From assembly GCF_024346395.1 (NCBI RefSeq), contig NZ_JAGQCW010000001.1, forward strand, positions 310,001 through 374,000: a stretch of DNA of 64,000 nucleotides, given 5' to 3'. The position numbers were made by a program, and so were the translations under genes. A model generated the notes under the pieces. That model was not told where the DNA came from. It saw nothing but the letters and a program-made list of their open reading frames with translations, and searched no databases. Below, in pieces: positions 1 to 64,000 of this stretch (position 1 is the first letter of the stretch; each line of letters begins with the position of its first letter). This DNA comes from Cyanobium sp. AMD-g. GTDB taxonomy: Bacteria > Cyanobacteriota > Cyanobacteriia > PCC-6307 > Cyanobiaceae.

Positions 1-394
1 TGCAGCCGGCCAGCACCGCCTCGACGGAGCGGCCGGCCTCGGTGGTGCGGGCAAACACGAAGGGGCCCTTGTCGGTGTCGCGGATCTCGAGTTGCTCGGG
101 GTCGCAGCCACAGCGGCGGGCGAAACCCAGGGCAGCCGGTGTGGGCTGGCCATCGCGGAACGCCTGCTGGGCAGGAGGGCCCTTGCGCTCTTCAACCAGA
201 TCCTGCTGGCGCTCGGGCAATCCGGCGATGGTCACCGCCAGCCGGCGGGGGGTGCCACTGGCCTTGAGGCTGTCCCAGGACAGGCGGGCGTCCTGCAGAT
301 CCCTGGCCACAATCGCCTCCAGCTGGGGCTGGGCCAGGCGCACGAAATCGGCCGGCAGTTCCTCGGTTCCGATCTCCAGAAGAAAGGTGGCCAT
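1..394 (-). CDS. glyS: Glycyl-tRNA synthetase beta subunit (N-terminal part only)
   Basis: Encodes the start of the beta subunit of the heterotetrameric bacterial glycyl-tRNA synthetase, which charges tRNA-Gly in the cytoplasm. The reverse strand opens with ATG at 394 and reads MATFLLEIGTEELPADFV, the family's characteristic N-terminus, followed by the segment with SGTPRRLAV and ERKGPP that beta subunits share. Only about 131 codons are inside the window; the rest lies beyond position 1. It is divergent from the sulfite reductase gene, with about 107 bases between the two starts that must hold both promoters. The alpha subunit gene (glyQ) is not in view. The family call is secure despite the truncation. 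Confidence 0.95.
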   Translation of the reverse strand, partial: MATFLLEIGTEELPADFVRLAQPQLEAIVARDLQDARLSWDSLKASGTPRRLAVTIAGLPERQQDLVEERKGPPAQQAFRDGQPTPAALGFARRCGCDPEQLEIRDTDKGPFVFARTTEAGRSVEAVLAGC

Positions 395-501
395 GCGGGG
401 GGGCGGGCAGGACGCGACTGTATGCAAAGGAGGGAGATGGCGATCAGCGCCAGCGGACCGATCCGTCCCGTTCGCTAGTTTCGTTCCAACAACCCTTCTG
501 C

Positions 502-2277
502 ATGCCGATGTCCTCGACGACGGTCGCCGACAGCACGTCGCTCCCATCGGCATCCCCCGCCAAACCGCCCACCAAACAGGAGGCGCTCAAGGCCGGCAGC
601 GGCCACCTGCATGATCCGCTGGCTGCCGAACTGGGCAACGCGCTGCACAGCTTCACCGATCCCGCCGTCCAGATCCTCAAGTTCCACGGCAGTTACCAGC
701 AGGACGACCGGGACAACCGTCGCAAGGGGGTCGAAAAGGACTGGCAGATGATGCTGCGCCTGCGCAATCCCGGCGGCCGCATTCCCACGTCCCTGTATCT
801 GGCCCTCGATACCCTCGCCGATCGGCTGGGCAACGGCACCCTGCGGATCACCACGCGCCAGGCCTTCCAGATGCACGGCGTGCTGAAGACGGACCTCAAG
901 GAGGTGATCGGCGGCATCGTGCGCGCCCTTGGCTCGACGCTGTCGGCCTGTGGCGACATCAACCGCAACGTGATGGCCCCTGCCGCTCCCTTCGAGCGCG
1001 ATGGCTACCCGGAGGCCCGTCTGCTGGCCGATCAGATCGCCGACCTGCTGGCGCCCCAGGCGGCTGAGGGGTCCTACCTGGACCTCTGGGTGGACGGTGA
1101 CCTGAGTTACCGCATCAAGCCCAAAGGGCCCGTGAGGAAGGCGCGCAAGCGGCAGGAGAGCGGTGCCGTGTTCAGTGGCGACACGGCCGAACCCCTTTAC
1201 GGCGCCACCTACCTGCCACGCAAGTTCAAAGTGGCCGTCACCGTTCCGGGTGACAACTCCGTCGACCTGCTGACCCAGGACATTGGCCTGGTGCTGTTCA
1301 GCGATCCCTCCGGCCGACCCCTGGGCTGCAACGTCTACGTGGGCGGGGGCATGGGCCGGACCCACAACAAGGACGAGACCTTCGCCCGCACGGCCGATCC
1401 CCTCGGCTACGTGGCCGCCGCCCATGTGCTGGAACTGGTGCAGGCGATCGTGGCCCTGCAGCGTGACCACGGCGACCGGGAACAGCGCCGCCACGCCCGG
1501 ATGAAGTACCTGATCCACGACCGCGGCGTGGACTGGTTCCGCACCGAACTGGGCCGTTACTTTCCCCATCCGATCAAGGGGTTGCGCCGCGAACCGACCG
1601 CCGTCCTCACCGATTACCTGGGTTGGCACCGCCAGTCGCCGGGCCTGTGGTTCGTGGGTCTGCCCGTGCTCTGCGGACGCCTGCAGGGAGACTTCAAGAG
1701 CGGCCTGCGCCGGCTGATCGAGACCTACCAGCTGGAGGTGCGGCTCACCCCCAACCAGGACATGCTGCTCTGCAACATCGGCAGCGCCCAGCGGACGTCG
1801 GTGCGGGAGGCGCTGGCCGCGCTGGGCCTCAGCAGCCCTGAGGCCCCGCCCGCCCTGGCCCGGCACGCCCTGGCCTGCCCGGCCCTGCCCCTCTGCGGTC
1901 TGGCGGTCACCGAAGCCGAACGGGTCCTCCCGGACGTGCTGGGGCGCCTCGATGCCCTGCTGGAGCGGCTGGAGATCAGCAAACCACTCCTGGTGCGCAT
2001 GACCGGCTGCCCCAACGGCTGCGCCCGCCCCTACATGGCCGAGATCGGGCTGGTGGGGAGCGCCGTGGACACCTACCAGCTGTGGCTCGGCGGCAGCCAT
2101 GGCCTGACGCGGCTGGCCCGGCCCTACCTGGAGAAGATGCCCCTGGAGAAGCTGGAGGCCACCCTGGAGCCCCTGCTGACGGCCTGGCGCGACGACGGCG
2201 GCGCCCGCAGCCGCTTCGGCGACTTCATTGAGCGACTCGGTGACGAGCGGGTCGGCCAGCTGCTCTCCCCCGCCTGA
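502..2277 (+). CDS. sir: Ferredoxin-sulfite reductase
   Basis: Assimilatory reductase that uses six electrons from ferredoxin to turn sulfite into sulfide for cysteine synthesis. The 591-residue product shows the siroheme / 4Fe-4S cysteines: C459 and C465 (ACPALPLCG) and C503 and C507 (TGCPNGCARP). The N-terminal half carries the ferredoxin-sulfite/nitrite reductase repeat (LRITTRQAFQMHG) and the sulfite-binding CGDINRN segment. Length and the absence of an NADPH flavoprotein partner fit the ferredoxin type of cyanobacteria and plants. An alternative ATG lies two codons downstream at 508. It stands alone, divergent from glyS, and is followed by an unrelated secreted-protein gene. Nitrite reductase is the main alternative, but the longer N-terminal extension and the glyS neighbourhood favour sulfite reductase. 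Confidence 0.95.
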   Translation: MPMSSTTVADSTSLPSASPAKPPTKQEALKAGSGHLHDPLAAELGNALHSFTDPAVQILKFHGSYQQDDRDNRRKGVEKDWQMMLRLRNPGGRIPTSLYLALDTLADRLGNGTLRITTRQAFQMHGVLKTDLKEVIGGIVRALGSTLSACGDINRNVMAPAAPFERDGYPEARLLADQIADLLAPQAAEGSYLDLWVDGDLSYRIKPKGPVRKARKRQESGAVFSGDTAEPLYGATYLPRKFKVAVTVPGDNSVDLLTQDIGLVLFSDPSGRPLGCNVYVGGGMGRTHNKDETFARTADPLGYVAAAHVLELVQAIVALQRDHGDREQRRHARMKYLIHDRGVDWFRTELGRYFPHPIKGLRREPTAVLTDYLGWHRQSPGLWFVGLPVLCGRLQGDFKSGLRRLIETYQLEVRLTPNQDMLLCNIGSAQRTSVREALAALGLSSPEAPPALARHALACPALPLCGLAVTEAERVLPDVLGRLDALLERLEISKPLLVRMTGCPNGCARPYMAEIGLVGSAVDTYQLWLGGSHGLTRLARPYLEKMPLEKLEATLEPLLTAWRDDGGARSRFGDFIERLGDERVGQLLSPA

Positions 2278-2329
2278 TCAGGCCGTCCCTGGAGGCCGCC
2301 TAATCTTGGTCACGTTTCAGGTCCTGCGC

Positions 2330-2731
2330 ATGCCGAACCGTACGGACGTCGCCGTCCAGGCCCTGCTCTGCGGAGTGCTGCTGGGTTTCCTGCCCGGGGC
2401 GGGTCGCACCAGCGAGGCGGCGGAACGCCCCCGGCCCCCCGAGGCGCCTGTCCAGTACTTCGATTCAGACCCCCAGGCCTGCAAACCGGAGTCGATCAGC
2501 GCCTCCTACAAGAACCACCTGCGGCCCTACGCCGACCAGAGCCCCGAGGTGCTGGCCAAGTTGCGCCGCGTCCAGGATGACCTGACCCTGGCCAGTCTCA
2601 AGCGCTGCGTCCAGAAGGGGCTGTTGACCCGACCCCAGGCCAGCGTGCTGTTCAGGACCCTGGGCCTGACCCTGCCCGGCACGGTGATCCCCGTGGACGC
2701 GCCTCAAGCCTCCCCCGCGACGGCGCCATAG
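2330..2731 (+). CDS. Small secreted protein of unknown function
   Basis: The 133-residue product has a short basic start and a hydrophobic stretch (VAVQALLCGVLLGFLPG, about residues 6-22) that looks like a signal peptide, then a proline-rich linker. The mature part is hydrophilic, with two cysteines (ACKPES and KRCVQKG) that could form a disulfide. I do not recognise the family; similar small secreted proteins with paired cysteines occur in picocyanobacteria. The ATG at 2330 is 53 bases after sir. The gene ends inside the last codons of the convergent dipeptidase gene, a 28-base 3' overlap. Codon use and GC match the neighbours, so it is probably a real gene, but no function can be assigned. 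Confidence 0.6.
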   Translation: MPNRTDVAVQALLCGVLLGFLPGAGRTSEAAERPRPPEAPVQYFDSDPQACKPESISASYKNHLRPYADQSPEVLAKLRRVQDDLTLASLKRCVQKGLLTRPQASVLFRTLGLTLPGTVIPVDAPQASPATAP

Positions 2732-3411
2732 AGCGCCTGCGGCTCCTGGCAACGCCAGGCCCAGAGCTGGTCACCATGGCTGAAGTGCCACCACTCATTC
2801 GGGTGCTGGGCAAACCCCGCCGCCGCCATCACCGCCGCCAGCAGGCGCCGGCGGGCGTGCCAGTCGGCGGCCTCGCTGCCAGGAGAGGACCCCTCGTAGT
2901 GGTCGGGATGGGAGAGGGCCCCGATCGCGTCGATCTCGCCGCCCATCGCCAGGGGACGGCCGTCGGCCTCGGCCAGGGTGAGATCCACCGCCGCCCCGGT
3001 GCTGTGGGGGGGCGGCGTGGCCGGATCACGGCTCGGCGGGGCCCAGAAGCGATCCACTTCCGCCGCCACGGCCGCCTGGGGGCCGCCGCTGGCGTCGGGG
3101 TCGAGGCCCCGCTCCCGGCAGACCTCGCGGAAGGCGTGGCGAACCATGAAGGCCTGCACGACAAGGGGGCGCCAGGCATCGAAGATCGCCAGCCGCCAGT
3201 GGGGCTGCTGTTGCTGCAGCAGGCCCTGGGCCGTCTGCAGCCGGGAGATCACCCCCCGCCTCAGCCGAAACGGACTGGCGCCGGTGCCGTAGGGAGCCCC
3301 CAGGGCCTGATACGGATGGGGCTCCAGTCGCCACAGCGTCGCCGGCAGCTCGTCCAGGGGGTCGCCGGCCTCGGCGATGGGGATCGGACTCCAGGGGCGC
3401 AGGGGGGGCAT
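2704..3411 (-). CDS. VanX/DdpX-like D-alanyl-D-alanine dipeptidase (peptidase M15D)
   Basis: Zinc peptidase of the family that hydrolyses D-Ala-D-Ala, relevant to peptidoglycan precursor turnover or salvage. The zinc ligands appear in their usual places: HSTGAAVDLTL (His and Asp, with the spacing of VanX) and EWWHFSHGD (catalytic Glu and ligand His). The arginine-containing FDAWRP motif is also present. From the ATG at 3411 the product is 235 residues; a TTG at 3450 would add 13 and overlap the recG stop. It lies just downstream of recG and converges on the small secreted gene. Vancomycin resistance need not be implied, because no VanS/R or D-Ala-D-Lac ligase genes are nearby. A recycling role is inference. 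Confidence 0.88.
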   Translation of the reverse strand: MPPLRPWSPIPIAEAGDPLDELPATLWRLEPHPYQALGAPYGTGASPFRLRRGVISRLQTAQGLLQQQQPHWRLAIFDAWRPLVVQAFMVRHAFREVCRERGLDPDASGGPQAAVAAEVDRFWAPPSRDPATPPPHSTGAAVDLTLAEADGRPLAMGGEIDAIGALSHPDHYEGSSPGSEAADWHARRRLLAAVMAAAGFAQHPNEWWHFSHGDQLWAWRCQEPQALYGAVAGEA

Positions 3412-3446
3412 GGGGCGGCGGGCACGGGTCGGCCCGGTGGGCCGGA

Positions 3447-5915
3447 TCAATTCAACTGGGCCGCCTCCACCGAACGGCGCCGCTGGGCTTCAAGGGCGTC
3501 GCGCAGGTTCGGGTGGCGTTCCAGGCCAGGGTCCGCCGCCAGGATCCGCTGTGCCGCCAGCCGGGCCTCCTCCAGCACGGCGCCGTCGTCGCTGAGGCTG
3601 GCCAGGGCCAGGTCCGGCAGCCCCGACTGGCGTGTGCCGAGCACCTGGCCAGGGCCCCTGAGCCTCAGGTCCATCTCGGCGATCTCGAAGCCGTCGCTGC
3701 TGCGGGCCAGCAGCTCCAGCCGCTGACGGGCCATGGCGTTGTCGCCCTCGTGCAGCAGCAGGCAATGGGAGGCGGCGGCACCCCGGCCCACCCGGCCCCG
3801 CAGCTGGTGCAGCTGGGCCAGGCCGAAGCGCTCGGCATGTTCGATCACCATCACACTCGCCTCCGGCACGTCCACCCCCACTTCCACCACCGTGGTGGAC
3901 ACCAGCACCTGGGAGCGCCCCTCCTGGAAGGCGCTGATGGCGCGTTGCTTCTCCTCGCCTGTCATGCGCCCGTGCAGCAGCCCCACAGCAAGGGCGGGGA
4001 ACACCTCCTCATCGAGGTGGCGGTGCACCTCCACCGCCGAGCGCAGGTCGAGCTTCTCGGATTCCTCCACCAGGGGCAGCACCACGTAGGCCCGCTGACC
4101 CTTGGCCACCTCCTGGCGCACGAGCTCCCAGGCACTGGGGCGCTCCGATCCCCGCAGCAGGCGGGTGCGGATCGGCGTTCGGCCCGGCGGCAGTTCGTCG
4201 ATCTGGCTGATGTCCAGATCGCCATGGATCGACAGGGCCAGGGTGCGGGGGATCGGCGTGGCGGTCATCGTCAGCAGGTGGGGCTGGAGACCCTTGGCCA
4301 GCAGCCGGTTGCGCTGGCGCACACCGAAGCGGTGCTGCTCATCCACCACCACCAGGCCAAGGCGATCGAACTGGACCGGGTCCTCGAGCAGGGCGTGGGT
4401 GCCCACCAGCAGGTTCACCTGGCCATTGGCCAGGTCCTGCAGCAGCTGGCGCCGGCGGCGGGCGGGGGTGGAGCCGGTGAGCAGCTCGATGCTGACGTTG
4501 AGCTGGGGCAGCCAGCCGGCCAGCTTGTGGAAATGCTGGGCCGCCAGCACCTCGGTGGGGGCCATCAGGCCCCCCTGATGGCCCGCCTGGATGGCACCCA
4601 GCAGGGCCGCCAGGGCCACCACCGTCTTGCCACTGCCCACGTCCCCCTGAACCAGCCGGGCCATGGGCTGGGGTCGCTCCATGTCGGCGCGGATCTCGGC
4701 CAGCACCCGGTTCTGGGCGCCGGTGAGCGGAAACGGCAGCAGGGCTAGGAAGCGGCTCACCAGGTCCTCGCCACCCACGGGCAGCAGCAGCGGTGGGGCC
4801 GGTGAGCGGCGCAGCCGCTCGCGCCGCTGGCCCAGGGCCAGCTGCAGCAGCAGGAACTCGTCGAACACCAGCCGCCGACGGCAGCGCTGCAACTCTTCCC
4901 TGTCGGCAGGACGGTGCAGGCCCTGCAGGGCTTCGCCACGGCCCACCAGCCCCAACTCCAGGCGCAGGGGTTCCGGCAACGGCTCGGGCCAGCGGATCGC
5001 CGAGGGCAGCACCGCGTCGATGGCCCGGGCGAGGGTCTCGCCGTTGAGGCCCTCGGTGAGGGCATAGACGGGCACGAAGCGGCCGATCTGCTCCGAGCGC
5101 ACCGGCGCCCCGGGCGCCTCCAGCACCTCCAGCAGGGGATCGGCGAAGCCAGGGCCGTAGGGGCTCTCCTTGACCAGGCCGCTCACGGCCACCGTGGCCC
5201 CCACCGGGTAGAGCCGCTGCTGGGACTTCAACCAGCCGGGGCTGCTGAAGCGGCGGCCGGCAAAGAAGCGTGTCACCTTGAGGCGACCCGTGACGTCCTG
5301 GAGATGCAGCTCCAGGATCGCCAGATTGGGGTTGCGGGGGCTGCCGAAGGCGTGGCAGCGACGCACGGTGGCCACGATGGTGGCCGTCCGCCCCGGCTCC
5401 AGGGCGGCGATCCGCACCAGATGGGCGTAATCGAGGTAGTCGCGGGGGTAGTGGTGCACCAGATCGCGCACCACCAGCAGGCCGAGGGCGGCGAGACGGG
5501 TGGCGGTCTTCGGCCCGATGCCGGCCACGTCCGAAAGGGGGGTCTGGGCGGTGAGGCGGGCCGCGGAGTGCACGGCGGGCGCCGCCAGCCGCAGCCGTGG
5601 GGGCGCCACCGGCAAGACCTCCCGGCGGCGGCAGCGCAGCTCATGCAGGGCCTGGCGCAGCTTGCGCACCAGGCCCTGGCGACTCCCCTGGGCCAGCTCG
5701 CCATAGCCGCCGAAATCACGGGCCAGGGCGGCCAGCTGCTGGCGTTCGGCGGCCTCGAGTCCCGCCACCGGAGCGGCGAGGCTGGCGCTGACGAAGCCAC
5801 TGAAGCGGTCCCGCCGTCCCTGGAGATCGCCAAAGCCAGCTTCGGCCTCCAGGCGACAGGCCAGCTGCAGGGGCGTGCACCAGGCATCGACAGCCCCCAG
5901 GGCGGACGCGCCCAC
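3447..5915 (-). CDS. recG: ATP-dependent DNA helicase RecG
   Basis: Superfamily 2 helicase that regresses stalled forks and processes branched DNA. The product shows an N-terminal helical region, the wedge/OB domain (SDVAGIGPKTATRLAALG, then HYPRDYLDY), Walker A GDVGSGKT with K430, the DEQH box at about 525-528 followed by RFGVRQRNRL, and the C-terminal helicase motifs including ERFGLAQLHQLRGRVGRG. The start is uncertain: there is no ATG near the expected N-terminus, and the open frame runs upstream through the neighbouring gene. I choose GTG at 5915, preceded by a GGAGGAG that is rather close; this gives 822 residues, suitable for the family. It follows an unknown gene and tsf on the same strand. 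Confidence 0.95.
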   Translation of the reverse strand: MGASALGAVDAWCTPLQLACRLEAEAGFGDLQGRRDRFSGFVSASLAAPVAGLEAAERQQLAALARDFGGYGELAQGSRQGLVRKLRQALHELRCRRREVLPVAPPRLRLAAPAVHSAARLTAQTPLSDVAGIGPKTATRLAALGLLVVRDLVHHYPRDYLDYAHLVRIAALEPGRTATIVATVRRCHAFGSPRNPNLAILELHLQDVTGRLKVTRFFAGRRFSSPGWLKSQQRLYPVGATVAVSGLVKESPYGPGFADPLLEVLEAPGAPVRSEQIGRFVPVYALTEGLNGETLARAIDAVLPSAIRWPEPLPEPLRLELGLVGRGEALQGLHRPADREELQRCRRRLVFDEFLLLQLALGQRRERLRRSPAPPLLLPVGGEDLVSRFLALLPFPLTGAQNRVLAEIRADMERPQPMARLVQGDVGSGKTVVALAALLGAIQAGHQGGLMAPTEVLAAQHFHKLAGWLPQLNVSIELLTGSTPARRRRQLLQDLANGQVNLLVGTHALLEDPVQFDRLGLVVVDEQHRFGVRQRNRLLAKGLQPHLLTMTATPIPRTLALSIHGDLDISQIDELPPGRTPIRTRLLRGSERPSAWELVRQEVAKGQRAYVVLPLVEESEKLDLRSAVEVHRHLDEEVFPALAVGLLHGRMTGEEKQRAISAFQEGRSQVLVSTTVVEVGVDVPEASVMVIEHAERFGLAQLHQLRGRVGRGAAASHCLLLHEGDNAMARQRLELLARSSDGFEIAEMDLRLRGPGQVLGTRQSGLPDLALASLSDDGAVLEEARLAAQRILAADPGLERHPNLRDALEAQRRRSVEAAQLN

Positions 5916-5938
5916 CTCCTCCCGGGCGGAGGACCCGG

Positions 5939-7003
5939 TCAGTCGCTCGGAATCGATGGGGGGCGGATGTCCTGCAGCCAAAGCTGTTCGGCCTGATGGA
6001 TCCGTGACCGCCGTTGCAGGCGACGGAACTGCTGGGCCATTCTGCGAACCTCCTGGCGATGCTGCTGCAGCCGCCGCCGGCAGGTGCGCAGACGGGGCTC
6101 CTCCAGTTCCAGCTCGACGGGCCGCAGCAGCACCGCCATGGCGTGGGCCTGGGGGGAACGGCTGGCGCCGAAGGGGAGGGGCAGTCGCATCAGGTTGGCC
6201 GGGGCGGCCATGGTCTCCAGCTGACCGTCGAGAACCGCATCCAGCAGGCTCACCGGCAGCAGGCTGCGGCTGACGCCGCCCCGCAGCAGCTCCACGTTGA
6301 TGGCATGGGACAGGTTGCGAAGACGCCGGCCCAGGGCCAGCTCCATGCCATCCATCCAGCGCAGCACCTGCTCGGGATCTTCCGGCAACCGGCCCGCCTG
6401 CCACAGGGACTGATCCTGCGGGGATGCAGGCTCGTCGTCGACGGCCTGGACGTCGCCATCGGCGTCCTCGTCCGCCTCCTCGTCATCGGAAGGGCGGTCA
6501 TCGGCGGCCACGCCAGCCCCACGGGCCAGCGCTGCCATCAGGAAGGAGGGCCCGCTCAGGGGTGGAGCCATGGCGATCTGCACCGACCCCGGCGGGAGGG
6601 GTTCCGGCTCGGGAGAACGGTCGGGGGGTTCTCCATCCCAGGAGAGTTCCTCCAGGAGCTGCTGGCGCTCGTGGCGCTCCCGCCGCTGACGTTCGCGGCA
6701 GATCTGGGAGGCGAGGATCACCAGCTGCTCCACCGTCAGCAGGCTGGAGCATCGGCTCACCAGCTCGTTGATCTGACCGAGCAGCAGGCGACGGCGCTCT
6801 TCGGGGAGTGCGGCGTAGCGCTGGGGGTGAATCTGGGTGGCCAGATGGAAGCAGGCCTGCTGCACCCGCTGGGGCAGCACCTGGCGCAGCACTTGCAGAT
6901 AGAGGGCCACATGGCGATAGAGCTCCGGGTTCGAGGCGGTCAGCTGCCGGGTCAGGGCCTGCAACTGACCCGGCAGATCGATCGCGTCGGAGGGTTGGCT
7001 CAA
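5939..7003 (-). CDS. Conserved cyanobacterial protein of unknown function between tsf and recG
   Basis: The 354-residue product has a helical N-terminal half (about residues 1-130) rich in Leu, Gln and Arg, a central acidic low-complexity linker (DDEEADEDADGD and flanks, about 170-200), and a C-terminal helical half ending in very basic heptad-like segments, possibly coiled coil. There is no signal peptide or membrane segment. Start: TTG at 7003, with GGAG a few bases upstream, is the first start after the tsf stop; longer in-frame openings lie inside tsf. I recall an unknown gene in this position in other picocyanobacteria, so the location is probably conserved. I do not recognise a domain. 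The tsf/recG context could suggest a housekeeping role, but that is only inference. Confidence 0.7.
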   Translation of the reverse strand: MSQPSDAIDLPGQLQALTRQLTASNPELYRHVALYLQVLRQVLPQRVQQACFHLATQIHPQRYAALPEERRRLLLGQINELVSRCSSLLTVEQLVILASQICRERQRRERHERQQLLEELSWDGEPPDRSPEPEPLPPGSVQIAMAPPLSGPSFLMAALARGAGVAADDRPSDDEEADEDADGDVQAVDDEPASPQDQSLWQAGRLPEDPEQVLRWMDGMELALGRRLRNLSHAINVELLRGGVSRSLLPVSLLDAVLDGQLETMAAPANLMRLPLPFGASRSPQAHAMAVLLRPVELELEEPRLRTCRRRLQQHRQEVRRMAQQFRRLQRRSRIHQAEQLWLQDIRPPSIPSD

Positions 7004-7013
7004 CGGCTCCGGC

Positions 7014-7673
7014 TCAGGCCGCCTTGGCCATCGCCGCCACTTCCGCTGCGAAGTCGGACTGCTCCACCTCGATCCCCTCGCCGAGGGTGTAACGGGTGAA
7101 GCGGCGCACACGGATGTTCTCGCCGGTCTTGCCGGCGGCCGACTTGACCATCTCACCCACCGTCTGGGTGTTGTCGCGGATGAAGGGCTGGTCCATCAGG
7201 GCCAGTTCCTTGAGGCGTTTACCGATGCGCCCGGCCACGATCTTGACCTTCATCTCCTCCTTCTTGCCGGCGAGATCGTCGCGACCCATCTCGATGGACT
7301 TCTCGCGCTCCGCCACTTCAGGGGGAATGTCGTCGGTGGTGACATATTCCACGTTGGGGCAGGCGGCGATCTGCATCGCCACGTTGCGCACCAGTTCCTG
7401 GAAGAGCTCACCGCGGGCCACGAAATCGGTCTCGCAGTTCACCTCCACCAGCACACCGACGCGGGCACCGGTGTGGATGTAACTGCCGACGGCCCCTTCA
7501 GCCGCCGTGCGGCCGGCCTTCTTCTCGGCGGTGGCGATGCCCTTCTGGCGCAGCCATTCGGCCGCTTTGGTGGCATCCCCACCGGACTCGGTGAGGGCCT
7601 TCTTGCAGTCCATCATGCCCGCGCCGGTCTTGTCGCGCAGTTCCTTGACGAGCTTCGCTGTGATCTCAGCCAT
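7014..7673 (-). CDS. tsf: Translation elongation factor Ts
   Basis: Guanine-nucleotide exchange factor for EF-Tu. The N-terminal UBA-like domain is clear ([20 protein letters not shown], residues 4-23), including the [12 protein letters not shown] motif that contacts EF-Tu. It is followed by the core repeat around [12 protein letters not shown] and a C-terminal domain ending near ARGCC-type sequence positions with [13 protein letters not shown]. At 219 residues it is the short cyanobacterial form. It follows rpsB by 38 bases, the conserved rpsB-tsf operon order. The start ATG at 7673 has the GGAGG-like sequence of the intergenic gap upstream. No unusual features. Confidence 0.98.
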
Positions 7674-7711
7674 GGGTTGGGTGGGAGGGAGGTCGGGAGA
7701 GAGAAAAGGGC

Positions 7712-8428
7712 TCAGGCGTCGTCGTCGCCGCTGCGCTGATCCTGGGCTCCATGGCGGCCTTCATTGATGGCATCCGCAAGGCGGCCCAGCACCAGTTGCA
7801 CGGAGCGGACGGCGTCGTCGTTGCAGGGAATGGGGACGTCGCAGAGATCCGGATCGCAGTTGGTGTCGAGCATGGACACCAGCGGAATGTCGAGCTTGCG
7901 GCACTCGAGCACGGCGTTGGTTTCGCGGCGCTGGTCCACCAGCACCACCACATCGGGCAGGCGGCGCATGTTCTTCAGCCCACCGAGGTACTTCTGCAGA
8001 CGGTCGAGTTCACGGCGGAGCACGGCGGCTTCCTTCTTGGGCCGCATGGCGATGGCGCCGGAGGACTCCATGCGCTCCAGGTCCTTGAGCCGGTCGATGC
8101 GGGCGCGCATCGTGCTCCAGTTGGTGAGCATGCCGCCCAGCCAGCGCTGGTTGACATAGGAGGCACCGCAGCGGGCGGCTTCCTGGGCGATCACCTCGGA
8201 GGCCTGTTTCTTGGTGCCGACGAACAGGAAGCGCTTGCCGCTGCGGGCGGCACTGCGGGTCCATTTGTAGGCGTTGTTCATGCAGACGGCGGTCTGCACG
8301 AGATCAATGATGTGGACTCCGTTGCGCGCGCAATAGATGTAGCGCGACATCTTGGGATTCCAGCGACGGGTCTGGTGTCCGAAGTGGGCACCAGCTTCCA
8401 TCATCTCGGAGAGAGTGACGACAGCCAT
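7712..8428 (-). CDS. rpsB: 30S ribosomal protein S2
   Basis: Small-subunit ribosomal protein S2, located on the back of the 30S head-body junction. From ATG at 8428 the product begins [20 protein letters not shown], the standard S2 N-terminus, followed by [12 protein letters not shown] and the DLVQT and FVGTKKQA blocks; it is 238 residues. An upstream in-frame ATG (8479) would add 17 unrelated residues and is not used. The C-terminus is a short hydrophilic tail ([12 protein letters not shown]-like). It is the first gene of the rpsB-tsf unit. About 110 bases separate it from the glycosyltransferase stop, enough for its own promoter. Confidence 0.98.
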
Positions 8429-8537
8429 TTGGGTTGTAGGGGGTTTCGGGTTGGCCTCCACCTGCCAGGGATGCCGCACCTAGGAAAGGCAGCGGATCAC
8501 CCGAAACATGCAGGTGTGCGGTGTTGGGATAACCCGG

Positions 8538-9476
8538 TCAACCTACCAAATGGCCCTGCTGGCGGGCTTCGGCATGGAGGGCCCGAACGCCGAAACGATT
8601 GAGGGGCAAGCGCAGCAGCTCCATCGCCAGACCCGCCTTGCCGTGGCGGATCAGCCAGCGCAGCAGGGGCCGCAGGCTGCGCTCATTGATCAGGCCGCCG
8701 AGGGTGAGCAGCTCCCACAGGGCCAGATGCAGCCAGGTGTACTGGATGATGAAGCGCACCCGCCGGGTGGGGTGTTTGCGGTAAAAGACCAGGCCCATCT
8801 TGGCCCGTTCCCGCTCCACCCGCACCAGATCGGGGATCTGCTCCAGGCTCAGGGGCGGATGCCAGTGGTAGCCCACGGCCTCAGGGCAGCGCACCAGCCG
8901 CACACCCATACGCCGCAGCCGTTCCCCCAGCTCCAGGTCCTCCCAGCCGTAGAGACGGAATCCCGTGTCGAACAGACCGGACTGCTCCAGCACCCGGCGG
9001 TCGATCGCCACGTTGCCGGTGGCGAAGTAGGCCCAGGAGAGATCGCGCAGCTTGTGGGGCTCCGCCGTTGGTGCCTCGAAATTGTGGGTGTTGATCACGG
9101 CGCCGTAGGTGAAGCAGAGCCGATCGCCGCTCTCCGCCCAGGCGCGCTCCAGGGCCGTGGCGTGGTGCAGCAGGAACCGCTCCGTCACCACCAGGTCGCT
9201 GTCGATGAAGACGATCACGTCGCCCCGGGCCTCGTCCACCCCCCGGTTGCGGCCTTCGGCTGGGCCGCCGTGGTCCTGGCGGATCAGGCGCAGATGGGGG
9301 AAGGCGGTGGCATGGGCATCCAGCCAGCGCACCGTGTCATCGGTGGAGCCGTCGTCCACCAGCACCACCTCATAGGCCTGCAGGGGGCCGCCGGTCTCCT
9401 GCCGCTCCAGGGCCTGAAGGCACTGGCGCAGGATCGGCAGCCGGTTGTAGGTGGGGATGACGACGCTGATGAACAT
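8538..9476 (-). CDS. Family 2 glycosyltransferase
   Basis: Inverting GT-A glycosyltransferase, probably acting on cell-surface polysaccharide or lipid acceptors at the cytoplasmic face. The 312-residue protein starts MFISVVIPTYNRLPILRQC (ATG at 9476), with VLVDDGSTDDT for nucleotide-sugar binding, and the metal-binding FIDSDLV (a DxD motif). Further on, GWEDLELGERLRRMG matches the C-terminal ED motif of galactosyltransferase-type GT2/GT7C proteins. The donor sugar and acceptor cannot be read from sequence. It has no membrane anchor. It sits between rpsB and the small basic gene but is separated from the latter by a strong terminator, so it probably has its own promoter. Confidence 0.9.
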   Translation of the reverse strand: MFISVVIPTYNRLPILRQCLQALERQETGGPLQAYEVVLVDDGSTDDTVRWLDAHATAFPHLRLIRQDHGGPAEGRNRGVDEARGDVIVFIDSDLVVTERFLLHHATALERAWAESGDRLCFTYGAVINTHNFEAPTAEPHKLRDLSWAYFATGNVAIDRRVLEQSGLFDTGFRLYGWEDLELGERLRRMGVRLVRCPEAVGYHWHPPLSLEQIPDLVRVERERAKMGLVFYRKHPTRRVRFIIQYTWLHLALWELLTLGGLINERSLRPLLRWLIRHGKAGLAMELLRLPLNRFGVRALHAEARQQGHLVG

Positions 9477-9537
9477 CGGGGTCCGGGGCGTGGCAGGGCC
9501 GCGGGCAGCGGCAAGGAGATGGGGGATGACGGCCATG

Positions 9538-9565
9538 AAAAAGGGGGATCCCGATCGAATCCCCC
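9538..9565 (-). terminator. Rho-independent terminator
   Basis: Read on the minus strand, a perfect 7-bp stem (GGGGGAT, complementary to ATCCCCC) with a 9-base loop is followed by TTTTT. It lies 29 bases past the stop of the 51-residue basic protein gene and upstream of the glycosyltransferase start, so it should end that small transcript. Confidence 0.85.
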
Positions 9566-9593
9566 CGGTGCCGCCATGGCCGGACAGGCGCGA

Positions 9594-9749
9594 TCAGTCC
9601 GCGGCGCCGCCGTTGTTGGCCGTGCCGGTGACGCCGTTGCCGGCACCTTCACCGCGGCCGTCGTTACGCAGCTTGCGCTTCTTGAACTTGCGGGCGTAGG
9701 CCCTGTTGCGTTCCTGCTTTTCCTTCTTCAGGTTCCTGCGTTTCGACAT
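9594..9749 (-). CDS. 51-residue highly basic protein (unknown function)
   Basis: ATG at 9749 opens a 51-codon frame that begins MSKRRNLKKEKQERNRAYA and continues with RKFKKRKLRNDGRG before a Gly/Asn/Ala-rich tail. The first 35 residues are about half Lys/Arg and predicted helical, so RNA, ribosome or nucleic-acid binding is plausible, but this is inference. I recall similar short lysine-rich proteins annotated as hypothetical in marine Synechococcus, which supports it as real. Independent support is the strong terminator 29 bases after its stop. It sits downstream of devA on the same strand, with about 70 bases between. Translation and abundance would need ribosome profiling or proteomics. 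Confidence 0.75.
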   Translation of the reverse strand: MSKRRNLKKEKQERNRAYARKFKKRKLRNDGRGEGAGNGVTGTANNGGAAD

Positions 9750-9819
9750 AGGGGTTCGGCGCTTCGAAAAGACTGTCAGGTTCCACCCTACTCACCGGAG
9801 CAGGATCAACCGGCCCGTA

Positions 9820-10563
9820 TCACCCGAGGGTGGCCTCACTGGCCCACAGCCTTCCATCCTCCATCCGTACCAGTCGATCGGCCACATCGAGGATGCGCGG
9901 GTCGTGGGTCACCATCAGCACCCCGCAGCCCTCATCGCGCGCCAGCCGCTTGAGCAGATCCACCACCTCGCGGCCGGTGCGGCTGTCGAGGGCGGCGGTG
10001 GGCTCGTCGGCCAGCAGCAGGCGGGGGTGGGCGGCCAGGGCCCGGGCGATCGCCACCCGCTGCTTCTGGCCGCCGGAAAGGTCGTGGGGGAGCTTGCCGA
10101 GGTGGTCGGACAGCCCCACGGCCCGCAGCCATTCCCGGGAGAGGTCGCGGCGGGCGCGATAGCCCAGACCCGGCAGCAGGTCGGCCCCCATCTGGACGTT
10201 CTGCTCCGCCGTGAGGCAGCGCAGCAGGTTGTGGCCCTGGAAGATCATGCCGACGCTGCGGCGCAGCAGCTGGCGCTCGTGGCGGCTGGAGCCCTTCAGC
10301 TCGCAGCCCAGCACCCGCACCGATCCCTCCATCACCTGGCGCAGGGCCCCCACCAGCGTGAGCAGGGTGGTCTTGCCGCAGCCGGAGGGCCCCGTGAGCA
10401 GCACCACCTCCCCAGGGTGGATGTCGAGGTCGATGCCCTGCAGCACCTGGCGCTCCATGGAGCCGGTGCCATACCAGTGGCTGAGGCCCCGCACCGACAC
10501 CGTGGCGGGGCCATCGCCCGTGCTGACGGTGGGGGGGGCGGAACCGGGGAGGAGGGTGGTCAT
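9820..10563 (-). CDS. devA: DevA-type ABC transporter ATP-binding protein
   Basis: ATPase of a MacB/LolD-like exporter. The 247-residue protein shows Walker A GPSGCGKTT (residues 58-66), the signature LSGGQKQRVAIARAL, Walker B LLADEPTAALDS and the H-loop VTHDPR. The ~20-residue N-terminal extension before the ABC fold is of low complexity. It follows devC by about 18 bases and completes a devB-devC-devA set. The name comes from the heterocyst glycolipid exporter of filamentous cyanobacteria; this is a picocyanobacterial relative, so the substrate is unknown. No TolC-like outer-membrane gene is nearby. Co-transcription with devB and devC is very likely. Confidence 0.93.
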   Translation of the reverse strand: MTTLLPGSAPPTVSTGDGPATVSVRGLSHWYGTGSMERQVLQGIDLDIHPGEVVLLTGPSGCGKTTLLTLVGALRQVMEGSVRVLGCELKGSSRHERQLLRRSVGMIFQGHNLLRCLTAEQNVQMGADLLPGLGYRARRDLSREWLRAVGLSDHLGKLPHDLSGGQKQRVAIARALAAHPRLLLADEPTAALDSRTGREVVDLLKRLARDEGCGVLMVTHDPRILDVADRLVRMEDGRLWASEATLG

Positions 10564-10581
10564 CGGCTCAGAATCATCGGC

Positions 10582-11748
10582 TCAGAAGATGTCCGCCGGA
10601 TCGGCGTCGCCCAGCTTGCGCATCGCCATCGCCGCCGAGCCCATGCACATCACCAGGATCATCAGGAACACGGTGATGGCCCGATCGGCGGCCATGGCCA
10701 CCGGCAGCTTGGTGGCGGCATGGATGACGGCGTACAGCACCTGGCCGGCGGCGTAGGCGGGCAGGTAGCCGAAGATCGCCAGCAGCAGGCCCTCCCGCGC
10801 CACCACGCCAAGCAGGGTGAGCAGGCTGTAGCCCATGGCCATGAGGGTGGCGTACTCCGGCAGGTGGTCGCTGACATCGGAGTAGAGGATCTGATAGACG
10901 ATCACGCACCCGACGATGAAGCCCATGGCGGCCCCGAGGGTGAAGATGAAACCGATGGCGGTGCTGCTGCGCCAGTAGTCCATCTCCAGATCCAGGAAGC
11001 CCTGCTTGCTGAGGACGCTGACGTCCTCCGGCAGCAGGGCCCGCAGGCGCTCCACCACCCGGGCGGGGTCGGCCCCGGGCCGTAGACGGATCAGACCCAG
11101 TTCAATGCTGCCGGGGGGGGTGTTGGGCAGCAGGCTGAGGAAGGTTTCCCGGCTGGTGAGGATGTTGCCGTCGGCACCGAAGGAGGCGCCGGCGGTGAAG
11201 AGGCCGGCCACCCGCAGCCGTTTGCCGGCCACTTCGCTCTCCACGGTGCGCCCCTCGCGGAACCACTTCGCCACCGGTCCGAACTCATCGCGGGACTGGT
11301 CGTCGAAGAGCACCCGGCCCTTCTGGGTGAGGCGCGGCGCCAGGGCGGTGACGGCCGGATCGATGAACAGGGGATCCCGGGGCTCGAAGCCCAGGGCCAG
11401 GATCGAGCGGGTGCCCTTGGTCTTGGGGTTGCGCCAGAGCAGCAGGTTCCAGTGCACCGGTGTGGTGCCGATCACATCCTGATCGGCCATGGCCTGCACC
11501 AGCCGTCGCTGGGGGAAGCCGGTCATGCTGATCGAGCTCTTGGTGCGCGGGCTGAGCAGCACCAGATCGGTGTCGAACAGCTTGTGCACCGTGATGCTGG
11601 AGTCGAACAGGGCATCGCGGAAGCCCAGCTGCATGAACATCAGGATCCCGGCGAAGGTGATCCCGGCAAGGGCCACCGCCAGCCGCATCGGCTGGCGGGT
11701 CAGCAGCAGCCAGGCCAGGGGAATCCGGCGTCCCTGCCAGAGCGTCAT
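10582..11748 (-). CDS. devC: DevC-type ABC transporter permease
   Basis: Membrane permease of the FtsX/MacB fold. The 388-residue product has one N-terminal transmembrane helix (about residues 22-42, VALAGITFAGILMFMQLGF), a large periplasmic domain, then three C-terminal helices (about 265-290, 310-345 and 350-375). The sequence just after the first helix (FRDALFDSS, LVLLSPRTKSS) is typical of DevC. The start ATG at 11748 overlaps the devB stop by 4 bases (ATGA), indicating translational coupling. Substrate unknown. It works with devA as ATPase and devB as periplasmic adaptor. Confidence 0.93.
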   Translation of the reverse strand: MTLWQGRRIPLAWLLLTRQPMRLAVALAGITFAGILMFMQLGFRDALFDSSITVHKLFDTDLVLLSPRTKSSISMTGFPQRRLVQAMADQDVIGTTPVHWNLLLWRNPKTKGTRSILALGFEPRDPLFIDPAVTALAPRLTQKGRVLFDDQSRDEFGPVAKWFREGRTVESEVAGKRLRVAGLFTAGASFGADGNILTSRETFLSLLPNTPPGSIELGLIRLRPGADPARVVERLRALLPEDVSVLSKQGFLDLEMDYWRSSTAIGFIFTLGAAMGFIVGCVIVYQILYSDVSDHLPEYATLMAMGYSLLTLLGVVAREGLLLAIFGYLPAYAAGQVLYAVIHAATKLPVAMAADRAITVFLMILVMCMGSAAMAMRKLGDADPADIF

Positions 11749-12689
11749 GGCTGCAGGCGGGCGATCACCTTGAGGCCGGTGAGGGAGGCGACCCGGGCCC
11801 CATCGCTGGGATCGAGACGCACCCGTACCTCGACGACGCGGGCATCGGCATCACCGGTGGGGTCGGTGGAAAGCACCTCCCGCTGGCGTACCTGGGGGCT
11901 GATGCGCCGCACCGTTCCCTTGAGGGTGCCGTCGAAACCGCCGTTTTCGCTGGTGAGGGTCACGGCCTGGCCGAGCCGCACCCGGTCGATGTCGCTCTCA
12001 TAGACCTCGACGGAGGCTTCCATGCGATCGCTGGCCCCCAGTTCGAGGATGCCCTTGTCGCCGGGCCGTTCGCCGACGCGGGACTGGATACGCAGCACCG
12101 TGCCGTCGATCGGAGCCCGCAGTTCGGTGTTGACCAGGTCGGTGCTGGCCTTGACCAGCGAGGCCCTGGCCTCCTGCAACGCGCCCTGCAGCTCGAGGGT
12201 GCGCTGCTCGAGCACGTCCAGATCGGCGGCCGAATAGGCGCCATCGCTGGCCAGCTTTCGGTAACGCTCCAGGTCGCGGGTCTGGATCGTGAGCCGGCGG
12301 CCGAGGTTGGCGATGCGGGTGCGGATCAATGACAGCTCAGCCCGCTGCAGCGGCTGGTTGTCGAAGCGGGCCAGGAGTTGCCCGGCCTGCACCCGGTCGC
12401 CCTCGGCCACCAGCAGTTCGGTGATGCGGGGGCTGCCGCCGATGCCGGTGATCGGAGCGGCCAGGACGCGGACATCGCCGTCAGGTTCCAGCTGGCCCAG
12501 GGCCGCCACGGCCTCCACCGGGGCGGGCGGCCGGGCCACGGCAGCCACAGGCGCCTTGGCGGGCTGCAGGCGCTGGTACAGAACGACACCCCCCAGCACC
12601 AGACCCGCCACGCCAGCGAGGATCAGGCCGTTGCGCCAGGGGCCGGTGGGTCGTCGAAGAGCAGGTCTTCGATGTAACGGTCCGCCCAC
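11745..12689 (-). CDS. devB: DevB-type membrane fusion protein (HlyD family)
   Basis: Periplasmic adaptor linking the DevCA inner-membrane pump to an outer-membrane channel. It has an N-terminal membrane helix ([17 protein letters not shown]), a biotinyl-lipoyl-like half motif ([20 protein letters not shown]), a helical hairpin ([15 protein letters not shown], then [17 protein letters not shown]), the returning lipoyl half ([19 protein letters not shown]) and a beta-barrel domain. The start is uncertain: an ATG at 12773 would overlap pcyA by 151 bases; GTG at 12689 overlaps by 67 and leaves a short cytoplasmic tail before the helix. I prefer the GTG, which gives 314 residues. It is the first dev gene, directly after pcyA. 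Confidence 0.88.
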
Positions 12690-13375
12690 TGGGGGTTGAA
12701 CGCCTTCTCCAGAACCCTCCGGGTCTTGTCGTTTTGTTTCTGTTGCTTGCAATACCTCAACTGCCCTTGCCATCGCGAAACGGTAGCTGGATGGTCATGG
12801 GCTTGGGAAGGGCTGGCGCTGGCGGCGTCGGCAAGCACGCCCAGGAAGCTGGCGACCTCCTCGACGAACCCCTGCTCCTCCGCTTCCGACACCGGCCGCA
12901 CGAACAGCACATGCGGCGAGAAGATCGAACCCCAGGGCGGCAGCTCCCGCACCTGCTCGAAGGCCGGACGGGGGCGGGCGGCCAGGGCTGCGGCGATCGT
13001 CGCCGGCAAGGCCTCCCCGACCGGCGAGAGGTCAACGATGGCGGCGCTCACCCCGGCCTTGCCAGCCACGATGTCGGCGCCGAACACCGGCAGATCGTGG
13101 CGGGGATCGGGGAAGAAGACACAGTGGAGGATCTGCAGTCCGGCTCCCAGCCGGGCCGTCTCCAGGTGCAGCTTGCGCATGCCGCGGCAGCGGTGCACCT
13201 CGTTGCGGATGAACAGAGCATCACCCTCCAGGCTGCCGCTGATGGCCTCGAGGTCGGGATCGATCGCCAGCGGCGCCAGATCCGGCAGCGTCTGGCGACA
13301 GAGCCGGATCCGCTCGGCCAGGCCATCCACCAGCGGGTGAACACCACCGTCTCCGGCCGCAGCGACCTCACCCAT
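12623..13375 (-). CDS. pcyA: Phycocyanobilin:ferredoxin oxidoreductase
   Basis: Four-electron bilin reductase making phycocyanobilin, the phycobilisome chromophore, from biliverdin IX-alpha using ferredoxin. The 250-residue product begins [10 protein letters not shown] at ATG 13375. It contains the family block [20 protein letters not shown] followed by ADIVAGK, with the Asp of the DLPVFGAD motif that protonates bilin in this family, and a C-terminal RRVLEKAF segment. Antisense frames through this region are open for long stretches and should be ignored. The gene is divergent from the M16 peptidase gene, with only about 10 bases between their longest open starts. It is followed without a gap by devBCA. 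Confidence 0.95.
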
Positions 13376-13384
13376 GGACCCGTC

Positions 13385-14692
13385 GTGACAGCAGAATGCG
13401 GATCCTGCCATGCGTCCGTGAGTGTGTCCCTGGGTTGTTGCGGGTCCTTGCTGCCCGGGCTGGCCGACCCCGTCAGCCACACCCTCGCCAATGGCGTCGA
13501 ACTGGTGCAGCTCGAACTGAAGGACGCCCCCCTGGTCTGCATCGACTTCTGGTGCCGGGCCGGCAGCGCCTTCGAAGACCCGGAGGAAAGCGGCATGGCC
13601 CATTTCCTCGAGCACATGGTGTTCAAGGGCAGTGACGGGCTGGCGGCAGGCGAATTTGATCGCCGCATCGAGGCTCTGGGCGGCAGCAGCAATGCCGCCA
13701 CCGGCTTCGACGATGTCCACTTCCACGCTCTGATGCCGCCGGAGGGGGCCGCTGAAGCCATGGATCTGCTGATGGAACTGGTGCTGCAGCCCCGCCTCGA
13801 CCCCGGCAGCTTCGCCATGGAGCGGCAGGTGGTGCTGGAGGAACTGGCCCAGAGCGAGGATCAGCCCGAGGAGGTGGCCCTGCAGCGCCTGCTGTCGCTG
13901 GCCTGCCCCGATCACCCCTACGGCCTGCCGATCCTCGGTCGCCGCGAGGCGCTGGTGGCCCACGACCCGGCCGCCATGGCCGCCTTTCATCGGCGCCAGT
14001 ACGCCGCCGGCCGTTGCGTCCTGGCCCTCAGCGGCGCTGTGGCGGATGGGGATCTGCTGGCGCGGGCTGCGGCAGGCCCCCTCGCGGGCCTGCCGGCCAC
14101 CAGCGCGGCCATGGCCCCGGCAACGCTTCACGTCACCCCGGGGGCGCACCGACTGGCCTTGCCACGGCTGGAGGCCGCCCGGCTGCTGATGCTCTGGTGG
14201 CTGCCGGCCGCCAGCGATGTCGAGGGGCTGGCGGGGGCGGATCTGGCCACCACCGTGCTGGCGGAGGGACGCCGCAGCCGTCTGGTGGACCGCCTGCGGG
14301 AGCAGCTGCAGATCGTCGAGAGCATCGAACTGGACCTGCACGCCATGGAGGGCGGCAGCTTCGCCCTGCTGGAGGCGGTCTGCGACGAGAGCGATCTAGC
14401 GGCCGTGCGGGGGGCCATCACCCAGGTGTGGCAGGAGCTGCGCCAGGAGAGCATCGGCGAACAGGAATGGTGGCGGGCCCGCCGCCTGGTCGCCAACGGC
14501 TATCGCTTTTCCCTGGAATCCCCTGGCGGCGTGGCGGGCCTGATCGGCAGCAGCCGCCTCTGGGGACGGCGCCAGCCCCTCGACCAGCCCCTGGCACTGC
14601 TGGACCGGTGGTCGCCAGACCGGCTCCAGGAGCAGATGCTGGACCTGCTGGATCCGGCCCGGGCCTGTCTGCTCGAGGCGGTGCCGGCATGA
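13385..14692 (+). CDS. M16 family zinc peptidase (catalytic subunit)
   Basis: Insulinase/processing-peptidase family protein. The inverted zinc site HFLEH is at about residues 73-77 from the GTG at 13385, and a downstream [13 protein letters not shown] supplies the third ligand Glu. Length is about 435 residues, one M16 pair-half. The start is uncertain: GTG 13385, GTG 13418 and TTG 13448 are all in frame, and homologues start only ~15 residues before HTLANG, so the later ones are plausible and would leave room for a promoter. The stop overlaps the start of the next gene by ATGA, so the two halves are made in equal amounts and probably form a heterodimer, as for mitochondrial processing peptidase. 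Substrate unknown. Confidence 0.92.
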
Positions 14693-15987
14693 GCCTCGCT
14701 ACACCTGCCAGCGCCGAGGACCACCGAACCCTGGACGGCGGCCTGCCCCTGAGGATCCTGCATCGGCCAGGGCCGGCGATCCTGGCCGCGCGACTGGCCA
14801 TTCCAGGCGGCAGCGGCCGGGACCCGGCCGGTGGCCGGGGCGCCCACCAGCTGCTGGCCGGCACCATGACCCGGGGCTGCGGCGAGCTGGATGCCGAGGC
14901 CCTGGCCGATTGCGTCGAGGGGGCCGGCGCCGCCCTGCGGGTGGAGGCCCATGAGGACGGCCTGGTGCTGGCCCTGAAATGTGCCGCCGACGACGCCCCC
15001 GCCCTGGTGCCCCTGCTGCTGGCGATGGCGCGGCGGCCGCGGCTGGAGCCCGAGCAGGTGGCGATCGAACGGCAGCTCAACCTGCAGATGCTGCAGCGGC
15101 AGAAGGAGGACCCTTTCCAGCTGGCCCACGACCAGCTGCGCCGCCTGCTCTACGGCGACGGCCCCTACGGCCATGACCCCCTCGGAATCGAGGCCGAACT
15201 GGCCGGTCTCGGACCGGAGGACCTGCGCCCTCTGGTGGAAGGCCTCGGGGCTGACGGGGCTGTGCTGGTGCTCTGTGGCGACGCCCCTGCTGCCCTGGAG
15301 GCGGCCCTGGAGCGGGAACTGGCGGCGTCCCCCTGGAGCACCCACGCCCCCCGGCCGCAGGCCTTCGCCGGTCCGCCACGGGCGACGGGCCACTTTGGCC
15401 AGCAGGTGCAGGACACCGAACAGGTGGTGCTGATGCTGGGGGCCGCGACCGTTCCCCTGGCCCATCCCGATGCCCTGGCCCTGCGATTGCTGCAGGCGCA
15501 CCTGGGCCTCGGCATGTCCAGCCGATTGTTCATCACCATGCGGGAGGAGCGTGGTCTGGCCTACGACGTCGGTGTTCACCTGCCGGCCTATCGCGGCGGT
15601 CCGCCCTTTGTGATGCACCTGTCCACGTCGGCGGAGCGGGTGGCCGAGGCCACCACCTGCCTGCTGGAGGAGTGGCAGCGGCTCCTGGAGGAGCTCCTGG
15701 ACGAGGGTTCACGGCTGCTGGCCCTGGCCAAGTTCCAGGGGCAGGACGCCATGGGGCGCCAGACCTGCTCCCAGATCGCTGAACGCCAGGCGCTGGTGCT
15801 CAGCCATGGCCTGCCTTCCGACCATGTGCGCCAGGTGATGCAGCGGGCACCCGGGATCGGCGCCGAGGATCTGCAGGCGGCGGCCCGCCGCTGGCTGGTC
15901 GCCCCCAGCTTGAGCCTGGTGGGGCCAGCTCCGGCCCTGGAGCAGGCGCACCAGGCCTGGCTGAGCCATGGACTCAGCCGTCGGTAG
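14689..15987 (+). CDS. M16 family peptidase homologue lacking the zinc site (partner subunit)
   Basis: Second half of a two-gene M16 peptidase. It has the M16 fold (PGGSGRDPAGGRGAHQLLAG in the region of the zinc motif) but no HxxEH, so it cannot hydrolyse peptides by itself. It retains the C-terminal half signature REERGLAYDVG, whose Arg and Tyr bind substrate in heterodimeric M16 enzymes. Start ATG at 14689 overlaps the upstream stop (ATGA); 432 residues. Its 3' end overlaps the convergent DUF3148 gene by 14 bases. Together with the upstream gene this resembles the PqqL/YmxG-type or plastid-type pairs widespread in cyanobacteria. The physiological substrate is not known to me. Confidence 0.9.
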   Translation: MSLATPASAEDHRTLDGGLPLRILHRPGPAILAARLAIPGGSGRDPAGGRGAHQLLAGTMTRGCGELDAEALADCVEGAGAALRVEAHEDGLVLALKCAADDAPALVPLLLAMARRPRLEPEQVAIERQLNLQMLQRQKEDPFQLAHDQLRRLLYGDGPYGHDPLGIEAELAGLGPEDLRPLVEGLGADGAVLVLCGDAPAALEAALERELAASPWSTHAPRPQAFAGPPRATGHFGQQVQDTEQVVLMLGAATVPLAHPDALALRLLQAHLGLGMSSRLFITMREERGLAYDVGVHLPAYRGGPPFVMHLSTSAERVAEATTCLLEEWQRLLEELLDEGSRLLALAKFQGQDAMGRQTCSQIAERQALVLSHGLPSDHVRQVMQRAPGIGAEDLQAAARRWLVAPSLSLVGPAPALEQAHQAWLSHGLSRR

Positions 15988-16255
15988 GGGCCGGCTCCAG
16001 ATCGGAGAGGTTGATCAGAAAGGTGCCCCGACGGAAACGGATGGCCCTCAACTCCAGCGCCCGGATTTCCACGACCCGGCCCACTTCCCCCTGATCCACC
16101 AGATCCGGGGGACGCAGCATCGGCATCGGGTCTGCTGTCTTGAGGTAGCGCAGGGGCTGGCGCAGCCGCACGGCATCGCCCAGATGGATGACCACCGGCG
16201 CCTCCAGCGGCAGACCCTCCACTGGCTCAGGATCGGTGGGGGTGAGATCCGGCAT
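15974..16255 (-). CDS. DUF3148-like cyanobacterial protein, possible NDH-1 assembly factor
   Basis: The 93-residue protein carries the hallmark LRYLKTADPMPMLRPPDLV (about residues 36-54) followed by a GEVGRVVEIR and RFRRGTFLI segment, an SH3-like small beta barrel in appearance. I recall this family as DUF3148 and as being named NAD(P)H dehydrogenase assembly family protein in cyanobacterial annotations (Ssl3829 of Synechocystis). The functional link rests on memory of the family name, not on anything in this sequence. It has no membrane helix. It is convergent with the M16 partner gene (14-base overlap) and divergent from bioY, 82 bases away. Confidence 0.75.
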   Translation of the reverse strand: MPDLTPTDPEPVEGLPLEAPVVIHLGDAVRLRQPLRYLKTADPMPMLRPPDLVDQGEVGRVVEIRALELRAIRFRRGTFLINLSDLEPAPTDG

Positions 16256-16337
16256 CGGTACGGCGCTCCAGCGGGCTGGGGGCCCTTCTCAGCCGAACCT
16301 AGCTGGAGCAGGATGGGCGCCAGCCACGGACGGTTCA

Positions 16338-16907
16338 TTGCGAGCCCTTGCCACCTGGAGCGGAGCGATCGCCGGCCTCCTGCTCATCCTTGTCGGCGGT
16401 CTGGTGCCAGCCGCCTTCCCCGTCCACGAGGCCAGTGGCTGGGGCGTCCGGCCCCTTGGCATCACCCTGCAGGTGCCGGCCCTGCTGCTGAGCGCCCTGG
16501 TCTGCGGGCCCCGCAGTGCGACCCTGGCGGCCGTGGCCTATCTCAGCGTCGGTCTGTTCCAGCTGCCGGTGTTCCACGAAGGTGGAGGGGTCGGCTACCT
16601 GCTGGATCCTGGTTTCGGCTACCTGGCCGGCTTCCTGCCGGCCGCCTGGATCACCGGCAAGCTGGCGCGCCAGCCGGGCATGGACGATCCGCTCACCCTC
16701 GCCGGGGCCGCCGCCATCGGCCTGGTGGTGCTGCATCTCTGCGGCCTCACCAACCTGCTGCTGGGCAGCCTGGCCGGCCGCTGGGGGGGTGACACCCTCA
16801 CCCTGGTGGTGGGCTACAGCCTGGCCCTGCTGCCCCAGTTGCTGCTCTGCTGCTCCGCCGGCGTCCTGGGCTGGTTGCTGCGCCGGCTGCTGCTGGTGCC
16901 GTCGTGA
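16338..16907 (+). CDS. bioY: BioY-family biotin transporter substrate-binding subunit
   Basis: Integral membrane S-component of an ECF-type or solitary biotin transporter. The 189-residue protein has about five to six hydrophobic segments and the BioY-like block PLGITLQVPALLLSALVCG, followed by LAAVAYLSVGLFQLPVF and GYLLDPGFGYLAGFLPAAW. Open frame extends upstream over the antisense of the DUF3148 gene, but TTG at 16338, preceded by GGACGG, is the first sensible start and begins right before the first helix. The energising BioM/BioN genes are not in the window, so it acts alone or with a shared ECF module. Its stop overlaps the lspA start (TGATG). Confidence 0.88.
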   Translation: MRALATWSGAIAGLLLILVGGLVPAAFPVHEASGWGVRPLGITLQVPALLLSALVCGPRSATLAAVAYLSVGLFQLPVFHEGGGVGYLLDPGFGYLAGFLPAAWITGKLARQPGMDDPLTLAGAAAIGLVVLHLCGLTNLLLGSLAGRWGGDTLTLVVGYSLALLPQLLLCCSAGVLGWLLRRLLLVPS

Positions 16908-17383
16908 TGGCCCGACCCCTGCGCCGGAGGCTGGGCATCGTGCTGCTGGCGGCCCTTGCCCTGCTGCTGGATCAGGGGAGCAAGGCCTGGGCCCTCGACC
17001 ACCTCGCCAGCGGCAGCATCCGGCCGCTGCTGCCTGGCCTGCTCCAGCTGCAGCGGGTCAGCAACACCGGGGCCGCCTTCAGCCTGTTCACCGGGGCGAC
17101 GATCCAGCTGGGCCTGGTGAGCGCCCTGGTGAGCCTTGGTCTGCTGGTCTGGATCCTCTGGCGCCCTCCCGCCGGCCTCTGGAGCGGCCTGGCCCTGGGA
17201 CTGCTGCTCGGAGGCGCCCTGGGCAACGGCATCGACCGCTGGCGCTTCGGCGCGGTGGTGGATTTCCTGGAGTTCGTCCCGATCCATTTCCCGATCTTCA
17301 ACCTCGCCGACGTGGCCATCAACCTGTCCGTGGCGTGCTTCCTCATCGATCTGCTGCGACCCCATGCCGACCGCCATCCTTGA
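16907..17383 (+). CDS. lspA: Lipoprotein signal peptidase II
   Basis: Membrane aspartyl protease that removes signal peptides from diacylglyceryl-modified prolipoproteins. The 158-residue product has four transmembrane helices and both catalytic aspartates in context: GNGIDRWRFGAVVDFLEF (second Asp of the VVDF block) and FNLADVAINLSV. The N-terminal LLLDQGSKAWA block is also typical. ATG 16907 overlaps the bioY stop; an in-frame GTG at 16904 is possible. The 3' end overlaps the FHA-penicillin-binding protein gene by 20 bases, so bioY, lspA, the PBP and the GTPase look like one translationally linked operon. Its substrates would include lipoproteins such as the one at 48.4 kb. Confidence 0.95.
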   Translation: MARPLRRRLGIVLLAALALLLDQGSKAWALDHLASGSIRPLLPGLLQLQRVSNTGAAFSLFTGATIQLGLVSALVSLGLLVWILWRPPAGLWSGLALGLLLGGALGNGIDRWRFGAVVDFLEFVPIHFPIFNLADVAINLSVACFLIDLLRPHADRHP

Positions 17384-19556
17384 GGGGCTGGAGCGGCGGC
17401 TGCGGCCCCGCTCCCCCGCCCCCGGTCCCCAACTGCGGGTGCTCAGGCCCGGCCTGCCGGAGCAGAGCCATCCGCTGCACGGCAGCCTCTACCGGATCGG
17501 CCGCGCCACCGACAACAGCATCGTCATCGACCACACGGCCGTGAGCCGCCACCATGCCCTGCTGGAAAACCACGGTGGCCACTGGTTACTGAGCGATGCT
17601 GGCTCCACCAACGGTCTCTGGTGGCAGGGCCGCCGGGTGCGGGAGCTGGTGCTGCGCCAGGGGGACCAGGTGCGTTTCGGGCCCGCTGATCAGGAGGACC
17701 TGCCCACGCTGCTGTTCGGGCCTGAGGGGGGCCTGCGCCGGTCCTGGAAGGGGCGCTGGGGGGCGCGGGCCGCGGTCGCCGTGGCCGGCGCCGGCAGCCT
17801 GCTGCTGGCCCTGTCCCTGCTGCAGGTGCCCACCAGCGGCAGCCTGGCGACGGTGCGGGGACCGCTGCTCCTGTACGACCGCAACAACCGCCCGGTGGCG
17901 TCGGTGGCCGATCGCAAACGCCGCGAACTCCCCGACCTGGGCGCCTATCCCGCCGTGCTGGTCGATGCGTTGCTCGCCAGTGAGGACAACCGCTTCTGGT
18001 GGCACCCGGGCGTGGACCCGATCGGCACCTCCCGCGCCCTGCTCACCAACCTGCTCGGCGGCCGGGTGCTCGAAGGCGGCAGCACCCTGACCCAGCAGAT
18101 GGCCCGCAGCCTCTACCCGGAGCAGGTGGGCCAGGGCGAGACGCTGGGGCGCAAGTGGCGCGAGCTGCTGGTGGCCCTGCAGCTGGAAGCGCGCTTCAGC
18201 AAGCAGGAGTTGCTGCTGAGCTACCTCAACCGGGTCTATCTCGGCGCGGTCTGGGGCTTCGAGGATGCCTCCCGGCGCTTCTTCGGCCGGCCGGCAGCGG
18301 CCCTGAAGCTCGAGGAGGCCGCCCTCCTGGTGGGCCTGCTGCCCTCCCCGAACGGCTACGACCCCTGCATCGATCCCTCGGCCGCCCTGGCCTCCCGCAA
18401 CCAGGTGCTCGACAAGATGGCCGCCTCCAACCGGATCAGCGCCGATCAGGCCCGCCGGGCCCGGCGCCAGCCGATCCGGCTGGCGCCGGATGCCTGCCGA
18501 TCAGCCCAGCAGCGCGGGGCCCCCTTCTACACCGACCAGGTGCGCCGCGACCTGGAGAATCTGGTGGGCAAGGAGGTGGCCGCCGAAGGCAACTTCCTGA
18601 TCGACACCCACCTGGATCCGCTGCTGCAGGAGCGGGTGGAACTGGTCCTGCGCCAGCGCATCGATGCCAGCCGCTCCCTGGGGGTGAGCCAGGGGGCGGT
18701 GGTGGTGATCGACAGCCGCACGGGCGGAATCCGCGCCATCGCCGGCGGCCGGGACTACCTGCAGAGCCAGTTCAACCGGGCCTCGATGGCCCTGCGCCAA
18801 CCCGGCAGCACCTTCAAGCTCGTCCCCTACGTGGTGGCCCTGGAGCGGGGCGCCCGGCCCGGCGACCGGATCGGCTGTGGACCGCTGGACTGGGGCGGCC
18901 AGCATTTCAGCAGCGGCTGTGGCGGCAGCCTCAGCCTGCGCCAGGCCCTGGCGATCAGCAGCAACACCGCCGCCCTGCGCCTGGCCCGAAAAGATGGCCT
19001 CGACGCCGTCGTCAGCAAGGGCAGGGATCTGGGCTTCACCAGTCCGCTGGCCCCGGTGCCGGGCCTGGCCCTCGGCCAGAGCGAAGTGACCCTGCTGGAG
19101 CTCACGGCCGCCTATGCCACCGTCGCCGCCGATGGGCTCTGGCGGGCGCCCACCACGATCCGGCGGCTCACCGATGCCGAAGCCTGTGGCACCTCCCAGG
19201 CGCCCGGAGCTGCCGGCGGAGCCGATTGCCGAGCCTCCGCCAGCAGCTCCAGGACGGTGAGCAGTCCCGGCCGCCGGGTGATGAGCCCCGCCACCGCCAG
19301 GGCGATGCGAACGCTGCTCGAAGCGGTGGTCAGCGGCGGCACCGGCAGCGCCGCCTACGTGGGCGCCGGCAGCTGGGGCAAAACCGGCACCACCAACGAC
19401 GGCCGGGACCTGCTGTTCGTGGGCTATGCCCCCAGGCGTCAGTGGGTGATCGGCATCTGGCTGGGCAACGATGACAACAGCCCCACCGCCGCCAGCAGCG
19501 CCCTGGCGGCCTCCCTGTTCGGCGAGATCGTGCGCTCCGCCCCGCCGGGGTCATGA
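17364..19556 (+). CDS. FHA-domain class A penicillin-binding protein
   Basis: Bifunctional peptidoglycan synthase with a phosphopeptide-recognition domain in the cytoplasm. Order in the 730-residue protein: FHA domain (about 43-100; GRATDNS, VSRHHALLE and STNGLW are the binding loops), a single transmembrane helix (about 135-155), a GT51 glycosyltransferase with catalytic E207 (ASEDNRFWWHPG) and GGSTLTQQMAR, then the transpeptidase with S482 (PGSTFK), SSN at 532-534 and KTGTTN at 673. All active-site residues are present. Such fusions occur in cyanobacteria; the FHA suggests control by Ser/Thr kinases. The start ATG lies inside the end of lspA; the stop overlaps the GTPase start (ATGA). Confidence 0.95.
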   Translation: MPTAILEGLERRLRPRSPAPGPQLRVLRPGLPEQSHPLHGSLYRIGRATDNSIVIDHTAVSRHHALLENHGGHWLLSDAGSTNGLWWQGRRVRELVLRQGDQVRFGPADQEDLPTLLFGPEGGLRRSWKGRWGARAAVAVAGAGSLLLALSLLQVPTSGSLATVRGPLLLYDRNNRPVASVADRKRRELPDLGAYPAVLVDALLASEDNRFWWHPGVDPIGTSRALLTNLLGGRVLEGGSTLTQQMARSLYPEQVGQGETLGRKWRELLVALQLEARFSKQELLLSYLNRVYLGAVWGFEDASRRFFGRPAAALKLEEAALLVGLLPSPNGYDPCIDPSAALASRNQVLDKMAASNRISADQARRARRQPIRLAPDACRSAQQRGAPFYTDQVRRDLENLVGKEVAAEGNFLIDTHLDPLLQERVELVLRQRIDASRSLGVSQGAVVVIDSRTGGIRAIAGGRDYLQSQFNRASMALRQPGSTFKLVPYVVALERGARPGDRIGCGPLDWGGQHFSSGCGGSLSLRQALAISSNTAALRLARKDGLDAVVSKGRDLGFTSPLAPVPGLALGQSEVTLLELTAAYATVAADGLWRAPTTIRRLTDAEACGTSQAPGAAGGADCRASASSSRTVSSPGRRVMSPATARAMRTLLEAVVSGGTGSAAYVGAGSWGKTGTTNDGRDLLFVGYAPRRQWVIGIWLGNDDNSPTAASSALAASLFGEIVRSAPPGS

Positions 19557-21148
19557 AGCTGCCCCAACGCCTCTGGATCTGGATCCTGCTGGGTCTGCTG
19601 GCGCTGGTGGTGCTGGGAATGGTGCTTCAGGCGGTCCAGCAACTGCAATGGACCCTGAGCACCTGGCTGCCGTACTGGATGGTGGGGCCGCTGATGCTGG
19701 TCGTGCTGGTGGCGTTGCTGCTGGCCCTGGCGCAGGTCGGCTGGCCCTGGCTGCAGAAGCTGCGCCGCCCTGGCCCTTCGGCGGCAGGCAAGGGCGTCAC
19801 CGCGGCGGTGCCCTCCAGCCGACGGGAGGCGGCCCAGCGCAATCTTGGCGCCATCGACCGGACCCTGGAGCAGGTGCGCCACGCGGTGGAGCGCGAAGCC
19901 CTGCGTCAGGAACGGCAGCGCATGGAGGCGGAACTGGAACGGGGCGACCTGGTGATCGTTGTGTTCGGCACCGGCTCGGCCGGCAAGACCTCACTCATCC
20001 GTGCCCTGCTGCAGGAGCTGGTGGGTGAGGTGGGCGCCCCGATGGGTTCCACCACCGCCGCCACCCGCTATCGGCTGCGGCTCCGGGATCTGCACCGCGC
20101 CGTGATCCTCGAAGACACCCCTGGCATCCTCGAGGCGGGCCGCCAGGGCCGGGAGCGGGAGCGGCTGGCCAGGGGACTGGCGGCCCGGGCCGACCTGCTG
20201 CTGCTGGTGCTGGATGGCGACCTGCGCGCCAGTGAGCTGGAGGTGTTCGAGGCTTTGGCCGGGCTGGGCAAGCGGCTGCTGCTGGTGCTCAACAAGTGCG
20301 ACCTGCGTGGTGAAGAGGAGGAGCGGCGTCTGCTGGCGCTGCTGCGGCAACGTTGCGCCGGCCGACTCGCCCCCGAGGATGTGATCCCCGCCAGCGCCGC
20401 TCCCCAGAGTGTGCCGATGCCGGGTGGCCGACCCCTGCAGCCGGCCCCGGAGGTGGAGGCCCTGCTGCGCCGTGTCGCCAGCGTTCTGCATGCCGATGGG
20501 GAGGAGCTGATCGCCGACAACCTGCTGCTGCAATGCCGCCGCCTCAACCAGGCCAGCCAGGACCTGCTGGACCGGCAACGAAACAGCGACGCCAGCTCGA
20601 TCGTCGATCGCTACATGTGGATCGGCGCAGGGGTGGTCATGGTGACCCCGCTGCCGGGGGTCGACCTGCTCGCCACCGCCGCGGTGAATGCCCAGATGGT
20701 GGTGGAGATCGGCCGTGTCTACGGCGTCAGCCTCAGCCGCGACAACGCCCAGGATCTGGCCCTCTCGGTGGGCCGGACCCTGGCCGGGCTGGGGCTGGTC
20801 AAGGGGGGCGTGGGGCTGATCACCTCGGCCCTCAGCCTCAATCTCCCCGCCCTGGTGGTCAGCCGTGCGATTCAGGCGGTCAGCGCGGCCTGGCTGACCC
20901 GGGTGGCGGGGCGCAGCTTCACCACGTACTTCAGCCAGAACCAGGACTGGGGCGATGGGGGGCTGCAGGAGGTGCTGCAACGCGAATACGACCTCAACAA
21001 ACGGGAGGGGATGCTGCGCAGCTTCCTGGAAACAGCCCTCAACAGGGTGGTGGAACCTCTGCAGCAACGCCAGAGACGGCGGCTACCGCCCCGACCAGGG
21101 CCTCGGGGGGGGGCGGCTGAAGGGGACCGCGGGAATCCAGCACCGTGA
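19553..21148 (+). CDS. Membrane-anchored Era-like GTPase with DUF697-type C-terminus
   Basis: The 531-residue product has two N-terminal transmembrane helices (about 7-28 and 41-64), a helical linker, then a GTPase domain with G1 GTGSAGKT (139-146), G3 DTPG (188-191) and G4 NKCD (247-250). The C-terminal part (about 345-480) is a hydrophobic, GTPase-associated domain of the YcjF/DUF697 kind (MWIGAGVVMVTPLPGVDLLA, VKGGVGLITSALSLNL). Such proteins are common in cyanobacteria; their role is not established, and a membrane or envelope function is inferred from the anchor and the PBP neighbour. It is translationally coupled to the PBP gene. Its last 110 bases overlap a convergent small gene. Confidence 0.88.
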   Translation: MKLPQRLWIWILLGLLALVVLGMVLQAVQQLQWTLSTWLPYWMVGPLMLVVLVALLLALAQVGWPWLQKLRRPGPSAAGKGVTAAVPSSRREAAQRNLGAIDRTLEQVRHAVEREALRQERQRMEAELERGDLVIVVFGTGSAGKTSLIRALLQELVGEVGAPMGSTTAATRYRLRLRDLHRAVILEDTPGILEAGRQGRERERLARGLAARADLLLLVLDGDLRASELEVFEALAGLGKRLLLVLNKCDLRGEEEERRLLALLRQRCAGRLAPEDVIPASAAPQSVPMPGGRPLQPAPEVEALLRRVASVLHADGEELIADNLLLQCRRLNQASQDLLDRQRNSDASSIVDRYMWIGAGVVMVTPLPGVDLLATAAVNAQMVVEIGRVYGVSLSRDNAQDLALSVGRTLAGLGLVKGGVGLITSALSLNLPALVVSRAIQAVSAAWLTRVAGRSFTTYFSQNQDWGDGGLQEVLQREYDLNKREGMLRSFLETALNRVVEPLQQRQRRRLPPRPGPRGGAAEGDRGNPAP

Positions 21149-21284
21149 TCAGCACCAGGTAGGCCACCCCGATCAGGATCGAGAGGGCACCGGTGAAGAT
21201 CGCCACCCACCTGCCGCGGGGATCCTTCAGCGGGGGCTTCGGTGGGATCGGATCCGGCATCGGTTGAGCCACTGGTTCAGCCAT
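21039..21284 (-). CDS. Small single-pass membrane protein
   Basis: The 81-residue protein has a proline-rich N-terminus (PMPDPIPPKPPLKDPRGRWV), one clear transmembrane helix (WVAIFTGALSILIGVAYLVL, about residues 27-46) and a short Pro/Ala-rich tail. I recall near-identical short proteins as conserved hypotheticals in Synechococcus, so it is probably real despite its size. ATG at 21284 overlaps the end of the PLP decarboxylase gene by 8 bases, indicating co-translation. Its 3' 110 bases are antisense to the end of the GTPase gene. No function can be assigned. Confidence 0.7.
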   Translation of the reverse strand: MAEPVAQPMPDPIPPKPPLKDPRGRWVAIFTGALSILIGVAYLVLITVLDSRGPLQPPPPEALVGAVAAVSGVAAEVPPPC

Positions 21285-22734
21285 GGGTGGGCTCCGCCAG
21301 GCTTTGCTGCACCACCAGGCTGAGCCGCTCCAGATGGTACGGGAGCGTATGCGGGTTGCCCAGCACCGCCTTGAGATGGTGATGGCCCCGGTAGACGGGC
21401 CGCGAGAGCATCAGCTGTTCAGCCAGCAGGGCCGCCCGGGTGGCGGCACTCCAGCGCTCCGCCTGCGCCCCTTCACAGCCCTCGGGCCGGAACGCGAGCA
21501 GGTGCAGGGGGCCGCTGCAGAGGCTGAGGCCCCCGATGGCCCGCAACCGCTGCTCCAGTTGCGTGCGGCGCTGGACGGCCGCGTCGATGAGGGCGGCCAC
21601 GCCGTCGAGGCCGAGCTGACGCAGACCCAGCCAGAGCTTGAGGATCTCCCCGGGCCTGGTGCCCTGCAGCCCCGCCTCCCCCTGGTGGCCGCCGCCCCAG
21701 CTGGGTTCCATGTAGGGCAGCCCGGTGGCAAAGGCCCGCTGCAGGTGGCGCGGATCCGCCAGCAGCAGCAGCGAGGAGGTCTTGGTGATGCCAAGCAGCT
21801 TCTGGGGGTTGACCGTGATCGAATCGGCCAGCCCCAGGCCCTTCAGCGCGGGGCGGAAGCGTTCGCTGAAGGCGAAGATCGCGCCGATCGCCCCGTCGAC
21901 ATGCAGCCAGTGGCCGTAGCGCCGGCACAGGGCCGCGATCGGCTCCAGGGGATCCAAGGCGCCGCGCACGGTCGTGCCGGCGGTGGCCACCACGGCGATC
22001 ACCGGCGTGCCAGCCCGATCGAGCTGCGCCAGCCGCTCCTCAAGGGCCTGGGGTTCGAGCGTGCCGGCAGCCGTCACGGGGAGCTGCACCAGGGCTTCGG
22101 GCGGCAGACCCATCACGGCCGTGGCCTTGACCAGCGAGACATGGGCCTCCTCGCTGCACAGCACCACCGCCTCGCCCCGGCAGGCCAGGCCACGCTGATG
22201 GCGCGCGGTGACCAGAGCCATCAGGTTGCTGAGGCTGCCGCCGCTGGCGGCCACGCCCCCGGCACCGTCAGGAAGCCCAAGCCGCCCGGCCATCCAGGCA
22301 CACAGGGCCCGCTCCAGACGGCTGAGGCTGGGGGAGAGCTCCTCGGCCAGCAGGTTGTTGTTCAGGCCGGCGCAGATCAGATCGGCCACGATCGAGGCGG
22401 ACAGGGGCGGCGGATCGAGGTGGGCCAGGGCGCCGGGATGGTTGGGGTTGTAGGCCCCTTCCATCACCAGTTGCAGATCGGCCAGCAGCCTGTCGCTTCC
22501 CAGTCCCGCCAGCTCCGGTTCCACCGCCGGCAGCACACTCAGACCGGGAAGGGGGGTGCCGTGGCCAGCCTGGCCAAGCCAGCGGCAGAGGAGTCCGGAC
22601 GCCTGCTGCAGGACCTCTTCCAGGGCCGGGTCCGGCTGAAAGGGATCGGCAAAGGCGCCGAAGTCCTGAGGGGACGACGATGGCCGGTGGGCGGGGGGGA
22701 CGCTGGCCAACGGCGACTGTGGGGGCTTCGGCAT
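21277..22734 (-). CDS. Group II pyridoxal-phosphate-dependent decarboxylase
   Basis: Fold-type I decarboxylase in the glutamate/diaminobutyrate/aromatic amino acid family, 485 residues. Visible elements are the VAASGGSLSNLMAL phosphate-cup motif, HVDGAIGAIFAF with the Asp that contacts the PLP ring nitrogen, and the Schiff-base lysine K312 in NPQKLLGITKTSSLLL. The lysine motif differs from the usual DxHK, the preceding residue being Gln instead of His, as I recall for picocyanobacterial homologues. The substrate is therefore not assigned; L-2,4-diaminobutyrate decarboxylase is a common annotation. It is divergent from tadA (41 bases) and overlaps the small membrane-protein gene downstream. 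Confidence 0.85.
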   Translation of the reverse strand: MPKPPQSPLASVPPAHRPSSSPQDFGAFADPFQPDPALEEVLQQASGLLCRWLGQAGHGTPLPGLSVLPAVEPELAGLGSDRLLADLQLVMEGAYNPNHPGALAHLDPPPLSASIVADLICAGLNNNLLAEELSPSLSRLERALCAWMAGRLGLPDGAGGVAASGGSLSNLMALVTARHQRGLACRGEAVVLCSEEAHVSLVKATAVMGLPPEALVQLPVTAAGTLEPQALEERLAQLDRAGTPVIAVVATAGTTVRGALDPLEPIAALCRRYGHWLHVDGAIGAIFAFSERFRPALKGLGLADSITVNPQKLLGITKTSSLLLLADPRHLQRAFATGLPYMEPSWGGGHQGEAGLQGTRPGEILKLWLGLRQLGLDGVAALIDAAVQRRTQLEQRLRAIGGLSLCSGPLHLLAFRPEGCEGAQAERWSAATRAALLAEQLMLSRPVYRGHHHLKAVLGNPHTLPYHLERLSLVVQQSLAEPTHG

Positions 22735-22775
22735 TCTGCCGCCTGCCCTGGCGGAGGGATGGCTAGAAAATCAGG

Positions 22776-23282
22776 ATGGTGAGTGACGCCGTCAGCCTGC
22801 TGTGGATGGACCGGCTCCTGCGCCTTTCCGAGGCGGCCGGGGCCCGGGGGGAGATCCCCGTCGCAGCCGCCTTACTGGATGAGGCCGGCCGCTGCGTCGG
22901 CTGGGGCAGCAATCGTCGCCACCGACAGGCGGATCCCCTTGGCCATGCCGAACTGCTGGCCCTGCGCCAGGCTGCGGCGGCGAGGGGCGACTGGCGCTTC
23001 AACAGCTGCACCCTGCTGGTGACCCTTGAGCCCTGTCCGATGTGCGCCGGTGCCCTGATCCAGGCGCGGGTGGGCCGTGTGATCTACGCCGCCGGGGACC
23101 CCAAGCGTGGTGCCCTCGGCGGCAGCCTCGACCTCTCCAGCCACCCCAGCGCCCACCACCACATGGCGGTCAGCGGTGGGGTGAGGGGCGCGCGGGCCGG
23201 CCATCAGCTGGAGCAGTGGTTCCGGCAGCGGCGCCTGGGCCGTCAGGCGATGGCGGCGGGCACAGCGGCAGGGGACGACTGA
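22776..23282 (+). CDS. tadA: tRNA-specific adenosine deaminase
   Basis: Zinc deaminase that converts A34 to inosine in tRNA-Arg(ACG), needed to read CGN codons. The active site is complete: H57-A58-E59 (GHAELLAL) and C87/C90 (LEPCPMCAGAL). Length is 168 residues; ATG 22776 is used, with a second ATG at residue 11 (MDRLLRLSEAA) as an alternative that matches where homology begins. A guanine or cytosine deaminase is the main alternative, but the ALIQARVGRVIYAAGDPKRGA block is typical of TadA. The gene is convergent with the class V aminotransferase gene and overlaps it by 40 bases. Confidence 0.95.
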   Translation: MVSDAVSLLWMDRLLRLSEAAGARGEIPVAAALLDEAGRCVGWGSNRRHRQADPLGHAELLALRQAAAARGDWRFNSCTLLVTLEPCPMCAGALIQARVGRVIYAAGDPKRGALGGSLDLSSHPSAHHHMAVSGGVRGARAGHQLEQWFRQRRLGRQAMAAGTAAGDD

Positions 23283-24424
23283 AAGGCGGGCAGTTCGCTG
23301 GCGAAGATGTCCAGCAGGCGATCGACATTCTCCGGGGTGCTGTTGTAGCCCATCAGGCCGATGCGCCACACCTTGCCGGCCAGATCCCCGAGCCCGCCGC
23401 CCACCTCGATGCCGAAGCGATCGAGCAGATGGCGGCTGAAGGCCTTGCCGTCGACCCCCTGGGGGATGCGGACGGTGGTGAGGGTGGCCAGGCGCAGGGG
23501 CTCGCTGACATGCAGTTCAAGGCCCAGCCGCTCCAGACCGGCCCAGAGGCGCTCGGCATTGCTGCGGTGGCGCGCCCAGGCGGCCTCCAGGCCCTCTTCG
23601 GCCAGAAGCCGCAGGGCTTCGCGCATGCCGAAGTTCATGTTCACCGGTGCGGTGTGGTGATACACCCTGTCGCTGCCCCAGTACTTGTTGAGCAGGGAGA
23701 CATCGAGGTACCAGTTGGGCACCTTGCCGGAGCGGCCGGCCAGCTTGGCCTCGGCCCTCGGGCCCATCGTGAAGGGACCCAGGCCGGGAGGGCAGCTGAG
23801 CCCCTTCTGGCTGCAGCTGTAGGCCAGATCCACCTTCCAGGCATCGATGTGCAGCGGCACCGCCCCAAGCGAGGTGACGGTATCGAGCAGCAGCAGGCAG
23901 TCGTGCTGCCGGCAGAGGTCGCCGATGCCGTCCATCGGCTGACACACCCCGGTGGAGGTTTCGGCATGCACCATCGCCAGGATGGCGGGCTTGTGCGTGA
24001 TCAGGGCCGCTTCGAGCTCGGCCAGGTCAAAGGCCTCCCCCCAGGGCCGCTCGATCGTGACGACGTCGGCCCGGTAGCGGCCGGCCATGTCGACCAGGCG
24101 CTGGCCGAAGTAGCCCATCACGGCCACCAGCACCTTGTCGCCGGGCTCGATGGTGTTGGCCAGCGTGGCTTCCATGGCGGCGCTGCCGGTGCCGCTCATC
24201 GGAATGGTGAGCCGGTTATCGGTCTGCCAGGCGTAGCGGAGCAAGTCCTGCACCTCACCCATCAGCTCGATGTAGAGGGGATCGAGGTGCCCGATCGGCA
24301 TCCGTGCCAGGGCCTGCAGCACCGTGGGGTGGGCGTTGGAAGGGCCAGGGCCCAGCAGCAGCCGCTCCGGGGTGGCGATGGGATCCAGAGCGAGCCTGTG
24401 GGTGCTGCTGACGGTGGGAGGCAC
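23243..24424 (-). CDS. Class V aminotransferase (serine-pyruvate / alanine-glyoxylate type)
   Basis: PLP enzyme likely acting in photorespiratory glyoxylate handling, transferring an amino group from Ala or Ser to glyoxylate. The core includes LLGPGPSNAHPTVLQAL at the N-terminus, SGTGSAAMEATLAN, the ETSTGV motif, LLLDTVTSLG and the Schiff-base lysine in SCSQKGLSCPPG. Relatives are often mislabelled soluble hydrogenase small subunit. GTG at 24424 gives 393 residues, the family length; the longer open frame (ATG 24574) would add 50 unrelated residues reaching into apcF. It is downstream of apcF on the same strand, 61 bases away, and overlaps tadA convergently. Confidence 0.92.
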   Translation of the reverse strand: MPPTVSSTHRLALDPIATPERLLLGPGPSNAHPTVLQALARMPIGHLDPLYIELMGEVQDLLRYAWQTDNRLTIPMSGTGSAAMEATLANTIEPGDKVLVAVMGYFGQRLVDMAGRYRADVVTIERPWGEAFDLAELEAALITHKPAILAMVHAETSTGVCQPMDGIGDLCRQHDCLLLLDTVTSLGAVPLHIDAWKVDLAYSCSQKGLSCPPGLGPFTMGPRAEAKLAGRSGKVPNWYLDVSLLNKYWGSDRVYHHTAPVNMNFGMREALRLLAEEGLEAAWARHRSNAERLWAGLERLGLELHVSEPLRLATLTTVRIPQGVDGKAFSRHLLDRFGIEVGGGLGDLAGKVWRIGLMGYNSTPENVDRLLDIFASELPAFQSSPAAVPAAIA

Positions 24425-24485
24425 TGGGAGAAGAGGCAAGACCTGGCGGAGCGGCAGAAGTGATCTGAGACTAGGGAACGGCCGC

Positions 24486-25004
24486 TCAGCGGGCGCGGAC
24501 GTTGCTGGAGGAAAGGCCGCGGCAGAGGTGCTCGAAGGGAGCCCGAACCAGTCCGGTGTCCACCAGGCCGGCATCGGCCAGCATCTCGGCGATCACCTCA
24601 CCGAGCAGGGCGATGCTGCGGACGGTCGGTCCGGTGGGAACACCCAGACTCTTGTACGTGTCATCGAGGCCGTTGAGAACGCGCTCGTCGAGGATGGTGA
24701 AATCGTCGGCCACCAGGGCATAGCTGGCGTAGCGCAGGAAGTAGTCCATGTCGCGCAGACAGGCCGACAGGCGCCTGGTGGTGTAGGCGTTGCCACCGGG
24801 GAGAAGCAGCTCGGGGTCCTCAAGCCAGAGGCGCTGGGCCGCCTCGCGCACGATGACGGCCGCTTCCCGGTTGATCAGTTCGACGGCGGCGAGACGCAAC
24901 GCCGCCTGGCCGTAATAGGCATCGATCCGGTCGATCGCGGAACGATCGAAGTAGCGGCCCAGCTGGTCGTAACGACCAATCAGACCGGTGATGGCATCTC
25001 GCAT
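24486..25004 (-). CDS. apcF: Allophycocyanin beta-18 subunit
   Basis: Minor phycobilisome-core subunit that replaces one allophycocyanin beta chain in the trimer carrying the terminal emitter. The 172-residue product begins MRDAITGLIGRYD at ATG 25004 and has the phycobiliprotein globin-like fold, with the chromophore cysteine C82 in RRLSACLRDMDYFLRYASYA and the conserved Asn N72 (PGGNAYTT). The sequence ending GVPTGPTVRSI is characteristic of ApcF rather than ApcB. It depends on pcyA-made phycocyanobilin, encoded at 12.6 kb. It is divergent from the glutamine-synthetase-like gene, with about 160 bases between. Confidence 0.95.
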   Translation of the reverse strand: MRDAITGLIGRYDQLGRYFDRSAIDRIDAYYGQAALRLAAVELINREAAVIVREAAQRLWLEDPELLLPGGNAYTTRRLSACLRDMDYFLRYASYALVADDFTILDERVLNGLDDTYKSLGVPTGPTVRSIALLGEVIAEMLADAGLVDTGLVRAPFEHLCRGLSSSNVRAR

Positions 25005-25167
25005 GGACGAAACGGATCGACGCACCTGCAGCGGAAGGTAGCACTCGCAATCCGCCAGATTCCTGTCCTGCGGCTGGTTCTGGGGAATCTGACAGAAACG
25101 GTTACGCGGCCACCGGCCCGCCGGGGGGGGCACCATCGTGGCGGCAGCCTTCCCATCCACCTCCGCC

Positions 25168-26496
25168 ATGGCCACCTCCGCCCAGGACGTCCTGCGCCGC
25201 CTCGGGGAGGACGGCATCGAGCGCATCGACCTCAAGGTGAGTGACCTGCAGGGGCGCTGGCATTCGTTCGGGCTGGAGGCCGACCAGCTCGGCGAGGGGG
25301 CCTTTCAGCGGGGCCTTTGCCTCGACAGCGTTTCCTTTGACAGCGTTTCCTTCGACAGCCGTGCCAGCGGTCTGGTCCTGCATCCGGACCCTGCCACCGC
25401 CTGGATCGACCCCTTTCTCTCTCCCCGAAGCCTCAGCCTGATCGCCACGTTCGAGGTGCCGGCGGGGTCCGGGCCGAACGTCCGCCACTGCCCCCGTTCC
25501 CTGGCCGGCCGCGCCCTGGCCCTGCTGGCCGGCAGCGGCCTGGCCGATGCAGCCCGTTTCGGAGTGACGCAGGACGTTTTCCTGTTCAACGAGCTGATCT
25601 GGCACTGCAATGACCAGGGTTGTGGTTACCAGATCGCCAACGGCAGTGAGCCGCCGGAGGCGCTGGGCAACGAACTGCTGCTCACCCTGGCGGCCCTGGG
25701 CCTGCCGGCCCGCCTGCGTCAGCCGTCGCCGCCGGCCCCCCTGCTTGGGCTGAGCCTGGGGAGCGACGATCTGCTGCGGGCCGCCGATGCCCTGATGGTC
25801 AGCCGCTATGTGCTCGGTCACGTCGCCCGGCGCCACGGCTGGCGCGCCAGCCTGCTGCCGAAGCCCACGCTGGATCCCATCAGCGCTGGCCTGGCGGTGC
25901 ACCAGAGCCTCTGGAGAGCCGGCCAGCCCCTGTTCTGCGGTGCAGGCACCTATGGCGACCTGTCCCAGACCGCCCGTTGGTACCTGGGGGGGCTGCTGCA
26001 CCATGGCTGCTCCCTGGCCGCCTTCACCAACCCAGGCACCAACAGCTACCGGCGGCTGCGGAGCGGCCCCGCGGCCCCGACCCGCCTGACCTACGCCAGG
26101 AACGACCCCTCGACGGTGGTGGCGGTTGCCGACAGCGGCAGCGACCCCGACAAGCGGCGTCTGGTGCTGCGCCAGGCGGACGGGCTGGCCAATCCCTATC
26201 TGGCCCTGGCGGCGATGCTGATGGCAGGGCTCGATGGCGTGCGCCGCCAGAGCGATCCCGGCTCCCCCAGCGATCTGGAGCCCGCCGCCGACGCTGTCCC
26301 GTCAGCTGGCGCCAGCCTGCCCACCGACCTGGGCGGATCCCTGGCGGCCCTCGCCGGCGACCATGACTACCTGCTGGCCGGTGGTGTCTTCAGCCAGGAG
26401 CTGATCGAGGACTGGATCGCCCTCAAACGCCTGGAGCTGGAGGAACTGGAGCACCGGCCCCATCCCCTTGAGTTCGCCAGCGACCCCATCGCCTGA
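25168..26496 (+). CDS. Glutamine synthetase-like protein lacking catalytic residues (probable pseudoenzyme)
   Basis: The 442-residue protein follows the GS fold from start (SAQDVLRRLGEDGIERIDLK) to end (GLANPYLALAAMLMAGLDGV, DYLLAGGVF), including LSQTARWYLGG and LAAFTNPGTNSY. Nearly every catalytic motif is altered: the latch DGSS is lost, the metal-binding PExEFF is VTQDVFL, the GQHE glutamate loop is missing in a shortened region (SPPAPLLGLSLG), NGxGMHxHQS is ISAGLAVHQS, the PGxEAP flap Glu is Ala (GPAAP), NRSAxxRIP is DPSTVVAVA, and xEFR is LVLR. ATG 25168 matches where homology starts; a GTG at 25138 would add ten residues. The frame is intact and codon use normal, so it is probably expressed. 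GlnA activity is unlikely. Confidence 0.88.
   Translation: MATSAQDVLRRLGEDGIERIDLKVSDLQGRWHSFGLEADQLGEGAFQRGLCLDSVSFDSVSFDSRASGLVLHPDPATAWIDPFLSPRSLSLIATFEVPAGSGPNVRHCPRSLAGRALALLAGSGLADAARFGVTQDVFLFNELIWHCNDQGCGYQIANGSEPPEALGNELLLTLAALGLPARLRQPSPPAPLLGLSLGSDDLLRAADALMVSRYVLGHVARRHGWRASLLPKPTLDPISAGLAVHQSLWRAGQPLFCGAGTYGDLSQTARWYLGGLLHHGCSLAAFTNPGTNSYRRLRSGPAAPTRLTYARNDPSTVVAVADSGSDPDKRRLVLRQADGLANPYLALAAMLMAGLDGVRRQSDPGSPSDLEPAADAVPSAGASLPTDLGGSLAALAGDHDYLLAGGVFSQELIEDWIALKRLELEELEHRPHPLEFASDPIA
25324..25359 (+). repeat. 15-bp tandem duplication inside the GS-like gene
   Basis: GACAGCGTTTCCTTT at 25324-25338 is repeated with one change at 25339-25353 and followed by a further GACAGC. It encodes DSVSF twice (residues 53-62) exactly where normal glutamine synthetase has its latch loop, and keeps the frame. 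Confidence 0.9.
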
Positions 26497-26497
26497 C

Positions 26498-26767
26498 TCA
26501 GGGACGCAGCAGCCAGGCCAGCAGCAGCCCAAGCCCCCCCCAGCGCAGGGCCGACCAGAAACGTTCGCCATGACGGCTGCTCGGCAGCAGGCCGTCTGGG
26601 AGGGGATCCAGCAGCCTCTGGGCCAGCTCCAGCTTCTGCCGCCGCCGCCGCAGCGTCACGCCGGTGGGGGCAACGGCCCCCCGGCGGCCGGCGATGCTCA
26701 GCACCGCGGCCAGATGGTGCAGGAGTCCGGGTGGTGGTGAGCGGCGGGGGCGCTGGAGGCGGCTCAT
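26498..26767 (-). CDS. Small hypothetical protein with C-terminal hydrophobic segment
   Basis: From ATG 26767 the frame gives 89 residues: a very basic first half (RLQRPRRSP, GVTLRRRRQKLE), then a C-terminal hydrophobic stretch WGGLGLLLAWLL ending the protein, which looks like a tail anchor. It is not recognised. It lies one base from the stop of the GS-like gene (convergent), and its start is antisense to the region just before the DUF6439-like gene. A longer in-frame start (26815) exists but overlaps that gene. High local GC makes chance open frames common, so the gene is only moderately supported. Confidence 0.5.
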   Translation of the reverse strand: MSRLQRPRRSPPPGLLHHLAAVLSIAGRRGAVAPTGVTLRRRRQKLELAQRLLDPLPDGLLPSSRHGERFWSALRWGGLGLLLAWLLRP

Positions 26768-26805
26768 GGTGGCGCGATCGACAGGGCGAGGCCTGGAACG
26801 ACAGG

Positions 26806-27168
26806 ATGGGGCCACCGTGGTCCGATCGTCCAGTGGAAGCCACCAGCTCTCCAGCCGAAACGGCGTCTCCTTCCGATGCTGTGATCCCGTCGCACCGGTC
26901 GTGGCCGCCGGAGACCCTGCCCCTGGCCGAACGCCTGCATCGCCAGCTCAGCATCGGGGATCGGGACTGGCATGCCCTCAAGCACCAGCGCTCCAGGCGC
27001 GCGGCCGAACAGGTGGCGGCAGCCCTGGTTCAGCTTCTGGCCGCCGATGAACCGGCCGCCCGTGCCGACAGCGAAGGTCGGCGCAGCGCCATCGCCCTGC
27101 TGGAGAACGCCCAGGCCTGGCTGCGGGCCGAGATCAGCGATCCGGGCTGTCCGGCCCACGGCCGCTGA
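26806..27168 (+). CDS. Small cyanobacterial protein, DUF6439-like
   Basis: The 120-residue product (ATG 26806) has a variable Ser/Pro-rich start of about 40 residues and a conserved-looking helical part: LAERLHRQLSIGDRDWHALK, then AAEQVAAALVQLLA and ending AQAWLRAEISDPGCPAHGR. I recall this pattern, especially the GDRDWH motif and the CPAHGR end, from short cyanobacterial proteins classified as DUF6439; the match is from memory. There is no signal peptide or membrane segment. Its 3' end overlaps the convergent anti-sigma-type gene by 35 bases. Function unknown. Confidence 0.65.
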   Translation: MGPPWSDRPVEATSSPAETASPSDAVIPSHRSWPPETLPLAERLHRQLSIGDRDWHALKHQRSRRAAEQVAAALVQLLAADEPAARADSEGRRSAIALLENAQAWLRAEISDPGCPAHGR

Positions 27169-27559
27169 CCACCGCACGCCGTGCCGCCAGCTGCAGCCGG
27201 TTGCCCCGGCCGCTCCAGCGCACGTCATCAAAACAGTGATGAATGAGGAACAGCCCCCGGCCGGAGGGAGCATCCTGCTGGCAGGGCAGGGAACTGTGGC
27301 GGGCATGGGGTGGAAGCCCGGGGCCTTCGTCCTGAACCTGCCAGATCACCCAGCGGGGGGTGACGATGCGGCGGACCCTCAGGCACTTGCCGGGATCACA
27401 GCCGTTGCCGTGACGCACGGCATTGACCAGGGCCTCCTGCAGACCGAGCTGCAGCTCCGCCTGGCGGAGGGCGCAGCCGATGGGTTCAAGCAGCAACTCC
27501 ACCAGCGGGGCCAGCTGCAGGGTGGAGGGGGTGATGTAGTCGGCCCAGCGGAGCTGCAT
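27134..27559 (-). CDS. Anti-sigma-factor-type ATP-binding protein (RsbW/SpoIIAB-like HATPase)
   Basis: The 141-residue protein is a single GHKL-fold ATPase domain of the serine kinase / anti-sigma family. The N-box is QEALVNAVRHGN, the G1 box DEGPGLP and the G2 box GRGLFLIHH; there is no sensor or histidine phospho-acceptor domain. Such proteins bind a sigma factor or phosphorylate a STAS-domain antagonist. A STAS protein is encoded at 59.1 kb, a possible but unlinked partner. ATG 27559 is chosen as the first good start; upstream frame runs through gun4. It lies 32 bases downstream of gun4 on the same strand, so co-transcription is possible, and it overlaps the DUF6439-like gene convergently. 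Confidence 0.85.
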   Translation of the reverse strand: MQLRWADYITPSTLQLAPLVELLLEPIGCALRQAELQLGLQEALVNAVRHGNGCDPGKCLRVRRIVTPRWVIWQVQDEGPGLPPHARHSSLPCQQDAPSGRGLFLIHHCFDDVRWSGRGNRLQLAARRAVVSGRGPDSPDR

Positions 27560-27591
27560 GCAGCAGGAATTCCAGTTCGCCTCACCGGAAC

Positions 27592-28338
27592 CTAACGCGC
27601 ACGCCCGGCCGGCGCCTCCCCCAGGCGGGCCTGTATGGCGGGATGTTGCAGAACCGCGTCCATCAACCGCACGCCCCGCAGCTGGTTGATCAGGGGCATG
27701 TGGCCCTCCGGCGCCTCCAGCGACCACTGGAAGGAGCCCGGGTACCGGGTCCAGGTGCCATTGCTCTTCCAGCCGAGCCGGGGCCAGAGCCGATCCCACT
27801 GTCCCTGACACGCCTGCAGCAGGCGGGCCTGGACCGAGAAGCCGAAACGCCCCTGGGAGTAGCAGCACCAGAGACGGTCGAGGCTGGTGAGGTCGGTGGC
27901 TGGCATCGCCGCAACCTCGCTGTAATAGACATAGCCGCGCCGCACGGCTGGTTCTCCGGCCAGCTGGCGCAGGTGCTCGCTGGTGAGGCGATCGGCCGCT
28001 TCGAAGGTCTGCCGCATCAGGTGCTGCTGCAGCGGCGCGTAGTCGAGGCCGGCGGCGCTGGCGACGGCGAGCCAGCCCTCGGGGTGTCGGGCCAGCCAGG
28101 CCTCCTGCCGGCCTGTGTCCCCGCGGGCCAGCAGCAGCTGGATCAGATGGCCAGCGGCCCAGTCATCACCGGTGGCATCGAGCCGGTCGAGCCGGTCCGG
28201 GATCCGCTCGAGCAGGTCGGAGCCGGCCTGCTCGAGCGGGCCCAGCAGGCTGCGGCGCTGACGCGCAGAGCCTGCCAGGAAACGCTCCAGCAGCTGATCG
28301 GCATCAACGGTGCTGGAAACCGGAGGACCGGAAAGCAT
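27592..28338 (-). CDS. gun4: GUN4 domain protein, Mg-chelatase regulator
   Basis: Tetrapyrrole-binding protein that stimulates magnesium chelatase in chlorophyll synthesis. The 248-residue product has an N-terminal helical bundle (about 1-90) and the GUN4 core (about 100-235), visible in [20 protein letters not shown], then [19 protein letters not shown] and [20 protein letters not shown]. These are the porphyrin-cradling loops in known structures. The start is ATG 28338, with homologous length to Synechocystis GUN4 (about 230). It is divergent from psb28 with 125 bases between, and followed by the anti-sigma-type gene. Confidence 0.95.
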
Positions 28339-28463
28339 GGGAAAACGACCAGCCGAGAAGGCAGCATGGTGGGTCCCACTATGTCAGGGCCGATGGGCAC
28401 TGGCTCCAGGGGCGTGGGGGGCGGGTTCGGGCTCTGCCTAAAGTCCCCTTTTCTGCGAGTGCC

Positions 28464-28838
28464 ATGGCCGCCGCCATTCAGTTCTTCCGCGGGGTGGACG
28501 AGACGGTCGTGCCCGACATCCGCTTGACCCGATCACGGGATGGCCGCACCGGCCAGGCCACCTTCGTGTTCGAGGAACCCGAGGCCCTGGCCCCCCAGGC
28601 GGTGGGCGACATCACCGGCATGTTCATGCTCGATGAAGAGGGCGAGATGGTGACCCGGGAGGTGAAGGCCCGCTTCGTCAACGGCAAGGCCAGTGCCCTG
28701 GAAGCCACCTACACCTGGAAGAGCACCGCCGATTTCGAGCGCTTCATGCGCTTCGCCCAGCGCTATGCCGATGGCCATGGTCTGGGATTTGCCGGCCAGG
28801 GTGACGAGCCGGCCGAGGAGGGCCAGGAGGAGGTTTGA
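28464..28838 (+). CDS. psb28: Photosystem II assembly factor Psb28
   Basis: Peripheral factor that binds the cytoplasmic face of CP47 during PSII assembly and repair. The 124-residue protein begins [20 protein letters not shown] and contains [38 protein letters not shown] and [20 protein letters not shown], all family blocks. It carries a C-terminal acidic tail. The stop overlaps a TTG start of the next gene, an AI-2E family permease, giving translational coupling that is not functionally explained. Divergent from gun4, which is interesting as both serve chlorophyll-protein biogenesis. Confidence 0.97.
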
Positions 28839-29908
28839 AGTTCGGGCAGTGGCTGGGCCTGATCGCCCTGCTGGCGGCGCTGGTTCTGCTGTGGAGCCTG
28901 CGTGACGCCCTGATCCTGCTGTTCGCCGCCGTGGTGCTTGCCATGGCCCTGTGCACCCTGGTGGGCGCCATTCGCGAACGCCTCGGTGTGGCCAGACCCA
29001 TCGCCCTGCTGCTGGCCCTGCTGCTGGTGACGTTGGTGGTGCTGCTGGTGGCCACGGTCGTGATCCCCCCCTTCATCGCCGAGTTCCGCGAACTGGTGCA
29101 GCAGGTACCGCGGGCCTGGACCGAGTTGCTCAAGCTGCTGCGCCAGGCCCTCGAGGGGGCCTCCCAGATGGTCTACGGCCGCCGGGACGGCAGCCTGGAC
29201 TGGCTCAAATCCACTCTCTCGATTCCCGCCACCCTGCCCCCCGACCTGCTGGGCCGGCTCGGTGGTGGGGCGATCGGCCTGGTGGGCGTGGCCGGCAACC
29301 TCGGTGCCGGCCTGCTCCAGACCCTGTTCGTGGTGGCCGTCTCCCTGATGGTCGCGGCCCAACCCACCGGCTACCGGGAGGCCCTGCTGCTGCTGGCGCC
29401 TTCCTTCTACCGAAGGCGCCTGCGCCAGGTGCTGGTGTCCTGCGGCACCGCCCTGAGCAGCTGGATGGTGGGGGTGCTGATCAGCTCCGTCTGCGTGGGC
29501 CTGCTGGCCGCCATCGGCCTGTCCGTGCTGGGGGTCAAGCTGGTGGCGGCCAATGCCCTGCTGGCCGGCCTGCTCAACATCATCCCCAACGTGGGACCGA
29601 CGCTCAGCACGATCTTCCCGATGTCGGTGGCGCTCCTGGATGCCCCCTGGAAGGCCGTGGCCGTCCTGCTGGTTTACGTGGTCATCCAGAACCTCGAGAG
29701 CTATGTCATCACCCCTTCGGTGATGCACCATCAGCTGCAGCTGCTGCCGGGCCTGACCCTCACCGCCCAGCTGCTCTTCACCCTGCTGTTCGGCCCCCTC
29801 GGCCTGCTGCTGGCCCTGCCACTGGCGGTTTGTCTGCAGGTGCTGCTGCGGGATGTGCTGATCCATGACATCCTCGATCCCTGGAAGCGGGAGCGCCGGC
29901 AGACATGA
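28835..29908 (+). CDS. AI-2E/PerM family membrane transporter (first copy)
   Basis: Polytopic membrane protein of the AI-2E exporter (PerM) family, 357 residues, with an N-terminal pair of helices, a soluble loop, and a C-terminal block of helices. The signature is [19 protein letters not shown] and the later [14 protein letters not shown] end. The start is TTG at 28835, overlapping the psb28 stop (TTGA); AGGAGGAGG lies immediately upstream, rather close, consistent with re-initiation. The substrate is unknown; autoinducer-2 export has not been shown for cyanobacterial members. Its stop overlaps the next copy (ATGA). Confidence 0.88.
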
Positions 29909-30912
29909 AGGCACGCACCCTGCTCGGGGCCCTGGCCCTGGTGGCGCTGTTCCTGCTGCTCTGGGAACTTCGCTGGGTGCTGCTGATCCTCTTCGGTGCC
30001 GTGGTGCTGGCGGTGGCGCTGGATGTGCCCACCACCCTGCTGCGGCGGCTCACCCGCCTCAACCGGGGGGCGGCCCTGTCGCTGGTGCTGCTGGTTCTGC
30101 TTGTGATCGGCTGGCTGCTGGGCAATCTGCTGCTGCCGGAGCTGATCGACCAGATCCGCCAGTTCAGCCAGCTGGTCCCCGAGCTGGTCCAGCGACTCGG
30201 TGACATGGCGCCCAGGACCCCCCTGTTGCGCGACCTGGAACGGCAGCTGGACGATGGAACCCTCTGGGACCGGCTTCAGCCCCTGGGCAGCCAACTGCTC
30301 GGCGTGGCGGGTGGCGCCGCCAACAGCACCATCCAGCTGCTGCTGATGCTGTTGCTGGCGATCCTGATGGCGCTCGATCCGGTCAGCCACCAACGCCTGG
30401 TGATCGCCGCCACGCCCCGCTTCTACCGGCGACGCATGGAACAGTTGCTGGGCGAATGCCGCGAGGCCCTCGGTGGCTGGCTGGCGGGGATGACGATCTC
30501 AGGCACGGTGGTGTTCATCACCACCTGGGCGGGGCTGGCCCTGTTGCAAGTGCCCCTGGCGTTGCTGAGTGGCCTGGTCTGCGGCCTGCTCACCTTTGTG
30601 CCCACCATCGGACCCACGGCCGCCACCCTGCTGCCACTGGCTGTGGCCCTGCTGATCTCACCGGCGAAGGTGGTCCAGGTGCTGGTGCTGCGGCTGCTGC
30701 TGCAGAACGGCGAAGCCTTCCTGCTCACCCCCCTGCTGCTGAGCCGCACCGTCAACCTGCTGCCCACCGTCGCCCTGATGGCCCAGTTGAGCCTGGGGGC
30801 CCTGCTGGGATTGCCCGGGCTACTACTGGCCCTGCCCCTGGTGGTGGTGCTGCAGGTGGCCTGCGAAGAGGTGCTGGTGCGGGACGTGATGGACCGCTGG
30901 GATCTGAGCTGA
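29905..30912 (+). CDS. AI-2E/PerM family membrane transporter (second copy)
   Basis: Tandem relative of the preceding gene, 335 residues, with the same layout: helices at about 5-45 and 50-75, then a loop with RLGDMAPRTPLL, and later helices containing LSGLVCGLLTFVPTIGPTAA and [17 protein letters not shown]. The two copies share the VLQVACEEVLVRDVMD / [13 protein letters not shown] type of C-terminus, so they probably arose by duplication, perhaps to form a heteromer. ATG 29905 overlaps the previous stop. The gene ends 28 bases from a convergent small membrane-protein gene. Substrate unknown. Confidence 0.88.
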   Translation: MKARTLLGALALVALFLLLWELRWVLLILFGAVVLAVALDVPTTLLRRLTRLNRGAALSLVLLVLLVIGWLLGNLLLPELIDQIRQFSQLVPELVQRLGDMAPRTPLLRDLERQLDDGTLWDRLQPLGSQLLGVAGGAANSTIQLLLMLLLAILMALDPVSHQRLVIAATPRFYRRRMEQLLGECREALGGWLAGMTISGTVVFITTWAGLALLQVPLALLSGLVCGLLTFVPTIGPTAATLLPLAVALLISPAKVVQVLVLRLLLQNGEAFLLTPLLLSRTVNLLPTVALMAQLSLGALLGLPGLLLALPLVVVLQVACEEVLVRDVMDRWDLS

Positions 30913-30940
30913 GCAGAAGCTGCCTTGCGTCCCAATCGGC

Positions 30941-31165
30941 TCAGCCGCGGGAGCGGCGGTAGTGGTGCCAGAGCGACGGCTGGGCCACCAGCACCGCCAC
31001 GGCCAGCAGATGGGAGCGGACGGCGGCGCTGAGGGACGTCAGGGTGAAGTGGTCCCAGAGCAGGATCAGCTCTACCCGCAGATCGATCAAGGCCAGCACC
31101 AGCAGCACAAGCGGCAACATGGACCAGCCACGCCGGCCCCCTTCGACACGATCCGGGGCCCTCAT
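30941..31165 (-). CDS. Small membrane protein coupled to secF
   Basis: 74 residues with two hydrophobic stretches (MLPLVLLVLALIDLRVELIL and LLAVAVLVAQPSLW) and basic ends (GGRRGW, HHYRRSRG). Its ATG at 31165 overlaps the secF stop (ATGA), so it is translated with secD-secF. I recall similar small proteins after secF in picocyanobacteria as conserved hypotheticals. A role with the Sec accessory complex is inferred only from position. It does not resemble YajC, which is longer and lies upstream in most bacteria. Confidence 0.65.
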   Translation of the reverse strand: MRAPDRVEGGRRGWSMLPLVLLVLALIDLRVELILLWDHFTLTSLSAAVRSHLLAVAVLVAQPSLWHHYRRSRG

Positions 31166-32124
31166 CGTTTGGAGAGCACGGGCAGCAGGGTGGGAGCCAC
31201 ACCGATGCTCGACCAGCTGCCGACGGCGATGCCCACGGTGAGCGCCACCGCGAACCAGAACAGGGTGCTGCCGCCGAAGAAGATCAGGGCCACCAGGGGC
31301 AGCAAGGTGGTGAAGGAGGTGTAAAGCGAGCGGGTCAGGGTGGCATCCACAGCCACGTCCACCTGGTCCACCAGGGAAAGCTCGCCCAGGGTGCGGCGTT
31401 GTTCACGGATCCGGTCGTAGACCACCACCGTGTCGTTGACCGAGTAGCCGGCGATCGTGATCAGGGAAACGGCAAACAGGGAATCCACTTCGATGCCCTG
31501 AAGCAGGCCCAGCCAGGCGAACAGGCCGCAGGTGATCAGCACGTCATGGGCCAGACAGAGCAGGGCCAGGGCCGCGAAGATGCCGCTGTAGCTGAAGGAG
31601 ATGTACACCGAGATCCCCACGAAGCTGACCAGCAGGGAGATGACGCTGCCCCGCAGCAGGCGCGAGCCGAGCGTGGGGCCGATCGTGTTCACCGATGTGC
31701 CGCTCTTGAGCAGCGGGCCGAACTTGCTGGCCAGGTCATCGACCAGCGCCGTGCTCTGTTCTGCCTCGAGGGCCGGCAGTCGCAGCAGCAGGGAACGGCC
31801 ACCATCCAGCACCTGAACAGAGGCACTGCCAAGGTTGGGAGCGCGATCGCCCTCGGAGGAGGGCAGGTTGAGGCCGCCCAGACCCTGGCGGATCTCGGCG
31901 GCGGTGATCGCCGTGCAGGGGGCACAGTCACGCTCCACCTGCACCTGGGTGCCGCCGGTGAAATCGAGGCCGGGTCGCAGGGGCGCATGGATCGCTGGGT
32001 TGAGCCAGCAGAGCGCCAGGCCCAACAGACTCAGCCCGCAGGCCAGGGCCGATCCCAGCCAGGCCAGACGCCGGTGGCGGCTGATGCGGAAGCGGGGGGA
32101 GGGTGCGGGGGTCATGGCAGTCAT
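31162..32124 (-). CDS. secF: Protein-export membrane protein SecF
   Basis: Sec-accessory RND-like protein that, with SecD, drives late translocation using the proton gradient. The 320-residue product shows the FTGGTQVQV motif after the first helix, a periplasmic region, and five C-terminal helices with ISFSYSGIFAALALLCLAHD, GYSVNDTVVVYDRIREQRRT and FGGSTLFWFAVAL. ATG 32124 directly abuts the secD stop (125 starts the upstream gene's last codon), and a second ATG three codons in is possible. Downstream it overlaps the small membrane-protein gene. Confidence 0.96.
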   Translation of the reverse strand: MTAMTPAPSPRFRISRHRRLAWLGSALACGLSLLGLALCWLNPAIHAPLRPGLDFTGGTQVQVERDCAPCTAITAAEIRQGLGGLNLPSSEGDRAPNLGSASVQVLDGGRSLLLRLPALEAEQSTALVDDLASKFGPLLKSGTSVNTIGPTLGSRLLRGSVISLLVSFVGISVYISFSYSGIFAALALLCLAHDVLITCGLFAWLGLLQGIEVDSLFAVSLITIAGYSVNDTVVVYDRIREQRRTLGELSLVDQVDVAVDATLTRSLYTSFTTLLPLVALIFFGGSTLFWFAVALTVGIAVGSWSSIGVAPTLLPVLSKR

Positions 32125-33651
32125 TCAGGCCAGACCCGCCTGGGGCGTGGCGGATTTGGCGGGGGGTAGCTGGCGGGCCGGCAGGAAGTAGGTGGGGCGC
32201 CGCAGGGCGGGATAACTCATCAACAGGCGCAGCAGGGTTCGGGTGCAGGTGAGGGCGGTGAACAGGCTCAGCAGCAGACCGATCGCCAGGGTGACGGCGA
32301 AGCCCTTGACCAGGCCGGTGCCCAGAAAGAAGAGGGCCGCGCAGCTGATCAGGCCGGTGGCGTGGCCGTCGAAGATCGAGGAAAAGGCCAGGGAAAATCC
32401 CGTGTCGATCGAACGGATCAGGGTGTTGCCGCCGCGCAGTTCCTCCTTGATGCGTTCGAAGATCAGCACGTTGGCATCCACCGCGATCCCCACCGAGAGG
32501 ATGAAGCCGGCAATCCCGGGCAGGGTGAGGGTGACGGGGATGAGGGCGTAGATGGCCAGGTTGAACAGGGCGTAGAGGCTCAGGGCCACCACCGCCACGA
32601 TCCCGGGCAGGCGGTACACCACCGCCATGAACACGGCCACCAGGACCAGGCCCGACAGGCCCGCCACCAGGCTGGAGCGGATGTTCTCGGCCCCCAGCGA
32701 TGGGCCGACCGTGCGCACCTCGACAATCTTCACCGGCAGGGGCAGGGAGCCACCCCGCAACTGGACCTCCAGGTCGCGGGCCTCTTCGGCGCTGAAATTG
32801 CCCGTGATCGAGGCGGAACCACCGGTGATGCCGGCCACCTTGAACTGCTCGCCGACACTGGCCTCGCTGATCGAGCGGCCATCAAGCACGATTCCCAGCA
32901 CCCGGCCGGTGCCGGCGATCGACTGGGTCAGGGAGGCGAACTTCTCGCCCCCTTCCCGGTTGAAGCCGAGGGTCACCTCCCAGCCGGTTCCGGTGGCCTG
33001 CTGCTGGCGACCGGCGCTGGTGAGATCCTTGCCGGTGATCAGGGGAGGGCCGTAGAGGGCGAGGATGCGGCGATTGGTCTCGCGGAGCAGCAGCTCGAGC
33101 TGGTCGACCTCGCTGCTGCCGGAGGGAACCTGGATGCCGAGGGAGGTGAGCGCCTTGCTGAGATCCTCGGACGAAAGGGGAGGGGTTTCCGGCGGGGGGG
33201 GTGCCGTGGGGTCATCGCTGGGGGAGGGGGGGCGCTTGGCCCGCAGCACCGACTCTGCCTGGCGCTTGAGGCCCAGAAGGCCCCGCATCTCCTCCTCGGT
33301 GCCGGGCTTCTGGGCGCGGAACTCGAGCAGGGCCGTGCTGCCGAGCACCCGGGCCGCCTGGCTGGGATCCTGCTCGCCGGGGAGCTGCAGCACCAGCTGG
33401 TCGTTGCCCACCGCCTGGAGCGTGGATTCGGCCACCCCGAGTCCGTTGATGCGCCGTTCCAGCACGTCCTTGACGGCCTCCAGCTGCTCGGTATCCACCC
33501 GGGTGATGGCGCCGGCCGGCATCACCTGGAGGGTGAGCTGGCTGCCGCCGCGCAGGTCGAGCCCCAGCTGCAGTCCGTAGTTGGCGAGGAGGGCGCCGGA
33601 GGCGATGGTGAGGGCAAGGATGAGGGCGAACCAGCCCTGTTGGCGTCCCAT
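32125..33651 (-). CDS. secD: Protein-export membrane protein SecD
   Basis: Partner of SecF in the translocon accessory complex, 508 residues. The first helix is followed by LGLDLRGGSQLTLQV, then a periplasmic P1 domain (RRINGLGVAES, QLPGEQDPSQA). A proline-rich insertion (about residues 139-160, DDPTAPPPPETPP) breaks the P1 region. The C-terminal helices carry GIAVDANVLIFERIKEELR and TGFSLAFSSIFDGH, the SecD motifs. It follows pdhB by one base and precedes secF directly, so pdhB-secD-secF are probably co-transcribed. Confidence 0.96.
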   Translation of the reverse strand: MGRQQGWFALILALTIASGALLANYGLQLGLDLRGGSQLTLQVMPAGAITRVDTEQLEAVKDVLERRINGLGVAESTLQAVGNDQLVLQLPGEQDPSQAARVLGSTALLEFRAQKPGTEEEMRGLLGLKRQAESVLRAKRPPSPSDDPTAPPPPETPPLSSEDLSKALTSLGIQVPSGSSEVDQLELLLRETNRRILALYGPPLITGKDLTSAGRQQQATGTGWEVTLGFNREGGEKFASLTQSIAGTGRVLGIVLDGRSISEASVGEQFKVAGITGGSASITGNFSAEEARDLEVQLRGGSLPLPVKIVEVRTVGPSLGAENIRSSLVAGLSGLVLVAVFMAVVYRLPGIVAVVALSLYALFNLAIYALIPVTLTLPGIAGFILSVGIAVDANVLIFERIKEELRGGNTLIRSIDTGFSLAFSSIFDGHATGLISCAALFFLGTGLVKGFAVTLAIGLLLSLFTALTCTRTLLRLLMSYPALRRPTYFLPARQLPPAKSATPQAGLA

Positions 33652-33652
33652 C

Positions 33653-34636
33653 TCAGCGACGGCCCGCTTTCAGGTCGAGCGCCGCCGCAACGATCTGGTG
33701 CGGCTGAATGATGGTGAGGTTCTCCAGATTGCCGTTGTAAGGCGTGGGGATGTCCTGGGACGACAGCCGCAGGGGCCGGGCATCGAGATCGTCGAAGCAG
33801 TGCTCGGTGATCAGGGCGATCAGTTCGGCACCGATGCCACCTGTTTTCATGCACTCCTCCACCACCACCACCTTGTGGGTCTTGCGGATCGAGCGGGCGA
33901 TGGTCTCCATGTCGAAGGGCTTGAGGCTGATCAGGTCGATCAGTTCGACATCGACGCCCTCCTGCTCCAGCTGCTCCACCGCCTTGAGGCAGTGGTGGCG
34001 CATGCGCGAATAGGTGAGGATCGTGACGTCCTTGCCCTCGCGCACCACCTCGGCCTGGTCGAGGGCACAGATGTAGTCGCCTTCGGGAATGTCTTCGCTG
34101 AGGTTGTAAAGCAGGACGTGCTCGAAGAAGAGCACGGGATTGTTGTCGCGGATGGCGGCCTTCAACAGGCCCTTGGCATTTGTGGGGGTGCTGACCGCCA
34201 CGATCTTGATGCCTGGGACGGCGTGGAAGTAGGCCTCAAGGCGCTGGCTGTGCTCGGCACCGAGCTGGCGGCCAACACCGCCGGGACCGCGCACCACGGC
34301 CGGGATCGTGTAGTTGCCTCCGCTGGTGTAGCGCAGCATCCCCATGTTGTTGGAGATCTGGTTGAAGGCGAGCAGCAGGAAGCCCATGTTCATGCCTTCC
34401 ACGATCGGCCGCAGGCCGGTCATGGCAGCACCGACGGCCATGCCGGTGAAGCTGTTCTCGGCGATGGGGGTGTCCAGCACCCGCAGTTCGCCGTACTTCT
34501 CGCAGAGGTCCTTGGTGACCTTGTAGGAGCCGCCGTAATGGCCCACGTCCTCGCCCATGACACAGACATGGGGGTCGCGCGCCATCTCCTCGTCGATGGC
34601 TTCGCGCAGGGCGTTGAACAGGAGAGTTTCAGCCAC
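33653..34636 (-). CDS. pdhB: Pyruvate dehydrogenase E1 component, beta subunit
   Basis: Thiamine-diphosphate-dependent oxidative decarboxylation of pyruvate to acetyl-CoA requires this subunit together with PdhA. The 327-residue protein carries [48 protein letters not shown] and [17 protein letters not shown], characteristic of cyanobacterial and plastid E1-beta. The start codon is GTG at 34636 ([11 protein letters not shown]). pdhA is not in the window. The gene lies between the DUF3082/ispE group and secD, spaced by only one base from secD. Confidence 0.96.
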
Positions 34637-34667
34637 GGAGCGGGGGCCTTTGCGCGGCCAACCTATC

Positions 34668-34763
34668 TCAGCCGCCGGCAGCGAAGGTGCTGAGCAGCAG
34701 GACCGACAGGAGCATGCCCGGCAGCAGCAGAACCACCAGCAGACCCAGGTCGTGGGGAGTCAT
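34668..34763 (-). CDS. Tiny hydrophobic membrane peptide (31 residues)
   Basis: A 31-codon frame from ATG 34763 reads [20 protein letters not shown] then [11 protein letters not shown]: essentially one transmembrane helix. It lies between the DUF3082 gene and pdhB on the same strand, where I recall a similar short hypothetical in other Synechococcus genomes. There is no good Shine-Dalgarno sequence (the upstream bases are pyrimidine-rich, CCTTCCCCCCG), which weakens the call. If real, it may be a subunit of a small photosynthetic or respiratory complex, but nothing in the sequence says which. Confidence 0.5.
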
Positions 34764-34791
34764 CGGGGGGAAGGTCGGCGGCGCTGCCAGC

Positions 34792-35094
34792 TTAGGAAGG
34801 GGATTCCGCTTCAGCCGGCAACAGGCTGCGGATGAACACCAGGAACAGCCCCAGGCCGATGAAGGCGAAGGTGAAGGTGGCCAGGAAGCACATCCCCACC
34901 ATCAGGGTCTTCATCGCCGTGGCAATGCTCTGGGCGAAGGCCGAATCGAAGTGGGGCGGATGGGTCACGTACCAGCCCACCACCCGCTGGCTGACACCCA
35001 GGCTCAGCCAGGCCAGCAGGCCACTGGTGAGGGCGCCGGACAGGAAGCTCAGCGGTCCCTTGCGCGGCGGCGGCGTGGGTTGTTCGTCCGTCAT
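34792..35094 (-). CDS. DUF3082-type small membrane protein
   Basis: 100 residues with two or three hydrophobic segments ([20 protein letters not shown], then [20 protein letters not shown]) and a proline-rich cytoplasmic start ([15 protein letters not shown]). I recognise it as the cyanobacterial DUF3082 family, usually located after ispE. ATG 35094 overlaps the ispE stop by ATGA. The function is unknown; the conserved neighbourhood with isoprenoid and rRNA methylation genes may be positional only. Confidence 0.75.
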
Positions 35095-36041
35095 CGTGGG
35101 GATCCATCCGTCACCAGGCTGACACCGGACCCGCCGCAACGGCAGCACCAGGAGGCCAAACCGAGGGCGCCGAGCTCCCCCGCCAGGGCGCTCCTGGCCG
35201 CCTCGGCTGCGGCCAGGTCGGCGTAGAGGGCATAGAGGCTCGGTCCGGAACCGCTCATCGCCACGGCCAGGGCCTGCGGTCCGCGGCGCAGCAGATCAAG
35301 GCCCGCGCGGACACTTTCCACCTCCGGCGCCACCACCGACTGGAGGTCGTTGCGCAACGGTGGCAGGGGGCCAGGGTCGGCCAGGGCGGCCAGCAGCGGG
35401 CCTTGGCGCAGGGCCTGGCGCCGCTGCTCGAAGTCCGCCTCGCTCTCCAGGTAAAAGTCACCACGCAGTTCCCGGCAGCGGCCATAGGCCCAGGGGGTGG
35501 ACACGCTGGCCTGCGGGTGCTTGAGCAGCAGCACCGCCCGCTCCGCCACCTGCTGCCGCGGCACGGGCTCCAGCCTCTCCCCGCGGCCGAAGCAGAGCTG
35601 GGTGCCGCCCTCCAGGCAGAAGGGCATGTCGGATCCCAGCTCGGCCGCCAGTCCATGGAGCCGCTCGGTGCCCAGCCCCAGACCCCAGAGGGCATCCAGA
35701 CCCACCAAGGTGGCGGCCCCATCGCTTGAGCCGCCCGCCAGGCCGGCGCCGATGGGGATGCGCTTGTCCAGTGTGATCTCCACCCCCAGCTCCGGCAGGC
35801 CGACCCGGGAGCGCAGCCGTTCCGCCGCCTTGACGATCAGGTTGGTGCCGTCGGTGGGCAGATCCGCGTTGTCGCAGCGCAGCCGGATCGTGGCGTCGGC
35901 GCTGGATCGCAACACCAGGGTGTCGGCCAGGTCGATGCTCTGCATCACCATCGCCAGCTCGTGGTAGCCGTCGGGCCGCAGCCCCAGCACCTCGAGATGC
36001 AGGTTGATCTTGGCGGGGGCCCGCACCGTCACATCTGCCAT
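35091..36041 (-). CDS. ispE: 4-diphosphocytidyl-2-C-methyl-D-erythritol kinase
   Basis: GHMP kinase of the MEP isoprenoid pathway, phosphorylating CDP-ME at the 2-hydroxyl, supplying precursors for carotenoids, chlorophyll phytyl chains and quinones. From ATG 36041 the product is 316 residues: [20 protein letters not shown] at the start, the ATP-binding [18 protein letters not shown] motif, and the C-terminal [15 protein letters not shown]. It follows ksgA by 5 bases and overlaps the DUF3082 gene. The order ksgA-ispE-DUF3082 is common in picocyanobacteria. Confidence 0.97.
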
Positions 36042-36046
36042 CGGGG

Positions 36047-36892
36047 TCACGCTCCGCCGGGTTCGGCACTGGAGGACCGATTCAAGCCGGTGGCGAGGGC
36101 GAGCCACTGGGCGGGCGCCAGCTCCTGGGGCCGCTGCTGCAGGTCCACAGCGGCGGCGGCGGCCAGCTCCAGCAGTTCCGGCGCCGGCAGCAGGCCCGCC
36201 AGGCTGGTGCGCAGCATCTTGCGTCGTCCGGCGAAGCAGCGCCGCAGCAGGCTCTCCACCGCCAGGGCCTGGTCCAGTGGAGGCAGATCCGCGGCCGCCA
36301 CCGGCTCGATCACGATCACCTCCGAGGTGACCTTCGGTGGCGGGGAGAAGCAGCGGGGCGGCACCGTGCAGACGCTGCTGCAGCGGGCCAGCAACTGCAT
36401 GCGCACGCTGAGGGCCGAGAAGGCGCTGCTGCCCGGGCGGGCCCGGATGCGCTGGCCCACCTCCTGCTGCACCAGCAGCACCAGCCGCTCAAAGCGGCAG
36501 GGGGCCGGCCGGCCCAGGCGCCCCACCAGCACCTCCAGCAATGGGCCGGTGATGTTGTAGGGGATGTTGGCGACCACCTTGGTGGGGATGGGCCGTTCGG
36601 GGCAGGGCAGGGCCAGTTCAAGCACATCCCCCTCGATCAGGCTGAAGCGCCCGTCGCCGCCGAACCGCTGCCGCAGGCCCACCACCAGGTCCCGGTCCAG
36701 CTCCACCGCCAGCAGGGACGCCGCCGGCGAGGCCAGCAACCGTTCGGTCAGGGCGCCCCGCCCCGGGCCCACCTCCAGGACATGGTCGGCACCGTGAAGA
36801 TCGGCGGCCGCCACGATGCGATCAAGGATCTGGGGATCGGTGAGCCAGTGCTGCCCGAAGCGCTTGCGGGCCCGGTGGCCGCTGAAGGTCAT
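36047..36892 (-). CDS. ksgA: 16S rRNA (adenine1518/1519-N6)-dimethyltransferase
   Basis: SAM-dependent enzyme that dimethylates two adjacent adenines near the 3' end of 16S rRNA. The 281-residue product starts with the family motif [18 protein letters not shown], has the SAM pocket [15 protein letters not shown], the acidic ELDRDLV, and the catalytic [12 protein letters not shown] (motif IV). The C-terminal helical domain follows. ATG 36892 is divergent from the small secreted gene, about 80 bases apart. Also called rsmA. Confidence 0.97.
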
Positions 36893-36971
36893 GGAGGCGC
36901 CGGCAGGTCTCCCCAGATTGCAGGGCCGTCAGGCCTGGCTAGAGATGGAGCAGCATTTCGCCCTCCCCGCC

Positions 36972-37274
36972 ATGGCCCCCGGTTTCCATCGCAGCGGTTT
37001 CCGCCTGACCGGTGCCCTGCTGGCCGGTGTCCTTGCCCTGCTGGCAGGCGCCGCCCGGGCCGGCAGCGTCACCGCCGAATCGATCTTCGACCGTCAGGCC
37101 ACCCGCCAGCAGGCCAGGAGCCAGGTGCCCAAGGGGGCCACCGTGACCCGCACGGTCTGCGAGGACCTTGAGGTGGGCATGGACAACACCCGCTACCGTT
37201 GCACGGTCTTCTACACCACAGCCCCGGTCAAGCCGGTTCCTGCCACAACGGCCCCTGCCACCAGCCAGCCCTGA
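36972..37274 (+). CDS. Small secreted protein of unknown function
   Basis: From ATG 36972 the product is 100 residues with a classical signal peptide: basic n-region (FHRSGFR), hydrophobic core LTGALLAGVLALLAGA and an ARA cleavage-like site. The mature part contains two cysteines (TVCEDLEVG and RYRCTVFY), likely a disulfide, within a small beta-rich segment. The C-terminus is Pro/Thr/Ala-rich. An in-frame ATG at 36945 would add nine residues. It is not recognised beyond being similar to other small secreted cyanobacterial proteins. It converges on the YraN gene 25 bases away. Confidence 0.65.
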   Translation: MAPGFHRSGFRLTGALLAGVLALLAGAARAGSVTAESIFDRQATRQQARSQVPKGATVTRTVCEDLEVGMDNTRYRCTVFYTTAPVKPVPATTAPATSQP

Positions 37275-37299
37275 GCCGGGGCACCCGGCCCGCACACCC

Positions 37300-37665
37300 T
37301 TAATCACCCAGCCGGATCCAGCGCACCGGACCCGGCGAGGGCGGCAGGGGCACCAGGGCCGCCACCTGCTCCACCGGCGTCCGCTCCCAGTGGGGATGGG
37401 CCGCCAGCCAGCAGTCCCAGGCCCGCTCCAGCCGCCGGCGCTTCGGCCGCCGCAGCGCAGCCGTGCCCGAGCCGTCGAGACCCGGGCGCCGGCGCCCCTT
37501 CACCTCCACCAGCAACAGGCGGCCTGGCTTGTGAAGCACCAAGTCCAGTTCCCCCCAGGGGCAGCGCCAGTTGCGCTCCAGCAACTGCCAGCCCCGGAGC
37601 CGCAGCAGCCGCAGCACCCGCTGCTCAGCCCAGGCTCCCTGACGCTGGGCGGGGCTGGAGGGCAT
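37300..37665 (-). CDS. UPF0102/YraN family protein (putative endonuclease fold)
   Basis: 121 residues with the YraN pattern: GAWAEQRVLRLLRLRGWQLL, ERNWRCPWGELDLV and LLLVEVKGRR. The E-x(n)-GELDLV-x(n)-EVK arrangement corresponds to the PD-(D/E)XK nuclease-like core found in the family, though catalytic activity has rarely been shown. No signal peptide. Start ATG 37665. It stands between a convergent secreted gene and the HPP gene on its own strand, 51 bases downstream of the latter, so the two may share a transcript. Confidence 0.88.
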   Translation of the reverse strand: MPSSPAQRQGAWAEQRVLRLLRLRGWQLLERNWRCPWGELDLVLHKPGRLLLVEVKGRRRPGLDGSGTAALRRPKRRRLERAWDCWLAAHPHWERTPVEQVAALVPLPPSPGPVRWIRLGD

Positions 37666-37716
37666 GGCCGGTGGAGATGTCTTCCTCAGGCTTCCCTGCT
37701 GCGGTCATGGCAAGGC

Positions 37717-38238
37717 TCAGATCCAGTGGTGGGGATAGGAGCGGCCGGGAACCAGCCGGGCGTAGCCCAGCGCCACCAGCAGGAGCACCACGGAACCCGC
37801 CAGGACGGGCATCAGCACGTAGGCAGGACCGGCATGGAGGTGCACCCCGAGCAGGGCGACAGCGCCTGCGGGTGGATGCAGGCACCGCAGCAACTGCCCG
37901 GCGGCGATCGCCAGCGCCACGGCCAGGCCCATCACCCAGGGAGAAGACCCGAACCAGGCCACGCAAGCCACGCTCACCAAGGCCGCCGACCCGTTCCCCA
38001 GCAGCAGATTGCGGGGCTGGGCCAGGGGGCTTTCCGGATGCCCGAACAGCAACACGCTGGAGGCTCCCAGGGGGGCGGCCACCAAGGGATACCGGCTGGC
38101 CACGCTGATCAGTCCCAACAGGGTGATCGCCAGCAGGGCGCCACACCAGGACAGCAGAACCTCATCAGGTCGGAAGCTCGGCTGATACGCACGGCCCTTG
38201 AGCCGCTCGGACCGGATCAGGGGCGACAGCCAAGCCAT
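37717..38238 (-). CDS. HPP family integral membrane protein
   Basis: The 173-residue protein has four predicted transmembrane helices and the family's namesake motif in LLRCLHPPAGAVALL, with YPLVAAPLGASSVLLFG and ESPLAQPRNLLLGNG as the other conserved blocks. HPP proteins were linked to nitrite transport in plastids and cyanobacteria, but I would not assign a substrate here. ATG 38238 is preceded by an unusually AT-rich 25 bases with TACAAT (38245-38250, minus), a possible -10 element so close to the start that transcript could be nearly leaderless. Upstream, 38239-38401, I see no gene. Confidence 0.82.
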   Translation of the reverse strand: MAWLSPLIRSERLKGRAYQPSFRPDEVLLSWCGALLAITLLGLISVASRYPLVAAPLGASSVLLFGHPESPLAQPRNLLLGNGSAALVSVACVAWFGSSPWVMGLAVALAIAAGQLLRCLHPPAGAVALLGVHLHAGPAYVLMPVLAGSVVLLLVALGYARLVPGRSYPHHWI

Positions 38239-38401
38239 TGCCAAATTGTATTGAATTTGACAGTTATCTGGCGCTGATCCAGGAGGCGCCCCCCGGTGCG
38301 CAGGGCTCAGTCGTACCGGCGGGGGTTCTGCTGATGGCCAGCTGCACCTCCACCAGGAACAGCAGCAGCGGGACCTATCCAGTGCCTCCTGACGGGACCG
38401 C

Positions 38402-40081
38402 TCAGGCCTCTGCAGCGATCTGGCTCTGGAGCAGGGCCTCCAGCTCCAGATCGGAAAGGGGTGCCGACAGCTGGTAGCCCTGGCCATGGCGGCAACCGAG
38501 GGTGAGCAGCATCTGCCGCTGCCGGGAGCGTTCCACCCCCTCCACCACCACCATGATTCCGGTGGCGTCGCTGAGCCGGATCACGGCGCTGAGCATCGCC
38601 TGCTGCAGCTGGTCGTAGTCGATCGCGGAAATCAGGCTCCTGTCGATCTTGACCTCACTGAACGGCAACTCGGTGAGGCGCTGCAACCCCGAATAGCCGG
38701 TGCCGAAATCATCCATGGCCAGCTCAAATCCCTGGCGCCGGAGGTCCCGCAGCTGGTTGGCGACGTGGTTCGACATCTCCAGGATGCTGCCTTCGGTGAG
38801 CTCCAGCACGATGCGACCGGGGGTCAGCTGGTGGCGTTCCAGGGCCATCAGCAGGTCGCTGCTCCAGGTGGGGTCCTGCACCTGCAGCGGCGAGACGTTG
38901 ACGCAGATCTTGGCCAGCTGCAGTCCGGCCCCATCCCAGCGGTGCAGGGTCTCGAACGCCCGCTCCATCACCCAGCGCCCCAGGGACGAGATCTGGGCCG
39001 TGGCCTCGGCCACGTCGATGAAATCGGCGGGGGACTGGCGGCCCAGCACCGGATCATCCCAGCGGCAGAGCACCTCGGCGGCGATCACCCGGCCGGATTC
39101 CAGCTCAATGATCGGCTGATAGGCCAGTTCCAGCTGCTCCTGCTCGATCGCCAGGGCCAGGGGACGGGCCAGCAGTTCCTGCAACTGGACGGATCGCTCG
39201 ACCGGCGAGGCGATGCAGCAGCTGGGGAACGGCTGGCGATGGGTCTCCTCCAGCGCCCGGGTGGCGGCCTCCAGCAGCACGGCGAACTCGTTGCCGTCGT
39301 CCGGGGCGCGGCTGATGCCCACGTTCAGCGAGGGCTCGATGACGTGCTCCAGCACGGTGGTGGGTGCCTCCAGGCTGGAGAGCAGCGCGCCGGCCATGTC
39401 CCGCACGGCGTCGATGCCCAGCGCGCCCGGCAGCAGGGCCAGCAGGCGGTCGCCCCCCTGGCGGGAGAAGAAGCCACCGGCCGGAAGGGCCGCCTCCAGC
39501 CGGTGGGCGATCTCCTCGATCAGGGCCTCGCAGGCGGCGATGCCCAGCCGGCCACGCACCAGGTCGAGTTGCAGCACCTGCAGATGCAGCAGCACGGCGC
39601 CATCCGCGTAACGGGCCGTGACCAGTTCATCGAGGTCAGCCAGGGTCACCCGCTGGTCGAGCAGCTCCAGCAGGCACCAGACCGCTTCCGTCCCGCCGCT
39701 GGCCGGCAGGCGGCTCAGGGACAGGGGAATCGCCCCATCCGCCACCGGGGAGCCGGCCAGTTCGCTGCTCAGGCTGGCCACGGCACCCTGCAGCAACGGC
39801 GTCACATCAGTGGCGCAGAGCCCCTGCAGCCCCCGCTGGCACAACGCCTCCAGGTCCAGTCCCGAACGCCGGCAGAACGCCCCATTGGCCGCCAGGATCT
39901 CGCCCAGGCCATCCGCCAGGGCCGCCGGCCGCTCGATCCTCTCCAGCAGGCCCTCGAACGCTTCGGTCCCTGCTCGCTGGCCATCCCTGGGTTGGAAGTC
40001 CCTGGGCTGCAAGTCCTTGGGCTGGAGGTCCTGGGCCATCCACGGATTCGGAGAGCGAACGGGCCGGAGATCCAGACCCAC
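38402..40081 (-). CDS. PAS / degenerate GGDEF / EAL domain protein (probable cyclic-di-GMP phosphodiesterase)
   Basis: 559 residues. A Gln/Asp/Pro repeat at 17-36 precedes a PAS-like segment (about 45-100), a GGDEF-like domain in which the motif is FSRQGGDRLLALL (GGDRL, so no cyclase activity expected), and a complete-looking EAL domain from about 310. EAL signature residues are present: AEVLCRW (ExLxR), NVSPLQ, LELTEG, MDDFGTGYSGL, EVKIDRSLI and VEGVER. Phosphodiesterase activity is therefore plausible, with the GGDEF possibly acting as a GTP sensor. It has no membrane helix. Start ATG 40081. It pairs functionally with the GGDEF protein at 42.8 kb. Confidence 0.88.
   Translation of the reverse strand: MGLDLRPVRSPNPWMAQDLQPKDLQPRDFQPRDGQRAGTEAFEGLLERIERPAALADGLGEILAANGAFCRRSGLDLEALCQRGLQGLCATDVTPLLQGAVASLSSELAGSPVADGAIPLSLSRLPASGGTEAVWCLLELLDQRVTLADLDELVTARYADGAVLLHLQVLQLDLVRGRLGIAACEALIEEIAHRLEAALPAGGFFSRQGGDRLLALLPGALGIDAVRDMAGALLSSLEAPTTVLEHVIEPSLNVGISRAPDDGNEFAVLLEAATRALEETHRQPFPSCCIASPVERSVQLQELLARPLALAIEQEQLELAYQPIIELESGRVIAAEVLCRWDDPVLGRQSPADFIDVAEATAQISSLGRWVMERAFETLHRWDGAGLQLAKICVNVSPLQVQDPTWSSDLLMALERHQLTPGRIVLELTEGSILEMSNHVANQLRDLRRQGFELAMDDFGTGYSGLQRLTELPFSEVKIDRSLISAIDYDQLQQAMLSAVIRLSDATGIMVVVEGVERSRQRQMLLTLGCRHGQGYQLSAPLSDLELEALLQSQIAAEA
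39974..40033 (-). repeat. 15-bp tandem repeats encoding QDLQP-like pentapeptides
   Basis: Four imperfect 15-base units in the N-terminal part of the EAL gene encode QDLQP, KDLQP, RDFQP and RDGQR (residues 17-36). Unit number could vary between strains by slippage without breaking the frame. Confidence 0.8.
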
Positions 40082-40177
40082 ACCACGCTAGTCGCCCTGT
40101 CCCCATCGGCATCGCTGCGCGGGCCGCGGAGGGGTGCGGTGCCCTTTCCTAGGCTGAACCCCTTCGCTCCATCCCCG

Positions 40178-40681
40178 ATGGCGAGCCCCTTCGTCCCGCC
40201 CCGGTCCCTGACCCTGCTGCTGTCCCTGTTGCTGGGCAGCCTGCTGCTGCTGGCCGGCCCCCTCCCGGTGGCGGCGGCGATGGACTATGCCAAGCAGGTG
40301 CTGATCGGGGCCGATTTCCACGGCGCCGACCTGCGCGGCGTCACCTTCAACCTCACCAACCTGCGCGACGCCGATCTCTCCGGGGCCGACCTGCGCGGCG
40401 CCAGCCTGTTCGGCGCCAAGCTCCAGGACGCCGACCTCAGCGGCAGCGATCTGCGGGACGCCACCCTCGATTCGGCCGTGTTCGAGGGCACCGACCTGCG
40501 CAACGCCCGCCTCGACGACGCCTTCGCCTTCAACACCAAATTCCGCGGGGTGCTCATCGACGGCGCCGACTTCACCAACGTGCCCCTGCGCGGCGATGCC
40601 CTCACCAGCCTCTGCGCCGCCGCCAGCGGCACCAACCCCGTCAGCGGTCGGCTCACCCGCGACACACTGAACTGCAGCTGA
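40178..40681 (+). CDS. Secreted (probably thylakoid-lumen) pentapeptide-repeat protein
   Basis: 167 residues with a signal peptide (PPRSLTLLLSLLLGSLLLLA, cleavage near VAAAM) and about 15 pentapeptide units of A(D/N)LxG type, for example GADFHGADLRG, LRDADLSGADLRGASLFGAK and LQDADLSGSDLRD, forming a right-handed quadrilateral beta-helix. The C-terminal cap contains two cysteines (TSLCAAAS and DTLNCS). The protein resembles plant and cyanobacterial lumenal pentapeptide proteins such as TL17, whose role is unknown. ATG 40178, divergent from the EAL gene by about 96 bases, and followed 10 bases later by the next gene. Confidence 0.9.
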   Translation: MASPFVPPRSLTLLLSLLLGSLLLLAGPLPVAAAMDYAKQVLIGADFHGADLRGVTFNLTNLRDADLSGADLRGASLFGAKLQDADLSGSDLRDATLDSAVFEGTDLRNARLDDAFAFNTKFRGVLIDGADFTNVPLRGDALTSLCAAASGTNPVSGRLTRDTLNCS

Positions 40682-40691
40682 CCCCGCCCCG

Positions 40692-41108
40692 ATGAGCTTC
40701 GATGCCCGCAGCCGTGAACGGCTGGAGGCCCTCGGCCGCCAGCTGCCCAGCAAGCTTCCCGCTCCGCCCCCGCCCACCCCGACGGCCGGCGATGCCGCCC
40801 CGGGCAGCCGGGCGGTCGACCGCCGCCATCCCGTCGAAACCGAGCAGGACCCCGAGAAGCTGTTCCGTGGGCTGATGGACGTCAGTGCCGACGGCAGCGT
40901 GCCGCCCCACCTGCTGGAGCGGCTGCGGCAACTGGAGGTGCCTCCCCCCACCAGCACCCTCGCCGGCAGCAGCCAGCCTCCTGCCCACACCGGCCGCCGC
41001 CGCACCCAGACCCCCCGGAGCGGAGGAAACAGCCGCCCCGCAGCCGCCGATCCCGAGCTGGACCTCTACACCGCCTTCCAGCAGCTGCTGCTCGAAGACG
41101 ACGACTGA
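40692..41108 (+). CDS. Hypothetical proline-rich protein
   Basis: 138 residues of low complexity: a basic/Leu start (SRERLEALGRQLPSKLP), long Pro/Ala stretches, a short amphipathic patch DPEKLFRGLMDVSADGSVPP and another (HLLERLRQLEVPPP), and an acidic C-terminus ending LLLEDDD. There is no signal peptide or membrane segment. I do not recognise it. It lies between the pentapeptide-repeat gene and the LexA box of umuDC, ending only a few bases before the box. Probably intrinsically disordered and possibly a linker-type adaptor; no function assigned. Confidence 0.6.
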   Translation: MSFDARSRERLEALGRQLPSKLPAPPPPTPTAGDAAPGSRAVDRRHPVETEQDPEKLFRGLMDVSADGSVPPHLLERLRQLEVPPPTSTLAGSSQPPAHTGRRRTQTPRSGGNSRPAAADPELDLYTAFQQLLLEDDD

Positions 41109-41110
41109 CC

Positions 41111-41124
41111 AGTACAGACGTACT
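41111..41124 (+). promoter_or_regulatory. LexA (SOS) operator upstream of umuDC
   Basis: AGTAC-AGAC-GTACT is a perfect 5-bp inverted repeat with a 4-base spacer, 28 bases before the umuD start. It fits the cyanobacterial LexA consensus RGTACNNNDGTWCB apart from the D position, which is C here. It predicts damage-inducible expression of umuD and umuC. Confidence 0.8.
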
Positions 41125-41152
41125 AAGGTGAAGGCCGTCGCCCGGGGCCGGG

Positions 41153-41479
41153 ATGGGGGTCGACCTCAACGAACAGCTGAACCTCCACCCCGGCCGCACC
41201 CTGCTGCTGCGCGTCTGCGGCGACTCGATGCTCGGTGCCGGTATCCGCCACGGCGACCTGCTCGTCGTGGACCGGGAGGCCACGCCCCGGTCCGGCCGCA
41301 TCGTGGTGGCCCTGCTGGAGGGGGGATTCACCCTCAAGCGCCTGGTGCGCCGGGGGGAGCACTGGTGGCTGGAGCCCGCCAACCCCGCCTACCCGCCCCT
41401 GGCCCTCGGTGGCAACGACGACGACCGCCTCTGGGGCGTGGCCGTGCACGTGATCCGTTCGCTGCCGGGGGGCCGATGA
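41153..41479 (+). CDS. umuD: UmuD-like S24 peptidase domain, already lacking the cleavable N-terminus
   Basis: 108 residues of the LexA/UmuD serine-lysine peptidase family: the catalytic Ser in VCGDSMLGAGIRHGDLLVVD and the catalytic Lys in FTLKRLVRR are both present. Typical UmuD is about 139 residues with a Gly cleavage site near residue 24; here translation starts at VDLNEQLNLHPGR, which aligns with UmuD after the site, so the protein corresponds to UmuD'. An in-frame TGA at 41129 rules out a longer start. It is preceded by the LexA box and overlaps umuC by ATGA. It may therefore act without RecA-driven cleavage. Confidence 0.88.
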   Translation: MGVDLNEQLNLHPGRTLLLRVCGDSMLGAGIRHGDLLVVDREATPRSGRIVVALLEGGFTLKRLVRRGEHWWLEPANPAYPPLALGGNDDDRLWGVAVHVIRSLPGGR

Positions 41480-42756
41480 GCCAGGCCACCGTCCTGGTCG
41501 ACGGCAACAACTTCTACGCCTCCTGCGAAGCGGCCCTCGACCCGTCCGTGATCGGAAAGCCGCTGGTGGTGCTCTCCAACAACGACGGTTGCATCGTCTC
41601 CCGCAGCGCCGAGGCCCGCGCCATGGGCATTCCCATGGGCACCCCCTGGTTTCAGGTGCGCCACGACCTGGAACGCCGCGGTGTGATCGTGCGCAGTTCC
41701 AACTACGGCCTCTACGCCGACATGAGCCAGCGGCTGATGGCCAGCCTCGAAGCCTGGGTGGAGGAGCTGGAGGTCTATTCCATCGACGAGGCCTTCGGTC
41801 GCCTGCACCGCCCCCCCGGCGACGGCGACCTCACCGCCTGGGGGAAAGACCTGCGCCGGCAGGTGCGCCGCCAGCTGGGCCTGCCGGTGGCGGTGGGCAT
41901 CGCCCCCACCAAGGTGCTGGCCAAGATCGCCAACCGCATCGCCAAACGCGACCACTCCCATGGCGGCGTGTTCGATCTGGGCCAGGTCGGGGATCCGGGA
42001 CCCTGGCTGGAGGCCATCGCCATCGAGGACGTCTGGGGCATCGGCCGCAAGCTGTCCCGCTGGTGCCGGTTGCGGGGCATCAGCCAGGCCCGGGCCCTGC
42101 GCGACATGCCGAGCGGCGAACTGCGGCACCGCTGTGGCGTCGTGGGCGTGCGGCTGCAGCAGGAGCTGCGCGGCCACAGCTGCCTGCCCCTGGTGGCGGT
42201 GCCGCCGGCGAAGCAGGAAACCTGCGTCAGCCGCAGTTTCAGCGAACCGGTCACCAGCCTCGAGGGCCTGCGGCAGGCGATCGCCACCTACCTCAGCCGG
42301 GCCGGCGAGAAGCTGCGCCGCCAGGGGCAGCGGGCGGGCAGCGTCACGGTGTTCGTGCGCAGCAGCCCCTTCAACGGCACCCGCTTCTACGCCAATGCCG
42401 CCACCGTCTCCCTGCCGCTGCCCAGCAACGACACCGCCGTGCTGCTCGCCGCCGCCCTGCCCCTGGCCGAGCGGCTGTTCCGGCCCCACAAGCCGCTGCA
42501 GAAGGCGGGGGTGCTGCTGCAGGATCTGCAGCCGGTGGGGCTGCTGCAGCACCACCTGCTGGCTCCGCTGCCACCGGAACAGCAGCAACGGCGCGAAGCC
42601 CTGATGGCCACCGTCGACGGCCTCAACCGCCGCTACGGCAGCGGCACCGTGCAGTGGGCGGCCTGCGGCCTGCGGCCCCGCTGGACCATGCGGCGCTCGC
42701 GCCTGTCGAGGGCCGCCACCACCCGGCTGAGCGATGTGCCGGTGGTGCGGGCCTGA
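41476..42756 (+). CDS. umuC: Y-family DNA polymerase UmuC (Pol V catalytic subunit)
   Basis: Translesion polymerase, 426 residues. The palm motifs are VLVDGNNFYASCEAAL with the first catalytic Asp, and the VYSIDEAFG block with the second Asp/Glu pair. Then GIAPTKVLAKIANR, a helix-hairpin-helix thumb (DVWGIGRKLSRW) and the little-finger domain with the ETCVSRSFSEPVTS region and a C-terminal LMATVDGLNRRYGSGTVQWA segment. ATG 41476 overlaps the umuD stop. It is one operon with umuD under the LexA box. Nine bases separate it from the convergent GGDEF gene. Confidence 0.96.
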   Translation: MSQATVLVDGNNFYASCEAALDPSVIGKPLVVLSNNDGCIVSRSAEARAMGIPMGTPWFQVRHDLERRGVIVRSSNYGLYADMSQRLMASLEAWVEELEVYSIDEAFGRLHRPPGDGDLTAWGKDLRRQVRRQLGLPVAVGIAPTKVLAKIANRIAKRDHSHGGVFDLGQVGDPGPWLEAIAIEDVWGIGRKLSRWCRLRGISQARALRDMPSGELRHRCGVVGVRLQQELRGHSCLPLVAVPPAKQETCVSRSFSEPVTSLEGLRQAIATYLSRAGEKLRRQGQRAGSVTVFVRSSPFNGTRFYANAATVSLPLPSNDTAVLLAAALPLAERLFRPHKPLQKAGVLLQDLQPVGLLQHHLLAPLPPEQQQRREALMATVDGLNRRYGSGTVQWAACGLRPRWTMRRSRLSRAATTRLSDVPVVRA

Positions 42757-42765
42757 GGCTCAGAG

Positions 42766-43764
42766 TCAGGGTCCGTCGAAGAGGCTGGCGATCTGGTTGC
42801 GACCGTTGCCCTTGGCCAGCTCGAGGGCCCGCTCGGCCCGCTGGATCAGGTCGGTAAAGCCGCGATCGGCGGGGGCCAGGACCGTGAGGCCGCCGCTGAT
42901 GTGCAGACGGAAGTCGGAATGGCTGTAGACGCCGGGCAGGTGGGCGACGGCGGTGCGCAGGCCATCCGCCAGGGCCATGGCCTGATCGCGCTGGATTCCC
43001 ACCAGCAGCAGGGCGAACTCGCCATCCCCCAGGCGGGCGGCGAAGTCCTGCGGCTGAAGAAAGGTGCGCGCCAGCTGGACCACATCGGTGAGCACCTGGT
43101 CGCCGGCGAGGTGGCCCCAGCGGTTGTTGATCAGGCGCAGATTGTCGAGATCGAAGAGGAGCAGCGACAGGGGCTGCTGGTCGCGGCGGGCACGCTCGAA
43201 CTCCCGCTCACCAATGCTCAGAAAGGTGTGACGGGTGGGCAGGCCGGTGATCGGGCAGAGGTGGGCCAAACGCCTCAACTCCAGCTCACGCATGGCCAGC
43301 TGGGCCAGGCGGTGCAACAGCTCGCGCTGCTCCGGGCCGAGATCACGGGGCTCCCGGTCAATGACGCAGAGGGTGCCGAGGTTGTGGCCCCCGGAGGTCT
43401 GCAGGGGCGCCCCGGCATAGAAGCGGATATGGGGATCGGCGAAGACCAGGGGGTTGCTGCGGAAGCGCTCATCGACGCGGGCATCGGGGACAACCATCAC
43501 CTCGTCGTGGACGATGGCGTGGGCGCAGAGGGCCATTTCACGGGGCGTTTCGCTGACAGCGAGTCCCCGCTTGGCCAGGAACCACTGCCGGTCGGCCTCC
43601 ACCAGGGAGATCGCCACGATGGGGGTCTGGAAGATGGCCGCGGTCAGATCCAGGATGCGATCGAAGTGCTCGTCGCTGTCGGCATCGAGGATGCCGTAGC
43701 GCTCCAGCTCACGAAGCCGCTGCTCCTCGTCGGCGGGGACGGGGTAAGCCGGATAGGGAGCCAT
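42766..43764 (-). CDS. GAF-GGDEF protein with altered GGDEF motif
   Basis: 332 residues from ATG 43764: a GAF domain (about 25-160; FQTPIVAISLVEADRQWFLA, CAHAIVHDEVMVVPD, GAPLQTSGGHNLGTLCVID) and a GGDEF domain (about 175-330; DLDNLRLINNRWGHLAGDQV). The active-site loop reads RLGDGEFALLL, i.e. GDGEF in place of GGDEF, with the metal-binding third residue replaced by Gly. Cyclase activity is doubtful. TTG 43785 would add seven residues. It may bind GTP or act as a signalling platform; with the EAL protein 3 kb away it makes up a small cyclic-di-GMP-related set. Confidence 0.87.
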   Translation of the reverse strand: MAPYPAYPVPADEEQRLRELERYGILDADSDEHFDRILDLTAAIFQTPIVAISLVEADRQWFLAKRGLAVSETPREMALCAHAIVHDEVMVVPDARVDERFRSNPLVFADPHIRFYAGAPLQTSGGHNLGTLCVIDREPRDLGPEQRELLHRLAQLAMRELELRRLAHLCPITGLPTRHTFLSIGEREFERARRDQQPLSLLLFDLDNLRLINNRWGHLAGDQVLTDVVQLARTFLQPQDFAARLGDGEFALLLVGIQRDQAMALADGLRTAVAHLPGVYSHSDFRLHISGGLTVLAPADRGFTDLIQRAERALELAKGNGRNQIASLFDGP

Positions 43765-43837
43765 GGCAAGCCTGCGTCCAAACAAAATCTAGGCAGAATG
43801 GGCGGTGGCGAGCGGAATCTGAAGGGGGAGAACGGAC

Positions 43838-45922
43838 TCAGGCCGCCGGCACCGCCAGGGTTTCCTCGTAGCCGGCGCGGCGGCCGTCATCCAGCTGGTT
43901 CAGGTAGCGGCGCTCGGCGTAGTAGGCCTCCTGGAAACGCAGGGCGTCGCCGTTGAGGGCATCGAAGAGCTCATGGATGCGGGTCTCCATGTCGAGGCCG
44001 CTGCCGGCCGGCGGAGTGGCGGGCCCTGGCGCGGGCGCCTGGCGCTCCTCCTCCAGCAGCCGGGCGATGCAGTGCTCCAGGGTCTGCAGGCGCTGGCTCG
44101 ACCAGGCATCAAGCAGGTGACGGCAGCGCCGCAGCACCCGTTGCCGTTCCAATGAGGCCGTGGCGCCCCGCAGCTGCAGGGGTGGGTGGGCCAGGGCGAG
44201 CCGCTGCACCTCGCTGGGCTCCAGCAGGGGGGTGAGACGGCCCAGCAGGGCGCTCTGCTCCACCAGCAGCCGGTCGCCCAAAAGGCGGGGCAGGTCGAGA
44301 TCGGCCAGATCCAGCCCGGGATCGGTGCCCCGGTTGATGGCCTCGAGCCGACCGGCACCGAGGTTGTCCTCCTCCAGCTCGCCGATGGCGGCCCAGAGCT
44401 GGCGGTGGTGCTGGAGGGCGAAGTCATCGAGTTCGCGGCGCCGCAGCTCGGCGCGGATCACACCGCGCCAGGGGGCGCAATGGAGATACAGGCGCAGGAT
44501 CTCCGCCTCGGCCCGCTCCCGGTGCCCCACCTCCCCGGGTTGCTCCCATTTCAGCGAGCGGCCGTGCCAGCGCTGGCCCTTGACCTGCTGGCGCAGGTCC
44601 TCCTCCAGCTGGATGGCCAGCCGGGCCTGGCCGCCCGAGAGGCGCTCGGCCACCTGCTGAAGGTAATGGCTGCGCACCGCCGACTGGGGCAGCTTGCCCA
44701 GCAGCTGCACCAGAGCGGAGACGGCCTGCTGGAACTGGTCGGCCCGGGCCAGATCCTTGCCTTCGAACACCTGCTCGATCTGCCAGTCGAGCCATAGCGG
44801 GGCCTGATCGAGCAGGGAGCGGTACTCCCCCGGGCCGTGCTGCTGCAGGAACTCGTCGGGGTCCTTGCCGGCGGGCAGGTGCAGCACCCGCAGCTCCAGC
44901 TGGCCCTGCAGCGCCAGTTGCTCCACCTCGCCGATGGCCCGCTGGGCGGCGCGGATGCCCGCCCCATCGCTGTCGAAGTTGAGGATCAGTCGCCGGCCGT
45001 CGCAGCAGCGGCACAGCTGGGTGATCTGGCTGGAGCTGAGGGCTGTGCCGAGGGCCGCCACCGCATTGGTGATGCCGGCGGCGTGCAGGGCGATCACATC
45101 GAAGTAGCCCTCCACGACCACGGCCCGGTCGTCGCGACGGATGGCGTCGGCGGCCCGATCCAGCCCGAACAGGTGCTTGCCCTTCTCGAACACCTCCGTT
45201 TCCGGCGAGTTGAGGTATTTCGGTTCGGCCCCATCCAGACCGCGCCCGCCAAAGCCGATCACCCGGCCCTGGCGGTCCCGGATCGGCACCATCACCCGGT
45301 CGCGGAAACGGTCGTAGAAGCCGCTGCCCCCCTTGCGGGCCACCACCAGACCAGCCGCCTCCAGCAGGTCGGCATCCAGGCCCTCCACCTGCTGCAGGTG
45401 CTGCAGCAGGCCATCCCAGCCGGCCGGGGCATAGCCCAGCTGGAAGGCTTCCAGGGTGGTTTCGCTGAGGCCGCGGTTCTGGCGCAGGTAAGTGAGGGCC
45501 GCCGCCCCCTCCGGTGCGCGCAGCTGGCTCTGGAACCAGCCTGCCGCCAGGGCCAGCACCCGGTGCAGCCGGTCACGGCGGGAGAGCTGCTGGCGCAACC
45601 GCTCCTGCTGGGGGCCATCAAGCGTTTCGACCGGCAGCTGGTAGCGGCGCGCCAGATCCAGCACCACCTCGCTGAAGCTGGTGCGCTGCAGCTCCATCAG
45701 GAACTTGATGGCGTTGCCGCCGGCCCCGCAGGAGAAGCAGTAATAGAACTGCTTGGCGGGCGACACCGTCATCGACGGTGATTTGTCGTCGTGGAACGGG
45801 CAGATCCCGACGAATTCCCGGCCCTTCTTCTTGAGCACCACGTGCTCCCCCACCACATCGACGATGTCGGCCCGTTCCTTGACGGCCTCGATCGTGCGGG
45901 GGTGGAGACGCGGAAGACTCAA
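43838..45922 (-). CDS. dnaG: DNA primase
   Basis: Synthesises RNA primers for replication. 694 residues: CHC2 zinc finger (CPFHDDKSPSM, then YYCFSCGAGGNAIKF), the catalytic core with DRVMVPIRDRQGRVIGFGGR, the TOPRIM domain (VVVEGYFDVIALHAAGI, LNFDSDGAGIRAAQRA), and a C-terminal helicase-interaction region. The start codon is TTG at 45922 (MSLPRLHPRTIEAVKERADI), which matches the family N-terminus; the longer frame to 46366 is not supported. Divergent from the EamA permease gene, with about 156 bases between. Confidence 0.96.
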   Translation of the reverse strand: MSLPRLHPRTIEAVKERADIVDVVGEHVVLKKKGREFVGICPFHDDKSPSMTVSPAKQFYYCFSCGAGGNAIKFLMELQRTSFSEVVLDLARRYQLPVETLDGPQQERLRQQLSRRDRLHRVLALAAGWFQSQLRAPEGAAALTYLRQNRGLSETTLEAFQLGYAPAGWDGLLQHLQQVEGLDADLLEAAGLVVARKGGSGFYDRFRDRVMVPIRDRQGRVIGFGGRGLDGAEPKYLNSPETEVFEKGKHLFGLDRAADAIRRDDRAVVVEGYFDVIALHAAGITNAVAALGTALSSSQITQLCRCCDGRRLILNFDSDGAGIRAAQRAIGEVEQLALQGQLELRVLHLPAGKDPDEFLQQHGPGEYRSLLDQAPLWLDWQIEQVFEGKDLARADQFQQAVSALVQLLGKLPQSAVRSHYLQQVAERLSGGQARLAIQLEEDLRQQVKGQRWHGRSLKWEQPGEVGHRERAEAEILRLYLHCAPWRGVIRAELRRRELDDFALQHHRQLWAAIGELEEDNLGAGRLEAINRGTDPGLDLADLDLPRLLGDRLLVEQSALLGRLTPLLEPSEVQRLALAHPPLQLRGATASLERQRVLRRCRHLLDAWSSQRLQTLEHCIARLLEEERQAPAPGPATPPAGSGLDMETRIHELFDALNGDALRFQEAYYAERRYLNQLDDGRRAGYEETLAVPAA

Positions 45923-46078
45923 GGATGCAGGCTCAAGACAGGGCGGGGCGAGCAGGGTGAAGGAGAGCCAGGGCGATGGGGCCAGGCGGGAAGGAGGGGC
46001 CGCCGCGGCGCCGACCCTATCGGTGGTGGTGGACTTGGCGCCATTCTGGGGCCTGACACCACGGATGGAGATCACCGG

Positions 46079-46993
46079 GTGAACAGAACGCCCCTGCCCC
46101 AGCCCGGTGGAGCCCTGCCGGCCGGGGGCTGGATGCTGCTCAGCGCCCTGGCCTTCAGCCTGATGGTGGTGGGGGTGAAGCAGGTGGGCGACCGGCTGCC
46201 GATCGCCGAGGTGGTGTTGGCCCGGGCCCTGGTGAGCCTGGTGCTCAGCTACGGCATGGTCCGCAGGCTGGGTCTCGATCCCTGGGGCCGGCGCCGGGGA
46301 CTGCTGCTGCTGCGGGGCCTGGTGGGCAGTGCCGCCCTGTTCTGCGTCTATGCCGCCGTGGTGCACCTGCCCCTGGCCGCCGCCACGGTGCTGCAGTACC
46401 TCTACCCCACCTTCACGGCACTGCTGGCCTGGCTGCTCCTGGGCGAACGCCTCAGCCGGCGGGTGCTGCTGGCCATGGGGCTGGGTTGGCTGGGCGTGCT
46501 GCTGGTGGCCCAGCCCACGGCCAGCTCCGCCCTGCCGGTCGCCTGGGTGCTGGTGGCGGTGGCCGGCGCCCTGCTCACCGCCGTGGCCTACGTGAGCGTG
46601 CGGGGCCTGGCCGAGAGCGAAGATCCGGCCGTGATCATTTTCTACTTTCCGCTCGTGGCGCTGCCCATGAGCCTGCCCCTGGTGCTGCTCGATCCGGTGC
46701 TGCCGACACCGGCCGAGCTGCTCTGGTTGCTGGGGGTGGGGGTGTTCACCCAGCTGGGTCAGGTGGGACTCACCCGGGCCCTCACCCAGTTGCCGGCGGC
46801 CAGGGCCACGGCGATCAGCTACGTGCAGGTGGGATTCGCCGCCCTCTGGGGTTGGTGGATCTTCGGAGAAGCCATTGATCTGCCGACGGCGATCGGGGCG
46901 GCCCTGATCCTGATGGCCACGCTGATCTGTCTGGGCCAGGCGGCGGGGGTGACCAGAACCGACAAAGCAACGCAGGACACACCCCTACGATGA
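46079..46993 (+). CDS. EamA (DMT superfamily) permease
   Basis: 304 residues with ten predicted transmembrane helices in two EamA repeats: LLSALAFSLMVVGVKQVGDR with VVLARALVSLVLSYG and VLQYLYPTFTALLAWLLLGE in the first, and VAWVLVAVAGALLTAVAYVS with ALTQLPAARATAISYVQVGF in the second. These proteins export metabolites or amino acids; the substrate cannot be inferred. GTG 46079 (MNRTPLPQPGG) is chosen. The stop overlaps the antiporter start (ATGA), suggesting joint expression. Confidence 0.88.
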   Translation: MNRTPLPQPGGALPAGGWMLLSALAFSLMVVGVKQVGDRLPIAEVVLARALVSLVLSYGMVRRLGLDPWGRRRGLLLLRGLVGSAALFCVYAAVVHLPLAAATVLQYLYPTFTALLAWLLLGERLSRRVLLAMGLGWLGVLLVAQPTASSALPVAWVLVAVAGALLTAVAYVSVRGLAESEDPAVIIFYFPLVALPMSLPLVLLDPVLPTPAELLWLLGVGVFTQLGQVGLTRALTQLPAARATAISYVQVGFAALWGWWIFGEAIDLPTAIGAALILMATLICLGQAAGVTRTDKATQDTPLR

Positions 46994-48405
46994 CGCCGCC
47001 AGGTTGGCTTCCCTTGCTGCTGATCCCCCTACCTGGCGTTTTCGATTCCTCGCTGGCCACGATCGTGGCCAGCTTCAGTGAGGGGGCGGAGACGACCCTG
47101 ATCAGGCCGCCGATGGCGCCTGGAATCGTCCCCCTGCCGCTGATGATGCTGACCATCGGTGGCATCTTTCTCGGCACCCTGGCGATCAGTCGCTTCTCCC
47201 TGAAGATCGGGGTGCCGGCCATTCTTGGCGTGCTGCTGTTCGGCCTGCTGATCAATCCTTCCGTCACCCTGTTCAGCCATGACACGATCCTGCGGCTGCA
47301 GGTTCTGAGTCTGTCGATCCTGCTGTTCAACGCCGGGCTGGAAACCGACATCCGCTCAATTCGCGGTTTCCTTGAATACGGAATCATCCTGGCGGTGGGA
47401 GGCGTGATCCTCTCCAGCCTGATGCTGGGGCTGATCATCTGGTTCGTGGCCTCCCCTGATGCGGGCGGCATCCAACTCGGCTTCCGCCAGATGCCCGTGG
47501 CCGTGGCGATGCTGATCGCCGCCTGCCTGGGCTCGACCGACGCCGGGGCCACGATGAATGTGCTGCAACTGGTGCAACGGGCGATCCCAGCCAGGCTTTC
47601 GGCCCTGGTGCAGTTCGAATCCTCCGTCAACGATCCCACCGGCATCCTGTTTCTGGGACTGGTGATCGGCCTGACGACCCTGGAGGGGGCCAGCGGCGGT
47701 CAGCAGGTGGTGGTGGAGCAGCTGCAGACCTTCCTGCAGAAGATCGGTTCCGGCCTTCTGATTGGTGTCTGCGTGAGTTACCTGGGGCGCTTCAGCCTCA
47801 ACCGTCTGGTGCGGGAGTCCAGCCAGTTGCTGATCCTGGGCATCGCCGTCGGCCTGATCTCCTACGGGGTGGCGGAGTTGATGGGGGGTTCGGGCTTCAT
47901 CAGCGCCTACGTGGCGGGCCTGATGCTGCGCAACCACACCTACCGCAACGCACAGATCACACCGGAAGCCCTGCAGCAGACCCTGCTGCCGTTCAACAAC
48001 ATGACCGAAATCACCGTCTTCCTGATCTTCGGCCTGAGTGTCCATCCGCTGGAACTTCTGCCGGCGCTGCCGGAGGGCATCGTCGTCGCCCTCGCCATGA
48101 TGCTGGTGGCCAGGCCGGCGAGTGTGCTGTTGCTGCAACGCTTCTCCCCGTTCACTTGGCGGGATTCGCTGCTGGTGTCCTGGTGCGGTCTGCGGGGCGC
48201 CGTTCCGCTCGCCCTGAGTTTCGAGATGGTCGACGCCATCCCCAGGGTGCGCGGCATCGACCCGGCCACGGTGCCCTCCCTGGTGCAGAACGCCGGCGGC
48301 ATCGTCTTCTGTGTCGTGGTGATCAACCTGCTGGTGCAGGGCCTCACGCTTCCCCACGTGGCCCGCTGGCTCAGGCTTTCCGAGGAAGTGGCAGGGGCTC
48401 CGTGA
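46990..48405 (+). CDS. CPA1-type cation:proton antiporter
   Basis: 471-residue membrane protein with about 12 helices. Family signatures are NPSVTLFSHDTILRLQVLSL with LLFNAGLETD, the GSTDAGATMNVLQ segment and the ESSVNDPTGILFLGLVI block, which contains the ND pair of the antiporter core, then GLRGAVPLALSFEMV near the end. NhaP-like Na+/H+ or CvrA-like K+/H+ exchange are both possible. ATG 46990 overlaps the EamA stop. The 3' end overlaps the convergent lipoprotein gene by 35 bases. Ion homeostasis in saline water is a reasonable but unproven role. Confidence 0.9.
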   Translation: MTPPGWLPLLLIPLPGVFDSSLATIVASFSEGAETTLIRPPMAPGIVPLPLMMLTIGGIFLGTLAISRFSLKIGVPAILGVLLFGLLINPSVTLFSHDTILRLQVLSLSILLFNAGLETDIRSIRGFLEYGIILAVGGVILSSLMLGLIIWFVASPDAGGIQLGFRQMPVAVAMLIAACLGSTDAGATMNVLQLVQRAIPARLSALVQFESSVNDPTGILFLGLVIGLTTLEGASGGQQVVVEQLQTFLQKIGSGLLIGVCVSYLGRFSLNRLVRESSQLLILGIAVGLISYGVAELMGGSGFISAYVAGLMLRNHTYRNAQITPEALQQTLLPFNNMTEITVFLIFGLSVHPLELLPALPEGIVVALAMMLVARPASVLLLQRFSPFTWRDSLLVSWCGLRGAVPLALSFEMVDAIPRVRGIDPATVPSLVQNAGGIVFCVVVINLLVQGLTLPHVARWLRLSEEVAGAP

Positions 48406-48832
48406 TCCAGTCCTGGCTGTTGCCGTCGCTGCTGCCGCTGGGGCGGGCCAGGCGCCAGCTTTCCCCCTTGGAGCCCCGCTGCAGGTAGAGCTCGAAGGGG
48501 CTGTCGACGCGAATGGCATCCCCCGGCAGGCGCCAGTCGAAGCGGCCGCTCAGGTGCAGGCCCCGTCCTGCGCCGATGGCGATGGTCTCCTGCTCCTCAA
48601 CCCGCACCCGGCTCACCTCGGGCAGGCCGCCGGCCTCCAGGTCGAGGGCACGGGCAATGGCCCCCTGGGTGAGCTGGATCTGCAGGGTCAGGGCATCAAG
48701 CAGCACGCCCCTGGGGGGCTGGCCGGCTCTGCTGCAGCCACCCAGCAGCAGCACCAGGGCCAGCAGGGGTGCCAGCACCAGCCTCAGCGGTGACCGGGAG
48801 CGGTCCGGGGGGCTTGGCAGGAGGGGCAGCAT
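48371..48832 (-). CDS. Putative lipoprotein of unknown function
   Basis: 153 residues with a lipoprotein signal peptide ending in the lipobox LLGGCSRAG, so it would be processed by LspA (gene at 16.9 kb). The mature part is mainly beta-sheet-like: LTLQIQLTQGAIARALD, VRVEEQETIAIGAGRGLH, SGRFDWRLPGDAIRVDS. I recall comparable short lipoproteins as hypotheticals in Synechococcus. The ATG at 48832 sits just ahead of the hydrophobic core; an in-frame ATG at 48856 overlaps the divergent ruvA start. 3' overlap with the antiporter gene, 35 bases. Confidence 0.65.
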   Translation of the reverse strand: MLPLLPSPPDRSRSPLRLVLAPLLALVLLLGGCSRAGQPPRGVLLDALTLQIQLTQGAIARALDLEAGGLPEVSRVRVEEQETIAIGAGRGLHLSGRFDWRLPGDAIRVDSPFELYLQRGSKGESWRLARPSGSSDGNSQDWITEPLPLPRKA

Positions 48833-48854
48833 GGGGGCTGACGCACGTCTCACC

Positions 48855-49508
48855 ATGATCGGCTGGCTGCAGGGGCGACTGGCCGAACCATGGCAGCAGG
48901 CGAACCGCTGCGGGGCCCTGCTGATCTGCCAGGGGGTGGGTTATGAGGTCCAGTTCACCCTGAAGCAGTGGCAGCGCCTGCCTGAAGTCGGCAGCGATCT
49001 GGGCCTGCACGTGCACCACAGCATCCGTGATGACGGGTGGACGCTGTACGGCTTTATCGCCCGCCAGGAACGGGACCTGTTCCGCGAACTGGTGGCCGTG
49101 AGTGGCGTGGGGCCCCAGATGGCCCTGGGCCTGCTCGGCGCCCTGGACGTGCCCGCCCTGGTGCGTGCCATCGTCCACGCCGACCTGCGCAGCCTCTGCC
49201 TGGCGCCTGGGGTGGGCAAGCGCACGGCCGAGCGCCTTGCGGTGGAGCTGCGGGCGCGCCTGCAGGAGCGCTTCGCCGGCCTGGTGGATCCCCTTGACGA
49301 GGAGGAGGTCAGCGGCATCGACACACCGGGCGGCCCCACGGCCCCCTGCCGCGAGGAGGTGCAGATCACCCTGGTGGCGCTCGGCTATGAGCCCCTGGAA
49401 ATCCACCGGGCCCTGCGGGCCGTCGCCGCCGCCGGGATCGATGCCTCCGCTGGGGCCGATGACTGGATCCGCGAAAGCCTGCGCTGGTTATCCCGCGCCG
49501 TGGCCTGA
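48855..49508 (+). CDS. ruvA: Holliday junction helicase subunit RuvA
   Basis: Tetrameric junction-binding subunit that loads RuvB. The 217-residue protein begins MIGWLQGRLAEPW (ATG 48855), with an OB fold to about 65, helix-hairpin-helix segments VSGVGPQMALGLLGAL and LAPGVGKRTAERLAVELRAR, and the C-terminal domain III (VQITLVALGYEPLEIHRALR) that contacts RuvB. ruvB is not in the window. Divergent from the lipoprotein gene, with which it nearly shares its start, and followed 77 bases later by rpsO. Confidence 0.96.
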   Translation: MIGWLQGRLAEPWQQANRCGALLICQGVGYEVQFTLKQWQRLPEVGSDLGLHVHHSIRDDGWTLYGFIARQERDLFRELVAVSGVGPQMALGLLGALDVPALVRAIVHADLRSLCLAPGVGKRTAERLAVELRARLQERFAGLVDPLDEEEVSGIDTPGGPTAPCREEVQITLVALGYEPLEIHRALRAVAAAGIDASAGADDWIRESLRWLSRAVA

Positions 49509-49585
49509 AGGGGCGGCGCCGCATGGAAGGCCAACGGGCCGCACGTTAAGGTGTTGGTTTGCACCGTTCGGGCTCAGATCCGCCC

Positions 49586-49855
49586 ATGCCGCTCTCCACC
49601 ACCCAGAAACAGGAACTGATCAATTCCCATCAGGCCCACGGCACCGACACCGGTTCGGTGGAAGTGCAGGTCGCGATGTTGAGCGAGCGGATCCAGCAAC
49701 TCAGTGGCCACCTGCAGAAGAACATCCACGACTTCTCCTCCCGCCAGGGGCTGCTCAAGATGATCGGTCGCCGCAAGCGCCTGCTCGGCTATCTCCGCGC
49801 CCAGAGCGAGACCCGCTACGCCGAACTGATCAAGAAACTCGGCATCCGCGGCTGA
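49586..49855 (+). CDS. rpsO: 30S ribosomal protein S15
   Basis: Primary 16S-rRNA-binding protein of the platform, 89 residues, [20 protein letters not shown] then [39 protein letters not shown] and [10 protein letters not shown], the complete S15 consensus. The ATG at 49586 is preceded by a short region that could hold a promoter. It stands between ruvA and the PAM68-family gene, 10 bases before the latter. Confidence 0.98.
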
Positions 49856-49865
49856 GGCACGTCCC

Positions 49866-50285
49866 ATGGCCCGTCGGCCGAAGCCGAAATCCTTCGCGGT
49901 GCCTTCTGCCGGCGGGCCGCCCGTCAAGGCACCACGGCAGCAGGTGATTCCCGAAGCGGTGGCCAACCGCATGGTGCGGCGTATCGCCATCGCCACGGGC
50001 ACCCCCACGGTCCTGGGCATGGGCGTGTTCGTGGTCAGTTATCTGCTGGTCAGCCGCGGTGTGGCCGACATTCCTCCCGGCCTCACCCTGGTGGGGTCGG
50101 GCGCTTTCTTCCTGCTGGGACTGCTGGGCCTCAGTTACGGGGTGCTGTCCGCCAGCTGGGAGGACGCCCCAGGCAGCCTGCTGGGCCTTGAGCAGATCGG
50201 CCTCAACATCGGCCGGGTGCGGAGCTCGGTGCGGGCCATGCGTCAGGGCACCTCGGGCTCCGGCTCAGGCAGCCCCCAGGGGTGA
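49866..50285 (+). CDS. PAM68-family protein (photosystem II assembly)
   Basis: 139-residue membrane protein with two helices (about residues 47-65, [16 protein letters not shown], and 75-95, [20 protein letters not shown]), followed by a cytoplasmic tail with [20 protein letters not shown]. This pattern is PAM68/DUF3464, whose plant and cyanobacterial members help early PSII assembly. The N-terminal basic part (ARRPKPKSF) and a Ser/Gly-rich end are variable. It follows rpsO by 10 bases; its last 21 bases overlap dnaE convergently. Confidence 0.88.
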
Positions 50286-53200
50286 GCGCAGCCAGGCCCT
50301 GAAATCAGCCGAAGCCAGCGTCTCGACGGCCGCGGGCGCATCAGCAACGCAGAACTGGCCGCCCAGACGCACGAAACGCGTCTCGTCCAGGTGCTTCACC
50401 AGCGCCACCACGGGCACCCGCACGCCAGCCTCCTCCTGGCCGGGGCGATGGCGGGTGAGGCATTCCCGCAGCCGGTGTTGCACGGCGATGTCGCCGGCCT
50501 GCTCGGGCGCCAGCTCCACCATCACCAGCTGCAGGTCCTCGATGCTGCGGCAGTCGTCGACGAGCAGCTGCACCCGGTCGTCGCGGCGGTCGACACCGGC
50601 CCACAGCAATAGGCGGGCATCCACCATCAGGTGGTCGGCCAGGCGGGCGTAACTCTTGGGGAACACCACCGCCTCGCAGGATCCGGTGAGGTCCTCCAGC
50701 TGCAGCACGGCCATGCGGTCGCCCTTGCGGGTGGTCACCTGGCGGATCTCGCTCACCATCACCACCACGCTCACCTTGGCCTTGTCGGCCATCTCCTCGA
50801 GATTGGCCAGGCCGATCGGCGTGAGCAGGCGCACCTGGGAGGCCAGCTGGCGCAAGGGGTGGTCGGAGATGTAGAAGCCGAGCAGCTCCTTCTCCAGCTT
50901 CAGCTTCTCGGTGGGGGGGTAGTCGGCCACCGCAGCGGCCCGTGGTGGCGCCGGAGCCTCCACGGCAGCGGCGGCGCCAGAAGCGTCCGCACCACCGCCG
51001 AACAGGTCGAACAGGTTGCCCTGGCCGCTGGCCCGGTCACGGGCGCGGGAGCTGGCCCAATCGAGCACCAGATCGAGGTCCGCCATCAGCTGGGCCCGGT
51101 TCGCCTTGGGCTCGAGACCATCGAGGGCACCGCAATGGATCAGGGACTCGATCGCCCGGCGGTTGAGCTGCTGGCCCGGGATCCGGTCGCAGAGATCGGC
51201 CAGGTGCAGGAAGGGGCCGCCGCTGGCGCGCGCCTCGATCAGCTGGCGGATGGCGCCATCACCGAGGTTGCGGATGGCCGAGAGACCAAAGAGGATCTTC
51301 TTGCCCACGGGGGTGAAGTCGATGCCGGAGGCATTGACGTCCGGCGGCATCACCTCGATCCCCATCGCCTGGCAGTTGGCGATATAGCGCTGCACCTTGT
51401 CGGTGGTGCCGGCATTCACGGTGAGCAGGGCCGCCATGTAGGCCACCGGATGGTGGGCCTTGAGGTAAGCGGTCTGGTACGTGACCGCGCCGTAGGCGGT
51501 GGAATGACTCTTGTTGAAGCAATACTCGGCGAACATCACCATCTGGTCGAACAGCGCCTCGGCGATGGCGGCGTCCACGCCCCGTTCGCTGGCTCCGGAC
51601 ACGAACTGGTGGCGATGCTTCTGCATCTCCGACACCTTCTTCTTGCCCATCGCCCGCCGCAGCAGGTCGGCCTCACCGAGGGAATAGCCGGCAAGATCCT
51701 GGGCGATCCGCATGATCTGCTCCTGGTAGACCATGATCCCGTAGGTCTCCTTGAGGATCGGCTCCAGCTTGGCGTGGGCCACATCGATGGCCTCGCGGCC
51801 GTGCTTGCGGTTGATGAATTTGGGGATCAGGCCCGCATCGAGGGGGCCCGGCCGGTACAGGGCCAGGATCGAGGAGATGTCCTCCAGGGAGGAGGGCTTG
51901 AGATCGCGGACGATCTGGCGCATGCCGCTGGATTCCAGCTGGAAGATGCCCTCCAGATCGCCCCGTGCCAGCAGGGCGTAGGTGCCCGGGTCGTTGGCCG
52001 GCAGGGCGTCGGGATCGAGCCGTTCCCCTTCGGCCTGGGCCACCAGTTCAATCGTCTTCTCGATCATGGTGAGGTTCTTGAGGCCCAGGAAGTCCATCTT
52101 CAGCAGGCCCATCGCCTCGACGTCCTCCATGAAGTACTGGGTGATCACCTGGCCGTCGTTGTTGCGCTGCAGGGGCACCAGTTCGTCGAGGGGTTCGGCG
52201 GCGATCACCACCCCGGCGGCATGGACACCGAAGGTTTTGTTGGTGCCTTCGATGCGGCGGGCCAGGTCGACCCAGTGGCGCACCTTCGGGTCGTTCTCGT
52301 ACTTGTCGCGGAATTCCGGCACCGGCGATTCGGGGCCGATCATCTCGGCCAGCTTGGCCGGTTTGCCCCGGGCCACGGGGATCAGCTTGGCCAGACGGTC
52401 GGCCTCGCCGTAGGGGATGTCGAGCACCCGGGCCACGTCCTTGAGCACCGCCTTGGAGGTCATGCGGTTGAAGGTGATGATCTGGGCCACCTTGTCTTCG
52501 CCATAGCGGCGGGTGACGTACTCGATCACCTCGCCGCGGCGCTCGATGCAGAAGTCGGTGTCGATGTCAGGCATCGATTTGCGTTCCGGGTTGAGGAAGC
52601 GCTCGAACAGCAGGCCGTGCTCCACCGGATCGATGTTGGTGATGCCGAGGGCGTAGGCCACCAGCGAGCCGGCGGCCGAACCGCGCCCGGGCCCCACCGG
52701 AATGCCCTGTTCCCGGGCGAAGCGGATGTAGTCCCAGACCACCAGGAAGTAGGTGGGGAAGCCCATCTGCTCCATCACCTGGAGCTCGAAGGCCAGCCGC
52801 TCGCCGTAGCCGGGATCGATCGGGGCCTCATCGGCCAGGGACAGGCGGCGGCGCAGACCCTGGTGGCTGACCTCACTGAGGTAGCTCACCGGCGTGTGGC
52901 CCTCGGGGATCGGGAAACGGGGCATCTGGTAGCGCCCCAGGATGTCGTAGTCCTCCACCTTCTCGGCCACCTTGGCGGTGGTGGCGATGGCGGCGGCGAT
53001 CACCTCGGGCTCGAGGTGGTCGGCGAAGAGCCGGGCCATCTCCGCCTCGCTCTTGATGTATTCGGTTCCCGTGTAGCGCAGGCGCTTCTCATCGCTGATC
53101 AGCTTGCCGGTGAGCACGCACAACAAGGCGTCGTGGGCCTCGACGTCGTTGCTGGTCAGGTAGTGGGCGTCGTTGGTGGCGACCAGGGGAATGGCCAGCT

Positions 53201-53816
53201 CGGCGCTGATCCGGGCCATCTCCACATTGACGATGCGGTCCTCAAGGCCGCCATGGTCCTGGATCTCCAGGTAGAAGTCGTCACCGAACACGTCCCGGTA
53301 CCAGGCGGCCACGTCCCGGGCCACATCGGGGCGCCCCCGCAGGATCGCCTGGGGGATCTCGCCCCCGAGGCAGGCGGTGGCCACCATCAGGCCCTCGCTG
53401 TACTGCTGCAGCAGGGATTTGTCGATGCAGGCCCGGGCGAAGATTCCCCGGCCGCGCATGCCGCGCAGGTGGCTGATGCTGGTGAGCTTGACCAGGTTGC
53501 GGTAGCCCACGGCGTTGCGAGCCAGGACCACCAGGTGGTAGCGGCGTTCCTTCTTCGGCTGCGGGTCGTCGATCGAGCCGTTGATGACGTACATCTCGTT
53601 GCCGATGATCGGCTTGATGCCCGCCTTGGTGCAGAGCTTGAGCAGCTCGATGGCGCCGTACATCACCCCGTGGTCGGTGAGGGCCAGGGCCGGCATGCCC
53701 AGCTCCACGGCCCGCTGCACCATCGCCGGCAGCTGGGAGGCCCCGTCCAGCAGGCTGTAGTCGCTGTGGTTGTGGAGCGGTACGAAGGCCACGGCGTCGG
53801 AGGGCAGCGCCACCAC
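50265..53816 (-). CDS. dnaE: DNA polymerase III alpha subunit (intact, no intein)
   Basis: Replicative polymerase catalytic subunit, 1183 residues. PHP domain at the N-terminus ([20 protein letters not shown]), then the polymerase core with catalytic aspartates in [13 protein letters not shown] (about 416-422) and [11 protein letters not shown], the beta-clamp/HhH region, and a C-terminal OB and tau-binding end. The gene is continuous; the split intein that interrupts dnaE in many cyanobacteria is absent, as in picocyanobacteria I know. The start is GTG at 53816 or GTG one codon later. Overlaps the PAM68-family gene. Confidence 0.97.
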
Positions 53817-53830
53817 ATGTTGCGGCTACC

Positions 53831-54247
53831 TTACCGGGGACACCACCAGATCTGGTGCCCTGGCCACCTGGCCGCCTGGAGGTTGGGGCAGGGCATGGCC
53901 CAGAGGGTCTGGAGCTTGCTGGCCTGGTCGCTGTCGCCCTTGGCCGTGAGCTGGTTCACCGTCAGCTGAATCCGTTCCCCGTCGACCTGCTTCTCCAGCT
54001 TGGCTCGCTGGGTCCGGAGCTCCTGGAGGTCCCGCTCAGCCTGCTGGCGCCTGGCCTGCTGCTGGCCATCGGCGGCCTGGAGCCGCCTCGGTCCGGGCCT
54101 CAGCCTGAAGCCGTTGCTGATGCTGGTTGTTGCGGATGGCGAAACCGGCACCGCCAACACCACGGCAGGGACCAGAGCCAGCCCAGACCGATTCTGTCGA
54201 TCCTGGCGACGGCGGTCTTGGGGACATGGATCGTCTGGATATTCCAC
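53831..54247 (-). CDS. Hypothetical coiled-coil protein, probably frameshifted
   Basis: The 138-residue frame has a hydrophobic patch near the start (GLALVPAVVLAVPV), an odd Pro/Arg-rich stretch, then a strong charged coiled coil (QQQARRQQAERDLQELRTQR, AKLEKQVDGERIQLTVNQL) and a C-terminus with WAMPCPNLQAARWPGHQIWW. In the next frame, at about 54100-54165, coiled-coil-like sequence (FAIRNNQHQQRLQAEARTEA) runs into the same region, and joining it to this frame would give a continuous helix. One or two single-base shifts therefore probably separate the parts. It lies just upstream of dnaE, in a block less GC-rich than its surroundings. Not recognised. Confidence 0.35.
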   Translation of the reverse strand: MEYPDDPCPQDRRRQDRQNRSGLALVPAVVLAVPVSPSATTSISNGFRLRPGPRRLQAADGQQQARRQQAERDLQELRTQRAKLEKQVDGERIQLTVNQLTAKGDSDQASKLQTLWAMPCPNLQAARWPGHQIWWCPR

Positions 54248-54259
54248 ACTTCTCTGTGG

Positions 54260-54649
54260 TCAGGCCACAGGGCCACGCAGGGAGAACCGTGCGGCGGATC
54301 CGTGGCCGATATAGTGAAAGTCATCGATCGTCGCCCCTTCATTGGTATAGACATAGTGTCCTGACAATCGAGGGCCCGTCGCTTCAATCCATTGGGTTTC
54401 GAACTCCGATGGCCTTCCCCCTGCCCCCCTTCTCAGCTCCGTCAGCTTCAACAATTTCATCGGGATGGCCCCCTGGCGGCCCTGGTACAGAACGTGGCCG
54501 CTGGAATCGTTGGTTGAATCCAGACCAAACTGGATTCGAAGCAGTGGCTGCACGCCAATGGATCTCAGGCATCGGACATTGTCCTGATCCGCCCAGACGG
54601 CAGGGGCCGCGACGATCCACAGCAGCAGGACGGCCAGGTGTCGCCTCAT
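54260..54649 (-). CDS. Small secreted protein (orphan)
   Basis: 129 residues with a clear signal peptide (RRHLAVLLLWIVAAPAVWA, cleavage before DQDN). The mature part has a single cysteine (NVRCLRS), mixed polar strands (GVQPLLRIQFGLDS, SSGHVLYQGRQ, FETQWIEATG, HYVYTNEGATIDDFHY) and looks like a small beta-sandwich. ATG 54649 overlaps the stop of the upstream gene (ATGA). Codons are visibly less GC-rich than in the surrounding genes. I cannot assign a family; a periplasmic or extracellular role is inferred from the signal. Confidence 0.6.
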   Translation of the reverse strand: MRRHLAVLLLWIVAAPAVWADQDNVRCLRSIGVQPLLRIQFGLDSTNDSSGHVLYQGRQGAIPMKLLKLTELRRGAGGRPSEFETQWIEATGPRLSGHYVYTNEGATIDDFHYIGHGSAARFSLRGPVA

Positions 54650-55077
54650 CCGTGGTTCCCTGGCGATGGAACGCTGCATCCATTCCGTTCGACGGGTCTG
54701 GAGACGTGCTGATGGGCGACCTTCCACATCCCATCCCGCTTGCGCAGGCAGAACGTGATCCGTACGGTCTCGCCAAACGGCTGACCGTCGGGGAGCGTGC
54801 CTCCGCACTGGAGCAGGCCAAAGGCATAGCCCACATCGGTTCCCGCCTGGACGGAGAGATCCTGCAACGCGAATAGCAGGCTGCCTTGGGTATCCAGCTG
54901 CCAGGCATCCCAGCTGGCGCGGTATTGCGCCGCTGAGGTGTACTGCAGAGGAGCCAACACATCAAACAGCACCAGCTCGTCGAGATGGTTGGCGAGAACC
55001 TCCTCCTCCCGTCCGTCTCGGGTGGCGCTGGCCCACTGCTCCAGCACATCGCGAATGGCCGTTTCCTCAGCGTCCAT
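54646..55077 (-). CDS. SnoaL/NTF2-like protein
   Basis: 143 residues with the cone-shaped alpha+beta barrel pattern of SnoaL / ketosteroid isomerase-like proteins: MDAEETAIRDVLEQWASATR, HLDELVLFDVLAPLQYTSAA, WDAWQLDTQGSLLFALQDLS, FGETVRITFCLRKRDGMWKV and HQHVSRPVE. The function of stand-alone members is diverse (small-molecule binding, isomerisation), so none is assigned. An ATG four codons upstream (55089) is possible. It is coupled by ATGA to the secreted gene, and lies about 74 bases downstream of gatA on the same strand. Confidence 0.75.
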   Translation of the reverse strand: MDAEETAIRDVLEQWASATRDGREEEVLANHLDELVLFDVLAPLQYTSAAQYRASWDAWQLDTQGSLLFALQDLSVQAGTDVGYAFGLLQCGGTLPDGQPFGETVRITFCLRKRDGMWKVAHQHVSRPVERNGCSVPSPGNHG

Positions 55078-55150
55078 GGTCAGCGACACGCGGTCGAGGG
55101 AAACCCTAGGCAGGGGCCGTCGGTCCCACCCAGGAAGGCGATGGTGCTGC

Positions 55151-56623
55151 TCAGGCCACCAGCGCCGCCTCGGGTCTGGTGGCCATCACCGCCGCCGCCC
55201 GTTCGTACTGGTGGGCCACCCGCAGCAGCTTCGACTCCTCGAGCACGCCGGTGATCAGCTGCAGGCCAATCGGCAGGCCCTGGGCATCGAAGCCGCAGGG
55301 CACGCTGATGGCCGGCAGGCCGGCCAGGTTGGCGGGGATGGTGAGCAGGTCGGCCAGATACATGGCCAGGGGATCGCCCGCGTGGGCACCGCTGGGGAAG
55401 GCGGTGGTGGGGGAGGTGGGGGTCAGCAGCACATCGACGCTCTCGAAGGCGCGGTCGAAATCGCGGCGGATCAGGGTGCGCACCTGCTGGGCCTTCCTGT
55501 AGTAGGCGTCCACATAGCCGGCGGAGAGGGCATAGGTGCCGATCAGGATGCGGCGCTGCACCTCCTCGCCGAAACCGCTGGCCCGGCTGCGGGCGGTCAT
55601 CGCCGCCAGGCCGTCGCTGCCGGCCTCGGTGGCCGGCGCCCGGAAGCCGTACTTGACGCCGTCGTAGCGGGCCAGATTGGCGGACGCCTCTGAGGGGGCG
55701 ATGACGTAGTAGGTGGCGATGCCGTCGTTGAAGCGGGGGCAGCTCACCTCCACCAGCTCACAGCCCAGGGCCTCCAGCTGGGCGGCGGCCGCCAGCACCG
55801 AGGCCTTCACCCCGGGATCAAGGCCCTCCTGGTCGAAGCATTCCCGGATCAGCCCGACCCGCAGACCCTTGATCGGTGTCTCCAGGTCGGCGCCGTAATC
55901 GGGTACCGGCGCCCGCAGGCAGGTGGCATCACGGGGGTCCTCCCCGGCGATCACCTGCAGCAGCTCGGCGGCATCGGCCACGCTGCTGCTGAACGGGCCC
56001 ACCTGGTCGAGGGAGGAGGCGAAAGCCACCAGTCCCCAGCGGCTTACCCGGCCATAGGTGGGCTTGAGGCCCACCACGCCGCAGAAACTGGCGGGCTGGC
56101 GGATCGAGCCGCCGGTGTCGGAGCCGAGCGAACCGATGCACTCGCCGGCGGCCACGGCCGCCGCGCTGCCACCAGAGCTGCCACCGGGCACCCGATCCGG
56201 ATTCCAGGGGTTACGGCTGGCGCCGAAGGCGGAGGTCTCGGTGGAGCTGCCCATGGCGAACTCATCGAGGTTGGTCTTGCCCAGCAGAACCGCACCGGCC
56301 CGCCAGAGCCGCTCGGTCACCGTCGATTCGTAGGGGGGCACGAAGTTCTCCAGCATGCGGCTGGAGCAGGTCGTGCGGATGCCCTTGGTGCAGAGGTTGT
56401 CCTTGATGGCCAGGGGGATGCCCGCCAGGGGGGGCAGGGGCTCACCGGCGGCCCTGGCCGCGTCGATGCGATCGGCATCGGCCCTGGCCCGCTCGCTGGT
56501 CACCTCCAGGAAGGCATGCACCGTGGGGTCCACCGCCGCGATGCGAGCCAGGTGGCGATCCGTGAGCTCCCGGGCTGACACCTCGCCCCGCCGAAGCTGC
56601 TCCCGCCATTCGGCGATGCCCAT
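55151..56623 (-). CDS. gatA: Glutamyl-tRNA(Gln) amidotransferase subunit A
   Basis: Amidase subunit of GatCAB, which converts Glu-tRNA(Gln) to Gln-tRNA(Gln), the route for glutaminyl-tRNA in cyanobacteria. The 490-residue product shows the Ser-cisSer-Lys triad in context: AIKDNLCT (Lys), [15 protein letters not shown] (cis-Ser) and [14 protein letters not shown] (nucleophile). Typical length. gatB and gatC are not in the window. It begins 30 bases before the end of the DUF1816 gene's stop and lies next to the orphan block that separates it from dnaE. Confidence 0.97.
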
Positions 56624-56653
56624 CCAACCGCTAGCCAGCTGCGATGGACGCTA

Positions 56654-56905
56654 TCAGTCGGCCAGATCGGGAGATTCGGTGAACGGCTCACGGCGGCCGG
56701 TGCGCAGGCACTGGTGCTCCAGGGAGGCCGGTGACTCCGCCCGCAGGTCGTCGAGGAACGCCGGCAGCGCCCGCTCCAGCGTCTGCCGGCGCACAAAGGG
56801 TCCGAACCAGTACACCGCGTCGGGGGAGCGGGTCTCCACCCGCGCCCACCAGGCCAGGCCCAACCCATTGGCGATGCCGCGCGAGGGCCAGAGCAGTGGA
56901 TTCAT
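56654..56905 (-). CDS. DUF1816 domain protein
   Basis: 83 residues matching the cyanobacterial DUF1816 pattern: LAWWARVETRSPDAVYWFGP followed by FVRRQTLERALPAFLDDLRA and a short C-terminal QCLRTGRREPFT. The family is small and soluble, sometimes fused to phycobilisome-linker-like or signalling domains; its role is unknown. ATG 56905 is chosen; a frame extension to 56953 adds residues without homology. It lies between the TrmH-family gene and gatA on the same strand with small gaps. Confidence 0.8.
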   Translation of the reverse strand: MNPLLWPSRGIANGLGLAWWARVETRSPDAVYWFGPFVRRQTLERALPAFLDDLRAESPASLEHQCLRTGRREPFTESPDLAD

Positions 56906-56967
56906 GGAGGAGGGGGTTGCGAGGTGGCCATTCTGGGGGGCGGTCGGCGCCACCCCCGCTGCTGGGC

Positions 56968-58695
56968 TCAGAGGCGAATGTCGCCCTCGAAGCCCGGTGC
57001 CGAGGCGGGCGGGGAGGGCAGCGTCTCCAGGGAGTCCTCTTGGGCAGTTTCCGCAGGCGCGTCCTGGAGCTCTGCCTCCGTCACACCGCTGGCAGCTGAC
57101 GCGAGCGGTCCTTCCAGTTCGCTCTCCACGGGCGGTTCCGGCTCGCTCTCGCCCGGGGTTTCCTGGTGCTGCCAGGCGGGTGGCTCGGCCGGTGCTTCGG
57201 ACGCGGTGGGCTCAGGCTCCACCTGGGTCAGCAGCTCGGGCTCCACCTGTGCCGGCAGCTCAGGGGCCTCCGGCAGTTCAGGGTCGGGTGGAGCCGGCAT
57301 CGAGGGGCGCACGATCCTCGGGGCCGGGGCGGTGCCCGTCAGGCCCCGCATCCAGCCGCGGCGGGCGACTTCATAGAGCAGCAGCGCCGTGGCCACCGAT
57401 GCGTTGAGGCTCGGGGTGGCGCCCCGCAGGGGAATGCGCACCAGCTGGTCGCAGGACCGGCGCGTCAGCAGCGACAGGCCATCGCCTTCCGAACCGGTGA
57501 CCACCACCAGGGGGCCCTCCAGGTCCACCTCCTCCAGGCTGACCGTGCCCTCCTCGGCCAGTCCAACCACGCGGTAGCCCTCCTGCTTGAGGGCATCGAG
57601 GGACCGGTTGAGGTTGACCACCCGGGCCACCGGCAGGTGCTCAAGGGCGCCGGCGGCCACCTTGGCCACCGAGCCGGTGAGGCCGGCGTTGCGGCGTTGG
57701 GGCAGCACCATGCCATGGGCACCGAGGGCTTCGGCGCTGCGGACGATGGCCCCGAGGTTCTGGGGATCGGTGAGGCCATCCACCGCGATCAGCAGGGGGG
57801 CCTCACCAAGGCTGCGGCAGCCTTCGATCAGGCTGGTCAGGTCGAGGGTCTCGGCGGCAGCGGGCTGCAACACGATGCCCTGGTGCACGGCACCACCGGT
57901 GAGCTGGCCCAGGCGCGCCCAGGTCACCTCCTCCACCAGCACGCCGGAGGCCTTCGCCTCCCGCAACAGCTGCAGAAAACGCGGGTTGAAGCGCATTTCG
58001 GGCGTGCACCACACCCGATGGATCGGCCGGCCGCTCTCCAGGGTGGCCTGGGTCGTGTGGCGGCCCCAGATCAGGTCGGTGGGGGCGGCGGCGGCAAAGG
58101 CATCCGCGGCGCCGCGGAAATCGACATCGGAGCCGTCGGACTCCGGCCGCTCCGGTGCGCTGCGTCCCTGGAAGGTCCGCGGGGCGCGGTCCGCGTCCCG
58201 GAACAGGGCCGGTCCGCGGCGGGCCGGGCCGGTCCGCGACGGGATGGGACGGCCGCTGGTCGGCCGTCCGGCCCCACCACGGCCCGGAACGGGTCGGCCG
58301 AAGGAGGGGCGGGCGGGGATGAAGCGGTCACCACCGCGACGCTCGCGGGTCGGCCGTCCGGCGCCACCGCGGGAGTCATCGGGGCGATCGGCCCCTGGGC
58401 GGCCCTCGTAGGGGCGGCGGCCGTAGGGGCTGCCGGCCGAACGGTCGGAGCCACCGGGCCGCTCACCGCCACGCTCACCCCGTTCTCCGCCACGCTCCCG
58501 ATCGAAGGGAGGCTTGTCACGGCTGTAGGCCTCTCCAGGGCGCCGGGGGCGAGCGGAGCCGGTACCGCGGCTGATGGGGCGGCCGCCAGCTCCGGAGCCG
58601 AGGCGGCGGGGGGTGCGGTCGGCACCGGAATCGGGGCGACGGTCAGGACGCCGGTCGGGGCGGCGATCGCCGCGGCGGTCTGGGGAGGGACTCAT
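56968..58695 (-). CDS. rlmB: TrmH-family RNA 2'-O-methyltransferase with long disordered arms
   Basis: Probable 23S rRNA G2251 2'-O-ribose methyltransferase. The 575-residue protein has an Arg/Gly/Pro-rich disordered N-terminus of roughly 200 residues, the SpoU substrate-binding domain (TDLIWGRHTTQATLESGRPI), the knotted SPOUT domain with TDPQNLGAIVRSAEALGAHG, TGSEGDGLSLLTRRSC and IPLRGATPSLNASVATALLL, then a Pro/Glu-rich acidic tail of about 120 residues. The core is the family length. ATG 58695 overlaps the Mini-III stop (ATGA). Which rRNA or tRNA site it modifies is inferred from the domain order. Confidence 0.9.
   Translation of the reverse strand: MSPSPDRRGDRRPDRRPDRRPDSGADRTPRRLGSGAGGRPISRGTGSARPRRPGEAYSRDKPPFDRERGGERGERGGERPGGSDRSAGSPYGRRPYEGRPGADRPDDSRGGAGRPTRERRGGDRFIPARPSFGRPVPGRGGAGRPTSGRPIPSRTGPARRGPALFRDADRAPRTFQGRSAPERPESDGSDVDFRGAADAFAAAAPTDLIWGRHTTQATLESGRPIHRVWCTPEMRFNPRFLQLLREAKASGVLVEEVTWARLGQLTGGAVHQGIVLQPAAAETLDLTSLIEGCRSLGEAPLLIAVDGLTDPQNLGAIVRSAEALGAHGMVLPQRRNAGLTGSVAKVAAGALEHLPVARVVNLNRSLDALKQEGYRVVGLAEEGTVSLEEVDLEGPLVVVTGSEGDGLSLLTRRSCDQLVRIPLRGATPSLNASVATALLLYEVARRGWMRGLTGTAPAPRIVRPSMPAPPDPELPEAPELPAQVEPELLTQVEPEPTASEAPAEPPAWQHQETPGESEPEPPVESELEGPLASAASGVTEAELQDAPAETAQEDSLETLPSPPASAPGFEGDIRL
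58630..58680 (-). repeat. 12-bp tandem repeat (DRRP units) in the TrmH-family gene
   Basis: The start of the coding sequence encodes repeated D-R-R-G/P units (DRRGDRRPDRRPDRRPD, residues 6-22) from near-identical 12-base units, part of the Arg-rich disordered arm. Confidence 0.75.
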
Positions 58696-59138
58696 GGGCT
58701 GGCGGAGGGGGGACAGGGTTCGGTCTTCTCGAGATGGTCCAGCAGCTCAGCCAGCCGTCTGGGGTCCTGCAGAAAAAGCCATCCCAGCATCGTCTCAAAT
58801 CCCGTGGCCTGCCCATAGGCCCCGGGGGCGCCGCGGCGGGGACCCCGTCCCGCCTGATTACGGCCGCGCAGCACCAGGCGGCGCTCCAGCTCGCTCAGCA
58901 GGGGATCCAGACGCCGCAGGGCTTCCGCCTGGGCTTCGGCCTGGACTTCCGCCACCACGGCCCGGTGCAGGTCGGCCGCCCGGGCGGGTAGCCGGCAGTG
59001 CTTCAGCCGCTGGTGCAGTTCCCAGACCGCATCCCCCAACCAGGCCAGCTGGGCCGTGGCCAGGGGTGTGGCGGGAACCTGGGCGGGTACGGAGGCCAGC
59101 CAGTGGCCAGGCCCCTCAGGCGGGGGCGAGGCTGCCAA
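58692..59138 (-). CDS. mrnC: Mini-ribonuclease III
   Basis: RNase III catalytic domain without the double-stranded RNA-binding domain; matures 23S rRNA in organisms that have it. The 148-residue frame shows the signature AQLAWLGDAVWELHQRLKHC with the catalytic Asp, and YGQATGFETMLGWLFLQDPR with the conserved Glu. The start is uncertain: TTG 59138 overlaps the STAS gene stop by 23 bases and is the first usable start; longer frames run inside that gene. The stop overlaps the TrmH start by ATGA, and the pairing of Mini-III with a TrmH-family methyltransferase recurs in other genomes. Confidence 0.88.
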   Translation of the reverse strand: MAASPPPEGPGHWLASVPAQVPATPLATAQLAWLGDAVWELHQRLKHCRLPARAADLHRAVVAEVQAEAQAEALRRLDPLLSELERRLVLRGRNQAGRGPRRGAPGAYGQATGFETMLGWLFLQDPRRLAELLDHLEKTEPCPPSASP

Positions 59139-59553
59139 GGGCGGAGTCCAGATCGGGTTGCAGGTGCAGGAAGGCTTCCAGGCGCACCAGCTTGACGGTC
59201 TGGACGACACGGGCGTTGCCGACCACGAGGAACTGGCGGGAGCTCTCGTTGAACTGCTTGGCGAGCTGCACCAGGGCACCGAGTCCGGAGGAGTCGATGA
59301 AATCGATGCGGCTGAGGTCGATGACCACAGGGAGGCTGTCCCCCTTGTGCCGGTCGCTGATGAACTCGGTGAACTGCTTGTCGGAATAGGCGTCCAGTTG
59401 GCCCGTGAAACTGAACAGCAGGCACTCATCCCGCCGTTCGCTGCCCCCTCTCAGGGAGACGGTCAGTCGCTGCAGGTCGGTGATGGCCCCAATCCTCAAG
59501 GTGTTGAACGCGCCGAACTGTAGAGACCCCGATCCCGAATGCGGCAACCGCAA
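59116..59553 (-). CDS. STAS-domain anti-sigma-factor antagonist
   Basis: The 145-residue frame contains one STAS domain: LLFSFTGQLDAYSDKQFTEF, then LPVVIDLSRIDFIDSSGLGA with the phosphorylatable Ser of DSSG, and a C-terminal ARVVQTVKLVRLEAFLHLQ. Homology starts only around LTVSLRGG (residue 32 of the long form), so the true start may be TTG 59499 rather than ATG 59553. SpoIIAA/RsbV-type proteins release sigma factors from an anti-sigma; the HATPase at 27.1 kb is a candidate partner. It follows carA by 14 bases and overlaps Mini-III. Confidence 0.87.
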   Translation of the reverse strand: MRLPHSGSGSLQFGAFNTLRIGAITDLQRLTVSLRGGSERRDECLLFSFTGQLDAYSDKQFTEFISDRHKGDSLPVVIDLSRIDFIDSSGLGALVQLAKQFNESSRQFLVVGNARVVQTVKLVRLEAFLHLQPDLDSALGSLAPA

Positions 59554-59567
59554 CGAAACGTGCCGAT

Positions 59568-60767
59568 TCAGCGCCGTTCCGCCATCAGTGCCGCGAACCG
59601 GGCGAAGTGGTGGTCGGCGTCGTGGGGACCGGGACTGGCCTCGGGGTGGTACTGGATGCCGAACACCGGCTGGTGGCGCAGTTCCAGGGCCGCCACCGTG
59701 TGGTCGTTGAGGTTGCGGTGGGTGATCCGCACCCGTTCGGCCGGCAGGGAGTCCGGATCGAGGGCGAAGCCGTGGTTCTGGCTTGTGATCTCCACCGAAC
59801 CGGGGGAGCCACAGGGGTGGTTGAGGCCGCGGTGGCCGTAGCCGAGCTTGAAGCTGCGGCCCCCGAGGCCCAGACCGAGGATCTGGTGGCCGAGGCAGAT
59901 GCCGAAGACCGGCAACTGCGGTTGCTGCAGCAGGCCGCGGGCCAGGGCGATGCCTTCATGCACCGCGGCTGGATCCCCCGGGCCGTTGGAGAGGAACACC
60001 CCCTCCGGCTCCAGCGCCAGCACCTGCTCCAGGCAGGCATCGGCCGGCAGCACGGTGACCTCACAGCCGTGGGCCACCAGACGCTCGAGGATGGCGCGCT
60101 TGATGCCGAAATCGATCGCCACCACCCGGTAGGGGCGCTCTGGAGCGGGCTGGAGCCTGGTGTCGAAGGCGGCCGCGCAGGGGCGGCGCCAGGTGTAAGG
60201 CTCCCTGGTGCTGACCCGGGCCGCGAGGTTGAGGCCATCCATGGCCGGGGTGGCCAGCACCTCCTGCAGCAGGGTGGCGGGATCGGTGCCGTCGCTGGCG
60301 ATGGCGCCGTTGATGGCGCCGCCCTCGCGCAGGTGGCGCACCAGGGAACGGGTGTCGACGCCGCGAATGCCCACCACCCCCTGGCGGCTCAGCCAGTGGT
60401 CGAGGGTTTCCTCACAGCGCCAGTTGCTGGGCCGGGGGGCGAGCTGACGCACGATGCAGCCGCGGGCATGGGCCTGGCTCGCCTCCAGATCCTCGCCATT
60501 GACGCCGGTGTTGCCGAGCTCCGGATAGGTGAAGGTGATCAGCTGGCCGGCGTAGCTCGGATCGGTGAGCACCTCCTGGTACCCGGTCATGCCGGTGTTG
60601 AAGACCACCTCGCCGCAGACGCGACCACGGGCCCCGCAGGCCAGGCCCCGCAGCACGGTGCCATCGGCCAGGACAAGCACGGCGGGAGCCAGGTCCGGGG
60701 CGGTGCTGGGCCCGGCAGGGCCCTCCTGTGGGGTGTCCAGGGTGGCGTCGGCAGGAACCCTGATCAT
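59568..60767 (-). CDS. carA: Carbamoyl-phosphate synthase small subunit
   Basis: Glutamine amidotransferase that feeds ammonia to CarB for arginine and pyrimidine synthesis. 399 residues: N-terminal domain ([50 protein letters not shown]) and class I amidotransferase domain with the nucleophile in [20 protein letters not shown] and the [10 protein letters not shown] His-Glu pair. The ~25-residue N-terminal extension is longer than usual. ATG 60767 overlaps the trpD stop (ATGA). carB is elsewhere. Confidence 0.97.
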
Positions 60768-61804
60768 CCTTCAGACCCCGACAGCGCGGCCCGCAGCGCC
60801 TCCAGCCTCGCCCAGGCGCTGCCATCAGCCAGGGCCTGGCGAGCCCGGACCAGGGCTGCGGCGATGGACGGCTCCAGCCCGGCCGCCTTCAGCACCAGGG
60901 CAGCATTGAGGGCCACCACATCCGCCTGGGCCTGGGTGCCCCGTCCCTGCAGAACGTCCTCCAGGATGAGACGATTGGCCGCCACATCCCCGCCCCTGAG
61001 CGCCTCCAGATCAGCGGGCGCCAGCCCCAGGGCCGCAGGATCGAGCCACTCGCTGCGCACCACACCGTCCTCCAGGAGGCGCAGCTCACTGGGACCCGAG
61101 AGGGTGGCTTCATCCAGGCCGCCATGGCCATGGACGACGATGGCGCGCCGCTGGCCGAGGCGGCGCAGGGCGTCGGCCATCGGATCGAGCAGGTCGGGCC
61201 GGGCCACACCCAGCACCTGGGCCTCGGGGGTGAGGGGATTGACGAGCGGTCCGAGCAGGTTGAAGACGGTGCGCACGCCGAGGCTGCGGCGCAGGGGGGC
61301 CATCCCCACCAGGGCGGGGTGCCAGCCCGGGGCGAACAGGAAGGTCACGCCGGTGCGCGGCAGGGCCTCCACCACCGTCGCCAGGGGGGCCCCCAGCTGC
61401 AGACCCAGGGCCTCGAGCACATCGGCCGATCCGACCCGGCCGCTGGCACTGCGGTTGCCGTGCTTGGCCACATGGGCCCCACAGGCGGCCGCCGTGAAGG
61501 CCACGGCCGTGGAGATGTTGAAGCTGTCGGCGCCGGCGCCACCGGTGCCACAGGTGTCGATCAGCTCCAGCGGTGGCCGCTCCCCTGGCAGGGGGCAGGC
61601 CTCCCGCAGCACGGCAGCCATCGCCGCCAGCTCCTCACCGCTGGTGCCCTTGGCCCGCAGGGCCGCCAGCAACGCCCCGGTCAGCACGGGATCGATGGCA
61701 CCGGCCAGCCAGCCCCGCATCAGGGCCTCGGCCTGGTGGGCCTGGAGGTCCTGGCCGCACAGAAGCTGCTCCAGCAGCTGGGGCCAGGCGGGGGAGGCAG
61801 GCAT
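60764..61804 (-). CDS. trpD: Anthranilate phosphoribosyltransferase
   Basis: Second step of tryptophan synthesis, joining anthranilate and PRPP. 346 residues from ATG 61804: helical N-terminus, the PRPP loop [39 protein letters not shown], and the anthranilate-binding [20 protein letters not shown]. An upstream ATG at 61864 is not supported. Translationally coupled to carA, which puts tryptophan and arginine/pyrimidine synthesis in one transcript. About 85 bases upstream lies the terminator of the DUF3288 gene, so trpD is the first gene of the cluster. Confidence 0.97.
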
Positions 61805-61888
61805 CACCGAAAGCTGAACCGTCAGCGGCAACTTAAGGGACCCAGCCCCAGCCCTCGAGGCCATTCAGGCCACGGGAAGCAGGATCCC

Positions 61889-61922
61889 AAAAAAAATAGC
61901 CCGGGTGCAGAGCACACCGGGC
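61889..61922 (-). terminator. Rho-independent terminator after the DUF3288 gene
   Basis: On the minus strand, GCCCGGTG pairs with CACCCGGGC (one bulged base) around a 7-base loop and is followed by TATTTTTTTT. It ends the DUF3288 transcript and insulates trpD downstream. Confidence 0.8.
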
Positions 61923-61999
61923 CGGGTGATGGGGACGCTCCCACTATCGCCTGAGGAGCTCCATTCTGACCAACAGGCCGATAACCGGCGCCTCACGGC

Positions 62000-62308
62000 T
62001 CAGCCGGCGTCGTCGGAGGCGGTATCGAAACCGGAACCCACCGCCTCAGCCACCGGAGCGGCGCCCGGCCGGAAACCTGCCGCCCAGATGGCGCGGGTGC
62101 GGCCATGGAGCGCCTCGCCGTCCAGCCCCCAGAGCCGCAGAATTTTTTCCAGGTCATCGCGGATGTCGGCGGCTCCTGGAAAACCCGCATAGCGCATCTG
62201 CAGCCTGGCTGCATCGACCAGGTGCTCGTCCTGGGGGCGCTCCACCGCCAGCAGCCGGTCGACCGTCTCCCGGTCGCTGGCATGGAGGGGATGGTTCTGG
62301 TCGTCCAT
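62000..62308 (-). CDS. DUF3288 family protein
   Basis: 102 residues with the DUF3288 layout: HPLHASDRETVDRLLAVERP, then QDEHLVDAARLQMRYAGFPG followed by AADIRDDLEKILRLWGLDGE and LHGRTRAIWAAGF. It is soluble and helical, and the C-terminal tail is variable. Function unknown; the family is confined to cyanobacteria. ATG 62308 is divergent from the ABC transporter gene (37 bases). A terminator follows about 80 bases after its stop, so it is probably monocistronic. Confidence 0.82.
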   Translation of the reverse strand: MDDQNHPLHASDRETVDRLLAVERPQDEHLVDAARLQMRYAGFPGAADIRDDLEKILRLWGLDGEALHGRTRAIWAAGFRPGAAPVAEAVGSGFDTASDDAG

Positions 62309-62345
62309 GGACCCTGGTGAGCGATGCCTAGGTTAGGAGCCCCCG

Positions 62346-64000
62346 ATGCCCCGTCCCTCCTGCATGAGCGCCCTGCGGCTGGATCTGATCGGGCGCTACC
62401 TCCGTCCGCACAGGCGCACGGTGCTGGTGGGGGCCGGTGCCCTGGTGGTGGTGAACCTGCTCGGGGTGGCGATCCCCCTGGTGGTGCGGCAGACGATCAA
62501 CGCGCTCAAGCCCGGCTTCGTGCTCGGCGATGTGCTCGGTGTGGCGGGTCTGATCATCGTGATGGCCACGGTGATGGGGGCCACCCGCCTCTATTCGCGC
62601 ATGCTGGTGTTCGGGGTCGGCCGGCAGGTGGAGGCGAGCCTGAAGGAGCGGATCTTCGACCACGTGCTCACCCAGGACCCCGGCTGGGTGCAGACCACCG
62701 GCAGCGGCGAGGTGATCAGCCGGGCCACCAGTGATGTGGAGAACATCCGACGGCTGCTCGGTTTCGCCCTCCTCAGCCTCACCAACACGGTGCTGGCCTA
62801 TGCCCTCACCCTGCCGGCGATGCTGGCGATCGACCCCCTGCTGAGCCTGGCAGCCGTCTCGCTCTATCCCGGCATGCTGATGGTGGTGCGCCTGTTCGGC
62901 GGCCGCATGATGAAGCAGCAGCGCCGCCAGCAGGAGGTGCTCGCCAACCTCAGCGATCTGGTCCAGGAGGATCTCAGCGGCATCGGCGCCATCAAGATCT
63001 ACGGCCAGGAGGCCACCGAGGAGAAGGCCTTCGCCGACCTCAACAAGGTGTATCTGGATGCCCAGCTCTCCCTGGCCCGCACCCGCAGCACCCTCTTTCC
63101 CCTGCTGGAGGGAATCGCCTCCCTCAGCCTGCTGCTGCTGCTGGCCCTGGGCAGCGGCCAGCTGGAAAGCGGCCGGCTCAGCATCGGCGATCTGGTGGCC
63201 CTGATCCTGTTCGTGGAGCGCCTGGTCTTCCCGACCGCTTTGCTGGGCTTCACACTCAACACCTTTCAGACCGGCCAGGTGAGCCTGGAGCGGGTGGAAG
63301 CCCTGCTCAGCCACCCCCCCGCCATCGTGTCGCCCGCCGATCCCCTGCCCCCCGGTCGCCCGGCCCTCGGCGCCGTCGTGGCCAGGGGACTCACGGTCCG
63401 TTACCCGGGGGCGGAGCGGCCGGCGCTGGAGAACCTCAGCTTCGAAATCCGCCCCGGTGAGCTGGTGGCGGTGGTGGGGCCTGTGGGTTGCGGCAAGACC
63501 ACGCTGGCCCGGGCCCTGGGCCGGATGGTGGAAGTGCCCGCCGACCAGCTGTTCCTCGATGGCGTCGACGTCACCCGGCTGCAGCTGGGCGATCTGCGGC
63601 GCCAGGTGGCCCTGGTGCCCCAGGAGGGGTACCTGTTCACCGCCAGCCTTGCCGACAACCTGCGCTACGGCGATCCCGAGGCCGGCATGGAGCGGGTGGA
63701 GGAGGCCGCCCGCCAGGCCCGGCTGGAGGGGGACATCAAGGGCTTCCCGGACGGCTATCGCACCCTGGTGGGGGAGCGGGGCATCACCCTGAGTGGCGGC
63801 CAGCGCCAGCGCACCGCCCTGGGGCGGGCGTTGCTGGTGGAGGCCCCGCTGCTGGTGCTCGATGACGCCCTGGCCAGTGTCGACAACACCACGGCGGCAG
63901 GGATTCTGCGTTCGGTGCGCGAAGAACAGCGGCGCACGGTGGTGATGATCAGCCACCAGCTCTCGGCGGCGGCGGCCTGCGACCGGATCCTTGTGCTCGA
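62346..64000 (+). CDS. ABC transporter, fused permease and ATPase (half-transporter), truncated by the window end
   Basis: Type-1 exporter-like half-transporter: six transmembrane helices in the first ~320 residues (VLVGAGALVVVNLLGVAIPL, VLGVAGLIIVMATVMGATRL, LTNTVLAYALTLPAMLAIDP), then an ATPase with Walker A VVGPVGCGKTTLARALG, Q-loop VPQEGYLFTAS, signature TLSGGQRQRTALGRALL, Walker B LLVLDDALASVD and the H-loop MISHQLS. At least 551 residues; the last codons are beyond 64000. It probably works as a homodimer or with a second half-gene. Substrate unknown; MdlA/B-like or lipid/peptide exporters are candidates. Confidence 0.93.
   Translation, partial: MPRPSCMSALRLDLIGRYLRPHRRTVLVGAGALVVVNLLGVAIPLVVRQTINALKPGFVLGDVLGVAGLIIVMATVMGATRLYSRMLVFGVGRQVEASLKERIFDHVLTQDPGWVQTTGSGEVISRATSDVENIRRLLGFALLSLTNTVLAYALTLPAMLAIDPLLSLAAVSLYPGMLMVVRLFGGRMMKQQRRQQEVLANLSDLVQEDLSGIGAIKIYGQEATEEKAFADLNKVYLDAQLSLARTRSTLFPLLEGIASLSLLLLLALGSGQLESGRLSIGDLVALILFVERLVFPTALLGFTLNTFQTGQVSLERVEALLSHPPAIVSPADPLPPGRPALGAVVARGLTVRYPGAERPALENLSFEIRPGELVAVVGPVGCGKTTLARALGRMVEVPADQLFLDGVDVTRLQLGDLRRQVALVPQEGYLFTASLADNLRYGDPEAGMERVEEAARQARLEGDIKGFPDGYRTLVGERGITLSGGQRQRTALGRALLVEAPLLVLDDALASVDNTTAAGILRSVREEQRRTVVMISHQLSAAAACDRILVL

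Follow-up and report, generated by a model that had tools for sequence, protein, structure and literature searches.

Glutamine synthetase (GS) is the main route by which nitrogen enters cell material, and the cyanobacterial type I enzyme (GSI, GlnA) is represented structurally by that of Synechocystis PCC 6803 (3ng0). A member of the GS family that has been kept without glutamine synthesis is lengsin, a catalytically inactive protein of the vertebrate lens that is reportedly derived from class I GS. Among cyanobacteria, Pseudanabaena PCC 6903 and Synechococcus RS9917 are described (PMC4923085, PMC6316151) as having only the type III enzyme (GSIII, GlnN), to which ammonium assimilation is assigned, and a genome survey records glnA in all picocyanobacteria but the freshwater sub-cluster 5.3 (PMC9361551). 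A degenerate GlnA, or one that is dead but under selection, at its own locus in a cyanobacterium was not reported among the matches listed, which were mostly from the open literature. Here we analyzed a 64,000-nt stretch of the genome of Cyanobium sp. AMD-g (the window) that carries such a gene. Its product shares with cyanobacterial GSI the predicted fold, homology over the full length, the ancestral place and the C-terminal tail, and differs in having neither the catalytic metal site, nor about 30 residues of the central loop ahead of the metal loop (by alignment), nor a strict NtcA-type site upstream. Lengsin is likewise a GS-family protein that makes no glutamine, but in Cyanobium it is the bacterial housekeeping glnA itself that died in place, with similar decay in other lineages of the family. 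GlnN presumably assimilates ammonium here as in the GSIII-only cyanobacteria, which are reported to be without GSI, whereas this Cyanobium clade retains the gene as what appears to be a maintained dead protein.

Both GS domains of Pfam match the window protein above their curated cut-offs and together cover nearly its entire length, Gln-synt_C (PF00120) with E 1.7e-63 and 215 bits and Gln-synt_N (PF03951) with E 9e-10 and 38.5 bits, which places it in the GS fold family and bears out an earlier reading of the gene as a near full-length relative of type I GS. The best PDB match is the Synechocystis enzyme 3ng0 (E 4.1e-85). The GSIII N-terminal domain (PF12437) is absent, PF00120 and PF03951 being the only two present, and the length falls short of the roughly 700 aa of a GSIII, so the protein is not a GlnN. 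Against the NCBIfam model for active GlnA (TIGR00653) it scores 264.7 bits, below the cut-off of 429, and a canonical copy from the same genus reaches 658.7 bits; identity to 13 canonical GlnAs of the genus is 43-45%. A chance open reading frame in GC-rich DNA was ruled out by this homology and by the ratio of nonsynonymous to synonymous change (omega) per frame. A canonical GlnA above the cut-off is present in 25 of 42 genomes of the genus, and the form seen in the window, hereafter pseudo-GlnA, in 17; no genome has both and none has neither. The features of the locus are collected in Table 1.

Table 1. Features of the pseudo-glnA locus, in window positions; residues lost or kept are named by their numbers in canonical GlnA, and fractions refer to the 17 pseudo-GlnAs.
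Feature	Position	Strand	Basis or detail
Degenerate GlnA, the resident glnA without catalytic metal site	25168..26496	+	442 aa; ATG 25168, TGA 26494-26496
T134-D136, in place of metal ligands E129 and E131	25567..25575	+	alignment
Residues 185-194, in place of the HHEVATAQHE metal loop (E212, E220)	25720..25749	+	alignment
A243 (H269 lost) to H245 (H271 kept, 17/17)	25894..25902	+	alignment
Residues 257-298, tightest constraint (omega 0.05), including R296 (R321, 17/17)	25936..26061	+	codon model, alignment
A302 (flap E327 lost), P314 (R339 lost), A319 (R344 lost)	26071..26124	+	alignment
R331 (R355, 16/17), V333 (metal E357 lost), R335 (R359, 17/17)	26158..26172	+	alignment
C-terminal RPHPLEF tail; R, P, H, P, E and F invariant in all 17	26455..26475	+	alignment
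apcF-like gene, allophycocyanin beta family, 172 aa; divergent neighbor, same spot in canonical glnA loci	24486..25004	-	profile search, locus comparison
Class V aminotransferase; second neighbor, same spot in canonical loci; true start probably within the ORF	23243..24574	-	profile search, locus comparison
Small sll0565-family-like gene, convergent, downstream; 24 bits, under the NCBIfam cut-off of 50	26498..26815	-	profile search
apcF-glnA gap, 163 bp; 161-163 bp, nearly invariant across the 17 pseudo-GlnA genomes	25005..25167	.	locus comparison

Eighteen catalytic positions were compared in an alignment with 23 canonical GlnAs of the same genus and 18 of other Cyanobiaceae, with residue numbers and active-site roles that we take to follow those of Salmonella GS. 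All 41 canonical proteins carry the 18 residues and all six metal ligands. In the window protein every one of the six is replaced (E129 by T, E131 by D, E212 by S, E220 by G, H269 by A and E357 by V), as are E327 of the flap (by A), R339 (by P) and R344 (by A), leaving it without the R339/R344 pair of an active GlnA. None of the 17 pseudo-GlnAs has the full metal set; E357, H269 and E212 are gone from all of them, and the HHE..HE loop is replaced in each, the window protein having lost the HHEVATAQHE stretch. Misalignment of the metal site was ruled out by the alignment against the 41 canonical proteins, so that the ligands are lost and have not merely shifted. The list of losses given in the preliminary description (latch DGSS, PExE Glu pair, GQHE loop, active-site His, flap Glu, NRS/R loop and C-terminal metal Glu) therefore holds. 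It needs correction in detail at the flap, where GFEAP reads GPAAP in the window and 7 of the 17 relatives still have the Glu, and at the latch, where DGSS reads DSVS and D50 and S53 are still matched by D and S. Four other residues, which that description leaves out, persist in the window protein: R321, R359 and the second His, H271 (unchanged in 17/17), and R355 (16/17). This trio of invariant residues is a weak pointer to ligand binding, since only 107 of the 294 columns that are invariant in the family are unchanged in the dead form; the 18 catalytic positions, of which 3 are unchanged in all 17, were lost more readily than those columns, so the retained trio is a hint only. Thirty-four columns are invariant solely in the dead form, and 21 have been swapped for a different invariant residue. 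Newly invariant in the second half of the protein are R306, A310, R311, D313 and Q336 (17/17 each).

The reading frame is open in all 17 genomes, that of the window included (423-448 aa), and the proteins are 57-95% identical to one another, compared with 88-99.6% among the canonical GlnAs of the genus. Pairwise codon models gave omega values of 0.10-0.23 for 12 listed pairs of pseudo-GlnAs (2dlnL against omega = 1 of 32-141) and, over all 136 pairs, a median of 0.15 and a range of 0.016-0.257, with dS saturated in some pairs (up to 16.9). Canonical GlnAs gave 0.007-0.04 (eight pairs). In seven degenerate pairs, of which five belong to the pseudo-GlnA clade, omega for the other two sense frames was 1.25-5.4; the in-register antisense frame was also low (0.16-0.37), as expected because it shares third positions. 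In the absence of constraint, the spectrum of mutations at fourfold sites predicts about 73 nonsense changes across the tree, a figure inflated by saturation, and a sum restricted to seven independent pairs predicts about 28; none was observed. A few gap runs in the nucleotide alignment of the coding sequences are not divisible by three (7, 8 and 23), and since all frames are open we read these as placement artefacts. Constraint is unevenly distributed, with omega at 0.06 in residues 335-366, close to that of the tightest segment (Table 1), and at 0.41 and 0.61 in two loops; it is most relaxed in the former latch loop, around the metal strand and in the loop 367-390. Intact frames with omega below 1 are what a maintained pseudoenzyme should have, and we consider it very probable, from these comparisons of sequence, that the pseudo-GlnA is both dead and maintained. 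Both parts of this had been proposed in advance, with frame disruption and neutral evolution in other strains named as what would speak against it, and neither was seen. A dead protein kept by natural selection probably has a role other than glutamine synthesis.

The genomic context identifies the gene as the original one. The apcF and aminotransferase genes lie beside glnA in 23 of the 25 canonical loci of the genus (the other two have no upstream flank), beside all 17 pseudo-GlnA genes and beside five of five other degenerate genes; at six loci from other genera apcF was present in six and the aminotransferase in four, with a short flank examined. The sll0565-like gene abuts the window gene and is found in 23 of 25 canonical loci, often at a greater distance. 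This is the neighborhood of a canonical glnA, in line with the resemblance to other picocyanobacteria pointed out in the preliminary description, and the window gene is the resident glnA, degenerated in place and with no second copy.

Upstream, a strict NtcA-type site (GTAN8TAC) occurs within 150 bp of canonical glnA at 18 of 23 testable loci of the genus, counting two truncated genes with unsure starts (G031 and G036) and omitting two flanks that are too short (G016 and G030), and in the apcF-glnA gap of 0 of the 17 pseudo-GlnA genomes. Nitrogen control of pseudo-glnA is accordingly not evident. Loss of the site is suggestive rather than diagnostic, because just 2 of 18 canonical loci in other genera have it (some starts there being unsure). 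At glnN, none of 13 loci read has a strict site (these include 4 pseudo-GlnA and 5 canonical genomes of the genus; the start in G021 is set too far in). The gap between apcF and pseudo-glnA contains a largely conserved GGCACCATCGTGGCG stretch near the start of the gene that was not noticed in canonical upstream sequences, and which may be a new promoter or a leader of apcF. No riboswitch or other RNA of Rfam matched the window or five loci.

Since all 17 pseudo-GlnA genomes are without a canonical GlnA by profile search, the window genome included, mixed rings of the dead protein with a real GlnA, one of the roles suggested in the preliminary description, are impossible here; the second, catalytically complete glnA that it proposed to look for was not found in the window genome. 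Assembly gaps do not account for the missing enzyme, because one of the 17 genomes (G022) is a single contig. PF00120 has five matches in the window genome, namely the pseudo-GlnA, GlnN, two proteins above the TIGR03105 cut-off and one divergent relative. The GSIII marker domain of GlnN is present in 17/17 pseudo-GlnA genomes and in 22/25 canonical ones. In the window genome GlnN is a separate gene on contig C9, of the larger type (733 aa), whose product aligns end to end with the solved GSIII structure 3o6x and has intact active-site motifs. GlnN is presumably the main synthetase left and carries glutamine synthesis in the pseudo-GlnA genomes, and two GlnT-type paralogues could contribute. 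Loss of PII as a correlate was ruled out, PII being present in all 42 genomes. A short DUF4278 protein was found in 13 of 17 pseudo-GlnA and 3 of 25 canonical genomes, with none in the window genome; according to one report, DUF4278 spans the N-terminal region of IF17, an inhibitor of GS (PMC6316151). It was set aside as a lead to an inactivating factor: the two proteins read (L300 and L301) are short, at 64 and 89 aa, no riboswitch was found beside them, and the count is confounded with clade.

On a species tree of 58 genomes built from three RNA-polymerase subunits (2568 columns), the 17 pseudo-GlnA genomes form one fully supported clade within the genus, nested among GlnA-bearing species (support of the adjoining split 92). 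A pseudo-GlnA profile run against 399 sampled genomes from the order led to 14 that were followed up; three fragmentary cases (G287, G417 and G396) were not counted, G345 was not placed on the species tree, and G031 and G036 were left out of the later GlnA alignments and trees. Two further lineages have a resident glnA at apcF with an intact frame and omega of 0.20-0.24. The GlnAs of G194 and G313, 68-70% identical to canonical GlnA, represent a half-way stage: unlike the window form they lose only a subset of residues (E129, E212, E220, H269 and E327) and keep R339, R344 and E357. Those of G345, G209 and G189 are far more degenerate than the window form, R359, H271 and the C-terminal tail motif being lost as well. 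A broken remnant is found in G123 (L201; G123:C2:33262-34664), with in-frame stops, two of them flagged, and a probable frame change; from its sequence it is a true pseudogene, and a canonical glnA is present in G216, the genome that is sister to G123 on the RNA-polymerase tree. Profile searches found no GlnA in five genomes from three lineages (G119, G176, G169, G241 and G229). GlnN is present in 13 of the 14 followed-up genomes, the exception, G396, being 82% complete. No match at all to the pseudo-GlnA profile was obtained in 28 of the 399 genomes, and nine of these, Cyanobiaceae genomes at least 90% complete (G144, G237, G246, G249, G252, G253, G276, G284 and G286), again gave no GlnA with a second, broader profile, which reflects either gaps in the assemblies or additional losses. 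Within one family, a single locus thus presents canonical, half-way, dead-but-maintained, stop-broken and absent forms of glnA. Because the degenerate, broken and absent states fall in separate parts of the RNA-polymerase tree, GlnA was apparently abandoned more than once, presumably owing to the ability of GlnN to substitute. An essential enzyme can here be seen replaced, and its remains apparently reused, in living relatives.

Whether the three degenerate lineages share a single origin depends on which tree is consulted. The GlnA protein tree joins them with support of 98-99, and an AU test rejected a grouping of the pseudo-GlnAs with G194/G313 to the exclusion of the G345 group (p 0.018); a grouping of G194/G313 with the G345 group was not rejected (p 0.22). 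Individual columns point the same way as the joined tree: of 16 that distinguish the canonical GlnAs of the genus from those of genus g40, the pseudo form matches g40 in 9, its own genus in 3 and neither in 4, and of 28 that distinguish canonical GlnA from G194/G313 it matches G194/G313 in 16 and the canonical form in 3. Against a single origin, the apcF/aminotransferase and RNA-polymerase trees separate the three lineages, and a clade of pseudo-GlnAs with the canonical GlnAs of their genus was not rejected by the AU test (p 0.47; p 0.255 with the nearest canonical rows only). When each lineage was placed alone, the pseudo-GlnAs joined g40, and G194/G313 fell into a group with g40, G129 and G216; the G345 group, whose branch is saturated, attached to G244, itself a long branch on the RNA-polymerase tree. 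Changes such as NPTTNSYKRL to NPGTNSYRRL are shared among the degenerate lineages. We lean toward long-branch attraction together with parallel change as the source of the joined GlnA tree, and away from common descent; gene transfer between the lineages is another possibility.

Structure prediction was consistent with a retained fold. A first model, from an alignment of 30 sequences, had a pLDDT of 51.8, and a second reached pLDDT 85 and pTM 0.90, its ten best PDB chains all being GSI (Z 45-48); the GS fold of the second is partly built in, because its alignment included 10 canonical and 39 distant GlnAs. The C-terminal tail was badly modelled when the subunit was folded singly. Active GSI is a dodecamer of two stacked hexameric rings in which the tail of each subunit inserts into the opposite ring, and conservation of the tail thus hints that rings still form. 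With core helices, beta-grasp domain and tail all constrained, we infer that the pseudo-GlnA still adopts the GSI subunit fold and builds rings.

In the explanation that we prefer, the original glnA would have lost ammonia-ligase catalysis, presumably once GlnN could supply glutamine, and the dead GlnA would then have been retained as a non-catalytic protein at its own chromosomal place. The catalytic metals would no longer be held, the arginines that in active GlnA presumably hold the carboxylates of glutamate would remain, and the GS-fold oligomer may still bind a glutamate-like ligand or a partner protein. Because these arginines are kept and residues of the metal and phosphate sites are lost, we read the pseudo-GlnA as a possible regulator or scaffold of nitrogen metabolism that responds to a ligand or binds a partner, at a probability of roughly 0.45; sensing or partner binding is somewhat favored. 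Tight core helices with loose active-site loops would also result from fold retention alone. A GS-fold ring used as a scaffold or nitrogen store with no ligand, like lengsin, would suit the finding that constraint is high in the core of the fold and in the C-terminal tail and lower in the active-site loops, and would fit the open frames of G345, G209 and G189, where R359 and H271 are lost too. It leaves the retention of R321, R359 and H271 in 17/17 and the disappearance of the strict NtcA-type site unexplained, and we think such a bulk role unlikely. Slow loss of a gene that is still expressed, with selection acting only against toxic misfolding, is to us a doubtful alternative as well. An omega roughly ten times that of canonical GlnA would fit, as would the stop-broken and missing genes of related lineages (G123; G119, G176, G169, G241 and G229), but the 17 genomes contain no stop where at least about 28 would be expected, and the new lineage-specific invariant residues and the intact frames in three lineages that are separate on the species tree likewise speak against it.

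Catalysis of some kind is harder to reconcile with the sequence. The pocket could run a different, metal-free reaction, and the five newly invariant residues in the second half of the protein would be explained by this; chemistry in the GS family depends on the metal- and phosphate-binding residues, however, and these were lost together, so that a new enzyme appears quite improbable. That the protein still makes glutamine through a rearranged set of ligands is scarcely credible, with nothing beyond the fold in its favor and with the replaced HHE..HE loop, the loss of E357, H269 and E212 throughout and the constant presence of GlnN against it. Returning to a regulatory role, an extended version would make the old GlnA ring a dedicated sensor after the takeover by GlnN, retaining the glutamate-binding arginines and signalling nitrogen status through a partner, with the conversion made three times at its own locus in one family and the half-way stage still alive in G194/G313; we regard this as speculative and rather unlikely. 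In any case, the pseudo-GlnA offers a direct experimental test of functions of GSI besides catalysis.

These genes also bear on annotation. The half-way GlnAs (L194:1498-2871, minus strand, and L195:1501-2907, minus strand) score 507 and 501 bits, above the TIGR00653 cut-off of 429, and would therefore be labelled active enzymes by automatic annotation despite five lost catalytic residues; the genome survey cited above counts glnA as present in all picocyanobacteria but sub-cluster 5.3. The NCBI name of TIGR03105 ('type III glutamate-ammonia ligase') is likewise misleading, because both GlnT-type proteins of the window genome pass it and the true GSIII, GlnN, identified by PF12437, scores only 44 bits there. 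The two GlnT-type genes lie less than 10 kb apart and near GlnN (G000:C9:41523-50809; L001, L002, L116 and L117). In another genome, a GlnT-type gene (G025:C7:43146-44345) contains one in-frame TGA, which is either a sequencing error or a sign of decay.
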